Shown: positions 1 through 54,760 of the stretch, piece by piece | How positions within the stretch are numbered: the stretch's first letter is position 1 | How the letters are laid out: each line of letters begins with the position of its first letter | Origin: Calditrichia bacterium | GTDB taxonomy: Bacteria; Calditrichota; Calditrichia; JAJRVZ01 | Assembly (NCBI GenBank): GCA_023132435.1 | Contig: JAGLYF010000014.1 | Location: forward strand, 1 to 54,760 | DNA: 54,760 nucleotides | Direction: 5' to 3' | Program-made: the position numbers and the translations under genes | The notes under the pieces: model-generated | What the model was told of the DNA's origin: nothing | What the model saw: the letters and a program-made list of their open reading frames with translations, nothing else | The model's database searches: none

Positions 1-922
1 GAATAATTTCATTACCGGCACGACCCATTTTACCATGATGTGCAACATGATAAAGTTCAATACGGCCATCAACGCCAGCTGTGAAAAAAGTTTCGACAAA
101 TTTGTCAAAATTTGTATAATCAAAGCTTAGGCCGCCATCTTTTTCCTGATAAACATTAACCAAATGCCACGGCGTGTATACGACATTCTGACGATGCCGG
201 GCTAAATTTTTTGCATAACGTGACAAAATTTGCCAGAATACTTCGGAAAATAATTCAACCTTATGAGCCCTTGCGATATGATCAATTTCAAACCAATTTG
301 TAAGATATAGATGTCGTTCTTTTGGAAGCTCAAATGAATAGACCGTTAGTTTAATTGGGATATTCTTTTCACCGGCGGACATTTTTACGGAAATTTTACC
401 TTTGTAAATACCCGGTGGGGTTTTACTGGGTACAAACACCGTAATCCAGACAGGCTGAGGCTGATTAGGTTCGATTGTTATTCGCCGGTCTTCCAAAAGG
501 GGATCGGGAACCTCAAAAGGTGCTTTCCGAATGAATTCCCCTTCAGGAATATCTTGGTGTGCACCGCATTCAGCCTCGCTAGTATTCCTGATGACCGGAA
601 CATAACCCAGATAATTCCACTGAATATTCTCCTTTGAAATGACATGCCCGGTTTGTTCATTTTTAAGTTCAGTAAGATAAATAGAGACATTTTCAAGTTT
701 TTGATCTGACTTTATTACAAATTGTGCCGGTTCATATTCATTTGCAGCGGATTCAATCTTCACCAACTGGCTGCCTTCTTCAGGTATGGAATCTTTAAAT
801 ATTTTTTCCAATGGATTTACAATATAGACCTGAATCTTTTGAGCATATACCTGATTGGATAGAATAAAAACAATCGCTAAACAAATTATCTGTTTTATCG
901 CTAAGGATATCTTTTTCATCAT
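1..922 (-). CDS. N-terminal part of a secreted DUF4091/GH123-like glycoside hydrolase (runs off left edge)
   Basis: Not in ORF track (no stop in window). Minus-strand reading from ATG at 922/919: MMKKISLAIKQIICLAIVFILSNQVYAQKIQVYIVNPLEKIFKDSIPEEGSQLVKIESAANEYEPAQFVIKS...; signal peptide, then the same domain layout as the 12159-13979 protein. Confidence 0.75.
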   Translation of the reverse strand, partial: MMKKISLAIKQIICLAIVFILSNQVYAQKIQVYIVNPLEKIFKDSIPEEGSQLVKIESAANEYEPAQFVIKSDQKLENVSIYLTELKNEQTGHVISKENIQWNYLGYVPVIRNTSEAECGAHQDIPEGEFIRKAPFEVPDPLLEDRRITIEPNQPQPVWITVFVPSKTPPGIYKGKISVKMSAGEKNIPIKLTVYSFELPKERHLYLTNWFEIDHIARAHKVELFSEVFWQILSRYAKNLARHRQNVVYTPWHLVNVYQEKDGGLSFDYTNFDKFVETFFTAGVDGRIELYHVAHHGKMGRAGNEII

Positions 923-1094
923 GTCATTCCTTTGAAGTTTATAATTGGGCTTCCGGATTGGGCCTTGGCATACGTGCATTAACCGTCCTGTACATATCTT
1001 TTGTTAACCAAATACTTTTTGCCCCAGGTTTATAAGAAAAAATACTGGTGCTGACAATAATATCTTTTTTTCATATACCTCAGATCTCCTCATT

Positions 1095-4000
1095 TCATTC
1101 TGCTAGTACTTGCATCGCTTTTACAAGTGTTATAAAATTTCTGCTGGCGCGGCGCTGAAAATCGGTTTGTTGGAGTACCTGATTTTCAATGGACTGAATT
1201 TTCTCAAATTCATTCCGGAATTTCACCCTGCCCCAGGCAGCCATATTGAATTCTTCGGTATCCGCCAAATAAAAATCACCGCCTTGCACGGCGCTCCAAT
1301 CCTCAATTAATTGATCAGCCTTATGCGATTCTCCGAATCTGTTGAGTATAAGCGCACCCACATAATGATTCCAGCCCTGGTCTATCCAGTAAGTCACGGT
1401 ATAGTCATAAATCGATTTGAACAGTGAATCTGCTTCTGTCTCATTCCCTAACTTCTGGAAACATAGGGCCGCGGCATAATCTTGTAAACGAATGTCGGGA
1501 TTGTAGGGTGCGCCTACCCCCAGGTGTTCAGGCCACATTTTAGAGTCTTCCAGTAACTTGATGGCCTGACTGTAATGGCCCTTCTGATAATTTTCCAGGG
1601 CATAAAACACATATGCCTGTTCGTAAATATCATGCCCTTCCCGCGCCCCTTCGTACGGTAAAATATGAATGTTCTCCAAAACGGCGATACATTCCTCAAA
1701 TCGTTCATTTTGTAAAAGCGATTTGGTATAGCCCATGTCGAGGATAAAGTTACCGGGGAATCGCTCGTAAGATTGTTTGAAAATATCCAGTGCATTTTCA
1801 TATTCTGATCGAAGGAGGTATTCATTACCGAGCATCAGCCAGGCACGCCACTCTTTTTTATCCAATTGAAGCGCTTTTATATAATCGTTTATTGCTTTAT
1901 CAGCGGCACCCGCCTTTCCCCATAAATTCCCGCGCGATAAGTAGAACGGCGCGAAATCGGGAACATCGGCGCACTGCTCAAATAAATGAACCGCCTCCGC
2001 TATCCTGTCCAGATCCCAGTAGATTAAACCGAGGTAATAACTTGTTTTCCAGTGCTTCTTTTGTTCAGCGGCCCACCGGAGCGCCGGAATGGTTTCCAAA
2101 CGGAATGGAAACACCAGCCGGGGCGATTGATGTAGCGCTTTCTCCAAATACTCTTTGCTTTCTTTCTCCGAATCATCCCTGGTTAAGTAGGCCAGCCAGT
2201 AATACACGGTGGGATAAGCGGGCGCCTTTTTTAACAACCGAACAGCTTCCTTTTTAAGGTCCAGGCAAACATACATCATCGCAATTTCCAGATAGGTCTC
2301 GTGGGGAAATTCGTTCCGTATCATCGAAGTAAAAGCATTAAAATGCGCCTGGTCGGGCATTAAAAGATATTGCTCAAACCGTGCCCAGTGATTCAGCGGA
2401 TCGATATCTAATATTTGGTTAAGAATCTTCAAAGCCTCCTGGGTGCGATTTTGTTTTCGATGGGCAATCGCAAGCGCTTTATAAGCGTTTAGATTATGCC
2501 GGTCGTAATCTAGCGCCTGCTCTGCGTATCTCTCGGCTCTCTTGAAATTTCCTTTTTGAATGTAAAGCTCAGCCATCTGAGTATAAGAAGCGGAGCGGTA
2601 CTGCATCGAGCGAGCTGCCCAACCAAAAGATTCTATGGCATCGACCAAGTTCCCAAGTTCCCGGTGAATTACTCCATAGATAAAATTAGCATCTGCGTCG
2701 TATGCATTGTATTGTAAAACTTTGACAACATAATCCAGCGCTTTTTGATATTCTGCTATCCGGCAGTAAATTTCAGCGACCCGGCTTAAAGCGCGGCTAT
2801 GATTCGGTTCCAGTTTCAGGCATTCCAGGTAGATATCCAATGCTTTCTGGTATTCGCGAATCTTCACAAACTCCTCGGCACGCTGAAACAGACTCTCCGC
2901 AGAAGAAGGATCCAGGGATTTATCAGACTCAACCGGTCGTGTCAAATTGTTATTTTCCGGATCGGAGGTGTAATGTAATATGTCCTTACCGACTGTAATT
3001 TCCAGGGGCGCATCCGCAGACGGCAGTAGAAGCGCATGTTCGAACACTCCCATGGGTTCGAGGGCGAGGGAAGTTGAATATATCCGTTCCTCGCCGACAG
3101 TGACAGAAAGTTCCTCGTCAAACGCTTGCAGGGCATTGATTCCAATCCGCAAAGTATCACCATCGCGGGTTACATTCAGCACACCAAAGGGTGATGCATC
3201 AACCAATCCCCCGATATCTTTTACCGGGAACCAGAGGCCCTGCCAGCGATCTGTCGTATAGGGAGCAAAGAACATCTGCGTAAAAGGTGTTTCAAAACCA
3301 CTGTTGGTACTGGCCTGATTGAACAATCGTCCCATCTGAACTTCGACGTACTGACCGTCGCTATCGGTCAACAAATCTTCCCAGATGGCTCCATCCCGGG
3401 CAAGGCTCCACACCCAGCACTTTTGTCCCGGAAGATCATCATAGTAAGCCCAGTGTCCAAATCCAAAATCCGGATTCTCCCAGTATCCGCCGGAGAATTC
3501 TGTATATTTTCCCAAAACATGGTAAGATTTACTAGAACCAAAGTTGTTGTTTCTATAATAGGAAACATCTCTTCCCTGCTCATCAACAGGCCAGGGATGT
3601 GCTCGCCCGCCGTGTCCAATTGTATATTGACCGGGAAAATTGAGATTAAAATCATCACTGGCTCGAAAGGCCCCATTCATCCAATGATAATAAGAAGTAT
3701 TAAATGGTGTGGGATTATACCAGAGATCTTTGGTTTCAAAATAAGCTTTATCCGGAGATAATGATATGTCCACCCGCCACTGCGTCCTTGAGGAAAGATC
3801 CATTGATCCAATAATACAACTTTTACTCCCATCATCATCGGTTTGAATTACATAATCCACAGGGGAACTTGTCCAGGGAGAATGTCCGATAAGGCCGAAG
3901 TTGAATTCAATACCACCGGAAGTCCATGGCCCGCGCATAGCAATATCCCGGAATTTTAATACCTGGTTCAGATAGATAAACTCTTTCTTGGTTGATTTTT

Positions 4001-4310
4001 CTATTGCACCCCAGATCTTCCCCCCCACCTCTGGCAGAACAAAAAGTTTTATGTACGGATTTTCAAATGTTATAACTTTCCATTCTTTCTCAATTGCTTC
4101 CCGGCTATACCCGTCGAATCTATTGTAAGGGTATATTTTGCTTTGTATTCCCCGTATTGGTAGAGGATCAGGATCCGAGTAAGGATATGTTTTTAAGATC
4201 TGCATTTCCTCTTGAACATCTACTTGTTGGGATAAAACATCATTCACCGTACCTATCAGGCATAGGATCAAACTTATACAAATTGTTATTCCTGTTTTTC
4301 TTAGATACAT
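1095..4310 (-). CDS. DUF5107 domain plus tetratricopeptide-repeat secreted protein
   Basis: 1071 aa, signal peptide, N-terminal WGAIEKSTKKEFIYLNQVLKFRDIAMRGPWTSGGIEFNFG typical of DUF5107, followed by many TPR units. Confidence 0.8.
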   Translation of the reverse strand: MYLRKTGITICISLILCLIGTVNDVLSQQVDVQEEMQILKTYPYSDPDPLPIRGIQSKIYPYNRFDGYSREAIEKEWKVITFENPYIKLFVLPEVGGKIWGAIEKSTKKEFIYLNQVLKFRDIAMRGPWTSGGIEFNFGLIGHSPWTSSPVDYVIQTDDDGSKSCIIGSMDLSSRTQWRVDISLSPDKAYFETKDLWYNPTPFNTSYYHWMNGAFRASDDFNLNFPGQYTIGHGGRAHPWPVDEQGRDVSYYRNNNFGSSKSYHVLGKYTEFSGGYWENPDFGFGHWAYYDDLPGQKCWVWSLARDGAIWEDLLTDSDGQYVEVQMGRLFNQASTNSGFETPFTQMFFAPYTTDRWQGLWFPVKDIGGLVDASPFGVLNVTRDGDTLRIGINALQAFDEELSVTVGEERIYSTSLALEPMGVFEHALLLPSADAPLEITVGKDILHYTSDPENNNLTRPVESDKSLDPSSAESLFQRAEEFVKIREYQKALDIYLECLKLEPNHSRALSRVAEIYCRIAEYQKALDYVVKVLQYNAYDADANFIYGVIHRELGNLVDAIESFGWAARSMQYRSASYTQMAELYIQKGNFKRAERYAEQALDYDRHNLNAYKALAIAHRKQNRTQEALKILNQILDIDPLNHWARFEQYLLMPDQAHFNAFTSMIRNEFPHETYLEIAMMYVCLDLKKEAVRLLKKAPAYPTVYYWLAYLTRDDSEKESKEYLEKALHQSPRLVFPFRLETIPALRWAAEQKKHWKTSYYLGLIYWDLDRIAEAVHLFEQCADVPDFAPFYLSRGNLWGKAGAADKAINDYIKALQLDKKEWRAWLMLGNEYLLRSEYENALDIFKQSYERFPGNFILDMGYTKSLLQNERFEECIAVLENIHILPYEGAREGHDIYEQAYVFYALENYQKGHYSQAIKLLEDSKMWPEHLGVGAPYNPDIRLQDYAAALCFQKLGNETEADSLFKSIYDYTVTYWIDQGWNHYVGALILNRFGESHKADQLIEDWSAVQGGDFYLADTEEFNMAAWGRVKFRNEFEKIQSIENQVLQQTDFQRRASRNFITLVKAMQVLAE

Positions 4311-4421
4311 CTCTGATTTATCCCTCCCACAGTTTCTAGTTTTGACCTTCTCTATTCTCCAGACGATCCTTATTCATTTATGAGATTTCCTAACAAAATC
4401 AACGATTTCATCACGGTTAGA

Positions 4422-5933
4422 TCAATTACTTTCTTTTTGAACATTTTTCATAGTTACCAACCAAGGATCGTTTGTTCGTTTTAGCCATGGAATTAGTTCT
4501 TCAGAAATCAGTTCCTGAACAATATCAGGATTTTTTTCAGCGATGTTCTCCAGTTGATACGGATCATTTTCCCGATCAAAGAGGAATATTTCCTTTGTTC
4601 GATCCGGTACGATATTGAGCATCATGGTATAACGATAGGTTCTGATACCCCGTTTTCCCCAAGCTGGTTGGCCTAATGGGATTTTCATGTATAACTGTGA
4701 TGTGGGACGATCACCGATATTTTTGCGAAGAAGAGAGGCAAAGCTGTTTCCCTCCACTTCCCTGGGAATTGCATTTGCAAAGCCCATCAGATCCAGCAAA
4801 GTAGGATAAATATCAGGAACAGATATCAAAAGATTTTCACGACGGGATTTTATTTTTTCCGGCCAGCGTATTATCAGTGGGATTCTCATTGACTCTTCGT
4901 AAAAATTATTTTTGCTTATTTGATTATGGATCCCCAGACAGTTACCGTGATCAGAGGTATAAATCACAATAGTATTATCACTCAATCCTGCTTTGTTTAT
5001 TACATCGAGAATTCTACCGAACTGTTCATCTACGCCGGTGATCATTGCATAATAGTTCAGAATATGTTTCCGATAATACTGACCCCATTTGGAATCAGAG
5101 GATGGAATACCCGGATGGCTGCACGCTTTTTCTAAATCAAAATTCTTGTATTTGTCCACATATCTTTGCGGAAGCTGGTCATACGGCATATGGGGCGGAT
5201 TCATGGAAATTACAAGGGCAAACGGATTATTTGTATTGCGATAATCCCCATTCTGGTTTTCAATATATTTTATTGCCAGATCAGCTTCATGTTCGGGTCC
5301 CCATTGTTTTACCCAATGGGCACTGTCTCGAACTGCGTCTGTTTTCCAGTACATGGGATTCAAATGCCAATCAAAGGTGCCATAAGCATACCAGAAATCA
5401 AATCCATGCCGCCGGTCGGGGGAGCACCATTCATTCCAGGCGAAGTCTTCATGGTTATTACCACATTTAACATACGGTTTCCTTGGCGCGTCCAGGTGCC
5501 ATTTTCCGATATACCCCAGACTATATCCTTTTTCCTTTAAAATATCTGACCAACAGTGAGACTGTTTGTTCAATTCAATATCAAATTCTCCACTTTTACT
5601 GGTGCAATTGTTTAGAACACCATTAGAATGTGGATACATGCCGGTCATCAACATGCCCCGGGAAGGACTACAGACTGGATAATTGCTAACCGCTTGAGTA
5701 AATACCACCGCTTCCTGCGCAAAACGGTCAAGTGAAGGCGTCAATACCGGCTCAACACCCATAAATCCCATAGCCTGACCGCGCATTTGATCAACCATAA
5801 CAAAAACCAGATTTGGTGGTGAATTTTTTCCACATGATATTTGTAAAAACAATAAAAGACTGCTCAATCTGAGGACGATACTCGCCGATATTAAATTTTT
5901 TACAAAAAGGCGATGTGATATTTTTTCCGTCAT
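4422..5933 (-). CDS. Type I sulfatase (S1 family), secreted/lipoprotein
   Basis: VFVMVDQMRGQAMGFMG...; formylglycine motif CSPSRGMLMTG; YTSDHGNCLGIH metal-site motif. Confidence 0.9.
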   Translation of the reverse strand: MTEKISHRLFVKNLISASIVLRLSSLLLFLQISCGKNSPPNLVFVMVDQMRGQAMGFMGVEPVLTPSLDRFAQEAVVFTQAVSNYPVCSPSRGMLMTGMYPHSNGVLNNCTSKSGEFDIELNKQSHCWSDILKEKGYSLGYIGKWHLDAPRKPYVKCGNNHEDFAWNEWCSPDRRHGFDFWYAYGTFDWHLNPMYWKTDAVRDSAHWVKQWGPEHEADLAIKYIENQNGDYRNTNNPFALVISMNPPHMPYDQLPQRYVDKYKNFDLEKACSHPGIPSSDSKWGQYYRKHILNYYAMITGVDEQFGRILDVINKAGLSDNTIVIYTSDHGNCLGIHNQISKNNFYEESMRIPLIIRWPEKIKSRRENLLISVPDIYPTLLDLMGFANAIPREVEGNSFASLLRKNIGDRPTSQLYMKIPLGQPAWGKRGIRTYRYTMMLNIVPDRTKEIFLFDRENDPYQLENIAEKNPDIVQELISEELIPWLKRTNDPWLVTMKNVQKESN

Positions 5934-5948
5934 GATTATTTTCCTCCA

Positions 5949-6082
5949 TCAGTCTTTAAATTTTAACAACCTGTTTTCTTCTCTACCGAAACCAATAACT
6001 TTTAATCTATCTGCATAAACCTGGATTTTATAATAAGAAGTGTGCTCTGTTTCCACCATACCCTTAAAGGTAAGATAATTAA
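5949..6082 (-). pseudogene. C-terminal remnant of a secreted metallophosphoesterase-like protein, cut by the adjacent IS
   Basis: Open frame from the IS edge: NYLTFKGMVETEHTSYYKIQVYADRLKVIGFGREENRLLKFKD*; resembles the C-terminal strand of calcineurin-like phosphoesterases. No start codon; begins at the IS border. Confidence 0.45.
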
Positions 6083-7431
6083 TGTAACTTTAGTCGTCGT
6101 AAAGAAGAGTTTTTCTTCTTTCTTTTTTTGGTTCTTTTTTTCTTTCTTCTTTTTGTGAATAAGTGTTAATAATTGTGGATAAGTTCATAGGTTTTATTTC
6201 GCATTTTTTTGATTGATTAACGACATTAAGAATTTTTATAATTTTTGTCGACATATGTTTTTGCAGTTTAAATGGATCAAGATTTTCGAATTGCTTTCTA
6301 AGTTTTGATTTTATTTTTTCGCTCACCTGTTCAGATTCTAATATTCTTTGAAATGGTGTTTTAGGCGTATCATGTTTTTTAATGATTTTTGAACCGACCC
6401 TTTGTTTATCTACGAGTTTGACATAAGGGATAAAGAAGTTAAAATACAGGTTCCATTCTTTAGTATAGAGATCATTAAGCATGTCGACTAATTCGATATT
6501 TTCGAATCTTTGATAGCCGAGATATTGCCGGATATGTGTCCAGTTTTTCCCTTCGATATGGGCATTGTCATTTTTATGATAAGCGCGGGCTCTGGTGAAT
6601 TTATTAGGTTGTTTTCTCTCGGATAGATATCTTAGGAGATGCCAGTTTAGAAACTCAGAACCGTTGTCGCAATCAAAGCCTAAAATGTCAAATGGGAGTG
6701 ATTCTTCAATGTTTTGAATGGCTATAAGAACACCATGTTCGCCCTTTCTCCATGCGGCTCTTTGCTCGTTCCATCCAGTGGCAATATCGACAAAATTGAG
6801 TGTATATACAAACATACCAGCAACGGTATCTCCACAATGAGCGACAGTATCTGCATCAAGGAAACCGGGTTTTGTTTCATCCCATTGTTTTGTTTTAACA
6901 GGGATATGTTTTTTAAGAATGGTTCCTGGTTTAGTAGTCGACAAACCACGTTTCGTGTACCTGGTCCGCCAGGGCTGCATGATTCTATCGATAGTTGCCG
7001 GAGATATTTCAAGTAAAGCCTTTTCTGTTTGATCAGAGATGTACTTGGGATAAAAAGGTATCCATATTTGAAGAATTGTCTTTAGTCTTTTAGAGCAGGG
7101 CAAGTTGGTATTTATCCAAATGGTTCTTAAGACTTTTTCGATATCAGGATGATCATATTTGCTTTTTGGGCCACGTTTAAGATATTCATACTTGTTTTTG
7201 GGTGGATTTTTCGCATTGAGTTTTCGGATGGCATATTTTCGATTATAGCCACAAATTAAACAGAATTCATCTAATATTTTTTCTTTTTCCAATTTAGATG
7301 CTTTCAGATATCGTGGTTTTATCTTTGATAAATAATCATTTTTTGATTCGTTGCTCATGATATATAACCTCATTTTTTGGGTTGCATAAATTATGAGTCA
7401 ACGATATGTTTTGGAAATTGCCAGGGTTACA
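6083..7431 (-). mobile_element. Insertion sequence with DDE/rve-type transposase; short terminal repeats TGTAAC...GTTACA
   Basis: TGTAAC at 6083-6088 and GTTACA at 7426-7431 bracket the transposase ORF; both ends continue TGTAACYYT inward. No convincing target duplication. Confidence 0.6.
6090..7373 (-). CDS. Transposase with integrase catalytic core (rve-like)
   Basis: 427 aa; N-terminal HTH; GFLDADTVAHCGDTVAGMFVYTLNFVDIATGW, FDCDNGSEFLNWHL, FTRARAYHKNDNAHIEGKNWTHIRQYLGY; Lys/Arg-rich tail. Confidence 0.85.
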   Translation of the reverse strand: MRLYIMSNESKNDYLSKIKPRYLKASKLEKEKILDEFCLICGYNRKYAIRKLNAKNPPKNKYEYLKRGPKSKYDHPDIEKVLRTIWINTNLPCSKRLKTILQIWIPFYPKYISDQTEKALLEISPATIDRIMQPWRTRYTKRGLSTTKPGTILKKHIPVKTKQWDETKPGFLDADTVAHCGDTVAGMFVYTLNFVDIATGWNEQRAAWRKGEHGVLIAIQNIEESLPFDILGFDCDNGSEFLNWHLLRYLSERKQPNKFTRARAYHKNDNAHIEGKNWTHIRQYLGYQRFENIELVDMLNDLYTKEWNLYFNFFIPYVKLVDKQRVGSKIIKKHDTPKTPFQRILESEQVSEKIKSKLRKQFENLDPFKLQKHMSTKIIKILNVVNQSKKCEIKPMNLSTIINTYSQKEERKKEPKKERRKTLLYDD

Positions 7432-7546
7432 TTTAATGTGAGGCAATTCTTCCAAGTGTAATGATAACATAAATCAGGATTGTATGATAGATTTTCTGTA
7501 TTTTCACAAAACCCTCTATATCGTTAAAATCAAATACTCCACGTTT

Positions 7547-10216
7547 TTAGTTGTTGAAAATTACTTGAATAGTCTGATCATCATTTTCAGGAATTGAATG
7601 GATATTTTTAAACATCTGAAATTTGTGTAGATCAGGCTCCTCAACTATTACAGTATAATAACCTTTTCTAAAAACATTTGGTCTGAAGGAGGCACCCGTA
7701 ATTCGCAGTGTATAAATAGTTTGTCCATCTATTTCATCTACAATATGCACAACCGGATTTTCCAGGCCTTGTATTTTTAGTGTTGGTAAATAAGCCACTG
7801 CTTTTCTACCATAATTATCCATCTGTTTAATTCTAATTGGCCATCCAAAATAGTTTTTTGCACCCCGCTCAGAAGGATCAACCCAACGTGGCCAGCATTC
7901 AAAGGTGATATCTCTGGATATCCTGTTTAATCTCACAATTCCGTAACCAGTTGCCCGGTCGTATAACCGTGATGGCTTTTTCCCTGTAAAATAGGGATTT
8001 GATACAGCAAACACGGTCATTTTATTTCCGAATCCGTCTTCAAAGTCACCAGTATAATGCTGCCTGTCTTTTTGTCGATTTTCACCCTCTTTTGCCGGAA
8101 ACCAACGCCGCGGCCAAATATTGGAGATTGCCGGAACACAAAAAGCAAATCCGGCATCCCGCCATTTTTCTATACCGTATTGAATAGTACTGCCCAGGTG
8201 CTGATCCCCGGCCAAATGAAAAGCAAATCCCTTTCTAATAGCGCATAATGCTTTATTACGTCCTGTCTGCGGCCAACCGTTGGAATCCATATCCGAAACC
8301 GGCACATCATCCGGAGGGTACTCGCCGATTTCAAATATCTTTAAACTCGGTACAATATTATCATGGTGGGAATTTTCCTTTGGCAAGGTTGCCATGTTTG
8401 CAAAGATTGTTTGTGATAGCACAATTTTCATCCAGGTCTTATTTGACCAATCCATTGTCCAATTCTCTAAAAAACTCAATTGTCGGTCACCGAGCAATAT
8501 GGCACCCGGTACATCGCCCTCTTTTGCAGCATTAAATTCTAAGTTCTGTGCCCAGCCATTATGTACTTTGGCTCTTGGTAGTAATTGCTTTGGTGCCGAT
8601 TTAAATTTTCGGTCTTCAATAATAGCAAAACTCACGCCGGCATAGTTGAAATCACAATAATAAACACCAATTCCCTGTTCCACAGGTGCAGGATCATATG
8701 GATCGGGTAGATGACTGGTCTGGGTACGTTGGACCATGTTAACCCATTCCGGTTCCATTTTATACCCACCGGCGTCCTGGGCTTCAGCACCTGATGTTCC
8801 CGGTGGTATGGGAATTCCACCAGCACCCCAGATATTTCCGTGATAAACATCGTGATCATCGGGAATGGCGATTGTTGGGCGATCACGCATTAAATCACCA
8901 TAAGCCCAGCCGTACAGATACCATTTGCGCAGGTAGTCCAACGCCGCTTTTTCCAACGGTTTGGTCTGAATACCATATCCGCCTACACCTTCATAAATCT
9001 GATCACCGGAAAAAAATAACACATCAGGGTTGTGGTATTTTATCGCCTGAACCAACTCATTGTTAGGAAAGCCAAGATCGTTATTTCCTGTAAATCCAGC
9101 TATGACAATCTCGTCTTTATCCCAGGGTTCTTTGCGGATGATCCCTTCACGGAAGAATATTTTTTCTTGTCCCTTACCTACATTCATATTACAAACAAGA
9201 CGATAGGATATATCCTCCTCAAAATCCCAATTTGTCACCCGAAAAGTAGCTGTACGCGCCAGCTGATCAATAACCGCTTCACCGACAGTTTTCCATTTAT
9301 TTTCTTTCTTAACCTGAAGTTGTATACTTTGGTTGTCTTTTTCTCCAACCGGTGCCATCTGTACGGTAAGTTTAAGAATGTCTTTGCTCAGAGTGTACTG
9401 ACTGAATAGAATGGGACCGAAGGTTCGTTCCGGAAACTGTTGAACTTTACTACCTGATACTTTCCAATCGGCAAACCAAAACCGTACATTTCCACCGCGC
9501 TTAGTATCTGATTTCAATCCCCAGTTCCCAGATTCTACGGTTGAACGCCTTAGGGGAACCGCAGGTATTTCCCCCCAACTGCACACCAGCGCAATACCTC
9601 CTGTAAGCCAATCTGCCTCAATTTTCTTTTTTTCAACTTTGGTTAATTCCTTATCCTGCTCATCAAACGCGTAAAGTGTTACTTTATAACTATCACCTTC
9701 CGGATTAGCAACTAAATTTAGCCGTATATTGTCCAAGGATTGATCGATTCTTCCAACCGTGGAATCTAAATTTCCGATGAACAACTGCCCGCCGGTAGTT
9801 AATCCAACCGGGAAGCCATCACCATGTACAGCGTTGTCCCGGTAATCATCGAACTCGCCACGCACACCAATTTTAAATCCAATCCAGCCTTCTGTTAAAG
9901 GTTCACCATCATCCAGGCGTCCGAGTCGTACACTCATTTCCAGATTACCGGTTTCGTCTTTCAACAGGCGCGTCAATAAAAATAAATTGCGGTCGTCACC
10001 GCTTACCACACATTCAATACGGCCATTCTTAAGCTGCCAATCCTGCAATGGATTTGCCCAGAATTCAGGCCCAATCCATATACGATCGTGCATATCCGAC
10101 CAATTACTCGTGAATTGATTTGCTGAAAAATCAGTAGTACATCCGAGAAATCTAATTAAAATAATTATATATATAATAAACCTAAAAAACTGATTTTTTA
10201 CCATATTACATCTCAC
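7547..10216 (-). CDS. PhoD-like alkaline phosphatase-domain secreted protein
   Basis: 889 aa, lipoprotein-type signal (FLGCTTDFS); VLFFSGDQIYEGVGG, PTIAIPDDHDVYHGN, FAFHLAGDQHLGSTIQYG. Confidence 0.8.
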   Translation of the reverse strand: MRCNMVKNQFFRFIIYIIILIRFLGCTTDFSANQFTSNWSDMHDRIWIGPEFWANPLQDWQLKNGRIECVVSGDDRNLFLLTRLLKDETGNLEMSVRLGRLDDGEPLTEGWIGFKIGVRGEFDDYRDNAVHGDGFPVGLTTGGQLFIGNLDSTVGRIDQSLDNIRLNLVANPEGDSYKVTLYAFDEQDKELTKVEKKKIEADWLTGGIALVCSWGEIPAVPLRRSTVESGNWGLKSDTKRGGNVRFWFADWKVSGSKVQQFPERTFGPILFSQYTLSKDILKLTVQMAPVGEKDNQSIQLQVKKENKWKTVGEAVIDQLARTATFRVTNWDFEEDISYRLVCNMNVGKGQEKIFFREGIIRKEPWDKDEIVIAGFTGNNDLGFPNNELVQAIKYHNPDVLFFSGDQIYEGVGGYGIQTKPLEKAALDYLRKWYLYGWAYGDLMRDRPTIAIPDDHDVYHGNIWGAGGIPIPPGTSGAEAQDAGGYKMEPEWVNMVQRTQTSHLPDPYDPAPVEQGIGVYYCDFNYAGVSFAIIEDRKFKSAPKQLLPRAKVHNGWAQNLEFNAAKEGDVPGAILLGDRQLSFLENWTMDWSNKTWMKIVLSQTIFANMATLPKENSHHDNIVPSLKIFEIGEYPPDDVPVSDMDSNGWPQTGRNKALCAIRKGFAFHLAGDQHLGSTIQYGIEKWRDAGFAFCVPAISNIWPRRWFPAKEGENRQKDRQHYTGDFEDGFGNKMTVFAVSNPYFTGKKPSRLYDRATGYGIVRLNRISRDITFECWPRWVDPSERGAKNYFGWPIRIKQMDNYGRKAVAYLPTLKIQGLENPVVHIVDEIDGQTIYTLRITGASFRPNVFRKGYYTVIVEEPDLHKFQMFKNIHSIPENDDQTIQVIFNN

Positions 10217-10223
10217 CCATTTA

Positions 10224-11180
10224 TCACCTCATTTGTTTTATTGTTTTTCGTGTATCCCAATTGCAGGGGGATTGTGTTTTCATCCAATTTATGGCAAGAA
10301 TACTCCATCCTGAAACGGAGTTTTCCTGAGTTCCAAGTCCAAATCCATGTCCACCTTTCTCATAAATATGAATTTCAGATGGTACTTTGTTTTTTCTTAA
10401 AGCTTCATAAAAAAGAATACTGTTTTCAGCTGGGACCGCTTTATCGTCATCAGCATGAATAAGGAAAGTTGGTGGTGTATCTGTCGTTACATGCATTTCA
10501 TTTGAATAATAAACAATCAGTTTGGAGTCAGGATCTTCTCCTAATAGATTTGTTCTTGAACCCAAATGCGTATATTCTTTTTTCATAGTTATAACAGGAT
10601 AAACAAGTATCATAAAATCAGGTCTACAGGATATTCTTTCGATTGGATCATCGCCATTTAATAATCCGTTTTCAAAATGAGTACCGGCCGTTGATGCCAG
10701 ATGTCCACCGGCAGAAAAACCGAGAATACCAATTTTGTCAGGATCAATGCCCCAATCTTTTGCCCGATAGCGGACAACCCGGATCGCTCTTTGCGCGTCC
10801 AAAAGGGGAATATCAGCATGCTCATTGGGAAGACGATATTTTAATACGATGCCGGCAATCCCATGAAGAGCAAATTTTTTTGCCACTTCTGTACCCTCAC
10901 TAAAGATACTCTCGTAAACATATCCACCCCCGGGACAGATTACGACAGCTGAGCCCGTCGCCACATTTTTCTCCGGCAAAACAATTGTTAAAGTTGGCTT
11001 AGTTATATTTGCTATCAGGGTACCTTCTATGACAGTCTCCTTTTCTTCTATTTCATTAGAACCACGGATTCTTTCTGGCCAGAGAGGGATCTCTTTGTAC
11101 TGGGAAAATAAACTCATTCCTTTAAGTGAAAAGAAAAGTATCGGAAAAATTATGAGGGACAATTTTATATATTTTGTCAT
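10224..11180 (-). CDS. Secreted alpha/beta hydrolase (acetyl-xylan-esterase-like)
   Basis: VVICPGGGYVYE oxyanion region, GILGFSAGGHLAST nucleophile elbow, HADDDKAVPAENS, EKGGHGFGLG. Confidence 0.8.
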   Translation of the reverse strand: MTKYIKLSLIIFPILFFSLKGMSLFSQYKEIPLWPERIRGSNEIEEKETVIEGTLIANITKPTLTIVLPEKNVATGSAVVICPGGGYVYESIFSEGTEVAKKFALHGIAGIVLKYRLPNEHADIPLLDAQRAIRVVRYRAKDWGIDPDKIGILGFSAGGHLASTAGTHFENGLLNGDDPIERISCRPDFMILVYPVITMKKEYTHLGSRTNLLGEDPDSKLIVYYSNEMHVTTDTPPTFLIHADDDKAVPAENSILFYEALRKNKVPSEIHIYEKGGHGFGLGTQENSVSGWSILAINWMKTQSPCNWDTRKTIKQMR

Positions 11181-11204
11181 AGATGTTTGCCTTCACAGAT
11201 ATTA

Positions 11205-12116
11205 TTATTGGACGATTGCATCATTATTGATCCGCTCAATGTGAAGCCAGTCGATCAACATTGTGTGAGTGCCGGACCAATCAAGAGATCCGGTCCAACT
11301 CATCTGCCGGAATCCCAGAATCACCTCTGATGGACTGTCAGGAACCGGCCAGGTGATAGTTTGTTGAAGTACGCTGTCTATAAAAAAATTAACCAAACCA
11401 TTTCGGCCATCCCCTCCCTCAGAGTGCTTCCATTCAATTGTGTATATGTGAAATTTGTCGTCAATGTGGGATATTTTGTTTCCATCAGCATCAACGATCG
11501 GTTTTTTATATGACTTTTCAGGTTGGTAGTTTTTCAGATCTGAGTTACTCCAGGTATTAAAACGGGCATCGGTCCATCCATCCGGTGATTCCGTAAGATG
11601 GCCATCGGGAGTGGTAGCCGCATCATCGGGTACAATTTCAATATCAATCTCATCGAAGGTATCATCTTCCCAGTAGGTGAAAATAAAACCACCAACCCCC
11701 GATATTGCTGCGCCCTTGGCCCGCATCTCCAGACGATGACCCGGTCCGATAAGACCCAACGCAATGAATTGGAACGGAAAAGTAGGATCAGTATCATTAC
11801 CAGGATTCGCATCTATCGTGATGTGAGCATGCCCATCACCCGGTACAATATCATTCCAACCTGTTACCGGCAACATGTCATCAACATAATACCAATATGT
11901 TTCAGGCGGCCCTGAGGGTTTACCAGGATTATTAAAGTCTTCCAAGTAGATTATATCCGGACCGTATGAGTTATCACTATTCGTTGTTTGTGAATCGGAA
12001 CATTGTAACAAAAGTCCCAGGATGAGAAGACCAATGTAATATCTAAAAACGCTGAATATTCCATTCATTCTAAACTTCGAATAAACCATCAAATCCAATT
12101 CATTTTTGTACCTCAA
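11205..12116 (-). CDS. GH16-like glycoside hydrolase, lipoprotein
   Basis: Lipobox LLLQCSDSQ; FDEIDIEIVPDDA matches the E-x-D-x-E active-site pattern of GH16; IYTIEWKHSEGG...VNFFIDSVLQQTITW. Confidence 0.65.
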   Translation of the reverse strand: MRYKNELDLMVYSKFRMNGIFSVFRYYIGLLILGLLLQCSDSQTTNSDNSYGPDIIYLEDFNNPGKPSGPPETYWYYVDDMLPVTGWNDIVPGDGHAHITIDANPGNDTDPTFPFQFIALGLIGPGHRLEMRAKGAAISGVGGFIFTYWEDDTFDEIDIEIVPDDAATTPDGHLTESPDGWTDARFNTWSNSDLKNYQPEKSYKKPIVDADGNKISHIDDKFHIYTIEWKHSEGGDGRNGLVNFFIDSVLQQTITWPVPDSPSEVILGFRQMSWTGSLDWSGTHTMLIDWLHIERINNDAIVQ

Positions 12117-12158
12117 TTAAACAATCTCCCGCACTGATACTTTAAGGATTATGACGGT

Positions 12159-13979
12159 TTATAGTGATAGCTCGAGCAAAAGTTTCTTCCCCTCTCTAAC
12201 TGCATTCTCATGAGATTTTTGATCATTTGGATCATAAACAAATTTATCAAGCATTGTATTTAGCTTGTCCAGTTTATCTTTCTTATTTGATTCGGTAAAA
12301 TAATGTTTCAGTATCTGAATTTTTTCATAATCCTGGATACCTTCACGAAGTCTTTCGAACCTGATTGAACTTCGCGCTCCAGGATATACCAGAAAGCAAT
12401 CTCCGGCAGGCCAGGAGACAAATCGGGTATCTTGTAATGGATCTTCCACCCAGCTGTTATAGGCCCAGCGAAGAAATCCGCTATAGCCCTGGGCAGCTGC
12501 ATACCAGCCTTGCCAGGTTGATTCGGCAGGAGGAGAATAGGTGAATATATTTGGCCATTCAGGCCCGCAACAAACATAAAATGTTGTAGGCAGAGATCGA
12601 TCAACCCGTTCTTTGATTAATTCAGGTTTTACAGGTGTTTGTATAAAAACACAGAGATCATGGATATCATATTTTATTTCTGAATGATAATTTCCAGCCA
12701 GAGTGACTTTAAGCCCCGGTGCTGTTTTTTTCACAAAATCAATCACATTCTGCATGGCCTTTAAAGGACGTTCATCCATGGCAACAGTTGTTTTTTCCAG
12801 CCAACCTTTATCTTCGAGATGTTTACTAAAATCTTTTAAAAACTGACGCCAGTGTTTCTCATAGTTATCCGTGCCTGGTTCAGCAATAACATATTTGTAA
12901 TCCCCGGTCGCCTCATCAAAATAGCGGAAGCTGTTAGACCAGGCTACCATAGAATAACAGTTTATCTGTTTTTTAATACCACAGCTTTCGCAAAATGCGA
13001 CCCACTTGTCAAAAATTTCATAATCGAATTGCCATTCACCATTTTTTTTGCGGATCCATTTTATCATGCTTTCGAAGTGATCATATGTCTGACCTGCCCA
13101 CGGTTTATAAACGATGCTGGTAGTGATACACTTCTGACCAGCATCGGCCAGCATTCTGAGTAAAGACTTTAATAATAACCAGTGTTCCTCTGACCAGGGA
13201 CGTATGCGATGATAACGTGCTACAGCATATGGATTCTGCCAAAGATCAAGATGAAAGGACCAATTGGAAGGTTCAGGTAGTGTTCTATTTAATATTTCAA
13301 GATTCATCTCGAACTGGAGTGTTTTGAGTCCACCTGCTGTGACAAATAATTTACCTTTATATGTACCGGGCTTAGCATCGTTGGGCACGTCAATGATCAC
13401 CCATATAGGACGAACAGAATATTCCGCCAGATCTAATTTTTCTGCCTTATCCAATATATCTGGAATCAACTTTTTCGGAGAATCAGGTGATATTGGACCA
13501 CATTTTTGCTGTCCATTGTCGGCTATTACATAACGAACAAATCTTGGATGAATATTAGATGAATTTATTATGTCCCCGGTTTGATTTTTTAAAGGAAGAA
13601 CCTCTACATTGACATTTCGTACGCCTGTTGCACTCCAAAGTACAATCTGAGCATTAATTCGTTCACCACGCCAGGCTACACCGGACCAGATGTTTGTGCG
13701 ATCAACATCAGGAACCTGATTACGCAAATACCGCTGGTTAATGGAACCAAAAGAACCCTGAAGACCAGTAGGGGCTTGTTCCCATTTTTGCAAAGGCTTT
13801 CCTAAAGTAATAGTCCCTGGATCTTCAGGCTCATAAGAGACCCTTGCACTGACCTTTTGTGCACATACAGTTGAATTTTGATATATGATCAAGATTACGA
13901 GAAAAACAATAAATGAGAATATGTTAAATAATGAAAAGTCAGTGTGACCACCTAAATGAAAATTTGAAGAACTTATCAT
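12159..13979 (-). CDS. DUF4091/GH123-like glycoside hydrolase
   Basis: 606 aa; QIVLWSATGVRNVNVEVLPL N-terminal domain; LDLWQNPYAVARYHRIRPWSEEHW; RWAYNSWVEDPLQDTRFVSWPAGDCFLVYPGARSSIRFERLREGIQDYEKIQIL. Confidence 0.8.
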   Translation of the reverse strand: MISSSNFHLGGHTDFSLFNIFSFIVFLVILIIYQNSTVCAQKVSARVSYEPEDPGTITLGKPLQKWEQAPTGLQGSFGSINQRYLRNQVPDVDRTNIWSGVAWRGERINAQIVLWSATGVRNVNVEVLPLKNQTGDIINSSNIHPRFVRYVIADNGQQKCGPISPDSPKKLIPDILDKAEKLDLAEYSVRPIWVIIDVPNDAKPGTYKGKLFVTAGGLKTLQFEMNLEILNRTLPEPSNWSFHLDLWQNPYAVARYHRIRPWSEEHWLLLKSLLRMLADAGQKCITTSIVYKPWAGQTYDHFESMIKWIRKKNGEWQFDYEIFDKWVAFCESCGIKKQINCYSMVAWSNSFRYFDEATGDYKYVIAEPGTDNYEKHWRQFLKDFSKHLEDKGWLEKTTVAMDERPLKAMQNVIDFVKKTAPGLKVTLAGNYHSEIKYDIHDLCVFIQTPVKPELIKERVDRSLPTTFYVCCGPEWPNIFTYSPPAESTWQGWYAAAQGYSGFLRWAYNSWVEDPLQDTRFVSWPAGDCFLVYPGARSSIRFERLREGIQDYEKIQILKHYFTESNKKDKLDKLNTMLDKFVYDPNDQKSHENAVREGKKLLLELSL

Positions 13980-14023
13980 ATCAATATCCCCTGCATTATC
14001 TCATTCGGGATTATTATTAATTA

Positions 14024-15025
14024 TTACTTTTGATTGACGATCTTACCAGAGTGACCAAAAAGTAAAGCCCAACTCCTACCCGGCAGATCCACACGAAATG
14101 ATTCGATATTTCCGATATCTTGAAGTGTGACATAACAGGTACGACCATCCGGACCACCAAACGCAATATTGCTGGGTTTTTTACCAATAAGATTTATCTC
14201 TCTTAATATCTCACTATCTGGCGAAATTTTAACAATAGTACCCTTACCATAGCGTGTAATATAGATATTGCCTTCAATATCGCAACGCATACCGTCCAAT
14301 CCAAAATCATGAAATTTTATAAGCCTGCGTTTATTGCTAATTTCACCCTCATTAGACAGATCATATGCCCAGACATTGCCTTGAATTGATTCGTTAACAT
14401 AGAGGACTTTTCCTCCAGGGGCAACCTCAATTCCATTTGTTGTTCCCATATTCGTTTCAAGGGGAGTTGCTGTTCCACTCGTATCTATTCGCCAAATATT
14501 CCCGGTTGAGTCTTCCCAGTTGGGATCACTGGCATAAAGGATATCGTTATCTCCAATGGCAAGATCATTCGGTTGATTCATTCTCGCATCATGTGCGTAT
14601 ACACTGATATCATCTTTCAGTGTATCTACTTTTAATATATTATGTCCGGCATAGTCAGCAATTAGCATGAATCCTTTACTGTTAAACCGAATACCGTTTC
14701 CAATACTATTTTGAGGAAGTTCTATGAAAATGCTGCATTTACCCTCTGGAGTCACTTTGCCGATAGTGGATTGTTTAATATAATTAACGGCATATATATT
14801 TCCAGACTTATCCGTTGCCGGACCTTCGATACCTGAAGTAAAACCATTGAGTGGGGTAAAAACTTCACTTATATAGAGTTTTTCAGATGGTTCATTCTGT
14901 GAATCTTTAAGATTCAAAGGTTTCTGTCCAAATGAATCTGTACCCATTAGTGCAAAATACAAAATACAACTAAATATAAGTTTTGGGAGATTTTGGGGGT
15001 TGATCCAGGTTTTATCTATGACCAT
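14024..15025 (-). CDS. SMP-30/gluconolactonase-like beta-propeller protein
   Basis: GIEGPATDKSGNIYAVNY..., NGIEVAPGGKVLYVNES, DGMRCDIEGNIYITRYGKGTI. Confidence 0.75.
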   Translation of the reverse strand: MVIDKTWINPQNLPKLIFSCILYFALMGTDSFGQKPLNLKDSQNEPSEKLYISEVFTPLNGFTSGIEGPATDKSGNIYAVNYIKQSTIGKVTPEGKCSIFIELPQNSIGNGIRFNSKGFMLIADYAGHNILKVDTLKDDISVYAHDARMNQPNDLAIGDNDILYASDPNWEDSTGNIWRIDTSGTATPLETNMGTTNGIEVAPGGKVLYVNESIQGNVWAYDLSNEGEISNKRRLIKFHDFGLDGMRCDIEGNIYITRYGKGTIVKISPDSEILREINLIGKKPSNIAFGGPDGRTCYVTLQDIGNIESFRVDLPGRSWALLFGHSGKIVNQK

Positions 15026-15114
15026 TTAAATCCCTTTTTAGCATATTGTCATGTAATAATAATTTTTACCTTGCGTTTATATTTTTGTCAAGACGTCACA
15101 GATTAAACTAGATA

Positions 15115-16056
15115 TCAGGTCACTTTGAATAAGGGTTCCACACCTTTTGATTTCTGTCGAAGTAGTTCGAATTCTTCTGAAGTTAGGGTCGAATATTTTT
15201 CTGCAATTTCCACTGCTTTCCAGAAAAAGCGGGCATCTCCCGGCGGGATTGCAGCTGTTGTTCCCTGACCCAAAGTAAACCGAAGAGCCAGATCAGCCGT
15301 TTCATCTTCCTCCACAGGAATATACCACAGCTTTTTAAAGGGTCTTCCGGTTCCTTCCGGAATTTTCGTTAATGCCAGGGATTTTAATGCCAGAATTCCC
15401 ATTTTTTTCTCTATTGCTTTCGATATGACACGAGGTCCGAAATCGCCCTGAAACCAGCAGACGAAATTAATTGGGAAAAGAATTGTGTCAAAATCAAATT
15501 TCTTCATAGCCAAAAGCGCTGCCTTTTCAGAATGAGCAGAAAACCCAAGATAACGTACTTTACCATCTTGTTTAGCTTTTAAAAACACTTCCATCGCCCC
15601 GTTAGGAGCAAATGTTTTTTCCACATCCTCTTCTGTAGTAATGGCATGTAACTGATACAAGTCAAAATGATCTGTTTGAAGATTTTTCAGTGATGCATGC
15701 AATTCTTTCTCCGCGCCGTCTTTTTCCCTCTCGGTTGTCTTACATGCTAAAAAGCACTGATTTCTATAAGGTTTTAGCGCAGGTCCTAATTTCTCCTCCG
15801 CATTACCATATGTAGGTGCCACGTCAAAGTAATTAATACCCCGATCAAAAGCCTTGGCAATCATATTATTAGCGGTCATCTGTTCTTCATTATCTACTAA
15901 CACCCCACCAAATCCAATGGTTGATAAAATCTCGGATGTTTGACCGAGTTTGCGTTTTGGTAACAAATATCCGTTGTTACCACAGCTGATCACTGAACCT
16001 AGAGATAATGCAGCACTTCCTAAAATACTTGTCGTAATAAATTCACGACGATCCAT
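15115..16056 (-). CDS. Aldo/keto reductase (Tat-type N-terminus)
   Basis: MDRREFITTSILGSAALSLG; RKLGQTSEILSTIGFGG, RGINYFDVAPTYGNAEEKLGPAL, DHFDLYQLH. Confidence 0.85.
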   Translation of the reverse strand: MDRREFITTSILGSAALSLGSVISCGNNGYLLPKRKLGQTSEILSTIGFGGVLVDNEEQMTANNMIAKAFDRGINYFDVAPTYGNAEEKLGPALKPYRNQCFLACKTTEREKDGAEKELHASLKNLQTDHFDLYQLHAITTEEDVEKTFAPNGAMEVFLKAKQDGKVRYLGFSAHSEKAALLAMKKFDFDTILFPINFVCWFQGDFGPRVISKAIEKKMGILALKSLALTKIPEGTGRPFKKLWYIPVEEDETADLALRFTLGQGTTAAIPPGDARFFWKAVEIAEKYSTLTSEEFELLRQKSKGVEPLFKVT

Positions 16057-16119
16057 TGCATACCCCTTTCAAATTGATAGTTGTATAGATTTACACCTGA
16101 TTACATACAATGCATTACA

Positions 16120-19287
<3,168 letters not shown>

Positions 19288-19320
19288 TTAATGATGATAT
19301 CATATATTCCAAACCAATAA

Positions 19321-19461
19321 TTTTTGACAGGATAACAGGATTTACTGGATTTGAATTATCAATAAAATGTTAATATCCAGTCAGTTAGAGTTAATTATTA
19401 AATACTTTATATCTTATTTTTAATTTCTTTTTATCCTGTTTATCCCGTTAATCCTGTCAAA
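19321..19461. repeat. Dispersed-type palindromic repeat of ACAGGAT/ATCCTGT units
   Basis: TTGACAGGAT (19324-19333) ... ATCCTGTCAA (19451-19460), with further reiterated CAGGAT units inside. Confidence 0.7.
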
Positions 19462-19488
19462 TTTTTTAGATCCTCTAGTCATTTGATA

Positions 19489-20481
19489 CTATCTAACTAA
19501 AATCATTTTTTTTACATTCTGAAATTTACCAGCTCTAAACTGATAATAGTATACCCCACTTGTCATATCGCCTGCATCCCAATTATATTCGTAATAACCT
19601 GCCTGCTGTTTTTCTGAAACAAGTGTCGTCACTTTCTGTCCGAGAGTATTGTAGATAGTTAACTCTACTTCACTAGTGATGGGTAAACGATATTTGATCA
19701 TTGTGGAAGGATTAAAAGAATTCGGAAAATTTTGTGCTAAAGTATATTGAGTAGGTGAATTGTCTAAGTCGACCGATATACTCGTGGAATTGGAATAATA
19801 CACAAGTAATTGCGGCCGATTCGCTTCTGTTGAGTTTTCCCTGGAGTCAAATCGTTTGATGGAGCCAGTCGAATCCTCATTTCCGATAAGTATCCAACCG
19901 AAATTCTCATCAGGATTGTCCAGCCAATCTTGCATATCGCCCACCATTTTTTCCGGAGAACCCCAGGTGTAAAACCCAACTGTGTCAACTGTTTGATCTG
20001 TACTAAGAGTAGAATCAAAATCACCACCTGGTTTTATCCATAAATCACTATCATAGAACCGATGGATCCAGGTTGCGTCATCTGTGGCGGAAGAATCACC
20101 AGCTCCTTCATTTCCGGAAGCATCGGAAGCACCCTCTCCCCAATCAGTCAGAACACGATGGATGGTCACCGGTTCCGGTCCGGCTTTTGTATTAGACATG
20201 TATAATATTAGAAAAACAGAGTCTATCAGGGATCCTGCAGGAATATCTAAGGAGATATCAAAATAAAGTAGACCGCGTTTAACCACTTCTTTATTATCCT
20301 TACCTGTGAAAAAATAGGATCCTGAACCATTACTTAGTGAACCGTTGGAATCCTCATAGAGTGTATTATCTCTGTCAGCATATAATATAATCGGGCTTTG
20401 ACATATTCCTAATCCAGATATCAACAGAATCGTGATATTCATCAGGATAAATTTTTCCCTGACCGTATTTAACCTTTTCAT
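19489..20481 (-). CDS. DNRLRE-domain protein with T9SS-type C-terminal sorting domain
   Basis: KEVVKRGLLYFDISLDIPAGSLIDSVFLILYMS; C-terminus NFPNSFNPSTMIKYRLP...LTIYNTLGQKVTTLVSEKQQAGYYEYNWDAGDMTSGVYYYQFRAG. Confidence 0.85.
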   Translation of the reverse strand: MKRLNTVREKFILMNITILLISGLGICQSPIILYADRDNTLYEDSNGSLSNGSGSYFFTGKDNKEVVKRGLLYFDISLDIPAGSLIDSVFLILYMSNTKAGPEPVTIHRVLTDWGEGASDASGNEGAGDSSATDDATWIHRFYDSDLWIKPGGDFDSTLSTDQTVDTVGFYTWGSPEKMVGDMQDWLDNPDENFGWILIGNEDSTGSIKRFDSRENSTEANRPQLLVYYSNSTSISVDLDNSPTQYTLAQNFPNSFNPSTMIKYRLPITSEVELTIYNTLGQKVTTLVSEKQQAGYYEYNWDAGDMTSGVYYYQFRAGKFQNVKKMILVR

Positions 20482-20620
20482 AGAAATCTACCTTTTTGCT
20501 TATTTTTATCAGTAAAAAAATAAGCTCAACATAACATCGTACCAGAATGCTGAGCCTATTTTGGAGGTGACAAGATGTGTAAATCTTATTTATTTTTACT
20601 AATAGCCTTTAGAATATTTT

Positions 20621-21784
20621 TTAATCTCTACCATAGTTAGGAGCTTGATCCACCCCAAGATATGCACTCATGACTTTACCTGTGCCGCCCCAGCCCGGAT
20701 AAACCATATATATTTTTTGTCCATGAAATGTCATGAAGCGAATCCACATAAGCTGTCCCTCAAAAATCGATCCTTCTGTACCATCCTGAGCGAGTGTATA
20801 TATTACATCTCCTCCATTTCCACTTGAGTAATAAATGGTTCCTTCTGCATCAATATCCAAGCCCAGCGGTGATACTCCCTCTAACAATACGGCTTCATTT
20901 TCAAGACCGCTTGCTGTAATATCATACCTTAAAAGTCGATTTGGGATTGGCGGATCCACTTTATTATTTCCCCAAACATCACCGACATAAAGATAATTTC
21001 CAAAAACCCTGCAAGACTTGGGGCTGGCAGGGATTACAGCCACGGTGGAAGTATCCCCTTGCGTATCATAGCGGTACACACCATACCAATTCGACACGAT
21101 ATACATATTATCATTTGCATCCCAATCGAAATCTATGGGGGATGGAACAGAAACAACATCCTCAATCGTATTCCCATCGGGAGAAATTCGAACAATTCTA
21201 TCACCGGTACATACATAGAGATAATTATCAGGGCCAAACTCAATGGCACCATTAACAGCCACACTAGCAAATAATTCTTTCTCCGCTCCTGGGGCAGGAA
21301 CTCTGTATATGGCACCATCACCTGCTGAACCAAAGTAAATGTTACCGTCATCATCTAATGCGGCCCCCTTCGGCCAGCTTGTATTATCATTAATCACCTC
21401 AAGTACGGGAGGATAAGTAAAATCCAGCTCATTACTCCAATTTAGGCCTCCAACTACAGATACTTTTACTTTTGTGGTTGTATATTCCATATAGGCCAAT
21501 TTTGGCACATCCAAAACTAAAATTGTTTCAGTAGCTGAATCCGGTATAAATGAAGACTGGTCAAAAACAACATTATTCTTCGCCGGATTCGGATTAAAAT
21601 TTTGTCCAAATATTGTGATTGGTGCTCCACCATAAGCCGTATCAGGGGTAAGACTGGTAAGTTCAGGTGTGGCTGCAGTGGGTGGATAAGGATCTGGCAC
21701 TTCTGTCACACTTTTTTCACAACTTGTAATTGATACAATCAGTAGAAAGGCAAAGAATAAAAATATCAATCTTTTTATTTTCAT
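20621..21784 (-). CDS. IPT/TIG plus NHL-like propeller lipoprotein
   Basis: Lipobox SITSCEKS; TPELTSLTPDTAYGGAPITIFGQNFNPNPAKNNVVF TIG domain; GAALDDDGNIYFGSAGDGAIYRV repeats. Confidence 0.75.
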   Translation of the reverse strand: MKIKRLIFLFFAFLLIVSITSCEKSVTEVPDPYPPTAATPELTSLTPDTAYGGAPITIFGQNFNPNPAKNNVVFDQSSFIPDSATETILVLDVPKLAYMEYTTTKVKVSVVGGLNWSNELDFTYPPVLEVINDNTSWPKGAALDDDGNIYFGSAGDGAIYRVPAPGAEKELFASVAVNGAIEFGPDNYLYVCTGDRIVRISPDGNTIEDVVSVPSPIDFDWDANDNMYIVSNWYGVYRYDTQGDTSTVAVIPASPKSCRVFGNYLYVGDVWGNNKVDPPIPNRLLRYDITASGLENEAVLLEGVSPLGLDIDAEGTIYYSSGNGGDVIYTLAQDGTEGSIFEGQLMWIRFMTFHGQKIYMVYPGWGGTGKVMSAYLGVDQAPNYGRD

Positions 21785-21848
21785 GGATTGCTCCTTTCGT
21801 TTTTGAGACTTGGCATTGCATTATGAACGAAATAGTCTATCGGTCTTT

Positions 21849-22931
21849 TTAGAAGGCGGTCCCAAATGATATTCTGTGAACACCGTCAAAGACACCAAAT
21901 GGATTATAGGCATAATCAAATCTCAAAGATACATTTGAAACTATTGGCATAACACCGATTCCGATTGAGAGATTATCTTCATCGTAATTAAATTTATATC
22001 CACCCCTTACAGCTAATATTTCGTTAAATACATATTCAAATCCGAAATGAACTCTCTCAGAATAATCACGGGGATGTAATACATCAAAAGCAACGGTTAA
22101 TACATGTTCACTATTTTCAGGTAAAAAGAATGGCAAAATATCCATGGCAAGACCTGCCTTAACGACATAGGGTAAAGGATATCTTTCTCCGTAGCTCTCG
22201 ACATAGTTAACCTCCTTTGACAGATGTTGCGCAACTACCGCCAATCTAAGATCTTTATATCCGGTATAATATAGAACGCCGAGGTCAAATGCCAATAGGC
22301 TGTTTTTAGTCTCAACAGTCTTATTTTCTTCTGTTGTCGTCCCTCCTTCGGCACCTACATAGGCTGATCCCAAATTCTGATAGATATACTTCAAATTCAC
22401 ACCAAAAGAAAAATTATCGGATATAGTCCGAGCATAGGTTAAACCTGCGTAAAAAGCATCCGGAGAAAACTCACCCGTCTCGACATAACCATCGGGAGAT
22501 ACTTCACTCCTCCTTGTACCATAAAATGTTCCATAATTAACCGAGGATACGTTCAAACCGAAGAATCCTATACTTTCTGCATTATATACCGCTGCAATAT
22601 TTTGATAACTAATGTCAGCAATCCACTTATTATAGTGAGCGGAGATATCCACATGATCAACATCTCTTATACCAGCCGGATTCCAATACATGGCTTCGGA
22701 ATGACCAGCAACAGCAGAAAAAGCTTCTCCCATAGCCGATCCCCTGGCACCGATAGGAATTGATAAAAATTTCATCGATGTCTGTGCTGTTTTTTTGACA
22801 TTCACCTGAGCCTCGGTTAAATCATGGAAGCAGACAAGTAATACAAGAGCAAATATTATATTTAGTGTTTTTTTCATTTTTATCCCCTCCATTCTATCTG
22901 ATAATAACAAATTTCTGAAATTTCTGACCAT
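21849..22931 (-). CDS. PorV/PorQ-like outer-membrane protein
   Basis: MKFLSIPIGARGSAMGEAFSAVAGHSEAMYWNPAGI; beta-barrel-like C-terminus. Confidence 0.8.
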   Translation of the reverse strand: MVRNFRNLLLSDRMEGIKMKKTLNIIFALVLLVCFHDLTEAQVNVKKTAQTSMKFLSIPIGARGSAMGEAFSAVAGHSEAMYWNPAGIRDVDHVDISAHYNKWIADISYQNIAAVYNAESIGFFGLNVSSVNYGTFYGTRRSEVSPDGYVETGEFSPDAFYAGLTYARTISDNFSFGVNLKYIYQNLGSAYVGAEGGTTTEENKTVETKNSLLAFDLGVLYYTGYKDLRLAVVAQHLSKEVNYVESYGERYPLPYVVKAGLAMDILPFFLPENSEHVLTVAFDVLHPRDYSERVHFGFEYVFNEILAVRGGYKFNYDEDNLSIGIGVMPIVSNVSLRFDYAYNPFGVFDGVHRISFGTAF

Positions 22932-25080
22932 CCGTTATCGGTGTGCCATCGAGGGATTGAGCATTTTCGATAAACAGTATATAAACTCCCGAAGCAATAT
23001 ACTGATTCGTTTCAGTAATCTGATCCCATGACTCATCAGCGGATCCGTCGGTATGTTCGATTACCTTAATCAAATCGCCACTTTCAGTGTATATTTTCAG
23101 CGTACAGATCTGCGGTAAGCCAAAAATTTTAATTTCATCCTGGTTTGAGAAATTTAATGTTCCAGCATCAACACGAAAAGGATTCGGAACGACACGTATC
23201 TCATCCAAGGTTGCAAGTTCTCCGCTTAAAAATGATGAGGCTCCATAAAGCGATCTATTGTCATATTTACTACTCTCCGCACCACCTGCCATACATGTTA
23301 CGAAGTAGTGATAAGATTGACCGCGGACCGTTGTTGTGTCTTGATAAGAATTCGTATTCCCATCTGTTGTTGACCAAATTAATTCATAATTTTTAAATAC
23401 GATGTCGTCCGGATGGTCAACCTGTACATGACCCTCTTTGCGATAAATACGCCAATCACTAAAATTATCCGGAAAAAGATCATCATCTGAATAACCCCAA
23501 TCGAGTTGAATATATCCTGGGCCTGATGTTGTAGTCAAATCTGGTGAAGGAGGAGCAGGCAGGATGCCAAAGCTTCCTGTATTCAGGAAGTTGATCCAGG
23601 CGCCGTATCCCCTGTCCAGATTATAAAAAAGAGAATCGTAACCAACTGATAATGTCAGATTCTTCTCTTCATCTGTAACTTCATCATTCCACCATCTCTT
23701 ACCCAGTTCAACCGCTTCCACTGGATTCATAGAACCAACTCCGATCGCCCAGACCCAGCGGATACTATCGCCATAGGCAATCTCAATCGGACCATGGTTT
23801 TGTAACATAGTTCTACCCAAAACATTTCTGTGATCTACGTCAGGATCAAGAGTCCAGGGATTTTCCCCTGCATAGAGCAGTTCATTTGGATCTGACGCAT
23901 CATAGCGCAGAGGGGGAATCGGATTGGTGTAAAACGGGTAGCCATCATCGATATAAGGCTCCCCATGAGGCCAAAGTGGACCGGACCAGAGTTCTGTAAC
24001 AATGTCATTACTTCCGGAAAAGAAAGGTTGTGTCGGATCATCCTGCCTGTTATTATTCAGATCTGTTAAATGGTAAGTACAGAAACCAATATATGCAGGA
24101 GATAGCAATTTTCCTGCATCAGGGTGATCAGCTACAGGATATGGATCTCCAAAATCATTATCTTTGCCAGCGGTAATCAGGGCTGCGGGATCCCATACGA
24201 TTGGTGCATCGGCATCAACGCCATATTGAATCAGCAAAGAGTCTCGAGGTGTGGAAGCCGGGGGAACAGTTTCTGATTCTCGAATCATGTAACTGACCCA
24301 GGTATCATAACCATAAGCAGTACCATTAGAATAACTGTAAGGATATAAACCATCTCCACCATAAGCACGTCGGCTGGGTTCCGGTGTTAAAGATTTAGTA
24401 AACCAGATTCTAATGGTCTGGGGTGGACCGTCGGGGCCTTCCTGTGTAATATCCCAATCCAGATTATTAATGACCGTATAATCGAAAATAATTATATCAT
24501 CATAATCAGGATGTGCAAAGGCATATGCCTTGATCTTATGCTGGGCACCACCCCAAACAAATCTCCCGGTTTGATTAACCCAGGATAACATTTGGTCACA
24601 AGGCAGATTTGGATCCACTTCACCTAAATAGGGCCTCTGGGGGATACCATCGACAACCACCTCTGGAGGAGGATATTTACGATATTCAACCATCTCTTTC
24701 ACCGTATAGGAATATCCTGTATATTCTGTTGTCCAAATTCCTCCCGAGCGGGGATAAAAATCTGTTTCACCGGTTGTCCTATCGGTGTAATATTCGATTT
24801 CATCCATCGCTCCTCTGTACTCGGTACCTACCAGCAGCTCCCTATGATACCAACCACCCGGATAAGTCGCCGTCCAGTCAGCCTCTGTCCAGGGAATGTG
24901 ATCGAATTTTTGATTGATCGTCATATGAAGATTTCCAATATTGATCGTTTTTTGTTGTGCCAGTACAGAAACATGGAGAATACCTGTCAAAAGGCTGAAA
25001 ATTATTAGATAAATCATAGATTTTAATATTCTCATCATACCTCCAAATCCTTTGAGTTTACATTTCGAACCGGATACCAA
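22894..25080 (-). CDS. Large secreted protein with T9SS-type C-terminal sorting domain
   Basis: 728 aa; signal peptide; LDEIRVVPNPFRVDAGTLNFSNQDEIKIFGLPQICTLKIYTESGDLIKVIEHTDGSADESWDQITETNQYIASGVYILFIEN. Confidence 0.75.
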   Translation of the reverse strand: MVSGSKCKLKGFGGMMRILKSMIYLIIFSLLTGILHVSVLAQQKTINIGNLHMTINQKFDHIPWTEADWTATYPGGWYHRELLVGTEYRGAMDEIEYYTDRTTGETDFYPRSGGIWTTEYTGYSYTVKEMVEYRKYPPPEVVVDGIPQRPYLGEVDPNLPCDQMLSWVNQTGRFVWGGAQHKIKAYAFAHPDYDDIIIFDYTVINNLDWDITQEGPDGPPQTIRIWFTKSLTPEPSRRAYGGDGLYPYSYSNGTAYGYDTWVSYMIRESETVPPASTPRDSLLIQYGVDADAPIVWDPAALITAGKDNDFGDPYPVADHPDAGKLLSPAYIGFCTYHLTDLNNNRQDDPTQPFFSGSNDIVTELWSGPLWPHGEPYIDDGYPFYTNPIPPLRYDASDPNELLYAGENPWTLDPDVDHRNVLGRTMLQNHGPIEIAYGDSIRWVWAIGVGSMNPVEAVELGKRWWNDEVTDEEKNLTLSVGYDSLFYNLDRGYGAWINFLNTGSFGILPAPPSPDLTTTSGPGYIQLDWGYSDDDLFPDNFSDWRIYRKEGHVQVDHPDDIVFKNYELIWSTTDGNTNSYQDTTTVRGQSYHYFVTCMAGGAESSKYDNRSLYGASSFLSGELATLDEIRVVPNPFRVDAGTLNFSNQDEIKIFGLPQICTLKIYTESGDLIKVIEHTDGSADESWDQITETNQYIASGVYILFIENAQSLDGTPITDGQKFQKFVIIR

Positions 25081-28000
25081 AGAAAATCTGGCGGGGATTT
25101 AAAAATTGTTTCCAATTCATCCACCCCAGCTGTATATAATCTTTGTCCCATGTACCCCATTTATCATCACCTTTTTTATCTCCTTCTTCCCATGGTAAGC
25201 GAAGGGCTTCTCTGTACGCGAGCGCTTCTGCCTGATTAAAATGACCTGTGTTAAGAAATTTTTGGTTCCACAGATTTTTAACATCGAGGTATAAAGTTGC
25301 GTTCATCCCATATGCAGATATAATTTTTTCCACTCTCAGATCTGTATTAGAGTGATCCACTCTCTGGATCCAATGTTGTTGTGGTGTCGGCACTTGTGGA
25401 TCCCAGATAAATTCTCCGCCATCATCCCATCTGTAAAGAAAAGTGGCACTCCAGCCGCCCCACAGCTGCCCAAAATCAAGGGGAGTCATTACGGTCAGAC
25501 CAGTCCTAAACCGGGGTTGTGCGCGCAATTTAGTTTGCGCTGCATTTGTTTCCTGAGCCTCATTTTCCAGAGGATTTTCATAAATAAAAGGCAAAACAGT
25601 GTGTCCACCCGAAAGTAACCTGTAGTCATAGTTAGCCCAGAACTTAGTATAACGGCCCCAGGGTTTTTCAACCCGAATCTCAATACCTCTGATATCCCGA
25701 TATAGATTATTTGACCACAACTGGTTTTCCACTGTATGATCCCAATCAACACCGGATAATAACTGATCTTCACCTGTGACATCCTTATAGTAGCCAGCCA
25801 CATGAATAAGGAACATGTCCGCTATCGTTTGTTCAACACCAAGTTCATAGGCCACTGTTCTTGGTGCTTCCAGATCCGGTGTGGGCATTACAAAACCCGG
25901 CCCTGTCAATGGACCAGCATATGAATACCAGTAATACGGATATGGCGTTTGATAAAAATGTCCATAATTAAAATATAATTTAGTAGTCTCCGATGCAGGG
26001 AATGAAAGACCTACACGAGGTTGGATGTAAATTTTCGATTTTACCTCCTCTGTACGTTGTGTCCCCCACCAGTATTCACCTCCAGCATCCCAGTTTGTCT
26101 CCTGGTAGGCAAGATCCCACGGTGTTTCCAATTTATATCCTTTTGTGCGGGGATTATGATAATCAAAACGTAATCCGAGATTGGCAATCATACCCTGAAA
26201 TTCAAGTTTATCCTGAATATAAAAAGCAGCCAGCAGGGGACTTTCATCCCACCATTGCCAGTTCTTCGGTTCGAGTGCATACATCACATCCATATCTTTA
26301 TACATTTGATCTGGATTATCCAAAAGGTACCAGTCACCCATGACGGTGTCACCTAATGCTGCCCAGGCTGATTCCTTGACCTGCCGCATACTCCTCACCT
26401 CAAAGATGGGTATATCAATTTGTATACCTATTTTAACCTGATTATACCTATCAACCTGAGAGACCAAATCGAACTTTATCTGATGAAGATAATCGAATGT
26501 ATCTTCAAAACGACGGGCATGTCCGTTGATACCAAAATAGCCGGTCTGATCCGGTGTATTTACACCATACGTATTAATGGGTGTTTCATCATACCATCTG
26601 CCATTAATCTCGTGGATCGAAGTCAGATCCCTTGGCAAGGCACGCCAGGTAAACCGATGTGTTTTGGCAAAGGTATATCGTACTTCAAGAAATGTTGTGG
26701 GATTAATGACATATGTGCCATCAAGACTGAGCCGAAGTAGATCTTCCTCTCCGAGCGACAGCCACCAATTTCCGTACATCTCATACGTACCAAAGGCATC
26801 TGCCGTCCACTGGCTCGAATAGTAATCTCCGGAAATCAATCCGGCAAGAGCGCCATAACTTCCCGGAAAGGCTACACCTATTGAAGACAAATTACCTCCT
26901 CTTCTATCTGGTGCTGTTCCATCTAGATCGCCGTACATACCGGTAAAACCTAATTTTAATTTATTTGTAATTTGTGAGTTTAACTTGAGAGAAAACATGT
27001 TTGTAACCGCTTTTTTCTTTGATAAAGGATAAGCATAGAGTCTTTGTTCTCTTCGGTAGGAAGTTGAAAAGTAAGTATCTTTTACAAATGGTAGCGGGCC
27101 GCTAAACGTAACATCAAAATCATAATCCGGGTCATCAGCATAATCTCTGCCCCGGTGTCTCCACTTCCAAAGTTCAAGAGCCTCCTGAGGTGTCAGGTCA
27201 TTATCCGGGTTATTATCCTGAAGATATCTTTCAGAAACAGAATTCCATCCCTCGAATGTTAAAGGATACCCTTGCGCCCCATTTGTTTCATAGTAAAGTG
27301 CTACATCTTCTGTAGTGATACCCGTAAACGCCTGAGAACCGGCAAACATTTGCCATATAATACCATTATTCGCATAAACGTCCGGTCCAAAATGTTTGTA
27401 TTGAGGATAAGCATGCCGATAATCAATAGCCAAATGATACTTATCGGATCCCTGATCAGTCGTGACATTCAACAGTCCGGAACGAACCTGCCCATACTCC
27501 GCATTAAATCCACCGGTGAGCAGTTGAATATCTTTGATGGATGTTTTAGGAACTGTCATAAAAGAAACGTCTGTCAGGTTACTTTTCATAGAAATATTAT
27601 CTACGCGAAAATCAGATTCCCTTATTTCTCCACCTCTAATTGACAGACCCGCTCCTTTGTCAACATCCTGAGTGATTTCAAATCCAGCTTGTAATTGGAG
27701 CAATTCTGTTACGCTACCGGTGGGATTAGTTTGAATATAATCGGCAGAGAGCTCAATTTGTGTAGCAGAAATATCCTTTCGTATGATTGGTCTTTCAGCT
27801 TCAATGACTATTGTCTCTGCAGATTCTAATGTTGTTGCCTCTAGAGCGAAATTAAGCTGAGTGGTCGCATCCGCAGCTATATCCACACCTGTCATTCTCA
27901 CTTCTTTGTAACCAATAATATTTGCAATAACGGTGTATACACCCGGTGAAACATTTAGAATAAGGAAGAATCCATCCATATCAACCGCTGCTCCTAGAGT

Positions 28001-28153
28001 CGTACCCTCAATGTAGACATTTGTACCAGGCAAAGGCTCACCAGTCTGAGCATCGGTGACATTCCCAACTATTTTACCATCATCAGCCAGGACACTGGAA
28101 AAACAAAATCCTAAAAAAAGTAAGATGGATAAAAATTGTAATGTTTTTACCAT
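25058..28153 (-). CDS. TonB-dependent receptor with carboxypeptidase-regulatory-like N-domain
   Basis: GKIVGNVTDAQTGEPLPGTNVYIEGTTLGAAVDMDGFFLILNVSPGVYTVIA; plug domain LLQLQAGFEI...IRGGEIRESDFRVDNI; C-terminal NPRQIFFGIRFEM. Confidence 0.9.
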   Translation of the reverse strand: MVKTLQFLSILLFLGFCFSSVLADDGKIVGNVTDAQTGEPLPGTNVYIEGTTLGAAVDMDGFFLILNVSPGVYTVIANIIGYKEVRMTGVDIAADATTQLNFALEATTLESAETIVIEAERPIIRKDISATQIELSADYIQTNPTGSVTELLQLQAGFEITQDVDKGAGLSIRGGEIRESDFRVDNISMKSNLTDVSFMTVPKTSIKDIQLLTGGFNAEYGQVRSGLLNVTTDQGSDKYHLAIDYRHAYPQYKHFGPDVYANNGIIWQMFAGSQAFTGITTEDVALYYETNGAQGYPLTFEGWNSVSERYLQDNNPDNDLTPQEALELWKWRHRGRDYADDPDYDFDVTFSGPLPFVKDTYFSTSYRREQRLYAYPLSKKKAVTNMFSLKLNSQITNKLKLGFTGMYGDLDGTAPDRRGGNLSSIGVAFPGSYGALAGLISGDYYSSQWTADAFGTYEMYGNWWLSLGEEDLLRLSLDGTYVINPTTFLEVRYTFAKTHRFTWRALPRDLTSIHEINGRWYDETPINTYGVNTPDQTGYFGINGHARRFEDTFDYLHQIKFDLVSQVDRYNQVKIGIQIDIPIFEVRSMRQVKESAWAALGDTVMGDWYLLDNPDQMYKDMDVMYALEPKNWQWWDESPLLAAFYIQDKLEFQGMIANLGLRFDYHNPRTKGYKLETPWDLAYQETNWDAGGEYWWGTQRTEEVKSKIYIQPRVGLSFPASETTKLYFNYGHFYQTPYPYYWYSYAGPLTGPGFVMPTPDLEAPRTVAYELGVEQTIADMFLIHVAGYYKDVTGEDQLLSGVDWDHTVENQLWSNNLYRDIRGIEIRVEKPWGRYTKFWANYDYRLLSGGHTVLPFIYENPLENEAQETNAAQTKLRAQPRFRTGLTVMTPLDFGQLWGGWSATFLYRWDDGGEFIWDPQVPTPQQHWIQRVDHSNTDLRVEKIISAYGMNATLYLDVKNLWNQKFLNTGHFNQAEALAYREALRLPWEEGDKKGDDKWGTWDKDYIQLGWMNWKQFLNPRQIFFGIRFEM

Positions 28154-28174
28154 GGTTACCTCCTAAAAATATTG

Positions 28175-29053
28175 TTATTTACTCCTTTTTATGCGTGTAG
28201 ATTGTCGTACGACTAACTTCGTTTTCAAAACCCTTTCAACCGGTTCTACAGATTTTCCATTTTTATTTATTAGATCGATAAGTTCTTCAGCTGCAGTTTT
28301 ACCTATTTCATATCGAGGTTCAGCTATCGTTGTTAAGGGAGGATCAATTAGTGCTGCTACCGGATTATCATTAAATCCAATGAGTGCGATATCATCATAA
28401 ATCTTTAATCCGACTTTTTTTATCTCAAAAAACGCTCCAATTGCAACCGGATCATTTATTGTAAATACCGCTTCGGGCCTCTTATCGAGCTGAAGAAGTT
28501 TACGCATGCCCCTCCTTCCGGCTTCTTCATTTAATTCATCATATTCAACAAATTGTTCATTATATGACAAATCATATTTTTCTAATGCTGCTCGATATCC
28601 GTCATATCTGTTTTTACAGCCAACAATATATTGAGGACCGGCCAAGTGCGCTATTCGTTCATAACCAAGAAGAATGAGATATTCTGTTGCATTAAATCCT
28701 CCTTCGAAATCATCGACTACAACATGGCTGACATTCAGATCCGGACAAACCCGGTCGAAAAATATCAGTGGAACAGACTGATCTATTATAGGTTGAAAAT
28801 GGGAACTGCATTTTGTTTTTTGTGAGATAGAGACGAGTAGACCCTGAACACCACTGGCCAGGAGTGCTTTTATCTCAGCTGCCTCTCTTTCCGGATCTTC
28901 TTTCGATTGGCCGATTTTTAAAGAATAGCCTTTTTGAAAACAAAGATCTTCAATTCCATCTAGTATACCAGCAAAAAAAGGATGTTTTAATTCAGGAACA
29001 ATAACACCGATTGATTTACCACCTGAATTATTGGGCCACTCTTTTTCGGTCAT
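28175..29053 (-). CDS. LacI-type sugar-binding (Peripla_BP_3) domain protein lacking the N-terminal HTH
   Basis: Starts MTEKEWPNNSGGKSIGVIVPELKHPFFAGILDGIEDLCFQKGYSL; in-frame TAG four codons upstream of the ATG (29065-29063). Confidence 0.85.
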   Translation of the reverse strand: MTEKEWPNNSGGKSIGVIVPELKHPFFAGILDGIEDLCFQKGYSLKIGQSKEDPEREAAEIKALLASGVQGLLVSISQKTKCSSHFQPIIDQSVPLIFFDRVCPDLNVSHVVVDDFEGGFNATEYLILLGYERIAHLAGPQYIVGCKNRYDGYRAALEKYDLSYNEQFVEYDELNEEAGRRGMRKLLQLDKRPEAVFTINDPVAIGAFFEIKKVGLKIYDDIALIGFNDNPVAALIDPPLTTIAEPRYEIGKTAAEELIDLINKNGKSVEPVERVLKTKLVVRQSTRIKRSK

Positions 29054-29223
29054 GATTATTTCCTAAACCGTTTTACATTGCTAAATAGTTGCCTGGAATA
29101 TATTGGAACAAACCATTTGTATAGCACTCAATGTCCGGATAGCAATATTATAACTAGTGGGAGACCACAGGGAGATAATAATTCATTTTTACACTAAAGA
29201 TACAGTTAATTCACGTTAAGATC

Positions 29224-29241
29224 ACAGTTACTCTTAACTGT
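29224..29241. promoter_or_regulatory. Inverted repeat ACAGTTA-CTCT-TAACTGT upstream of the LacI-like gene
   Basis: Perfect 7-bp arms, 4-nt spacer, overlapping an ACGTTAA-N7-GTTAC motif at 29213-29231. Confidence 0.45.
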
Positions 29242-29281
29242 TAATACGTTTACGAATCTGTTCTACTAAATTCCATAAGCA

Positions 29282-29959
29282 TTATTTTCGGTGAAACAAA
29301 CCAAACGCGGCAGGAACATGAAAATCCGGATTCTCCGTCTTTGGATTTATCCAGCTAATCCAACGTTCTTCTATTCGATTATTTACACCACGGTAAAAAT
29401 CAGCCCGGAAGATTCCTACTTTAATAGAATCTCCTTTTTCCAAAAAAAATAAACCTAAAGATTTTAGAGTCTCTAACGGAATTAATCCCTTAACTGTATA
29501 ACCCGATTTGTTTATACAACCAACGGTATGAAGCCCGGGACATTCCCAGGATAAATCAAACTTCCTGTAATAGGAGGCAGCACAACTAAAAACACGGCCT
29601 CTGGGATCAATCTCCAAACAATAGTAGTTGTTTAACTGATCATCTAAAGCAAAAAAAAGTTCCACTCTATCTTCTTGAATAATATCCATCTTATTGTGAC
29701 ACTTATCTTTTATAATAAGATCATTATCATCAACTCTAAAATCGAAATAGAAATTCTTCTTGTTACATATTGCCCTAAATTCCGTGTAAGGAACATCTGT
29801 TTTATTCCAGGGTTGAACAAATCGAGTTTCGACGTTTGCCAGAGCCAAAATATGTCGACTATCTAAATCCTCTATTGAAATGTTTTTATTATAGACACTG
29901 TTTACCAGATAAGTCTTTACTTTAGTTTCATCATTATCAAATTCTCTATACATAACCAA
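29282..29959 (-). CDS. CBM9-like carbohydrate-binding domain protein without an obvious signal peptide
   Basis: YFDFRVDDNDLIIKDKCHNKMDIIQEDRVELFFALDDQLNNYYCLEIDPRGRVFS...FRADFYRGVNNRIEERWISWINPKTENPDFHVPAAFG. Confidence 0.65.
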   Translation of the reverse strand: MVMYREFDNDETKVKTYLVNSVYNKNISIEDLDSRHILALANVETRFVQPWNKTDVPYTEFRAICNKKNFYFDFRVDDNDLIIKDKCHNKMDIIQEDRVELFFALDDQLNNYYCLEIDPRGRVFSCAASYYRKFDLSWECPGLHTVGCINKSGYTVKGLIPLETLKSLGLFFLEKGDSIKVGIFRADFYRGVNNRIEERWISWINPKTENPDFHVPAAFGLFHRK

Positions 29960-30049
29960 CCGTTTGGATTTGTAGTTAAAAGTTTTTGAGTTTATGGTTG
30001 CTCAAATATTCTTGTTAACCGAGGTATTGATCATTCTGTTGTTAGATCC

Positions 30050-31060
30050 TTACTCGTACCCATTTGGATTTAGGGACTGCCAGCGCCACATATCAACACA
30101 CATGTCATTAATACCGAAATATGTTTTCCAGCTTAATTCTCGATTTGCCCTTGCCGGATCTGCATAACATATGGCAATATCCCCCGATCTTCGCTCACCG
30201 ATTGTATACTTAATTTTCTTACCGGAAATCTCTTCAAATGCGGAAATTACTTCAAGAACACTAAATCCCCTTCCTGTCCCGAGATTGTATATATAAAAGC
30301 CCGGATCCTTTACTATTTTATTTAAAGTTTTCAGGTGACCTGTTGCCAGATCAACAACATGGATATAATCCCTGATTCCCGTACCATCAGGTGTCGGGTA
30401 ATCGTTGCCATAAACTGTAAGTATCGATCCTCTTCCAACCGCAACCTGAGCGATAAGCGGCATAAGATTATTAGGGGTAGAATTGGGATCTTCTCCGATG
30501 CGTCCACTACCATGGGCACCAACCGGATTAAAATAACGGAGCAAAGCGATATTCCATCGATTGTCAGAATTATACAGGTCTTTTAAGATTTCCTCAATCA
30601 TAAATTTAGTCCTGCCGTATGGATTGGTTGGATTGAGTGGAAAATCTTCCTTTATTGGGACGGTGTGTGGATCACCATACACCGTAGCAGATGAACTAAA
30701 TATAAGTGTACGGATATCATAATTTGACATTATGCTGCAAAGATTGAGTGTGCCGGTGATATTATTATAATAATAATCAAGTGGCATTTTAACAGATTCA
30801 CCAACGGCTTTTAGTCCGGCAAAATGGATGACAGATTCTATAGATTCCCTTGCGAATACGGTGTCCAGATTTTTCCTATCCAATAAATCCACATTATAAA
30901 AAACAAGTGATTTTCCGGTTAATTGCTGGATCCGTCTTAACGATTCTTCCTTACTATTACACAAATTGTCCACAACTACAATCTCATAACCTGCATTGAG
31001 CAATTCAAGTGTCGTATGACTGCCGATATATCCAGCTCCACCGGTTATAAGTAATTTCAT
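30050..31060 (-). CDS. galE: UDP-glucose 4-epimerase
   Basis: MKLLITGGAGYIGSHTTLELLNAGYEIVVVDNL; YxxxK (YGRTK). Confidence 0.93.
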   Translation of the reverse strand: MKLLITGGAGYIGSHTTLELLNAGYEIVVVDNLCNSKEESLRRIQQLTGKSLVFYNVDLLDRKNLDTVFARESIESVIHFAGLKAVGESVKMPLDYYYNNITGTLNLCSIMSNYDIRTLIFSSSATVYGDPHTVPIKEDFPLNPTNPYGRTKFMIEEILKDLYNSDNRWNIALLRYFNPVGAHGSGRIGEDPNSTPNNLMPLIAQVAVGRGSILTVYGNDYPTPDGTGIRDYIHVVDLATGHLKTLNKIVKDPGFYIYNLGTGRGFSVLEVISAFEEISGKKIKYTIGERRSGDIAICYADPARANRELSWKTYFGINDMCVDMWRWQSLNPNGYE

Positions 31061-31197
31061 ATATTATATAGACCTCATTTTCACAGGAATCGGATATTTT
31101 ATTTACAAGAAATAGTAGACAAACAAGAAAATGGATAACCTGTTCAGAAGTATTATGCTATATCTTATTTGTCTCTTAGAACTAGCTTGTGCGAATT

Positions 31198-32622
31198 TTA
31201 TAGTATTCCCGCACCGTCAGAAGTCCTGCACCGTATGATAGTATCATTCAGTTTTTGATGTGGTTTTTCAGAATAGAAAAAATCCTTCATTTTTTCAATC
31301 AGCTCATTAGCATGAGACTGGTCGCTTAGGGTCAGGATCATACCCCCGAATCCGGCACCCACTAATCTGGTTCCATAAGCACCAAACTGCCGCAACAATT
31401 TTACGATAGAATCCACCTCAGGTGTAGAGACCTCGTAATCATTTGCAAGACTTTCATGAGAAGCATCCAATAATTTCCCCAATTGGATTTTTTCTTTGTT
31501 CTGCAGACATTGAACTGCCTGTTCTACTCGCTGACATTCTGTATAAACATGTCTGAATCTCCCTCTGACTTTATAACCACCAGGCAATTCGGTTAAATCA
31601 GAGCCTCTTAAAATATGGCTGTATTTATGGGCCAGATCATCCCCGGAGATATTGAAGATTGATAATAGTTCCAATAATGAATAAGAATCAGGCAATGAAT
31701 CAATAAATTCTAAAATCAGACTTTCCATTTCAGCGTAGGGTATGTCGAAATATTGTGGTGTGATTTCACCAATAAATTTGAGTGGTTTTACATTTAAAGT
31801 GTACCGATCTGAAATAAATAGATTAAATAGGTCAACAGCAAATTGACATTCTAAAACTCGTCGATTGTACTCCTCCCTTACATTACTGCTTTTCTCAGCC
31901 TCGATAAGTGAATGAAAAAGGATAACTTCGATATCACCAGGTGAAGAAATAGGTGTTACATGCAGGGGATTAAATTCAATTTTTAAAAAAGCATCCTTTT
32001 TCCCAAGCAGACAAGCAGCATGATCCATGCCACCGCCGGAAGTTCCGACAAAATGTTCTGCCTTGGCACATATTTCTGCTAATTTTGTGTTGTCCAGAGG
32101 GATTTGGTTGACAGTCAAAATAGCCAGGGCGGCAGCTACAACTAAAGCCGAGGAACTTGAAAGCCCGGCGGCAGGAGGTAGGGTGCTGGATATTATTGCA
32201 TTAAATCCATTTAGATTTTGCAGATTCAAATCCGTTGATTGACCAATATAGTCAAGAATTCCCTTGATCCCGGCTTTGATATAGTTACCCCAATGACCCT
32301 TTGAGTATGGTTTGATTGGATCTCGAATCGAAAATTGAATATTTTTAAAGTCGGGATTGACATTGGAAACATGAATTTTCCCGGATTGATCATCTTTAAA
32401 ACAGAGAATAATCTCCCTATCTATTGCACAGGGCAAAACAGTTCCCATATTATAATCTACATGTTCACCAATCAGGTTTACCCGGCCAGGTGCTTTTATA
32501 AACCAAATCTTATCATTTTCTTGAAAATTTTGTTTAATAAGATTTTGCAATGAAATATGTTTTAATAAAACCGGATGGTTTTGAATAAATGTATTATTAA
32601 TTTCACTCAATTTTCTAAGCAT
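31198..32622 (-). CDS. galK: Galactokinase
   Basis: KAPGRVNLIGEHVDYNMGTVLPCAI; LPPAAGLSSSSALVVAAALA; GAGFGGMILTL. Confidence 0.92.
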   Translation of the reverse strand: MLRKLSEINNTFIQNHPVLLKHISLQNLIKQNFQENDKIWFIKAPGRVNLIGEHVDYNMGTVLPCAIDREIILCFKDDQSGKIHVSNVNPDFKNIQFSIRDPIKPYSKGHWGNYIKAGIKGILDYIGQSTDLNLQNLNGFNAIISSTLPPAAGLSSSSALVVAAALAILTVNQIPLDNTKLAEICAKAEHFVGTSGGGMDHAACLLGKKDAFLKIEFNPLHVTPISSPGDIEVILFHSLIEAEKSSNVREEYNRRVLECQFAVDLFNLFISDRYTLNVKPLKFIGEITPQYFDIPYAEMESLILEFIDSLPDSYSLLELLSIFNISGDDLAHKYSHILRGSDLTELPGGYKVRGRFRHVYTECQRVEQAVQCLQNKEKIQLGKLLDASHESLANDYEVSTPEVDSIVKLLRQFGAYGTRLVGAGFGGMILTLSDQSHANELIEKMKDFFYSEKPHQKLNDTIIRCRTSDGAGIL

Positions 32623-32699
32623 TCTTTTTTCTACAGGCCTTGAATTACAATATAAAATATTTAAATCTCATCCCCAGAATATGCATTGTGGTAAATTAT

Positions 32700-34490
32700 T
32701 CAGTTTACCTTGAGTTTGCCAAATACCCTAAACAGAATGATCGTACCTATGACAGAAATGAAAGAGAAGATAATAGCAAGGAATATCTGACTATATAACC
32801 AAAATCCCGTCGAAAAGAGTATCGCATAGACAGTAATAATACCAGTAAACATACATAAAATTTCAAGAGGCAGCTGATGCTCAATGGGAGAAGCACCTTC
32901 CTTTATGAGTAATTTATGAATCCTTGCCCAGCCCGGGCCTCCAGGTCTTGTAAGTTTTACGAATTCGATCAAAGTCTTATCGTCGACAGGTTTTGTCAGA
33001 TATGTGATCAACAGCCATGTTGTTGTAGTCAACCCTATGCCTAGTAAAAGTTGCCAGTGTGAATGCTGATACCAATTCGGTACCACACCAGGCTCGGGTG
33101 TAGGTATGATTAATTTAAAGAATACAGCAATCAGAAAAGAAACTATCATTGCCGAAATTTCGGTGTAGGCATTTATTCTCCACCAGAACCAGCGCAATAT
33201 AAAGATCAGGCCTGTACCGGCTCCAATCTGCAAAAGAATATCAAAGGCCTGTTTGGCATTTTCCAACCATAAGGCTACAACAGCCGTTGCCACCATTAAT
33301 AGGACAGTTAATAATCGTCCCATTTTGACCAGCTGTTTTTCGGTTGCCTCAGGATTTACAAACCGTTTATAGAAATCATTTACGATATAAGAAGCCCCCC
33401 AATTAAGATGTGTACCAATTGTAGACATGTAGGCAGCGACCAGTGAGGCGACCACCAAACCAAACAGCCCTTTTGGAAGTAATGTCATCATAACCGGATA
33501 AGCAATATCATGTTTCAGATACTGATCACTTATATTTGGAAAACGGGCTTTAATATCAGCTAATTCGGGAAAAATAATTATGGAACTGAGAGCAACAATA
33601 ATCCAGGGCCAGGGTCTGAGAGCATAATGAGCTATATTGAATAGCAAGGTGGCACTAATTGCATTTTTTTCATTTTTAGCAGAAAGCATTCGTTGGGCAA
33701 TATATCCACCCCCACCTGGTTCTGCTCCAGGGTACCACACACTCCACCATTGCACAGCGACCGGGATAACAAATAGAGGAATGAGTATTTCCATATTATT
33801 GAAATCCGGAATTAGATTTAACTTACCCTGAAGTGAATTGTGATTTATTAAGTTACTAAGGCTGCCTATTTCAGGTTGTTTTACTGCAACAACCGCTGCT
33901 GCCACTGCTCCGACCATCGCAATACCGAACTGAAAAAAGTCCGCAAAAATAATACCGCGTAATCCCCCTAAGGTAGCATATATAACCACCGCAAATGATG
34001 CCAATATAATAGTTGTATATTTATCCAGACCAAACATAACCTCGCCAATTTTGATGGCGGCTAAGGAGACTGTACCCATAATCATTACATTAAAAAATAA
34101 ACCAAGATAAATAGAACGAAAGCCACGTAAAAAGGCAGCTAATTTTCCACTATAACGTATCTCATAAAATTCAAGATCGGTCATGACTTTTGAACGGCGC
34201 CATAGTTTTGAATACACAAAGACCGTGAGCATTCCGGTAAACAGAAAAGCCCACCATGCCCAGTTTCCTGCAACTCCATTCGTACGGACAATATCCGTGA
34301 CTAAATTCGGTGTATCTGCCGAAAACGTGCAGGCTACCATCGACACACCCAAAAGCCACCAGGGCATATTCCTACCGGAGAGAAAAAATTCAGCTGTATT
34401 TTTTCCAGCTCTTTTAGAGGTAATAAAGCCAATTGATAGAACAATTATGAAGAAAATGATCAGAATAAGCCAATCAATCAAATGAAACAT
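32700..34490 (-). CDS. Sodium:solute (sugar) symporter, SSS/SGLT family
   Basis: 596 aa; FFLSGRNMPWWLLGVSMVACTFSADTPNLVTDIVR; many TM helices; YMSTIGTHLNWGASYIVNDFYKR. Confidence 0.9.
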   Translation of the reverse strand: MFHLIDWLILIIFFIIVLSIGFITSKRAGKNTAEFFLSGRNMPWWLLGVSMVACTFSADTPNLVTDIVRTNGVAGNWAWWAFLFTGMLTVFVYSKLWRRSKVMTDLEFYEIRYSGKLAAFLRGFRSIYLGLFFNVMIMGTVSLAAIKIGEVMFGLDKYTTIILASFAVVIYATLGGLRGIIFADFFQFGIAMVGAVAAAVVAVKQPEIGSLSNLINHNSLQGKLNLIPDFNNMEILIPLFVIPVAVQWWSVWYPGAEPGGGGYIAQRMLSAKNEKNAISATLLFNIAHYALRPWPWIIVALSSIIIFPELADIKARFPNISDQYLKHDIAYPVMMTLLPKGLFGLVVASLVAAYMSTIGTHLNWGASYIVNDFYKRFVNPEATEKQLVKMGRLLTVLLMVATAVVALWLENAKQAFDILLQIGAGTGLIFILRWFWWRINAYTEISAMIVSFLIAVFFKLIIPTPEPGVVPNWYQHSHWQLLLGIGLTTTTWLLITYLTKPVDDKTLIEFVKLTRPGGPGWARIHKLLIKEGASPIEHQLPLEILCMFTGIITVYAILFSTGFWLYSQIFLAIIFSFISVIGTIILFRVFGKLKVN

Positions 34491-34504
34491 TTATACCACC
34501 TTTT

Positions 34505-35383
34505 TTATTTAAAAATATTATTGCCATACCCGTTTTCGAGATACTTCTGAACGATACTTATATCATTCTTGTATGTTAAATCCGGTACATGTTCAGAAAA
34601 CCAATAGGTATACATTGATTGGGTATGGTCATTGATCATCATTCTCACCGCAATAGGTAATTCTTTTTCTCCCCTTTTATTATCCACAGGAACTTTTTCC
34701 AGATAAGGGAAAATCATATCATATCCCAACCTGAATAAATTCATACTAACACCAATTTTACCATTTTTGGTTTTTACTCTTTTAATTTCCTGAGGTGATG
34801 GTTTCTCAATAATATTGAAAAGAAAGTTCTCCTCATCTTTTTTTGTGACAGAAAATCCTTCGATTCGTTCCTGAGGAAATTCCAATGCTGAGCGATCGTA
34901 TTCAATGCAAGCATTTTCATAGGGGGTGTCTGACAGCTGCTTCAGTGCTTTTACGGAATAGAGATTATCACTATTGCAGACCGTAAATTTTTTACCTCTC
35001 CAATCTATTTTATACCTGAGGGCTTGTAACAAAGCATCGGCCGTACCCAACGGTTTCGTTCGTCCCGCTGGAATCGTTTGAGTCGCATATGATATTTTCA
35101 TCCCATGAAATTGATTATCTCTATCCTTATTGCCATAATATTCTTCAGTGGAAAAATCTTTTTCACCGATAACAATAACAATATCCCCATAACCTGCTTC
35201 CCGTGCATTATAAAGCAGGTAATCCAGAAAAGGTCTGTAATTGTTACCCACACCGATCATCGACTTGGACCTCATGTCCGCCTCATTCACAAGACGACGA
35301 TCAATTTTATTCAAATCATTTTGTGGCTGTTTCATTCTTGAAGATATGCCACCAGCCAGTATGACCAGCCGATCTCCCATCAT
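34505..35383 (-). CDS. Sugar-phosphate nucleotidyltransferase-like protein
   Basis: RLVILAGGISSRMKQP N-terminal nucleotide-binding motif, GTADALLQAL, CNSDNLYS. Confidence 0.8.
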   Translation of the reverse strand: MMGDRLVILAGGISSRMKQPQNDLNKIDRRLVNEADMRSKSMIGVGNNYRPFLDYLLYNAREAGYGDIVIVIGEKDFSTEEYYGNKDRDNQFHGMKISYATQTIPAGRTKPLGTADALLQALRYKIDWRGKKFTVCNSDNLYSVKALKQLSDTPYENACIEYDRSALEFPQERIEGFSVTKKDEENFLFNIIEKPSPQEIKRVKTKNGKIGVSMNLFRLGYDMIFPYLEKVPVDNKRGEKELPIAVRMMINDHTQSMYTYWFSEHVPDLTYKNDISIVQKYLENGYGNNIFK

Positions 35384-35579
35384 AACAATTCTTTCACCTT
35401 ATGATTTTCTGCTATAATTTTCTTTCTTTTAATTGTAAACAGAAGTACCAATTATAATTGTTAACAAAACAATTGATTGACATATTATTTGAATTATTGT
35501 ACTTTTTGACTTTGAATCAGTTATCAGAACTACACATATTCATAGAAAAGATAATTATCATCCTATGGTTTAATGTTAA

Positions 35580-35679
35580 GTTAGAAATCTAACAGTAAAG
35601 AATTATGAAACAAAGTATACGCCAATACAGTTTTTTTAAGAAGTGAAAAAACGTTAATTAACGTTAATGAAACTGTTAC
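35580..35679. promoter_or_regulatory. Intergenic operator-like region: GTTAG-AAAT-CTAAC and ACGTTAATTAACGT palindromes
   Basis: 35580-35593 inverted repeat; 35651-35664 perfect 14-bp palindrome; ACGTTAA-N7-GTTAC at 35661-35679; between divergent genes. Confidence 0.5.
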
Positions 35680-35704
35680 AGACTTAAATTAATTCATCCA
35701 AAGT

Positions 35705-36982
35705 ATGGTAAATAATACCACAAAAAAAATCTTAGTTGATAAAATCACAAAAGATGAAAATATCCTCAAAGGGGAACACTATATAAATCTTTTAAAATAT
35801 ATTGTAAACTGTTCAATCAAAGGTTACATCCCCAATGAGATAAATATCGCTGAGGATGTATTCGGGAGGAAAAATTTTGATCCCTCAGAAGATACAATGG
35901 TTCGGGTTTATATTTATAAATTAAGAAAGAAATTGGATGAATATTATAAGAACGAGGGAAAATCTGAAAAGGTTCAAATTCGAATTCCAAAAGGGCATTA
36001 CAAAGTAGAGTTTCTATCAAAAAAGGATAAAAAGAAAGATACAATTACAAACATATTACAGAGTAAAAGACTGATCATCTTCGTTACTTCAATACTTATT
36101 TTATTTATAATAATTATTGTACAATGGTTTCACAATACATCTCTTAAGCACCAGTATCAATCTTCTAAATCATTTGACTTAAAAAATACAATCTGGGATA
36201 CTTTTCTAAATAGTGAATTACCAACTACAATAGTTATCGGTAATACGTTTATATTTACAGAATTTTGTGAAGATATAAAGAGTCTGCGAATTGTCCATGA
36301 TGAAAATGTACATAATCAGGCGGAATTTGAAAATTTCCTTAATCAAAATGCTCTAAGTCCCGAAAATTACTTTTTAGCTTCATGGGAAGTTGTAGCCAAA
36401 TCGAGTTTAATTAACATCTTAAAAATTCAGCCCATATTTTCATCTCATATGAAAACTGTAAATATAAAAACATCAGATCAAATTACCTGGGCGGATGTGA
36501 GAAGATCTAACATTATTTATCTCGGACATATTGAGACCCTGGATATATTAGAGAAGGCATTCCCGGCAATTTATTTTGAAGTTTTTGCAGAATTTAATAT
36601 GGATATTAAAGGAATAGAAAGAAAAATTCATATTGCCCACGATAATTTAGATAGTGTTTATACATTTATTGATCCTGAACTCACCCGAAAAAAATTTGTG
36701 AGAGATTATGTGATTTTGTCAAAGGCTCCAGGTCCACTGAATAATGTTATCTTTTTTATCATCTCATTTCACCACATTGGTCGGCTGGAGATCATTAGAA
36801 TTCTTACCGCTAAAGAGTTATATAAAGAGATTGAAAAAAAATTCACAGTTAATGTAACTGACGGGATTATGCCGGAATATTTTGAGGCGGTTCTTGAAAT
36901 CAGTGGTTATGATGAGACTGCGCTAGTTATTGATGTTAAACATTATTATGAAATTCCAGCGGGATTCATATTAAGAGACTAA
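35705..36982 (+). CDS. ToxR/CadC-like transmembrane regulator: N-terminal winged helix, one TM helix, unassigned sensor domain
   Basis: INIAEDVFGRKNFDPSEDTMVRVYIYKLRKKLDEYYKNEGKSEKVQIRIPKGHYKVEF wHTH; RLIIFVTSILILFIIIIVQWF TM; about 280-aa C-domain. Confidence 0.8.
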   Translation: MVNNTTKKILVDKITKDENILKGEHYINLLKYIVNCSIKGYIPNEINIAEDVFGRKNFDPSEDTMVRVYIYKLRKKLDEYYKNEGKSEKVQIRIPKGHYKVEFLSKKDKKKDTITNILQSKRLIIFVTSILILFIIIIVQWFHNTSLKHQYQSSKSFDLKNTIWDTFLNSELPTTIVIGNTFIFTEFCEDIKSLRIVHDENVHNQAEFENFLNQNALSPENYFLASWEVVAKSSLINILKIQPIFSSHMKTVNIKTSDQITWADVRRSNIIYLGHIETLDILEKAFPAIYFEVFAEFNMDIKGIERKIHIAHDNLDSVYTFIDPELTRKKFVRDYVILSKAPGPLNNVIFFIISFHHIGRLEIIRILTAKELYKEIEKKFTVNVTDGIMPEYFEAVLEISGYDETALVIDVKHYYEIPAGFILRD

Positions 36983-37585
36983 TATTCGGAAAGCATTTTT
37001 GATATAGTTCTAATGGTCACAAGAATCTTTCAGCCAAATTCATGAATGAGTATGAGACTCTTTTTACTATTACAAACCAATTCAAGGTCATCTGTACGAT
37101 AAATTTCCCAATATCTGATAATCATTCTATTCTTTTCTGATTTCTTCTTATATGGTTTTAAAATTCATTGCCACATTATTGCTACACTATGTTATACACA
37201 ATGTGTGAAAACTATGCCTGTTCAGTGCAATCAATCAGATTCTGAATCATATTTTCAGAAACACGAACAAGTTTTGTTTTTATTGTAGTTATATTTGGTG
37301 GGCATAGCAAAAGGAAGTCACTGCTGTGTGAAGCTCTAGGAAGTCTAATTTCCATTCATAATACCAATATAATATTGTGGAAGCTATAATCAATCATCAC
37401 CAACTTATTGGTATGTAAGTACCGAGGACCAGACTTGAATCCCGAAAAACGGGATCCAAACCCAATTATATCTCGAATCCAACCAGCATTTATTTTATTG
37501 TACCGATGGATATTTGAACCTACACACCTAAAAATAAGCAAGGGACTTTAAGTCCGTCGGGATACTTAAGATGGATAAATTTGAA

Positions 37586-37608
37586 CACACGGCCTAAACA
37601 GCCGTGTG
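37586..37608. terminator. Possible stem-loop (CACACGGC-N7-GCCGTGTG)
   Basis: Perfect 8-bp arms in a gene-poor gap; only weak T enrichment downstream. Confidence 0.3.
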
Positions 37609-37748
37609 CCTCTGCGAATTTTCCTTTTTTATGCCTATTGGAAATAATTATATTTATTAAATTTACATCAACGACAAAGTATATCTAAATTTCAGCGTCC
37701 AACTATATTTGGCTATATATTGACAATCTGCAAAAATGGCAGATTTTC

Positions 37749-37865
37749 TATGTTATGGATGGTGGTAAATTGATGTATTTCAGGAATATTTTGAGATATA
37801 GTAATTTAAAAATGGTTGAGAGGTATTTCGCTAAGAGTCATCCAACAATCTCTTTTAATTTTTGA
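37749..37865 (+). pseudogene. Tyrosine recombinase C-terminal relic (copy 1)
   Basis: Plus-strand reading YVMDGGKLMYFRNILRYSNLKMVERYFAKSHPTISFNF*; shares 25 nt (37803-37827) exactly with copy 2. Confidence 0.55.
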
Positions 37866-38524
37866 ATTAACATCTCAAAGCGCTGGGTCTGCGTAGCCGG
37901 CTCGAGATGCGCCAATACTGCCTCATGCAAAGACACATCATCTTTCACGACTCTTAATTCAGCCATTAAAAAAGATTTAACATCTGTATCTGATTCCAAA
38001 ATATCCTTTACCAGTTTTTTTCGATTATCCAAAACATAAATTATATCTTCAAAATCATGGCTGGTTCTGGGATCTGTCCCCCTCGCTTTATAGGCGATAA
38101 ATTTTGACGCCAAATAATAAGATAGCGGCATAATATTAATGTTGACTTCATCCAGATTATAATTTTGTAGATGATTAAATCCTGCATCAAACCAGGGATT
38201 TGACGGCGCCCACCCAACCTCTTTAGTGGACATCACATCTAAGAGAATATTCTTGTAAGTGAAACGGCATATTACCTTTTCATCTTTCGCAAAGTGGATG
38301 CCTCTCTCAGCAAATTTTTCCCTGAGTTTTTCTAATTCTGATAGTGATGTTATTTCAAGTATAATATCAATGTCCTCCGTCGGACGGATCTCCGGAGCAC
38401 CAGGATCGTCAATATAAAGTACCACTACGGCACCACCCACAAAAACAATTTTTTCGTTTAATTCCCCAAAAACATTAGCTACCGATTTTATAGCCTTGAT
38501 AATTTGTGTTCTGTTCTTTAACAT
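37838..38524 (-). CDS. Nucleotidyltransferase (AbiEii/MNT-like), putative toxin-side partner
   Basis: KIVFVGGAVVVLYIDDPGAPEIRPTEDIDIILEI (G-G...D-x-D), SHDFEDIIYVLDNR. Confidence 0.75.
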   Translation of the reverse strand: MLKNRTQIIKAIKSVANVFGELNEKIVFVGGAVVVLYIDDPGAPEIRPTEDIDIILEITSLSELEKLREKFAERGIHFAKDEKVICRFTYKNILLDVMSTKEVGWAPSNPWFDAGFNHLQNYNLDEVNINIMPLSYYLASKFIAYKARGTDPRTSHDFEDIIYVLDNRKKLVKDILESDTDVKSFLMAELRVVKDDVSLHEAVLAHLEPATQTQRFEMLIQKLKEIVG

Positions 38525-38568
38525 TTATTAATATGCTTAGTAGTCTGTACAACAAGAATGTATTCTAT

Positions 38569-39081
38569 TTAAAAAATTCGTTTGCGGAATTCCTCTACAG
38601 CCTTTTGTTTTTCACGTGCACGCCCGAAGCGAATGGCATCAACCATGGAAATCAATTCATACAGGGTGGGATCTTTCGCACATGCGTCCGGCACACCGGG
38701 ATGCAAAGGTTCAATGGCCTGACCGCGCACCTCACCCTCTGCCCATGGCCAAACATACGATTCATCAGCTGAAAAATAATAATTAAGTGGAGGTGCGCTA
38801 TGTGCAGTTGGCATGCCACGTTGAATACCCCCCGGTTCGGTTGGATATACATAGCCAAGACCGTGTTCCAGGAAATCAAGTAAATTATTTTTCATTAACC
38901 GCTTTTTGTCATTAGAAAGGAGTGAGGCCAGTTTTGATCGGTTTAGTGATTCACTCACTTCGCTTGCACTAATATTTAAGGATAGAGCTAAATCTTTGGC
39001 CATCCAAGGTTTATCTTTTAGTGCAGCAATTTTTAAAAGAATTATAATATCATGTGGCCGCATACCTTTATGTTCTTTCAT
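38569..39081 (-). CDS. HTH regulator partner of the nucleotidyltransferase (ORF track start at 39150 probably too long)
   Basis: From internal ATG at 39081: MKEHKGMRPHDIIILLKIAALKDKPWMAKDLALSLNISASEVSESLNRS; longer start would run through a perfect palindrome at 39101-39119. Confidence 0.7.
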   Translation of the reverse strand: MKEHKGMRPHDIIILLKIAALKDKPWMAKDLALSLNISASEVSESLNRSKLASLLSNDKKRLMKNNLLDFLEHGLGYVYPTEPGGIQRGMPTAHSAPPLNYYFSADESYVWPWAEGEVRGQAIEPLHPGVPDACAKDPTLYELISMVDAIRFGRAREKQKAVEEFRKRIF

Positions 39082-39100
39082 ACGATACACTCCAATGCAT

Positions 39101-39119
39101 AATTCGCGATTCGCGAATT
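39101..39119. promoter_or_regulatory. Operator-like perfect inverted repeat AATTCGCG-ATT-CGCGAATT
   Basis: 8-bp perfect arms, 3-nt centre, 20 bp upstream of the likely HTH-gene start. Confidence 0.6.
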
Positions 39120-39154
39120 GGAAATTAACATAATTAAAAGGCAATTTCAAGTAT

Positions 39155-39379
39155 CATTACACTTTCGCCTCGCATTATGTCATAAATGGTGGTGATCTAA
39201 TCTCTTTAAGGGATATTTTTTTATAAAAAAATTTAAAAATGGTTGAGAGGTATTCTCATCTATCTTCAGATTATAAGCGAAAAATGATTAATAATCTCAC
39301 TGGTAAGTTTTCGGTTTGCCAAATATTTGCCAAAAATGAAGAAAGTAGTTCTTCCCCACAAAATAACAAAGCCTCGTAA
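39155..39379 (+). pseudogene. Tyrosine recombinase C-terminal relic (copy 2) beside tRNA-Lys
   Basis: Plus-strand reading HYTFASHYVINGGDLISLRDIFL*KNLKMVERYSHLSSDYKRKMINNLTGKF...KAS*; integrase box II with an in-frame stop at the GH position. Confidence 0.75.
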
Positions 39380-39398
39380 CTATTTGATTTTACGAGGC
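39371..39398 (-). terminator. Intrinsic-terminator-like hairpin downstream of tRNA-Lys
   Basis: GCCTCGTAA...TTACGAGGC stem followed on the minus strand by TTTGTTATTTT. Confidence 0.7.
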
Positions 39399-39407
39399 TT
39401 AGATGTG

Positions 39408-39480
39408 TGAGCCAGGTAGGATTCGAACCTACGACCAACGGCTTAAAAGGCCGCTGCTCTACCAACTGAGCTACTGGCCC
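39408..39480 (-). tRNA. tRNA-Lys (anticodon TTT)
   Basis: GGGCCAGTAGCTCAGTTGGTAGAGCAGCGGCCTTTTAAGCCGTTGGTCGTAGGTTCGAATCCTACCTGGCTCA; cloverleaf arms pair; CCA not encoded. Confidence 0.95.
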
Positions 39481-39575
39481 GTATGTCAAATACAGTCGCT
39501 AAATTTATAAATAAAAAACTCTCTTTTCAAATTTCCTTTTGATATCTTTTTAGAACTTAACCGCTAAGACGATTA

Positions 39576-39642
39576 CCGTAGGGCGTAGTGCGTGGGGCGT
39601 GAAGCGTAGAGATTAATACGCTCAACGCCCTACGCACCACGG
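39576..39642. repeat. Inverted repeat made of GCGTRG-type units
   Basis: CCGTAGGGCGTAGTGCGTGGGGCGT ... ACGCCCTACGCACCACGG. Confidence 0.55.
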
Positions 39643-39643
39643 T

Positions 39644-40369
39644 TCATTCACCCGACCGCCGCTCGTCCATAATCCGGCAGGCTTCCATGATCACATTCAT
39701 CGTTCCATTTTTGACATTATTGGGAAATTCTTTGTCAGAAACTTCGAAATTAAACGTTCCTTTTTCATAGGATACTAATTCATAGAAAGCCTCTTCGCCT
39801 TCAACACTCTCGGTTTTTGCACCGGTTAACTGGCCATCCTTTAAATAAATTTCACCTTTTCCTTCACCATCAATTTTTAGTACACCGGATTTTTTATTTA
39901 AATTAAGCATCTGAACCAATTCTACAATGCTCAGGTCTTTCAACTCCCCGGCAAACGCCTTTTTAGACTCTGTTTTATCCTCAATAGTTTTTAACTTTTG
40001 TGTCCTGTCAAGAAGTTCTTCAACTCTCTCCAACAATTCTTTCCGGTCAATAGGTTTGTTCAGATACTCATCTGCCCCGGCCCGAAATCCTCTGATTTCC
40101 ATTTCAGAATCATCAAATGAAGTAAGAAAGATAAAAGGTACTAATGGAACCTTTGAATTTTCACGAATCATCCAGCATAGTTCGATGCCATCCATCTGAG
40201 GCATCATAATATCTGATATTATCAGCTCGGGTATTTCCTTATTGGCAACCTGAAAGGCAACCTCACCGTTTTCGGCTTCAACAATCTCATAACCAGCCTT
40301 GGAAAGGCTGATATTAAGTAATTTTAGCACATTTGGGTTATCATCAACGATTAAAATTTTATGACTCAT
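39644..40369 (-). CDS. Response regulator: receiver plus PATAN (DUF4388) domain
   Basis: KILIVDDNPNVLKLL, ELIISDIMMPQMDGIEL; FAGELKDLSIVELVQMLNLNKKSGVLKIDGEGKGEIYLKDGQLTGAKT. Confidence 0.85.
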   Translation of the reverse strand: MSHKILIVDDNPNVLKLLNISLSKAGYEIVEAENGEVAFQVANKEIPELIISDIMMPQMDGIELCWMIRENSKVPLVPFIFLTSFDDSEMEIRGFRAGADEYLNKPIDRKELLERVEELLDRTQKLKTIEDKTESKKAFAGELKDLSIVELVQMLNLNKKSGVLKIDGEGKGEIYLKDGQLTGAKTESVEGEEAFYELVSYEKGTFNFEVSDKEFPNNVKNGTMNVIMEACRIMDERRSGE

Positions 40370-40430
40370 GCAATGCTCCCCGCGGTCAGTAAATTTACTT
40401 AATTTACAAATTCAGGGTGAAGTATGAAAA

Positions 40431-41885
40431 TTATTTATTTGAATAAAAATAATTTATATTCAGGTTTCGGGCTGCTGCCACCTCATCCAGACGACGAACA
40501 GGCGTCGTGTAAGGGGCCTGATGCAGTTTTTCTGCATCTTCGTTAATTTCATCGTCTATTTGTATCATCGCATCGGCGAAATAATCGAGCATTTCCTTAC
40601 TTTCTGTTTCTGTCGGTTCAATCATCATCGCTTCCTTGACAATAATTGGAAAATAAACAGTAGGCGGATGAATTCCAAAATCTAACAGGCGTTTGGCAAT
40701 ATCCATCGCCTTTCCGCCTTTTTCTTTCTGTTTTTCCGCCGATAAGACAAATTCGTGCATGGTTCGGGATTCAAAACCCAGACGATACCTGTTTTTTAAC
40801 TTTTCATACAAGTAATTTGCATTTACGATAGCATGTTCAGATATTTTACTGAATCCATAAGCACCGACCATACGGATATATATGTAGGCGCGTAGTAATA
40901 AGGAAAAATTACCAAAAAAACTGTGAACTCTCCCAATGGATTGATCATCCATATCATCAAAATAATACTTATTTCCATCAAATTTTACTGTGGGCCTGGG
41001 CAAATAATCCATAAGTTTTTTATTAACGGCAACCGGACCGCTCCCTGGCCCGCCTCCGCCATGTGGGGTTGAGAAGCTTTTATGAAGATTCAAATGCATG
41101 ACATCAAAACCCATATCGCCCGGTCGTACAATACCGAAGAGCGCGTTCATATTTGCTCCATCCATGTAAAACAAAGCATCGACACTTTCCAGAATATCTT
41201 TAATTTCTTTTACCTGATGATCAAAAATTCCCAGGGTGTTTGGATTTGTCAGCATCAGACCGGCAACATCCCGGGAAATTTTAGCCTTTAAGTCATTTAG
41301 ATCAACAACACCCCGGTTATTAGATTTTAGAGTCTCAATTTTATAGCCGCTTATTGCCGCACTGGCAGGGTTTGTACCGTGGGCAGAATCAGGAATCAGA
41401 ATAATACTCCTGTTTTCCCTTTTTGCCTTATGGTATCGTTGCATGAGCAGTAAACCAACAAGTTCACCCTGCGAACCGGCAGCAGGTTGAAGTGTGACCG
41501 CATCCATTCCCGTAATACTTTTTAAATATTCCTGCAATTCATAAAGTATCTGAAGAGCACCCTGTACCTGTGATAAATTCTGATCAGGATGCAATTGTGA
41601 AAATGCCGGTATACCGGCTAATTTTTCATTGATTTTGGGATTATACTTCATCGTACAGCTGCCCAGAGGATAAAAAGACTTATCTACATGATGATTCATG
41701 GTTGATAAAGCTGTGTAGTGTCTGACCACTTCATTTTCCGCCACTTGTGGGAGATCAGCTGGATTTTCACGTAGATGCTGTACAGGGATTACCTCTCCAA
41801 TGGGTTTTTCCGGTACGTCACACCTGGGCAGGATGTGTCCCTTTCTTCCCTCCCGACCTAACTCGAACAATAATTTTCGGTACAT
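40431..41885 (-). CDS. gcvPB: Glycine dehydrogenase (decarboxylating) subunit 2
   Basis: YPLGSCTMKYNPKINE, PAAGSQGELVGLLLM, DSAHGTNPASA, NLHKSFSTPHGGGGPGSGPV. Confidence 0.95.
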   Translation of the reverse strand: MYRKLLFELGREGRKGHILPRCDVPEKPIGEVIPVQHLRENPADLPQVAENEVVRHYTALSTMNHHVDKSFYPLGSCTMKYNPKINEKLAGIPAFSQLHPDQNLSQVQGALQILYELQEYLKSITGMDAVTLQPAAGSQGELVGLLLMQRYHKAKRENRSIILIPDSAHGTNPASAAISGYKIETLKSNNRGVVDLNDLKAKISRDVAGLMLTNPNTLGIFDHQVKEIKDILESVDALFYMDGANMNALFGIVRPGDMGFDVMHLNLHKSFSTPHGGGGPGSGPVAVNKKLMDYLPRPTVKFDGNKYYFDDMDDQSIGRVHSFFGNFSLLLRAYIYIRMVGAYGFSKISEHAIVNANYLYEKLKNRYRLGFESRTMHEFVLSAEKQKEKGGKAMDIAKRLLDFGIHPPTVYFPIIVKEAMMIEPTETESKEMLDYFADAMIQIDDEINEDAEKLHQAPYTTPVRRLDEVAAARNLNINYFYSNK

Positions 41886-41907
41886 TTACTCCTCTGATTT
41901 AAAATCT

Positions 41908-42082
41908 AACCACAAAGATGCAAAGAATTAAAATATTGTATCAACTTATAATGTCATCCTGAAAGGATCTTTGCGGTTGCTTGCCGATATTCATACAAAA
42001 AACGTCAATTAGTAACGACAACTGCAAAGATGCTTACAGCATGACAAAAATAATATTAGTTACCTTTGTGTCTTTGCGGGTT
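41908..42082. repeat. Nested inverted-repeat (MITE-like) intergenic element
   Basis: Outer arms AACCACAAAGATGCAAAG / CTTTGTGTCTTTGCGGGTT; inner arms TGTCATCCTGAAAGGATCTTTGC (41952-41974) / GCAAAGATGCTTACAGCATGACA (42024-42046). Confidence 0.7.
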
Positions 42083-43115
42083 ATTTTTCTGTTAACAAAT
42101 CAGTAGCGGAAATCGTTTTATTCTTACCGGTTGTCTTAGCCCTGTCTAATGCTTTCTTGGCCAGAGCAAAAAATTCCATCTCATTCTTAACCGGCTCACT
42201 AAATGGGAAAGTCGCCACACCTATACTCGCCGTAATCGTCTTCTCCATTTTTTTTCTTCTGCTTCCCGCCCCTTTTCTCTCAATCTTGGAATCATCTACA
42301 TATTCAGTTTGATTAATCGCCACGCGCAATCTTTCCGCTTCAAATACCCCACTTTGCATATCTATGCCCGGTAAGATGACTGCAAAATTTGCGCCCTCCA
42401 GTCGGCCAACCACATCAGCCACCCGGGAATTTATCAGAAGAACATTGGCAATTTTCGTAAGTACATAATCACCAACATCATGTCCAAAAGTGTCATTCAC
42501 CCGTCCAAATGAGTCAATATCCAATATGACGACAGAGATAGGTATTTTGTGTTTTTGGGCATGGTGGAATTCTTCTTTTAGCTTATTGAAAAAATATGAT
42601 TTATCATACAATCCGGTTAATCTGTCAATTAATGCGGTTTCTTCTAACCTTCTGTTGATCTGATGTAACTTCTCAATCTCCTGTGATAATTCATCGCGGA
42701 TTTTTATTTCGCCATTTTTTTTAGAATTCAGTTTCTTTAGCAACTGAGCTCTCTTAATCACAGCATGGACAGTTGTCAGCATTTTTCTTGCGTTTAAAGG
42801 TTTTTCCAGACAATCAACTCCCCCAACCTCTAAACACTTTGCCCGGATATCACCTTCATCTTTTTCACTAATCAAAAATACAACCGGAATATTTTTCGTC
42901 TTTTTTCTGTCTTTAATTTTTTTACAAGCAGTATAAGCATCCTCAGCGGAGGGGTCTGTATCAAGAAGTATTAGATCGGGATTGTCTTCATTCGCTCTTT
43001 TTACAACCGATTTTGCATTTTCAGCAATAATCATTTCCGTCTGATCAGTAGCAAACAGACTCTCTAGTGATTCAGTCAATTCTTTGTCGTGTTCTAATAA
43101 TAAAATTTTAGACAT
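42081..43115 (-). CDS. Receiver plus degenerate GGDEF-domain protein
   Basis: ILLLEHDKELTESL, DLILLDTDPSAEDAY; LTGLYDKSYFFNKLKEEF, ILDIDSFGRVNDTFGHDVGDYVL; signature is EGANF; RVAD precedes it by 5 residues. Confidence 0.88.
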   Translation of the reverse strand: MSKILLLEHDKELTESLESLFATDQTEMIIAENAKSVVKRANEDNPDLILLDTDPSAEDAYTACKKIKDRKKTKNIPVVFLISEKDEGDIRAKCLEVGGVDCLEKPLNARKMLTTVHAVIKRAQLLKKLNSKKNGEIKIRDELSQEIEKLHQINRRLEETALIDRLTGLYDKSYFFNKLKEEFHHAQKHKIPISVVILDIDSFGRVNDTFGHDVGDYVLTKIANVLLINSRVADVVGRLEGANFAVILPGIDMQSGVFEAERLRVAINQTEYVDDSKIERKGAGSRRKKMEKTITASIGVATFPFSEPVKNEMEFFALAKKALDRAKTTGKNKTISATDLLTEK

Positions 43116-43125
43116 TTTCCTCGTT

Positions 43126-43167
43126 GCTCGATGCTCGATGCTCGATGCTCGATGCTCGATGCTCGAT
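43126..43167. repeat. Tandem heptamer array, 6 x GCTCGAT
   Basis: Direct count of six perfect 7-bp units. Confidence 0.95.
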
Positions 43168-43189
43168 TTTAAAATTTAAAATTACCAAT

Positions 43190-43567
43190 CTATTTGGCTG
43201 ACAAATGGTTTTTTTCTACGGATTGAATAAATAGATTTAACTTCTTTCCTAATTTATCAAGTCTTTCATTGTAATCCATATATAGATCTCTGTCAGATAA
43301 TGATTTAGTCTCAAATAAATTTACCAGATGATCAATGGTTTCATCATTTGAGGCAATTGCATATGTAAGAAATTTAATAAACTCTTGTTTATACCTTCGC
43401 CTTCCATAACCTTCGACAATATTTGATTTTACCGACTTGCTCGATCGTCGAATTTGACGTCCTTCTTCATACATCTCAAATCGAGGTAATTTGTTCAAGG
43501 ATGTAATATGAATGTCAATTACAAGCTTGTGTGCTATTTCAAAAATTTCTAAATCCCGATAACTCAT
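43190..43567 (-). CDS. Four-helix-bundle protein (S23/intervening-sequence protein family)
   Basis: [81 protein letters not shown]. Confidence 0.9.
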
Positions 43568-43658
43568 ACCTATCCCTCCTAATTTAGTTTAACTAATATT
43601 AGGAACAATAAATATGCCAATTATATATCAATCATAATTCTATGTCAGATATTAATTA

Positions 43659-43686
43659 TCGAGTATCGAGGATCCAGTATCGAGTA
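43659..43686. repeat. Degenerate tandem heptamers (TCGAGTA TCGAGGA TCCAGTA TCGAGTA)
   Basis: Four 7-bp units ending exactly at the gcvPA stop codon. Confidence 0.85.
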
Positions 43687-45018
43687 TCAGTTCGTCAAAA
43701 TCTTTTTCAACGCCGACACATACATGTCAATCTCATCCTTCGTGCGCTTTTCTGTTACTGTAACTAGCAGATGCCCTTCCATTCCCCATTTTTTAAGATC
43801 AATTCCACCAAGAATTCCCTGTTTTTTTAATTCTTTTAATACCTTACCTGTATCTTTTGGTAATTTTACCAGAAATTCTTTAAAAAATGGTTTATCGCTT
43901 ATGACTTCCACACCATTTATTTTCCGCAATTCTTCAGCCATGTAGTGGGATTTTTGCAGACATAAATTTGCCACTTCCCGGATGCCATATTTGCCCAGCG
44001 CTGCTAAATAGATTGTCGCAGCAAGGGCCAGCAATCCCGAGTTCGTACAAATATTTGACGTTGCTTTTTCACGACGGATGTGTTGTTCCCGAGTTTGTAA
44101 GGTAAGGACATAACCCGGTTTTCCATCTATATCCTGGGTTAAGCCGGCAATCCGACCGGGGATCTTGCGTACCAGCTTCTGCGTAGTGGAAAACAAACCG
44201 ATAAAAGGTCCCCCGTAATTCTGATGATTTCCCAATACCTGCCCTTCGGCGACGGCGATATCCGCACCATACTGGCCCGGGGGTGAAAGTAATCCGAGAG
44301 AAATTGGATCATAAAAGGCTATAAAAAGCGTATTTTTATCCCTCAGTAATGTTCCAACGGTTTGCATCTCTTCTAAATACCCAAAGAAATTTGAGTGTTG
44401 AATGATAACCGCAGCAAATTCGTCGTTTAACATGTCTTCAAAGGAATCTAAATCGAGTGTATAACCAGAAACAGGGATTTCTGTTATTTCAATATCATTG
44501 TGTGAGACATAACTATCCAATACTTCTCTGTAGCGCCGGTTCAATGTACCGGCTACAAGTACCTTGTTTTTTCCTGTATGAGCATAGGCAAGAAGTATTG
44601 CTTCCGCAAGAGCAGAGCCACCTTCATACATTGAAGCGTTTGTCACATCCATTCGGGTCAACTCGCAAACCATAGACTGGAATTCATAGATGGATTGGAG
44701 TGTTCCCTGACTCACCTCAGGTTGATAGGGCGTATATGCGGTGTAAAATTCAGACCGGCTGATTAATGATCCAACAATCGCCGGTACGTAGTGATCATAG
44801 GCGCCACCACCCATAAATGATATCCCCAGCTCATTTTTCGCAGCGAGTGATTCAATCAATCCGTTAACTTCTGCTTCAGATATCGCTTCAGGAATATCGA
44901 GTTTTCCTTTGAATCTTAGATCTTCAGGTATATTTGAAATTAAATCATTAAAATTACCGACTCCTATTTCGGAGAGCATTTCCCTAATATCTTCATCCGA
45001 GTTCGTTAAAAAAGCCAT
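43687..45018 (-). CDS. gcvPA: Glycine dehydrogenase (decarboxylating) subunit 1
   Basis: MSEIGVGNFNDLISNIPEDLR-type N-terminus, SFMGGGAYDHYVPAIV, YTPYQPEVSQGTLQSIYEFQSM, QTREQHIRREKATSNICTN. Confidence 0.95.
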   Translation of the reverse strand: MAFLTNSDEDIREMLSEIGVGNFNDLISNIPEDLRFKGKLDIPEAISEAEVNGLIESLAAKNELGISFMGGGAYDHYVPAIVGSLISRSEFYTAYTPYQPEVSQGTLQSIYEFQSMVCELTRMDVTNASMYEGGSALAEAILLAYAHTGKNKVLVAGTLNRRYREVLDSYVSHNDIEITEIPVSGYTLDLDSFEDMLNDEFAAVIIQHSNFFGYLEEMQTVGTLLRDKNTLFIAFYDPISLGLLSPPGQYGADIAVAEGQVLGNHQNYGGPFIGLFSTTQKLVRKIPGRIAGLTQDIDGKPGYVLTLQTREQHIRREKATSNICTNSGLLALAATIYLAALGKYGIREVANLCLQKSHYMAEELRKINGVEVISDKPFFKEFLVKLPKDTGKVLKELKKQGILGGIDLKKWGMEGHLLVTVTEKRTKDEIDMYVSALKKILTN

Positions 45019-45082
45019 TCTCTATCCTAAAATAGTAGTAAGCGTAAAGTTTAAAAAAATAACAAATTACAAATATTTTTTT

Positions 45083-45188
45083 CATTGTCATTCCCGCGAA
45101 AGCGGGAATCTCAAAGGGGTAAACTCCGGCAGGAATCCAGAAAATAGGCATATCATCATGGATCCCCGCTTGCGCGGGGATGACAATG
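45083..45188. repeat. Palindromic repeat element with CATTGTCATYCCCGC terminal inverted repeats
   Basis: CATTGTCATTCCCGCGAAAGCGGGAATC...GATCCCCGCTTGCGCGGGGATGACAATG. Confidence 0.8.
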
Positions 45189-45214
45189 CACATATTGTTC
45201 ATTTCTTTCTCACC

Positions 45215-45265
45215 GACATTCCCGCTGGAGTTTATCCCGCACTTGATGCGGGGCGGGAATGACAG
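45215..45265. repeat. Second, shorter copy of the CATTCCCGC repeat family
   Basis: GACATTCCCGCTGGAGTTTATCCCGCACTTGATGCGGGGCGGGAATGACAG. Confidence 0.75.
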
Positions 45266-45303
45266 CTGCAATAATAGTTAATAACTCCGTGGTTATCACA
45301 TCC

Positions 45304-45681
45304 TTACCCAATATGTTCCTGGTATGCCGTAGCATCCATCAGACTATCATATTCTTCCGTACTCTCAATCTTTATCTTTATCATCCAACCCTCACCGTAA
45401 GGATCTTTATTGATCGTTTCCGGAGTATCTGGAAGGGCATTGTTTGCTTCGACGATTTCCCCAGTTAATGGCATATACAGGTCAGCAGCAGCCTTCACAG
45501 CCTCTATACTACCAAACGGGTCTTTCTGATTAAAAGTATCACCGACTGCGGGAAGATCAAGATAAACGACATCACCCAGCTCACCCTGAGCATAATCGGT
45601 GATCCCAACAACTAGAACATCACCTTCTTTACGTACCCATTCATGGTCTTCACTATACTTTAATTCTTCTGGAATACTCAT
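45304..45681 (-). CDS. gcvH: Glycine cleavage system H protein
   Basis: YSEDHEWVRKEGDVLVVGITDYAQGELGDVVYLDLPAVGD; lipoyl site SIEAVKAAADLYMPLTG. Confidence 0.95.
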   Translation of the reverse strand: MSIPEELKYSEDHEWVRKEGDVLVVGITDYAQGELGDVVYLDLPAVGDTFNQKDPFGSIEAVKAAADLYMPLTGEIVEANNALPDTPETINKDPYGEGWMIKIKIESTEEYDSLMDATAYQEHIG

Positions 45682-45691
45682 CGTGCCTCCA

Positions 45692-47038
45692 CTATTCTAA
45701 AAGATTTATTCTTTCTAAAAATCCTGTATCAAAATTTCCATTCTTAAAATCATCATGATCAATTAGTTTTCTATGGAAAGGGATTGTCGTTTTGACACCT
45801 TCGATGACAAATTCATCCAATGATCTTCGCAGCCGGGTAATTGCCTCTTCCCTGTCTTTCCCATGAGCAATTAACTTGGCAACCAATGAATCATAAAATG
45901 GGGGAATATCATATCCGGAATACGTATGTGTATCCACTCTAATACCAGGCCCCCCCGGAAAATGAACATTTTCTATATGACCCGGATTGGGCATAAAATT
46001 GCGCTCCCAATCCTCGGCATTTATACGACATTCAATAGCGTGTCCCGCCATATTAATGTCTTTCTGTTCGTAATTCAAAGGTTCACCCGCAGCCACCCGT
46101 ATCTGATCTTTTACTAGATCGCGGCTATAAATCATTTCAGTTACCGGATGTTCAACCTGGATTCTCGTATTCATTTCCATAAAATAGAAATTTTTTTGAT
46201 CATCCAACAAATATTCGATTGTACCGGCGCCAACATAATCCACACCCTTACAACCCTTTACCGCCAACTCACCCATTTTATTTCTCAAATCGTCATCAAG
46301 TGCAACAGATGGCGCTTCTTCCAACAACTTTTGATGTCTCCGTTGTATGGAACACTCCCTTTCACCATAATGCACCACATTACCATGAGCATCTGCCATT
46401 ACCTGTATTTCAATATGACGTGGATTGACAATAAACTTTTCCATATACAAATCTGCATTCCCAAACGCGCCTTCTGCTTCTGCACTGGCCATCATAAAGT
46501 TCATTTCCAACTCATCTTCGGAGTTTACGATACGCATCCCTCTACCGCCCCCCCCGGCAACAGCTTTTAACATTACCGGGTATTTTACATCTTTGACCAG
46601 GGATTTTGCATGATTTAAATCTTTAATCACACCTTCACTGCCGGGCACGACGGGAACACCGGCTTTTGTCATTGTTTTCTTCGCTTCTGATTTGTTTCCC
46701 ATCTTCCGGATGACATCTGCGTTTGCGCCGATAAATTGGATATTACATTCTTCACATATTTCAGCAAATTCCGGATTTTCTGCTAAAAAACCATACCCGG
46801 GATGCACCGCATCAGCGCCGGTTACTTCTGCTGCCGAGATAATTCGCACCATGTTTAAATAACTCTCATTACTGGGAGGTGGACCAATACATACAACTTC
46901 ATCAGCAAAGCGTACATGCAGCGAATCTACATCCGCTTCAGAATAAATAGCGACAGTCTTTATACCCAACTCCTGACACGCCCTGAGAATTCGAAGGGCG
47001 ATCTCACCCCGATTAGCTATTAATATTTTATTGAACAA
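45692..47038 (-). CDS. accC: Acetyl-CoA carboxylase biotin carboxylase subunit
   Basis: [64 protein letters not shown]. Confidence 0.97.
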
Positions 47039-47104
47039 ACTAATTCCCCTTTATCTTTCAATGGCCTTTTGCAGCTCTTCCGGTGTTTGCTTTAATCTGG
47101 TATT

Positions 47105-47416
47105 TTATGCTTGTACACGATTTAATTCAATTCTCAATTGATTTATTTCAAAAGAATCTGACTGGTCTCTAAACGGTGTTACCGCCGGTTCTTCACTACT
47201 AATTGGTACACTATTCAGGAGATTTAACCAATTTTTGTAAGCAATAATATAGCGACTATTTGGATAATTTTCGAGAAAATTTTGAGCATCCTTTTCGATG
47301 CGAGATCTTACAAAATGATCAATGCCTTTTAGCTGCAGGATAAGAAGAAATAGAGCGATTGAAATAAATATAATGAGGACAAGATAACTGAAGAATAATT
47401 TATATTTCAACTTCAT
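47105..47416 (-). CDS. Small membrane-anchored hypothetical protein
   Basis: 103 aa, N-terminal TM helix, between accC and accB, same strand. Confidence 0.5.
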   Translation of the reverse strand: MKLKYKLFFSYLVLIIFISIALFLLILQLKGIDHFVRSRIEKDAQNFLENYPNSRYIIAYKNWLNLLNSVPISSEEPAVTPFRDQSDSFEINQLRIELNRVQA

Positions 47417-47419
47417 TCA

Positions 47420-47926
47420 TTATTTTTCAATAAGGAAGAGAACCTGATTATATTCAACTGGTTGTGCGTTTTCTACTAAAATTTTTACAATCTTTCCTGC
47501 ATATTCAGATTCTATTTCATTCATTAGCTTCATCGCTTCAATGATACACAAAGTTTGTCCAACGGTAACATTTTGTCCGATGTCCACATAGGGATCTGCA
47601 TCCGGGGCGGGAGCACGGTAAAACGTTCCGACCATTGGTGACCGAACTTCATGGTATTCACTTGCGGCAGTTTCAGCTGGCACAGTCGCAGTATCAGCCG
47701 ATGTGGGCTCTGGCAGACCTTGAACCGGTAGCGATGGCGGTGCCATCACAGGAGGTTGTGGTTGATAGGCAGGATTCATGACAACGGCCTCAGCCGAATA
47801 TTTACTATTCTTAGATATTCTCAGTTTTTTACCTTCTTCTACAATTTCAATTTCAGTGATATCTGCGCTTTCAACAAGTTTAATAAGCTGGCGGATCTCT
47901 TTGATCTCCATCAAGCCTCCTAACAT
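47420..47926 (-). CDS. accB: Biotin carboxyl carrier protein
   Basis: [34 protein letters not shown]; Pro/Ala linker; biotin site [14 protein letters not shown]. Confidence 0.95.
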
Positions 47927-47931
47927 AATGA

Positions 47932-48990
47932 CTAAATTAATTTTACTTTCTCAAACAAATCCTTGGCCTCTTCATGAAATTTATTCTTGTAGGATGAGGC
48001 ACTGATGTGATGTTTGCCAATATTGGTGAAATTTATATCTTTAACATCTTCGTCGCAATAAATAATTACAGGAACATCATCCTCTGTTCTCGGTTTGGGC
48101 CACAACATACTCAGGATTTTATCAGCATCCTCATAATCGAGGATTATCAATTGCGGTGCAAAATTTCCCATAAATCGAACTGTCATCTCTTGTGGACCCG
48201 TAACTTTACAGTCATACCCCATTTTTTTAACTGTACGGCTAGCCATAATTCGCGCTATTCTGTTATCATCTATAATAAGGACCTTTACTTCTTCCAGTTC
48301 CACACCTTCCTGTTTTTTGATCTCATCTTTCAGCTTCGCAGCTTCCAACAAAAGATTGGTGATACTCTCATTCACATTTGCGATAGGCACGTCTTCTGTA
48401 TCTTCAAAAACAAACCTCAATTCCTCGTTACATGCCAATTGTAAAAATGCATCTTCCTTTATAAGTGATCCATAAGTTGCGGAAACGAAGCGACCGTTTT
48501 TTACCATGATATTACCAATTTCAGTATTGTTAACGTCGTAGAATTTGAATATTCCGGTCCGTTTTCCCTGATCCTTCTCCTGGGCCTCATTCCAGAAAAA
48601 TTCATTTGCGGTGAAGTGATACTGCAGTCGGGATTCATTAATTCTTAGATTTATTCTGGCCACAACTTCTTTTATATGGAATGGCCGGCGAATAACATCA
48701 ACCACACCATTGTTAAAAAAATCCATTACGGAATCATCGTTATCGTTGAGAATTAAGGCAATAATTGGGACTTGTCTCAATTCTTCATTTTTTTGCACGG
48801 AACCCATCAAATCGGAATTACTTTTTTCTTTAAAATTATCCGCTACTAAAAGCAGGGCCGGAACTTCTTTTACTGCCCTTTTCTTACATTCAAACACATT
48901 ATCAAATGTAGAAATTGTAAATTCATTGGTCTTTAACTGATTCTGAAGACCTGTGACATCTTTATCGGGTGCACTCAATATAAATAACAT
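47932..48990 (-). CDS. Pseudo-receiver / PATAN / receiver three-domain protein
   Basis: N-terminal receiver fold lacking the acidic pocket ([22 protein letters not shown]); central [42 protein letters not shown]-terminal [15 protein letters not shown]...QLIILDYED. Confidence 0.75.
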
Positions 48991-49026
48991 AGTTACCGAT
49001 TCCTTAATACCAGGATTTCAGGAATA

Positions 49027-49252
49027 TTAATACTCTTTTGCTGCTTTTGCAATACGTTGTAATTCTTCAGTTACAATATCCAGGTGCTCATCACTTAAAT
49101 ACGTTGTATGTATTCTGGTATGTTTAAGCTTTAGCCAGTCAATTTCCGCGATAATCAGATCTTCTTCAAAATAAGGAGCTTTTACGACCCGTTTGCCAAT
49201 TTTGAGCTGATCTGAGCCGGAGCAATTTTTAATTTGTTTTTTTCTTTCATCG
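49027..49252 (-). pseudogene. Carbon-nitrogen hydrolase (nitrilase family) remnant with internal deletion
   Basis: C-terminal frame: DQLKIGKRVVKAPYFEEDLIIAEIDWLKLKHTRIHTTYLSDEHLDIVTEELQRIAKAAKEY*; different-frame start MKEKNKLKIAPAQI. Confidence 0.6.
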
Positions 49253-49306
49253 TTTTAGTTCATAATTGTCTGGTTAAAAATCGTCTAATTTAGGTAATGC
49301 TTCAAG

Positions 49307-49346
49307 AACTCATCCCCCGGCCCCTTCTCTTGGTAAGAGAAGGGGA
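49307..49346. repeat. Hairpin repeat GAACTCATCCCCCGG-CCCCTTCTCTT-GGT-AAGAGAAGGGG
   Basis: Perfect 11-bp stem at 49321-49345; related copies at 49503-49527 and 54591-54613. Confidence 0.8.
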
Positions 49347-49502
49347 GAAGAATATGATATATTTTCACTGCAAGAATTATTCCTTTAACCGGACCTTAAT
49401 GATTTTGATTGTATAATCAATAAAGGCTAAATTTACTGTTTCTCCTTATTAAAAACAAACGTATCGACTTGTTGCTAAAAGGGAACTAAACTCACACCCT
49501 AT

Positions 49503-49527
49503 CCCCTTCTTTTGGGAAGAGAAGGGG
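49503..49527. repeat. Second copy of the CCCCTTCTC hairpin repeat
   Basis: CCCCTTCTTTT-GGG-AAGAGAAGGGG. Confidence 0.8.
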
Positions 49528-49540
49528 AACAGATGGTGCC

Positions 49541-50128
49541 TTAATCGCGATATAATCCGTAATCATTGATGACTTTTAATACTGATGGCGGGAGGAGATC
49601 AGAAACATCGATACCCAAATTAATTTTATTTCGTATCTCAGTTGCAGATATATCAATAATTGGTGATTCTAAAAATGTCACTTTTTGAATATATTTACTG
49701 TTTATCTTTTGATCATCGGTTCCTGATCGACGGATCACAACAATTCTGGCCAGTTCCATGATCTTGTCAGGTTCTTTCCACATATGAAAATCGGCCAAAT
49801 TATCTATTCCAATAATATAATACATTTCAGATTCAGGTAGTTTTTCATACTTTTTGAATTCCTGAAGCGTATGAATTGTATAAGATATGTCTTTCCGATC
49901 AATTTCAATACGACTGGCCTTAAATTCCTCGTAACCCTCTATTGCTGCTTCCACTAATTTTAGTCTGATAAAGGTCGGAGAGAGATCAGAATTGTTTTTT
50001 AAAGCATGAATGGCAGTAGGAATGAAATAGATATATGCTAATTGTAATTCTTTTTGTACCCAATCAGCAAGTTTAAGATGAGCATTATGTGGTGGATCGA
50101 ATGTACCTCCATACAATCCTATCCGCAT
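49541..50128 (-). CDS. nadD: Nicotinate-nucleotide adenylyltransferase
   Basis: MRIGLYGGTFDPPHNAHLKLADWVQKEL; MYYIIGIDNLADFHMWKEPDKI; DISATEIRNKI. Confidence 0.95.
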   Translation of the reverse strand: MRIGLYGGTFDPPHNAHLKLADWVQKELQLAYIYFIPTAIHALKNNSDLSPTFIRLKLVEAAIEGYEEFKASRIEIDRKDISYTIHTLQEFKKYEKLPESEMYYIIGIDNLADFHMWKEPDKIMELARIVVIRRSGTDDQKINSKYIQKVTFLESPIIDISATEIRNKINLGIDVSDLLPPSVLKVINDYGLYRD

Positions 50129-50220
50129 TTTATAATAATCCCCTTAATCCCTCCTCCCTCATATAAGTGTGTTGCAGAATACACAATTCTCAACAATATT
50201 ATTATGGCTTTCTCACAGAT

Positions 50221-50340
50221 TGTCATTCCCGTCCCGCACCTGCGGGAGGAATCCATTAAAAAACAGCCTCTTACGAAACTAAGATTTTGGATACCTGCTG
50301 GAGTTTACCCATTTGGATTCCTGCTTTCGCAGGAATGACA
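50221..50340. repeat. Third copy of the CATTCCCGC palindromic repeat family
   Basis: TGTCATTCCCGTCCCGCACCTGCGGGAGG...GCTGGAGTTTACCC...GGATTCCTGCTTTCGCAGGAATGACA. Confidence 0.8.
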
Positions 50341-50436
50341 AGGGGCAGGCATGACATTTACAGATGATTTTCTCGATACTACAACACCCTCATATACGGG
50401 ACGGGATAAATTCTTTTTCGATATTCACTATTCTTC

Positions 50437-51216
50437 TTAATCATCAATATTAGATGATACTTTTCGTAAACTTCTTTCAACAGCGTAATTCAAATCCGAA
50501 TCAGGAAATTTATCTTTAAAAATCAGTAACTGCTCTCGGGCATTTGCCCAATCTTCCAGATCAATATATACAAGTGCTTTTCCTAACAATGCATCATCGA
50601 CCCATGAAGTATCATAATACCGCTCTAAAACAATATCATAATATATCAGACTGGATCGAAGTCTGAACATTTTCCGATAAAGCTCTGCATTCAAGAATTC
50701 TTTCTGGGCCAGTTTTTCACGAAGTTCCAGTAATTGTTTTTCGACATCTTCCCTCCTGGTATGACGTGGGAAATCTTCAATAAAAAGCTGAAAAGCCCGT
50801 AGCGCTTTTTTGGTATATTCCTGATCAAGAGCCGCTCGCGGGGACATCTCATAATAGCTCATTCCCAACATATACTGCGCATCCGGAACCAGGGGACTTT
50901 GCGGCATATTATTTATCAGTTTTGAGAATTCTGCTGCGGAGATGATGAATTCTTCAAGTTGATAATGCGACATTCCCAGAAAAAATTGGGCACTATCTGC
51001 TACAGAACTACCGGCATAACGTAATATGATAATTGTAAATTCGTTGGCACACTCGTAATAATCTTCGTCATCATATAATTCTTGTGCATACTTGAAATAC
51101 CCTTCCGCTGTCCAGCCTGGCTCCGGGTTTCTTCCCGAGCATCCAAACCATATCAGTGTAGTAAGTAGAAGAACAAAAAAATATTTAGTCACTTGAATTC
51201 CTCTTCCTAATCTCAT
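50437..51216 (-). CDS. bamD: Outer membrane protein assembly factor BamD
   Basis: Lipobox IWFGCSGR; TPR-like YFKYAQELYDDEDYYECANEFTIIILRYAGSSVADSAQFFLGMSHYQLEEFIISAAEFSKLI. Confidence 0.88.
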   Translation of the reverse strand: MRLGRGIQVTKYFFVLLLTTLIWFGCSGRNPEPGWTAEGYFKYAQELYDDEDYYECANEFTIIILRYAGSSVADSAQFFLGMSHYQLEEFIISAAEFSKLINNMPQSPLVPDAQYMLGMSYYEMSPRAALDQEYTKKALRAFQLFIEDFPRHTRREDVEKQLLELREKLAQKEFLNAELYRKMFRLRSSLIYYDIVLERYYDTSWVDDALLGKALVYIDLEDWANAREQLLIFKDKFPDSDLNYAVERSLRKVSSNIDD

Positions 51217-51839
51217 GTTCTTTGTGTAAAAAACAAATATACAACGACCGCTACCGATGCGATGACTAACGCTGGTTCGTAAATTTTCTCCCAGAATGAA
51301 TAGTCTTCTCTTTTACCTCTGGTAAAACCATAATTTGAGTTTTCAATTTCGGCTATACTCCTATACGGTATCTCATCTGTATATTGTGCTTTCTTGTCAA
51401 TAGCTTTTTTAACTTCCTCGGTTCGTGCTGAATAAAATTGTCCTCTCAATTCAGTTTCAATTCGTCTGGTTATAAAATTTTTACCCAAAAATGATTTCTC
51501 AAACGGTTTTGAATACTTGATACTGGTTGTAAACTGATTAATAGTCAGTACCAAACCTTGAAACGACGAAGTCGGATTATAGTTTCGGAAGACCTTAAAA
51601 GATTTTTCAGTAGCAAGATTTCCAACCAAAATTTTCAGGTAATTACTTCTTTCCCATTCCAGTTCAGATACATCAATAGCGAGCGAATCAGCATCTTCGC
51701 TATGGATAGTCTCAAATTCCTCCAGGATACTGGAAACCACCAGACTATCTATAACACTTATATTATTTATTTCCCGGGAATAGCTCTTCCCATCAACTAT
51801 AACCTGAAAGACAAGAAAAACAATTAATAATATTTTCAT
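51213..51839 (-). CDS. Hypothetical secreted protein with C-terminal TM helix
   Basis: 208 aa; signal peptide; C-terminal ALVIASVAVVVYLFFTQRT; overlaps bamD start by 4 nt. Confidence 0.6.
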   Translation of the reverse strand: MKILLIVFLVFQVIVDGKSYSREINNISVIDSLVVSSILEEFETIHSEDADSLAIDVSELEWERSNYLKILVGNLATEKSFKVFRNYNPTSSFQGLVLTINQFTTSIKYSKPFEKSFLGKNFITRRIETELRGQFYSARTEEVKKAIDKKAQYTDEIPYRSIAEIENSNYGFTRGKREDYSFWEKIYEPALVIASVAVVVYLFFTQRT

Positions 51840-51870
51840 AATAAACCTGAATTATTCACGAAAATCAATT

Positions 51871-53475
51871 TTACAGAACCTTCCATCTTAAGTTTAAAGC
51901 AAATAAAGATAAAAAAGAAAACACTAAGATACCACTAATAATACCGACAAAATCTCCATACCGGGAATAAAAGGTTGGATTTTTATAGACAGGCATTATT
52001 TTTTGGGCGGACGTTTTATGAAATATAGATGAGTCAAAATATCGTCTGCCGTAAGGGTCAATAAAGGAAGAAATACCCGTATTTGCACATCGAATCACTG
52101 AACTACGTTGTTCGATTGCCCGAAGAACGGCTGCCTGTAAATGTTGATAAGGTTGAGAAGTATAGTCAAACCAGGCATCATTTGTGATAACAATCAGAAG
52201 ATCACACCCTTGATCATAAAATCGTTGAACAATATTTGGGAAGACAGATTCATAGCATATAACACTAGAAATATTAATAGATTGCATTGTATCTGATCTT
52301 CCAGTGATCTGCCAGTCACTCCCATTATATTTCAATTGATAGGGTATCAGACTCAGATTAAATATCACAGGTTTTTCACCGGGACTTAAATGACTTTTAT
52401 CTGAAGCGGTCATCCAGTCTGGGAGAATGTTATTTAGAGGAAAAGTTTCCTCCCCTGGTACAAGTAATAATTTACGATAAATATTAAATACTGAGTCCCC
52501 CGGAGTAAAAAAATAGGCGGCATTGTGTTTCAGCCTTTTACCATTGTCAGTTGAAAAATCAATCGTCCCGGTGAGCAGATGATAATTATTGAATTCAACA
52601 TGTGATTTTATGAAGACTAAATCTTCCTCAGTATCCCCCAGATAATAAGGAATAGCTGTTTCCGGCCAGATTACCAGATCCGGTTGGGTGATTATCACAC
52701 TATCTGTCATAGAGGCAAGAATTTGGAGATTTTTATGCTGTGATTTACTATCCCATTTTTGATCGAGATTAATATTTGGCTGAATATATGCTATCGATAT
52801 ACCCTCAGCCGTCGGCTTTTCAGCCATCCTGTAGAATCCATACAATAAAGGCAACAGGAATAATAAAAGAATTGTACCCCCCAATTTAATCATAGAGGAA
52901 ATATTTAATCGATTGGTCAATATTAAATAAAGGAAAATATTGATTAAACATATCCAGAATACAACGCCTGATTGACCGGTAATATCAAGAAATTGGATTA
53001 GATACAAAAAATAGGTTTGGGTAAATGCAACGTTTAGCCAGTTAAAGGCTAAATCTCCTAATTGTCGAATATACTCCAAAAAAGTCCAGAGAAATGGAAA
53101 AATTAAAAGGGCTATCTTATTACTTTTATTAAAGATAACGGATAGAATCCCTCCCAATATTGCGAATTGTAAAGCGTTTAACATAACTATAATTGAAAAT
53201 CCGGTTCCGGCATAAAATAATAACCAGTACAGAACACACGAATTCACGATCAGCCCGATCAAATATCCGTAAACTGCTGCTTTTAAGGGTTTGTTTCTCT
53301 GATAAAGATATAATTGGGGGACAAAAGCAATATATATTAAAAAGCCAAAAGGACTTGGTGCATATGATAGAATAAAAAAAACCGATGATAAAATAATATC
53401 CCGAATGTCCTTGCGATGTAATTTAGCCGGTGAGATCAATTTGCTGGCCATTTTTCGCTGACTGATAAATTGCAT
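51871..53475 (-). CDS. lnt: Apolipoprotein N-acyltransferase
   Basis: Multiple TM helices, IAYIQPNINLDQKWD, DLVIWPETAIPYYL, VICYESVFPNIVQRF, NDAWFDYTSQPYQHLQAAVLRAIEQRSSVIRCANTGISSFIDPYGR. Confidence 0.93.
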   Translation of the reverse strand: MQFISQRKMASKLISPAKLHRKDIRDIILSSVFFILSYAPSPFGFLIYIAFVPQLYLYQRNKPLKAAVYGYLIGLIVNSCVLYWLLFYAGTGFSIIVMLNALQFAILGGILSVIFNKSNKIALLIFPFLWTFLEYIRQLGDLAFNWLNVAFTQTYFLYLIQFLDITGQSGVVFWICLINIFLYLILTNRLNISSMIKLGGTILLLFLLPLLYGFYRMAEKPTAEGISIAYIQPNINLDQKWDSKSQHKNLQILASMTDSVIITQPDLVIWPETAIPYYLGDTEEDLVFIKSHVEFNNYHLLTGTIDFSTDNGKRLKHNAAYFFTPGDSVFNIYRKLLLVPGEETFPLNNILPDWMTASDKSHLSPGEKPVIFNLSLIPYQLKYNGSDWQITGRSDTMQSINISSVICYESVFPNIVQRFYDQGCDLLIVITNDAWFDYTSQPYQHLQAAVLRAIEQRSSVIRCANTGISSFIDPYGRRYFDSSIFHKTSAQKIMPVYKNPTFYSRYGDFVGIISGILVFSFLSLFALNLRWKVL

Positions 53476-54439
53476 CTAAAATTTTCATTAAATAAACACC
53501 GTCTTCGATCGGGGTTACAGGTTCTTCTTCATCCTTTATAACATTGATAAAATTTCTTATCTCATTGAAAAATGATTTTTTAAATACATCAACATTTGGC
53601 TCAGACTCGACTGGAGTTACATTTACAAGATTACCATGCAATTCCTTGTACAATCGTAAAGGATTCATAAATGCACTGCCCTCCTTACCGAAGACATGTG
53701 TGTAATTCATATCTTTTTCCAGATGTATTCGCCATGATACTTCGACAGTTATCACTTCATCATTCTCAGTCTGGATTATTGCCATGGCGGAATCTTCAAC
53801 ATCACCTTCCATAAACAAATTGAAACTATAGGCACGAACATTTTTCACTTTTGGGGTACCAAGCAACCACAGAGACAGATCGATTAACTGAATACCCATG
53901 TCCATGAGAACACCACCACCGGAAATCTTTGAATCGGTCAGCCAGTTCTGTAATTTTGGCCTGCTCCAGTGTCTTAACCATCCTGTTTTCACATAAAATG
54001 GCTCACCTATCTCACCTTTTCGCATAAATTCTTTTAATATCATTGCGTCATCTCTAAACCGGTAATTCATCCCTACAACCAGCAGTGTATCTTTGCTCTT
54101 CGCCTTTTCATGTAATCTCTGAGCTTGCTCTGAATTCAAAGCCACTGGTTTTTCTACAAGGGTAGGTATACCTTTATCTAGTGAAGCAAGGGCCATAGGA
54201 TAATGGAAGTTATTTGGTGTACAAACAAATATTCCATCTAATTCTTCTCGTCTAAGAAGATTCTGATAATCGAAGTATACCCGCGGTATCTCGTATTTAT
54301 CAGCAATGAAACTGACTTTAGCTTCATCCAGATCGCAAATCGCCACAAGTTCTACATCTTCCATTTTTTTTAATGTCGGTATACGAACAATTTGTGAGAT
54401 ACCACCGACTCCGGCCAGCGCTATTTTAACCTTACTCAT
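53423..54439 (-). CDS. Gfo/Idh/MocA family oxidoreductase
   Basis: VKIALAGVGGISQIVRIPTLKKMEDVELVAICD; GIFVCTPNNFHYPMALASLDKGIPTLVEKPVALN. Confidence 0.92.
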   Translation of the reverse strand: MSKVKIALAGVGGISQIVRIPTLKKMEDVELVAICDLDEAKVSFIADKYEIPRVYFDYQNLLRREELDGIFVCTPNNFHYPMALASLDKGIPTLVEKPVALNSEQAQRLHEKAKSKDTLLVVGMNYRFRDDAMILKEFMRKGEIGEPFYVKTGWLRHWSRPKLQNWLTDSKISGGGVLMDMGIQLIDLSLWLLGTPKVKNVRAYSFNLFMEGDVEDSAMAIIQTENDEVITVEVSWRIHLEKDMNYTHVFGKEGSAFMNPLRLYKELHGNLVNVTPVESEPNVDVFKKSFFNEIRNFINVIKDEEEPVTPIEDGVYLMKILDAIYQSAKNGQQIDLTG

Positions 54440-54590
54440 AGTTAGTCCTTAATTAAATCAATGGTAGAATCAAGTTGTAAGCATAATAATTTCATTCATC
54501 TAATCATAAAAAATATAAATATTTCAAAATTGCAAATCAATTAATTAACCTTAATAAGGTCCGGTTTAAAATAATTTGATTCAAATCTAT

Positions 54591-54613
54591 GAACTCATCC
54601 CCACCCCCTTCTC
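54591..54613. repeat. Partial third copy of the GAACTCATCCCC...CCCTTCTC repeat, interrupted
   Basis: GAACTCATCCCCACCCCCTTCTC then unrelated sequence where copies 1 and 2 have the loop and second arm. Confidence 0.6.
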
Positions 54614-54625
54614 AAGAGCTAATCT

Positions 54626-54760
54626 TTACCCATATCTAGGGTTTCTGGACACAGGGGACGGGGATTTCACTAACTCAGGTGCGAAATAAGACATGGAGAT
54701 TTTCCACATATCGGTCATATCATCAAGACGTTCCAGACCAAGCCACAGTGTTACTGTGCC
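54626..54760 (-). mobile_element. C-terminal end of an IS4-type transposase gene (runs off right edge)
   Basis: Minus-strand reading GTVTLWLGLERLDDMTDMWKISMSYFAPELVKSPSPVSRNPRYG*; TLWLGLERLDDM matches the C-terminal signature of IS4-group transposases. Confidence 0.6.

Follow-up and report, generated by a model that had tools for sequence, protein, structure and literature searches.

Two adjacent genes encoding a small helix-turn-helix (HTH) protein and a nucleotidyltransferase (NTase), preceded by a palindrome, raise the question of whether they form a self-regulated toxin-antitoxin (TA) unit and, if so, of which kind. The pair lies in a 54,760-nucleotide stretch of a Calditrichia genome, hereafter referred to as the window (Table 1). 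The explanation that we hold to be reasonably well supported is that of a mobile two-gene type-IV-like TA module, in which the HTH protein would act as autorepressor and antitoxin and a MenT-like NTase as toxin; judging from its sequence, the pair is probably functional and autoregulated.

Table 1. Features of the HTH-NTase locus in the window, and loci carrying the second operator class
Feature	Position	Strand	Basis or remark
Direct repeat copy 1, 79 bp	37749..37827	+	78% identity with copy 2; final 23 bp without mismatch
NTase gene: DUF1814/AbiEii-family nucleotidyltransferase, 228 aa (PDC-M21B), putative toxin	37838..38524	-	Pfam AbiEii, PDC-M21B, invariant residues, fold matches
HTH gene: winged-helix HTH candidate autorepressor / putative antitoxin, 170 aa (PDC-M21A)	38569..39081	-	PADLOC PDC-M21A, homologue-supported start, structure model
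GGAG ribosome-binding site of HTH gene	39090..39093	-	sequence
Candidate operator, perfect 19-bp palindrome AATTCGCGATTCGCGAATT	39101..39119	.	sequence; conservation across phyla
Direct repeat copy 2, 79 bp	39176..39254	+	repeat comparison
tRNA-Lys(TTT)	39407..39480	-	synteny with same-family genome stops here
TGTCC-class operator loci	upstream regions of L037, L038, L046, L048, L103-L106, L112		go with SK[ST]E recognition helix

Because the HTH homologues share the N-terminal start MKEHKGMRPQDI with the window protein and a GGAG ribosome-binding site precedes the ATG at 39081 by 8 nt, this ATG is likely the start of the HTH gene, and the longer TTG start at 39150 is in all likelihood incorrect. 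The first-pass annotation had pointed out that the longer ORF reads through the palindrome, which is true. The gene order was also as it had stated, with the HTH gene first and the NTase ORF 44 bp downstream, a bicistronic arrangement that agrees with AbiE by gene order alone. A 425-aa protein (35705-36982, plus strand), encoded convergently with the NTase gene, had an N-terminus that weakly matched a Trans_reg_C-like DNA-binding domain.

The palindrome that had been reported upstream of the HTH ATG was recovered as AATTCGCG-ATT-CGCGAATT, exact over 19 bp and separated from the ATG by 19 bp. The 3.70-Mb assembly contained no further perfect copy and one 2-mismatch site elsewhere, and chance expectation in the window was 0.17 matches at up to three mismatches. 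No sigma-70 promoter was found at the operator by a simple scan. Conservation upstream of homologous pairs, which had been suggested as a check and whose absence was to count as refutation, was borne out: the TTCGC-class core WWTCGC-N5-GCGAWW reached a score of at least 10 upstream of 32 of 51 homologue loci, compared with 7 of 8,383 background windows drawn from the same loci, related sequences being included in the operator counts. This core was present upstream of homologues in Bacteroidota, Cyanobacteriota, Deinococcota, the phylum of the window, and some Proteobacteria. Further, its two outer positions varied symmetrically, the pair 2/16 being complementary in 35/37 as against 25.6 after shuffling, a figure inflated by sequence relatedness.

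A second operator class, TGTCC-N4-GTCCTAGGAC-N4-GGACA, was found at a similar distance to the gene in most Proteobacteria among the loci without the TTCGC core; for a few members (L036, L042) this assignment rests on spaced half-sites only. The recognition helix SK[ST]E accompanied the TGTCC palindromes and S-x-S-E the TTCGC palindromes. Ten loci fetched later comprised five of the TGTCC class, four of the TTCGC class, and one near match to TTCGC (L109), and they fitted the helix wherever it was readable; the exception to the rule was L066, with an SKSE helix and neither operator class. Since the operator class changes together with the recognition helix, this covariation, the strongest evidence available, points to the HTH protein itself as the palindrome binder, and it is highly probable that the protein binds the operator and is thereby autoregulated. 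The two classes also offer a clean set for decoding repressor DNA specificity.

The HTH protein matched PADLOC model PDC-M21A (E 5.2e-44; residues 24-169 on 51-202 of 205). Its structure model contained an N-terminal HTH and a C-terminal mixed domain with helices H129-136, H138-152, and H155-169. The first-pass annotation had been unable to assign the long C-terminal region to a named antitoxin family, and this stands: the region is conserved across the family and matched no Pfam family or solved fold, nor did the domain have any sequence or fold link to AbiEi/MenA. Identity with AbiEi was rejected, as no AbiEi match was obtained in Pfam among 30 members or by fold search. In a profile comparison with the true AbiEi of the same genome, only the HTH part aligned, with a probability of 6.9%. 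Likewise, no AbiEi-type MenA antitoxin (MenA3/MenA4) was matched in Pfam, PDB profile, and fold searches. Within the C-terminal domain, R156-E157 was invariant in 25 of 25 paired HTH proteins and lost in both large clades of solo HTH proteins (Daejeonella, Fodinibius); it was also kept in three solo HTH proteins, which counts against a role tied to the NTase.

The NTase scored 30.4 bits against Pfam AbiEii (cut-off 22.5) and matched PDC-M21B over its full length (E 3.7e-46). It carried VGG-x19-DID, and the residues invariant in the alignment were G30, G31, R47, T49, D51, D53, D96, K141, R148, D157, and D160. All four DUF1814 motifs (I-IV), which are needed for AbiEii toxicity (PMC3985639), were kept and invariant in the NTase family. 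The profile match in the PDB was MenT1 (8an4), and the fold matches of the structure model (pLDDT 90) were phosphorylated MenT1 (8rr5) and TglT (6j7n), the closest bacterial toxins; the MNT antitoxin was matched by fold at E of about 1 only. The MNT/HEPN reading was rejected on this ground and because the partner is a winged HTH protein, not HEPN. Thus, of the AbiE/MNT-type module originally proposed, the AbiEii-type NTase and the TA-like operon were retained, whereas the MNT assignment and an AbiEi-type antitoxin were not. T49 aligned with the phosphorylation sites T39 of MenT1 and S78 of MenT3. Alignment A1 had T at this position in 27/27 members, and alignment A6 had T or S; overall the residue was Thr, rarely Ser. 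In MenT1, antitoxin-induced autophosphorylation of T39 blocks the toxin (PMC11375011).

Taken together, the pair is the PADLOC phage-defence candidate PDC-M21, with the HTH protein as component A and the NTase as component B. The third gene (PP2C, component C) was absent downstream of 37838 in the window, and the window copy was therefore assigned to a two-gene form without PDC-M21C. A third gene followed the pair in Pseudomonas, Acinetobacter, Caballeronia, Agrobacterium, Providencia, and others, and in the proteobacterial relatives it was, where scanned, PDC-M21C, a PP2C-type phosphatase. In addition, a metallophosphoesterase gene was located 3' of the pair in Legionella and 5' of the pair in one phage-like contig; neither arrangement was present in the window.

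The NTase gene was tightly associated with its partner. Each of the nine strong M21B genes detected in 297 Bacteroidota genomes adjoined an M21A gene (hypergeometric p of about 1e-12), and in the phylum of the window (40 genomes) the pair was present in all four genomes with the NTase. The HTH gene also occurred alone: M21B was lacking in 9 of the 18 Bacteroidota genomes with M21A, three of those M21A genes lying on short or cut contigs. Solo HTH genes in Daejeonella and some Fodinibius relatives had mostly kept the operator, and in Daejeonella the solo gene had a fixed chromosomal place, flanked by a truA-side cluster and an MFS transporter gene. In the tree, solo forms were interspersed with paired ones and a minimum of four switches between the two states was required, which fits repeated loss of the NTase. 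Stand-alone HTH genes that keep their operator show that the regulator can be maintained in the absence of the NTase, and their intact operators imply a role independent of it. In one locus (L051, 700-1370), a solo HTH gene was followed by a small gene and then by a gene for a zeta-toxin-like P-loop kinase; this kinase was rejected as an alternative HTH partner, as its own small partner gene lies between them.

A second copy of the pair was identified in the same genome (contig C316, 37156-37989; locus L021), with its own operator, a variant. Its HTH protein was 75% identical to that of the window, and an early stop near its end left most of the HTH protein in place. The NTase was deleted in-frame between residues 72 and 203, with loss of the catalytic middle. 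A canonical AbiEi_2/AbiEii type IV TA pair adjoined this decayed copy (C316, 38535-40344; L021, 4536-6342).

Several observations relate to mobility. At the tblastn level, 123 plasmids carried the HTH gene and 109 the NTase gene, usually adjacent in annotated examples, and integrase or relaxase genes often adjoined the plasmid-borne pairs. The NTase gene was present on five phage-like contigs, and on three of these the palindrome accompanied it; neither the window NTase nor an Agrobacterium HTH protein found a match among phage records. The window pair was bracketed by the direct repeats, whose exact 3' part had no further copy in the assembly and which are possible cassette borders; no such repeats were found flanking the second copy on C316. 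The pair was located 3' of tRNA-Lys, at the very point of the synteny break, and no adjacent integrase gene was seen. Beyond the tRNA, the same-family genome carried different genes, which prevented the definition of an exact empty site. The tRNA gene is a likely insertion hot spot and the pair likely a discrete inserted cassette. An imperfect inverted repeat (CGTAGGGCGTAGTGCGT / ACGCTCAACGCCCTACG; 39577-39634), possibly a dispersed palindromic repeat, was present between the tRNA-Lys and response-regulator genes.

From these comparisons the following mechanism is proposed. A dimer of the HTH protein would bind the palindrome and repress the HTH-NTase operon. Free NTase would arrest growth, most likely, judging from homology, by nucleotide transfer to tRNA, and would be neutralised by the C-terminal domain of the HTH protein, including R156-E157; we consider it quite likely that the NTase is a toxin held in check in this way. 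Neutralisation would most likely proceed as in MenAT1/MenAT3, with the HTH protein triggering autophosphorylation of the active-site T49, and this phosphorylation step is put forward tentatively. Because T/S49 was invariant whether a phosphatase was present or absent, the residue may serve catalysis only. More speculatively, in the three-gene proteobacterial relatives the PP2C of the operon would remove the phosphate from T49 and re-arm the toxin. For TglT, a phosphatase was considered by its authors to be required for reactivation, the host PP2C PstP acting only slowly and unspecifically (PMC7205606), and an operon-encoded PP2C fits the phosphatase so postulated. Extended to the whole family, PDC-M21 would consist of phosphorylation-gated NTase toxins, in which the HTH protein both represses the operon and induces T/S49 autophosphorylation and, in three-gene forms, the PP2C of the operon or a neighbouring metallophosphoesterase reverses it; this generalisation is conjectural and, at present, unlikely. 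If it is true, that enzyme would be the reactivating phosphatase postulated, though not found, in the TglT work, and two-gene forms such as that of the window would rely on a host phosphatase or on fresh toxin.

The palindrome could have nothing to do with the HTH protein, being a chance sequence, a terminator, or the site of another factor. It exists as a single perfect copy and short palindromes do arise by chance, yet its conservation upstream of the start across phyla and the covariation of operator class with recognition helix make this exceedingly improbable. Given binding, the HTH protein could still be mainly a conventional autoregulated transcription factor that also acts elsewhere in the genome, the NTase being an optional addition. 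Solo HTH genes that keep their operator at fixed chromosomal places, as in Daejeonella, would suit such a role; however, the operator complement of its own genome amounts to one perfect copy, one 2-mismatch site, and the variant at the second copy, the scatter of solo forms fits repeated NTase loss, and R156-E157 has disappeared from both large solo clades. We regard a mainly regulatory role as quite improbable. The roles within the pair might also be reversed, with the NTase modifying the HTH protein or another protein as an AMPylation-type antitoxin or regulator, in the manner of MNT on HEPN toxins. Polymerase-beta-fold NTases can be antitoxins, and the HTH protein could be the target, but no HEPN gene is adjacent, the fold matches are the toxins MenT1 and TglT with the MNT antitoxin at E of about 1 only, and the HTH protein persists without the NTase, never the reverse. 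A reversal is very unlikely.

The remaining alternative to an addiction-type TA is a phage-triggered defence pair: infection or a ligand would be perceived through the C-terminal domain of the HTH protein, and more NTase would be made once the operon is derepressed. In its favour, PADLOC classes the family among its phage-defence candidates (approach: PMC12988326, PMC10855318), the C-terminal domain is conserved without an antitoxin homologue, and solo HTH proteins exist. Such candidates are largely predictions, found by 'guilt-by-embedding' (PMC12988326, PMC10855318); our literature search found no paper naming PDC-M21 and no anti-phage assay for the family, which has no known defence phenotype. 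Moreover, strong NTase genes were never found without the HTH gene in the genome sets above, and plasmid-borne pairs beside integrase or relaxase genes fit maintenance as well as defence. A defence pair is somewhat unlikely, and the TA module described above is the reading that we prefer.

AbiEii/MenT-type NTase toxins are among the commonest TA and defence proteins. Here the same type of NTase has an unrelated HTH protein as its putative antitoxin, and on many plasmids the operon also includes a phosphatase gene, so that the question of reactivation becomes directly testable. The family was already catalogued in PADLOC; the two operator classes, the R-E motif, and the phosphatase link are added here. 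Both window proteins match the PDC-M21 models over nearly their full length and in the same gene order, the difference being the missing C gene. With AbiE (PMC3985639, PMC7319586), the pair shares an NTase with four DUF1814 motifs, a regulator gene in first position, and inverted repeats at the promoter, but its HTH protein is not AbiEi by Pfam, profile, or fold. The MNT/HEPN system shares the polymerase-beta NTase fold; here, in contrast, there is no HEPN partner, the NTase is much larger, and the fold match is at E of about 1. MenAT1 and MenAT3 (TglT/TakA) of M. tuberculosis have in common with the pair the NTase fold, the spacing R-x-T/S-x-D-h-D, and the conserved phosphorylatable T/S, whereas the putative antitoxin of the window is much longer than MenA1 and shows no sequence relationship to the AbiEi-type MenA3.
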